Of a DNA stretch of 6,078 bases, positions 1 through 6,078 are shown piece by piece. Source of the stretch: Planctomycetota bacterium. GTDB taxonomy: Bacteria; Planctomycetota; PUPC01; DSUN01. Position numbers and translations under genes: made by a program. The stretch lies in the NCBI GenBank assembly GCA_016872875.1, contig VGYW01000480.1, positions 1 to 6,078 of the forward strand, written 5' to 3'. Under the pieces are notes generated by a model that saw nothing but the letters and a program-made list of their open reading frames with translations, was not told where the DNA came from and did not search any database. Every line of letters starts with the position of its first letter. The first letter of the stretch is position 1.

Positions 1-57
1 CAGGCCTCCTCGAAGTGGAAGAAAAGAAGAGAACACGCTTCCACACATGGAGGCCTG
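1..57. repeat. Imperfect long hairpin at the left edge
   Basis: CAGGCCTCC (1-9) pairs perfectly with GGAGGCCTG (49-57). Inside it, GTGGAAG (15-21) pairs with CTTCCAC (38-44). The two stem segments are separated by a 5 x 4 base internal loop, and the apical loop (22-37) is purine-rich. The element starts at base 1, so it may extend outside the window. A pyrimidine-rich stretch (59-71) follows, so it could be the transcription terminator of an unseen upstream gene. An inverted-repeat element is the alternative. No gene is supported here. Confidence 0.45.
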
Positions 58-77
58 GTCCTTTACCTTTTGCAAGC

Positions 78-115
78 GATCCTGATCAGATCGATCTAAA
101 AAGGTCGTCCGGATC
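78..115. other. Cluster of five GATC sites in an AT-richer leader
   Basis: GATC occurs at 78-81, 84-87, 89-92, 93-96 and 112-115, five times in 38 bases; chance expectation is about one per 256. The stretch is richer in A and T than the genes around it and lies 74-111 bases upstream of the hydrolase start. The rest of 58-188 holds no gene I can support. A possible promoter nearby (TTGCAA at 70-75, TCTAAA at 95-100, 19-base spacer) is too weak to call. Confidence 0.4.
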
Positions 116-178
116 ATCATACCAGCCGAAGGGCTCCGCTCGGAATGACAATGTTGCGTGGACGCTCCCCAACCCCCC

Positions 179-183
179 GGAGA
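179..183 (+). promoter_or_regulatory. Ribosome binding site of the SGNH hydrolase
   Basis: GGAGA lies five bases before the ATG at 189. It decides the start: the frame is open back to a GTG at 15, but only the ATG at 189 has both this site and an immediately following signal peptide. Confidence 0.7.
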
Positions 184-188
184 TACGC

Positions 189-1418
189 ATGCGCGCGCGT
201 CGAAGCATCTGGCTGCTGGTTCTGCTCCTCTGCGCAGCGTTGAGGATGGCCCGCGCGGGAGAGGGCGGCCAGACGGTCATTCTCGACATGGACGCCATCC
301 GCCACAAGCCCACGCCCGTGGGCAAGGAGAAGAAGCCAGCAGGGACGGTCGAGCTGGTGGATGGGAAGGTGGGGAAGGCGTGCAAGTTCACGTTCATCGA
401 GGGCGCGTCGGGCGGGTTCTTCACGGCCGGCGTGCGGGCGACGCCGGAGTGGGATAAGGCCGCCGGCATCTCCTTCTGGCTCAAGGGCGATGGCTCGAAG
501 AACTGGGGCGGCGTCGAGCTGATTGACGGCTCGGACTACGCTCTCCGCTACGCCGCCGCATTCCCGCTCGATTCAACCGAGTGGCGGAAGATCTCCATCC
601 CCTGGTGCGACCTCATTCCCGAGCTGCCCAAGGCCAAGCTCGTCGGCACCAAGGAGGGCTACGCCCCCTCCTCCTTCGGGAACTTCTGGTTCGGCAAGTG
701 GTGGACCTGGCGCGACTATCCCGCCCATTCGTTCACCATTGACGAGGTGGCGCTTGAACGCGACATCGCGGTTGACACGACGGACTACACACCCGCGAAA
801 GGGGGCGTGCCGAAGTTACTGGCCAAGCTCAAGGCCAGGCAGCCTGTCACCGTCGTGACGATGGGGGATTCGCTAACCGACAGGCGCCACTGGGCCAATC
901 GCCAGGTGGTCTGGGCCGAGGACTTCGCCGCGAAGCTCAAGGAGACCTATGGCTCCGAGGTCAAGCTGGTCAACGTCTCGCGCGGCGGCTCACAGCTCAC
1001 CCACGGCCTCCTCCAGATGCCCCTCTGGGTCCGCGACACGCCTGAGCCCGATCTGGTTACAGTGTGGTATGGCTACAACGACTGGAGCGATGGGATGCGG
1101 GGCGAACGGTTCCAGGAGACGCTGGCGTTCGCCGTTGACCGCATTCGCCGCCTGACGAAGGGCAAGAGCGAGGTGCTCCTGATGACCACCTGCCCCGCCT
1201 TCGAGCGCTGGGACGAGATGGACGAGATGGCGGGCGCCGTCCGCATCGTCGCGATGAAGAAGAAGACGGGCCTGGGCGACGTTGCGGCGGCGTTCAAGAA
1301 GTCCGGCGGCGACGAGGCGGCACGCCTCAAGCTCTTCTGCTCCGACAAGACGCACCTGGGCGAGCCGGGGCACAAGCTGGCGGCGGAGACGGCCATCAAG
1401 GCCATCGCCGGCGAGTGA
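189..1418 (+). CDS. Secreted SGNH/GDSL-family hydrolase with N-terminal beta-sandwich domain
   Basis: The protein has 409 residues. Residues 1-23 form a signal peptide (RARR, then a Leu-rich core, then a likely cut after A-R-A), so it acts outside the cytoplasm. Residues about 28-195 look like a beta-sandwich of the CIA30 or carbohydrate-binding type (SFWLKGDG, WRKISIPW, FTIDEVALERD); this assignment is by pattern only. The C-terminal half carries the SGNH blocks: GDSLTD with nucleophile Ser228, Gly266/267 in SRGGS (block II), GYND at 295-298 with Asn297 (block III), and DKTH with Asp386 and His389 (block V). All catalytic positions are present. The family holds esterases and lipases; with a beta-helix polysaccharide-active protein nearby, a carbohydrate deacetylase or esterase is the best inference, substrate unknown. 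The frame is open upstream to GTG 15, but those 58 residues look non-coding. It is separated from the nuclease gene by 214 bases. Confidence 0.9.
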   Translation: MRARRSIWLLVLLLCAALRMARAGEGGQTVILDMDAIRHKPTPVGKEKKPAGTVELVDGKVGKACKFTFIEGASGGFFTAGVRATPEWDKAAGISFWLKGDGSKNWGGVELIDGSDYALRYAAAFPLDSTEWRKISIPWCDLIPELPKAKLVGTKEGYAPSSFGNFWFGKWWTWRDYPAHSFTIDEVALERDIAVDTTDYTPAKGGVPKLLAKLKARQPVTVVTMGDSLTDRRHWANRQVVWAEDFAAKLKETYGSEVKLVNVSRGGSQLTHGLLQMPLWVRDTPEPDLVTVWYGYNDWSDGMRGERFQETLAFAVDRIRRLTKGKSEVLLMTTCPAFERWDEMDEMAGAVRIVAMKKKTGLGDVAAAFKKSGGDEAARLKLFCSDKTHLGEPGHKLAAETAIKAIAGE

Positions 1419-1438
1419 GGCGGTTTCGGACGTGTGCC

Positions 1439-1464
1439 CCGTCCCGCGTGCCAGGAAGGGACGG
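1439..1464 (+). terminator. Hairpin just after the hydrolase stop, possible terminator
   Basis: CCGTCCC (1439-1445) pairs perfectly with GGGACGG (1458-1464) around a 12-base loop, starting 20 bases after the hydrolase stop. No T-run follows, so intrinsic termination is doubtful. It may instead be the first of the series of leader hairpins that continues to 1613. Confidence 0.3.
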
Positions 1465-1468
1465 TAGG

Positions 1469-1554
1469 GCGTGCAAACCTGCACGCGGAAACTCTTGCGA
1501 CGCAAGGGGATACAAAACTGCAACCACGAGTTGCAGAATTCAGGGGGAACTCGT
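1469..1554 (+). promoter_or_regulatory. Structured leader with alternative hairpins upstream of the nuclease
   Basis: Three perfect hairpins stand in a row: GCGTGCA/TGCACGC (1469-1475 with 1480-1486, loop AACC), CTTGCG/CGCAAG (1494-1499 with 1501-1506) and CTGCAAC/GTTGCAG (1518-1524 with 1530-1536). The last is mutually exclusive with a fourth pairing, ACGAGTT (1526-1532) with AACTCGT (1548-1554). Exclusive pairings are what attenuators and riboswitch-like leaders use, but I recognise no known class. The 1494-1506 element has a one-base centre, so it can form only as a DNA dyad or with a few pairs lost to the loop. These may equally be DNA operators or the border of an inserted module. Confidence 0.35.
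1518..1536. repeat. 19-base dyad, copy 1 (nuclease leader)
   Basis: CTGCAA-N7-TTGCAG with spacer CCACGAG, preceded by AAAA and followed by AA. The same arms, spacer length and flanks recur at 1930-1948 inside the nuclease gene. It lies 97 bases before the nuclease start, a plausible place for a repressor operator. Confidence 0.5.
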
Positions 1555-1598
1555 AACCTTGCCATCATGGGCTGCGGGCCACAGGACCGAGGAATTGC

Positions 1599-1613
1599 CT
1601 CACCACCGGTGAG
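1599..1613 (+). promoter_or_regulatory. Small hairpin just before the nuclease ribosome binding site
   Basis: CTCACC (1599-1604) pairs with GGTGAG (1608-1613) around a three-base loop. It ends six bases before the Shine-Dalgarno site at 1620 and does not cover it, so any effect on translation is uncertain. It may be chance. Confidence 0.25.
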
Positions 1614-1619
1614 AGGAAT

Positions 1620-1627
1620 AGGAGGAG
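1620..1627 (+). promoter_or_regulatory. Ribosome binding site of the nuclease
   Basis: AGGAGGAG lies five bases before the ATG at 1633, a near-ideal site. It supports 1633 over the in-frame upstream GTG at 1471. The 54 residues between them fall in the hairpin-rich leader and do not resemble the family. Confidence 0.8.
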
Positions 1628-1632
1628 CCCCG

Positions 1633-2658
1633 ATGGCTCAGAGAGGCATCGTTCCCGGGAACTATGGCGCGCTCTTGCGACAGGTCAAAGAGCGCGTCAG
1701 AGCAGCGCAACTGGCCGCGCTCCGTCGCGTGAATAAGGAACTCATCAGTCTGTACTGGGACATCGGCCAGATGATCGTGTCGCAGCAGAAGAAGCAGGGG
1801 TGGGGGAAGTTCGTGGTGGAACGCCTGGCGCGGGACCTCCAGGCGGAGTTCCCCGGAATCCGCGGCTTCTCCGCTCGCAACATCTGGTACATGCGGAACC
1901 TCTATGTGACCTATGCCGCTAACGAAAAACTGCAATTGATAATTGCAGAAATAGGCTGGACCCAGAACGTGGTCATCATGGAGAGGTGCAAGGACGAGTT
2001 GGAGCGGGAGTTCTATCTGCGCATGACGCGGAGATTCGGCTGGACCACGAATGTCCTCATCCACCAGATCGAGAACCAGAGCTACGAGAAGACGCTGCTT
2101 GGCCAGACGAACTTCGGCCGCACATTGCCGCCCGCCCTGCGGGCGCAGGCCAAGCTGGCCGTCAAGGATGAGTACACCTTCGACTTCCTCGAGTTGGGGG
2201 AGGAGCACTCCGAACGCGAGCTGGAGAGGGCGTTGCTCTCGCGGGTCGAGGGCTTCCTGCGCGAGATGGGTGGCCTGTTCGCCTTCGTCGGCGGCCAGTT
2301 CCGCCTCGAGGTCAAAGGCCGCGAGTATTTCATTGACCTCTTGCTCTTCCATCGCCGGCTCTCCTGCCTCGTGGCCATTGACCTGAAGGTCGGCGAGTTC
2401 GAGCCGGAGTTCGTCGGCAAGATGCAGTTCTACCTTTCGGCCCTCGATGACCTCGTGCGGCTGCCCAGCGAGAAACCGTCCATCGGCATCATCCTGTGCA
2501 AGTCCAAGGACCGCACTTTCGTCGAATATGCGCTCCGCGACACGGCCAAGCCGATCGGCGTGACGTCTTATCGAATCGTGAAAAGGCTCCCGCGCGAGCT
2601 GCACGGCCAGCTTCCGCCCCCGGAGGTGATCCGGAAGCTCCTGGAGGACTCCGAATGA
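1633..2658 (+). CDS. DUF1016/YhcG-family PD-(D/E)XK nuclease
   Basis: The protein has 341 residues, the usual family size. The N-terminal DUF1016 domain (about 8-170) shows YWDIGQMI (41-48), GWGKFVVERLARDLQ (56-70), FSARNIWYMR (79-88), IGWTQNVVIMERCKD (107-121) and FGWTTNVLIHQI (135-146). The C-terminal YhcG nuclease domain (about 180-330) shows a Glu-rich helix (ERELE, 194-198), FVGGQ (218-222), YFIDLLLF with Asp235, AIDLK with Asp250 and Lys252, and GKMQFYL (262-268). Asp235, Asp250 and Lys252 fit the PD-(D/E)XK active site, which looks intact. No signal peptide is seen, so it should be cytoplasmic and act on DNA. The biological role of the family is unsettled; it often appears as a solitary accessory gene or near restriction systems. 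It sits oddly between two secreted-enzyme genes and overlaps the next one by four bases. An AT-rich stretch at 1921-1953 encodes NEKLQLIIAEI with two ATA codons, rare for this window. Confidence 0.92.
   Translation: MAQRGIVPGNYGALLRQVKERVRAAQLAALRRVNKELISLYWDIGQMIVSQQKKQGWGKFVVERLARDLQAEFPGIRGFSARNIWYMRNLYVTYAANEKLQLIIAEIGWTQNVVIMERCKDELEREFYLRMTRRFGWTTNVLIHQIENQSYEKTLLGQTNFGRTLPPALRAQAKLAVKDEYTFDFLELGEEHSERELERALLSRVEGFLREMGGLFAFVGGQFRLEVKGREYFIDLLLFHRRLSCLVAIDLKVGEFEPEFVGKMQFYLSALDDLVRLPSEKPSIGIILCKSKDRTFVEYALRDTAKPIGVTSYRIVKRLPRELHGQLPPPEVIRKLLEDSE
1930..1948. repeat. 19-base dyad, copy 2 (inside the nuclease gene)
   Basis: CTGCAA-N7-TTGCAG with spacer TTGATAA; including the spacer the arms extend to a perfect eight-base pairing, CTGCAATT with AATTGCAG. 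It is flanked by AAAA and AA, as in copy 1, 412 bases upstream. It encodes residues 100-106 of the nuclease without breaking the family pattern. Confidence 0.5.
2643..2648 (+). promoter_or_regulatory. Ribosome binding site of the beta-helix gene, inside the nuclease gene
   Basis: GGAGGA lies six bases before the ATG at 2655, within the codons for the last residues of the nuclease (LEDSE). Together with the ATGA overlap it indicates coupled translation and fixes the start of the third gene. Confidence 0.8.
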
Positions 2659-5600
2659 ACGCGCGCCCGTGGCCCCTTCTGTTGGCCTTGTTCCTTGCTC
2701 AGGAGGCCCTGGCCGCCATGAAGCCCCGCGTGATTGAGACCAAGTTCCCCACCGACGACGTGGTGATCGCCTCGCTGGTCGTCGAGGCGCCGAAGGATGG
2801 CGTGGGCGACGCCACGGGGGCGATTCAGGCGGCGATTGACGAGGCCGCCGCCGCGGGCGGAGCCGTCGTCTTCCTCCCCCCAGGCCGCTACCGCCTCGCC
2901 GGCCGCCTCACCCTCAAGGAAGGCGTCACCCTCCGAGGAGACTTCAACCCGTTCGTAGTGCGGCCTTCAGGCCGTAAGGAGGAGGACGGGCTGAAGCCCG
3001 CACTACAAACAGCGACGATTCTCATGCCGACGGCGGACAAAGGGAATGCCGACGGCCCGCCCGCCATCACGATGGAGCGCGGCACGGGCCTCACCAATCT
3101 GGCCATCTGGTATCCCGACCAGGACCCGATGAAGATCGTCCCCTACCCCTGGACCATCCGCACCTCGGAGAAGGTCACTGGCAACAACATCACCATCCAG
3201 AGCGTCGCCCTCATCAACCCCTACCAAGCCATCAAGATCGGCCCCGAGTGGAACGAGCTTCACACCATCCGTCACATCCATGGCACTCCGCTCAAGGCCG
3301 GCATCTGGATCGATACCACGACGGACATTGGGCGGGTGCGCGCCGTGAGTTTCCTGCCCGATTGGTGGCAACGGTCGGGACTGCCCGGCTCCCCCACGAC
3401 AGACGAAGCAAAGGCGGCGCTCCGCCGCGTCCTCGGTAAGGATGGGGTCGGTCTGGAGATGCGCCGTTCGGACTGGGAGTACATCTCCGATAGCGCCATC
3501 AGCGACTACGCCATTGGGGTCTTGGTTCGTCAGGGCCAGCAGGGGACAGCTAACGCAGTGATCGCCTCGTCAGTTCTTGCCGGCGGCACAGCTTTGAGAC
3601 TGGAGGGCCTCAACGAGGTCGGGCTCTCTGTTACAGGTTGTGTTCTGGGTGGACTGGAACACGCGGTGCATGCCCCCGCCGCCTTCAATTCCACTGTGCA
3701 GTTCCAGGACTGCGCCCTAAGTGGCCGGGTGCGTCTCGACGGGCCGGGCACCCTGACGCTACAAGCGGGCCTGCTGCCGCCTATGCCGGGCGGCGGGAGA
3801 GGCATCGTGGCGAGCAGCGGCCAAATCTCGGCACTGAACTGCACTGTCGCCGCACCGGGGTTCCCGGCCCTGCTGGGCGAAGGCGTCCGGCGCGCGCGAA
3901 TGCTGTGGAATCCGTTCGACCCAGAGCCGGCCGTGAAGAAGGTAAGCGCCGGCGATGTCATGATGGCCACATACCCGCTTGTTGCTACAGGCCATCCCGT
4001 ACCCGTGCAGGTCATGGAATTGCTTGGAGGTCGCCTGTCAACCCGCAAGCCCCTGCTGCAGAATCCGCGGCTGTTTGTGGTCACCGGTTTCGGCGCGGGG
4101 GCCGGGGAACAGGACAACACCGCGGCGTTTGCGAAGGCGCTGGAGGCGGCGCGGAAGGCGGGCGGGGGGACGGTGTATGTGCCCGCGGGGAACTATCGCT
4201 TCGCGGGCGAAATCGTGGTGCCGTCGGGGGTGGAGCTTCGCGGCATCTTCGATGTGCCCCACCACACGGTCTCGGGCGGCTCGGTGCTGATGCCGACGAG
4301 TGGCAAGGGCAAGGCCGACGGGACGCCGTTCATCCGCCTGGAGGCGAAGTCGGGGCTGCGGGGGCTGACCATCTGGTATCCCGACCAGGACCTGCGGAGC
4401 ATCCAGCCCTATCCCTGGGCGATTCAGAGCCTGGGGCCGGGGTGCTGGCTCGTGGACGTGACGCTCGGCAATGCCTACCAGGGGGCGGATTTCTGGACGC
4501 ATCCCAGCGACGGCCACGTCATCCGCTACCTCGCGGGCGCGGTGTTCAAGCGCGGACTCTTCGTCTCCAAGTGCAAGGGCGACGGATGGGTCGAGGACGT
4601 GCAGTTCAATCCCCACTACTGCGTCCGCGTGCATCCGAGCCTGGCAAGCCCCTACACCGAGGGGAAGAGCATCCAGGGGGTCATCGAGTATCAGCGGGCG
4701 AACCTGGAGGGGATCGTGTTCGGCCGCTGCGAGAACGAGCACGTGCGCGGCACCTTCCTCTACGCCGCCTACGACGGCATCGCGTTCCGAGACGACGGGG
4801 GCGTCGGGGCGAAGGCCACGGTGATCAACCACGGGACGGACACGGGGAGCCGCTGCGCCGTGCTGGAGGGGAGCGCGAACGTGACGTTCATCAACGCCCA
4901 ACTCGTGCCCCTCGGGGCGCACGAGGTGGGGGCGATCATCGTGGGCGACTCGTTCAAGGGCAAGGCGAGCTTCTTCAACACGCAGATATGGGGCGGGAAG
5001 ACGAGCGGCATCATCGCTGGCCAGGGCGACGTGGTGATTCAGGGCGTGAACACCCTCTGCGGCCCCTTCATCCTCAAGGGCGGCCGCGTGGCCATCGAAA
5101 ACGCCCACTGGACCCGCGATCTTCCCTGCCACATCCGCGTCGAGCCGACGGTCGAGAGCGCCCGCCTCATCGCCAACCTGGCGCCGAATGAGTTGAAGGT
5201 TGAGAATGGGGCGGGGGGCAAGCTCTACGCGCGCTGCAACTCCCTGGCCATTCCATCGGTGGCGGGCCGCCTCACTTTCAAGACCAGCTTTGAAGAGGGC
5301 GAGCCGCAGCCCGCGGCGGACACGGTAGCGAAGCAGGGCGGCGGCATCAAGCGCGTGAGCAAGCCCCAATGCCGCGTGGCCGAGACCGAGGCCAAGACCG
5401 GCAAACGCGCCCTCCGCGTGTCGGGCGTCGCCGACGACCCGGCATACTCCCACGTCTACTTCAAGCTCTTCGGCGAAGCGATTGGCGTCGCCCCCGATTC
5501 CGTCCTGACCTACTGGATTCGCCCAGCGAACGAGCGAGGCCGCTGCGTGGGCCTCGACCTCCTCTTCTCTAACGGCTCGGTCCTCCGCGATTCGCAGGCC

Positions 5601-6078
5601 AGGACCGCTGACGGCCAGGGCGTCCACCCCGGCAACCCCAAGGGCGAGGTCGGCAAATGGACGAAGCTCGCCATCCCGCTCGGCCAGACCCACGCGGGCA
5701 AGGTGGTTGCCGCCATCATGGCTGCCTACGACAGCCGCTCTGGCGGCGGCCCCTTCGAGGCCTGGCTCGACGACCTCGCCATCGAGTCCGCCCAGCCCGC
5801 GGCCCCCGTCGCCATCAGCGCCAAGCCCGCGGGCGGCGTCTTCAAGGGCAAGGTCGAGATCGCCCTCTCCCCACAGCCTTCCCCCCTCTCCCCTGGGGAG
5901 AGGGACGGGGTGAGGGTGCCTTCCGCCCAAGGCACCGTCGTCCGCTACACCCTCGACGGCCTCTCGCCCACGTCCGACTCGCCCCGCTACGAGAAGCCGA
6001 TTGTCCTCGACCAGCCTGGCCTCTGGGAGCTTCGCTTCGCGGCCTTCGGCCCCGACGGCCGCCTGGCGAGCCGCGTCT
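2655..6078 (+). CDS. Large secreted protein with two pectate-lyase-superfamily beta-helix modules (3' end missing)
   Basis: The frame is open from the ATG at 2655 to the window edge: 1141 full codons, no stop. Residues 1-20 form a signal peptide (Leu-rich core, likely cut after A-L-A). Module 1 (about 36-460) opens in the style of the Pectate_lyase_3 family: GDATGAIQAAID, then VVFLPPGRY. Module 2 (about 472-855) repeats this: QDNTAAF, then VYVPAGNYRF. Both carry IWYPDQD (151-157 and 573-579) followed closely by PYPW, showing internal duplication. Residues about 872-1045 look like a galactose-binding or CIA30-type beta-sandwich (LTYWIRP, KWTKLAIPL, AWLDDLAIES). Residues about 1060-1141 resemble the chitobiase C-terminal/Fn3-associated domain (VRYTLDG, SPRYEKPI). 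Polysaccharide lyase, hydrolase or binding activity is the inference; catalytic residues cannot be assigned. Palindromic repeats are translated in frame at residues about 99-118 and 1077-1087. The gene overlaps the nuclease stop (ATGA). Confidence 0.9.
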   Translation, partial: MNARPWPLLLALFLAQEALAAMKPRVIETKFPTDDVVIASLVVEAPKDGVGDATGAIQAAIDEAAAAGGAVVFLPPGRYRLAGRLTLKEGVTLRGDFNPFVVRPSGRKEEDGLKPALQTATILMPTADKGNADGPPAITMERGTGLTNLAIWYPDQDPMKIVPYPWTIRTSEKVTGNNITIQSVALINPYQAIKIGPEWNELHTIRHIHGTPLKAGIWIDTTTDIGRVRAVSFLPDWWQRSGLPGSPTTDEAKAALRRVLGKDGVGLEMRRSDWEYISDSAISDYAIGVLVRQGQQGTANAVIASSVLAGGTALRLEGLNEVGLSVTGCVLGGLEHAVHAPAAFNSTVQFQDCALSGRVRLDGPGTLTLQAGLLPPMPGGGRGIVASSGQISALNCTVAAPGFPALLGEGVRRARMLWNPFDPEPAVKKVSAGDVMMATYPLVATGHPVPVQVMELLGGRLSTRKPLLQNPRLFVVTGFGAGAGEQDNTAAFAKALEAARKAGGGTVYVPAGNYRFAGEIVVPSGVELRGIFDVPHHTVSGGSVLMPTSGKGKADGTPFIRLEAKSGLRGLTIWYPDQDLRSIQPYPWAIQSLGPGCWLVDVTLGNAYQGADFWTHPSDGHVIRYLAGAVFKRGLFVSKCKGDGWVEDVQFNPHYCVRVHPSLASPYTEGKSIQGVIEYQRANLEGIVFGRCENEHVRGTFLYAAYDGIAFRDDGGVGAKATVINHGTDTGSRCAVLEGSANVTFINAQLVPLGAHEVGAIIVGDSFKGKASFFNTQIWGGKTSGIIAGQGDVVIQGVNTLCGPFILKGGRVAIENAHWTRDLPCHIRVEPTVESARLIANLAPNELKVENGAGGKLYARCNSLAIPSVAGRLTFKTSFEEGEPQPAADTVAKQGGGIKRVSKPQCRVAETEAKTGKRALRVSGVADDPAYSHVYFKLFGEAIGVAPDSVLTYWIRPANERGRCVGLDLLFSNGSVLRDSQARTADGQGVHPGNPKGEVGKWTKLAIPLGQTHAGKVVAAIMAAYDSRSGGGPFEAWLDDLAIESAQPAAPVAISAKPAGGVFKGKVEIALSPQPSPLSPGERDGVRVPSAQGTVVRYTLDGLSPTSDSPRYEKPIVLDQPGLWELRFAAFGPDGRLASRV
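2951..3010. repeat. Palindromic repeat element translated in frame within module 1
   Basis: A 24-base arm (2951-2974) is inverted at 2987-3010 with three mismatches; a 12-base centre separates them. Each arm holds its own hairpin: CGGCC-TTCA-GGCCG (2961 region) and CGGGC-TGAA-GCCCG (2987-3000). Two of the three mismatches are a C-G to G-C swap of one pair in these small hairpins, so both still fold. The unit is 60 bases, exactly 20 codons, and keeps the frame open. Module 2 lacks it at the equivalent loop. GTAGTGCGG...CTTCAG-type palindromes resemble REP-like intergenic repeats; that family link is from memory. Confidence 0.75.
3103..3126 (+). repeat. Direct repeat copy 1, marker of the module duplication
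   Basis: A 24-base stretch encoding part of A-IWYPDQD-P is identical to 4369-4392, 1266 bases (422 codons) downstream. It is the best-conserved point of the two beta-helix modules; flanking DNA is more diverged while protein similarity continues (PYPW about eight residues later). Confidence 0.8.
4369..4392 (+). repeat. Direct repeat copy 2, marker of the module duplication
   Basis: Identical over 24 bases to 3103-3126 and in the same frame, encoding T-IWYPDQD-L. Upstream similarity also aligns: LRG, then (I/V)LMPT, then ADG precede the motif in both modules. Identity down to third codon positions suggests strong constraint, a recent duplication or local gene conversion. Confidence 0.8.
5884..5916. 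repeat. C/G-rich palindromic repeat translated in frame within the Fn3-like domain
   Basis: CCCTCTCCCC (5884-5893) pairs perfectly with GGGGAGAGGG (5895-5904) around one base, followed by ACGGGGTGAGGG (5905-5916). On the other strand this reads as CCCTCACCCC plus a CCCTCTCCCC palindrome, a repeat type I recall as widespread between genes in many bacteria. Here it encodes residues of SPLSPGERDGVRV, set between the IALS strand and the VRYTLDG strand of the chitobiase/Fn3-like domain, where a loop is expected. Confidence 0.7.

Follow-up and report, generated by a model that had tools for sequence, protein, structure and literature searches.

How does a 60-base palindrome come to lie in frame within the gene of a probably secreted beta-helix protein, and what kind of element is it? 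This is the question raised by the stretch of DNA analysed here, whose whole length of 6,078 nucleotides is called the window below. Palindromes that are kept in frame inside genes are known from Rickettsia, where they are termed Rickettsia palindromic elements (RPE).

The palindrome and its host gene

The host protein matches Pfam PF12708 at 7e-22 in two stretches. Its reading frame, opened at 2655, stays open across the insert up to the end of the window, and the start of the gene overlaps the stop of the upstream gene. The features of the insert are the following.

2655..6078, + strand: host gene, cut off by the window end; its product is a pectate-lyase-like beta-helix protein with PF12708, probably secreted
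2951..3010, + strand: REP doublet (BIME/REPIN-like), at about residues 99-119 of the host protein
2955..2975, + strand: REP arm 1, with GTAG head 2955-2958, TG, stem CGGCC 2961-2965, loop TTCA 2966-2969, stem GGCCG 2970-2974 and T
2976..2985, + strand: spacer of 10 nt, which differs between carriers
2986..3006, - strand: REP arm 2, of the other type, with GTAG, TG, stem CGGGC, loop TTCA, stem GCCCG and T (read on the - strand)
2952..3008, + strand: encoded loop, residues 100-118 (FVVRPSGRKEEDGLKPALQ), a low-confidence loop in the structure model

The 60-base unit can be written GTTC-(GTAG TG CGGCC TTCA GGCCG T)-10 nt-(A CGGGC TGAA GCCCG CA CTAC)-AAAC. Its inverted arms (2951-2975 and 2986-3010) are 25 nt long each, are 88% complementary and have 10 nt between them, and each of them forms a perfect 5-bp hairpin preceded by a GTAG head and two further bases. 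This is the two-armed palindrome with a small hairpin in each arm that the original prediction had described. The arms differ at three positions, namely a C/T difference near the outer end and, as had also been noticed, a single C-G to G-C pair swap in the stem, which gives CGGCC-TTCA-GGCCG in arm 1 and CGGGC-TTCA-GCCCG in arm 2. This swap costs two mismatches in the long hairpin formed by the whole palindrome, and none in the small ones. When 2941-3020 is folded as RNA (-35.7 kcal/mol, equalled by 2 of 200 dinucleotide shuffles, z = -3.74), the favoured fold is one long hairpin in which the two swapped positions are unpaired, the two small hairpins being the alternative.

The insert contains no in-frame stop, and the paralogous second module of the same protein (GVELRGIFDVPHHTVSGGSVLMPT) lacks it in the translation, as claimed. 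A structure model covering residues 1-635 (mean pLDDT 89.5) places it as a loop between strands 91-94 and 121-125, with pLDDT below 50 at residues 102-110; such a predicted placement fits a tolerated insert.

The upstream gene (1471-2658), which ends four bases inside the beta-helix gene, codes for a YhcG/DUF1016 nuclease (PF06250, PF17761), and its own neighbour (3-1418) for a GDSL lipase-like protein with a CBM11. The window also holds a short palindrome-like pair (CTGCAA...TTGCAG) at 1514-1538 and 1926-1950, whose members are 76% alike.

An element family in a related genome

The copies of the family were counted in G002, the 8.9-Mb draft genome of a Planctomycetota relative, rather than in the genome of the window's own species; both G002 and the second genome used, G001, are drafts of untold completeness. 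The further copies that the original prediction proposed to look for were found in number. Indeed, the exact arm pattern occurs 379 times in G002 (185+194) and its reversed control not once, while none of 391 other genomes drawn from the phylum has the exact pattern. With at most one mismatch, the count in G002 is 416 (207+209; reversed control 0), and eight other genomes of the class give 3 occurrences in one genome, the reversed pattern occurring once in one other genome. A search with the 60-mer gave 69 matches at E ≤ 10 in G002 (40 of 318 candidates scored, and the two strands of one place may count twice), and 8 in G001, all of them weak (best E 0.019).

The stems were then examined with a pattern made of head and loop only (GKAGT-N6-TTYA), which demands no stem and allows only GGAG or GTAG heads. 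It was applied to 59 stretches of G002 (424 kb), 42 of which surround element places with at most one mismatch, chosen by following the contigs in order as far as C122, while the 17 others surround PF01797 matches; these last contributed 6 of the 65 element clusters. L087 overlaps L068 and is excluded from the cluster counts, and L003-L006 are excluded from the arm listing. The pattern found 124 sites, against 7, 4, 6 and 1 for four control patterns, and all five stem positions pair in 117 of them. The stem families are CGGGC, CGGCC, CTGCC, CCGCC and rarer ones, with pairs exchanged at two positions (C-G 75 and G-C 48 at one; G-C 84, T-A 19 and C-G 17 at the other). Because of this full pairing and these pair exchanges across the 124 sites, each small hairpin appears to be kept as a structure. 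The idea that the hairpins matter is thus upheld, but the swap cannot be read as a compensation proper to the window's copy: all 32 outward CGGSC doublets examined join one CGGCC arm to one CGGGC arm, so that the swap is a fixed feature of the doublet.

The 65 clusters comprise 40 simple inverted doublets (35 outward and 5 inward), 18 single arms and 7 larger or same-direction groups, and the spacers of the outward doublets vary from 0 to 34 nt. The unit therefore has what defines a REP doublet, BIME or REPIN, that is two inverted REPs acting as one unit. It also has the traits of the GTAG class of REPs, namely a stem-loop 20-40 nt long headed by an unpaired GTAG-like motif, GTAG itself in both window arms, and in G002 a high copy number, mostly between genes. 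In most families of the class more than 90% of the members have a GTAG head, which is not so in G002, where the 117 full-stem sites have GGAG more commonly (77) than GTAG (40).

Homologues with and without the insert

Among 7989 proteins scored, 330 beta-helix homologues were found, and the best 120 of these 330 were listed; 118 of them cover the insert site, the records of P0009 and P0025 being those that do not. The insert peptide is present in 4 of these 118, P0001 (the window's own), P0002, P0003 and P0019, and absent from the other 114. The aligned segment has 66 residues in the four carriers, 57-58 in P0004-P0007, P0010 and P0011, and 50-54 in 91 of the 118. The net gain is thus about 8-16 residues, and not the 20 codons first supposed, although the stop-free frame is as described; since it is smaller than 20 residues, native loop residues must have been replaced or lost. 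The insert-free loops are too diverged to reveal an empty site. All four carriers share the frame, the spacer length and the flanks (GDFxP...TATILMP); their three spacer residues vary, and their arm residues hardly do. The record of P0009 has MPTADKG as its first residues, directly after the place of the insert; the gene may have been broken there, or given a wrong start. Its longest contig, of 5,973,921 bases, has the length given for the carrier P0019.

Six loci came out of a scan of genome contigs, and two of these are close Planctomycetota orthologues. L002, in G002, is about 80% identical and has the palindrome at the same place, with the peptide of P0002; an additional copy of the element precedes the embedded one by about 420 bases and lies before the likely gene start. 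L001, in G001, lacks the insert. Orthologues free of the insert, which the original prediction called for, thus exist at both the protein and the DNA level. The contrary case, the same peptide encoded without a palindrome, was not seen, L002 being the only other carrier whose DNA is readable. The protein search matched 1 of 9 genomes in the class of G002, G002 itself, and 8 of 397 in the class of G001, none closer than G001; in viral contigs, no beta-helix relatives were found.

The host gene contains another palindrome.

5866..5930, + strand: second, unrelated palindromic repeat, in frame near the end of the host gene; core 5884-5904

Its core reads CCCTCTCCCC-T-GGGGAGAGGG, and it has 69 matches in G002 and 2 in G001 (E ≤ 0.01). 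It is present in P0001 and P0002, and P0003 and P0005 have a different insert at the same place; L001, which is without the first insert, has a sequence like it near the end of the same gene.

Copies inside genes

Whether a cluster lies within a gene was judged in two ways: by a codon-usage model trained on the fetched G002 stretches, and by the reading phase on both sides. With the first, 17 of 65 clusters lie within an open frame and have coding-like sequence before and after them. With the second, 15 of 65 (in 12 frames) have the same phase on both sides, none has a changed phase and 50 are not within a gene, while 3000 random positions in the same stretches gave 1363 with the same phase, 12 shifted and 1625 others. 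From these phase counts, element copies fall in genes about half as often as random points do, and where they do so they keep the frame. Twelve of the 15 in-gene clusters are CGGSC and three are of sister types. The in-gene share is 8/18 for single arms and 4/35 for outward doublets, so the full doublet of the window is the rarer kind.

The beta-helix orthologue accounts for one of the 13 host frames. In the remaining 12, Pfam identified GH123 (two), GH38, GH116, GH2, CBM9 (one alone), a pyruvate-formate-lyase-like glycyl radical enzyme, an M28 peptidase and a PF00144 protein; 3 of the 12 have no Pfam match, and their coding status is less sure. The homologue listings comprise the best 120 of 330, 239 and 6714 proteins, and at the insert site the residues were compared in 16, 14 and 14 of the 121 rows, and the lengths in the others. 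The site has 63 residues in 112 of the 121 listed rows of the glycyl radical enzyme. The element peptide stands there three times in tandem in the G002 protein and once in P0122 and P0127; P0124 has it too, with no change in total length. The GH116 site has 40 residues in 104 of 121 listed rows, and 58-61 in the carriers among the rows compared by residue. In-frame inserts absent from orthologues, which characterise intragenic REPs, are therefore found in this family.

In the glycyl radical enzyme (L067), the loop at this site holds unrelated inserts in the homologues P0121, P0125, P0126 and P0130, which belong to different lineages, and the insert of P0130 resembles the peptide of the window's second palindrome. 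As far as protein comparison goes, this loop is one that accepts many repeats.

Origin and constraint of the embedded copy

Did the four carriers inherit one insert? A tree was built on all columns with the insert excluded, keeping 39 of 40 rows (one row of under 500 residues was dropped). It splits the carriers: its starred branches force at least two changes, and 0% of the bootstrap trees need only one. Separate insertions at one hot site, or segment exchange among paralogues, would account for this split. The carriers in the pyruvate-formate-lyase-like family are also scattered on their tree, with at least two changes forced, and other lineages have unrelated inserts in the glycyl radical loop and at the place where the window has its second insert. 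Against such separate events stand the frame, spacer length and flanks, which are identical across the four carriers, and a tree of conserved columns, in which the carriers group with P0009 (83/91 support, not starred; its record starts after the site), as is compatible with one origin. The region of residues 231-460 also weighs on the full tree. There, the twelve closest homologues are mostly about 40-60% identical and group otherwise, against about 84-98% in the second module (474-640), which suggests a mosaic or fast-changing region. Because the identities by region and the conserved-column tree point to a separate history, the scatter of the carriers on the full tree rests on this region. 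We thus consider separate events rather unlikely, if worth keeping in mind, and a single origin would be the simpler, though not proven, reading.

The other question is whether the copy has been kept for a role of its DNA or RNA, such as mRNA stability or a protein-binding site, and not merely tolerated. Between the window and L002, 15 of 16 arm residues are identical, against 1 of 3 spacer residues. Where the residue is the same, AT-ending codons agree in 6 of 7 cases in the arms, against 41 of 183 over the remainder of the gene (Fisher p = 0.001); near the insert, they agree in 7 of 29 (arms against nearby, p = 0.005). These p values are optimistic, because the test was chosen after seeing the codons. 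This retention, together with the strong fold, would speak for such a role, but it concerns seven codons in one gene pair, and the four-fold sites do not clearly differ (10/11 in the arms, 42/52 and 43/56 in the flanks). Recent exchange with other copies would moreover give the same pattern, and selection on DNA, such exchange or a young insertion could each have produced it. We therefore regard a DNA or RNA role of this copy as improbable, and prefer to see it as tolerated.

A candidate mobilising enzyme

A search for PF01797 in the two genomes gave 26 matches, 19 of them in G002. As mobilisers, these G002 genes were set aside, as 0 of 19 have a CGGSC element within about 1.5 kb (four of the loci have less than 300 bases on one side). 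The stronger ones, L083, L085, L086 and L087 (on C4, C21, C43 and C54 of G002), have on their flanks inverted repeats 21-44 bases long, whose hairpins are different ones, and several REP systems seem to coexist in this genome.

It is through a weak PF01797 match on contig C808 that the right group of RAYT genes was reached. This RAYT-like gene codes for 200 aa, and its product scores 85.1 bits against the NCBIfam REP-associated tyrosine transposase (cut-off 80). A sister-type doublet, with 4 of 5 stem pairs in each arm, lies 20 nt behind its stop; on the other side the contig ends 25 bases away, with letters that fit the start of another arm. A search with this protein gave two close relatives in G002, on C298 and C189, and in G001 only a distant one, 25% identical. 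The C298 gene is the following.

602-1201 of locus L129 (contig C298 of G002): RAYT gene, with six CGGSC arms on each side

All its arms have GGAG heads, and 11 of 12 have full stems; a RAYT gene flanked by its cognate REP is thus found in G002. The arms that flank the C189 gene, on either side, are of the CTGSC type. Against the same NCBIfam model, the C298 protein reaches 78.1 bits and the C189 protein 78.4, just under its cut-off of 80, and the former matches the solved TnpArep structure 4er8 at E 1.7e-5. The three RAYTs of G002 are 62-68% identical to each other, and the PNHYH motif is invariant in them. Another RAYT-like gene, on C47, scores 67.8 bits, under the cut-off; a single CGGCC arm follows its stop at a distance of 15 nt.

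Close RAYT relatives (E ≤ 1e-40) were found in 6 of 392 genomes of the phylum, G002 included, and among these six only G002 has the arm sequence of the window. At nine RAYT loci, GKAG-headed, TTYA-looped 5-bp hairpins were found on both sides in six, with stems that differ between RAYTs, and three are without; any such flanking hairpin is expected by chance at a rate of 0.275 per locus.

These loci bear on what kind of element the palindrome is. Inverted ends and variable spacers would fit small non-autonomous elements generally, and hence what a DDE-type insertion sequence might leave as a MITE-like remnant. That a RAYT gene lies between arrays of the very same family, and two sister RAYTs beside sister families, makes this very improbable, as does the likeness of the arm to a Marinomonas REP. 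The Marinomonas REPtron Mb has a TTTA loop and a perfect stem of 5 bp, which begins two bases behind GTAG (PMC8266576); stem length, GTAG offset and TTYA loop agree with ours, while the host phylum differs. That the insert would be an ordinary coding loop, palindromic by chance, can be dismissed for practical purposes: the element has a single copy in the window and an Rfam search of the window matched no family at gathering thresholds, but its hundreds of copies in G002 (379 exact arms), the palindromic DNA of the orthologue L002 and the RAYT gene between element arrays all contradict it.

From the copies in G002, the RAYT gene flanked by arms and the in-frame filter, we conclude that 2951-3010 is very probably a RAYT-spread REP doublet with GTAG/GGAG heads that entered a coding region and was kept there. 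The doublet family would be spread by its cognate RAYT (TnpAREP, an HUH single-strand nuclease), a role that we infer, and the doublet would be moved or copied probably as single-stranded DNA with its arms in hairpins. One copy would then have entered the beta-helix gene, with the native loop partly replaced or lost; that it lies in frame, and in a loop that links two helix strands, would explain why it was kept. The mobility of the element is thus presumed, the loop is presumably tolerated rather than useful, and the window's own genome would also hold many copies.

Comparison with known systems

GTAG REPs have been reported in, among others, the Planctomycetes-Verrucomicrobia-Chlamydiales superphylum. 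The same work describes intragenic REPs, for instance in O. terrae, and dimers or groups that encode 20-30 residues make up more than half of these inserts (PMC3733652). The family described here resembles them by its short stem-loop, GTAG-type head and inverted dimers, which are mostly intergenic and sometimes in genes. Unlike them, its G002 heads are more often GGAG, and its arms are always of two unlike types. Some GTAG-class families have variant heads (GYAG, GYRG, GTRG, GTMG, GTGG), and GGAG does not figure in the passage naming them (PMC3733652). The host genes also differ: here they code largely for polysaccharide-degrading and other enzymes, whereas DNA synthesis and repair are stressed there. 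The newness of our family relative to the 24 family consensuses of that work is judged by description. In the open-licence literature, taken by titles and abstract openings, we found no account of this REP family.

RAYT genes flanked by their own REPs are described in PMC2817692. The REP of Thioalkalivibrio HL-EbGR7 reported there (GTAGGTCGGCCTTCAGGCCGAC) has the same CGGCC-TTCA-GGCCG hairpin as arm 1 of the window, with a different linker after GTAG and different outer bases. Compared with those systems, three sister RAYT/REP pairs coexist here in one Planctomycetota genome. The REPIN, a REP doublet forming a hairpin by inverted repetition and proposed as the replicative unit (PMC3116915), shares the inverted doublet with G002; the spacers of 0-34 nt in the outward doublets of G002 and the next-neighbour distances of 71 and 110 bp in SBW25 were measured differently.

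As for the likeness to the Rickettsia elements that had been suggested, it holds in kind, both being in-frame palindromes. By description, RPE-4 and RPE-6 are assigned to the CGTC class of REPs (PMC3733652), and the head is GTAG here.

Meaning of the embedded element

REP doublets inside coding regions were already known (PMC3733652). New are this REP family, its always-unlike arms and the AT-ending arm codons that are kept more often than elsewhere, this last by a post hoc test. Here, a palindrome embedded in a protein can be linked with a candidate mobilising enzyme of a related genome. The three sister RAYTs and three sister REPs, with the carriers and non-carriers of three enzyme families, offer a natural set in which to follow the entry of REPs into genes. 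They also carry a warning, as peptides like VVRPSGR...GLKPALQT in metagenomic proteins can be REP products and not domains. A broader proposal, which we advance tentatively and hold to be less probable than not by a clear measure, is that, in this Planctomycetota lineage, several RAYT-driven REP families land regularly in exposed loops of enzymes, polysaccharide-degrading and others, where they replace native residues, the embedded copies being homogenised or selected as DNA hairpins. If this were true, a mobile palindrome would keep shaping protein loops over species-level divergence.
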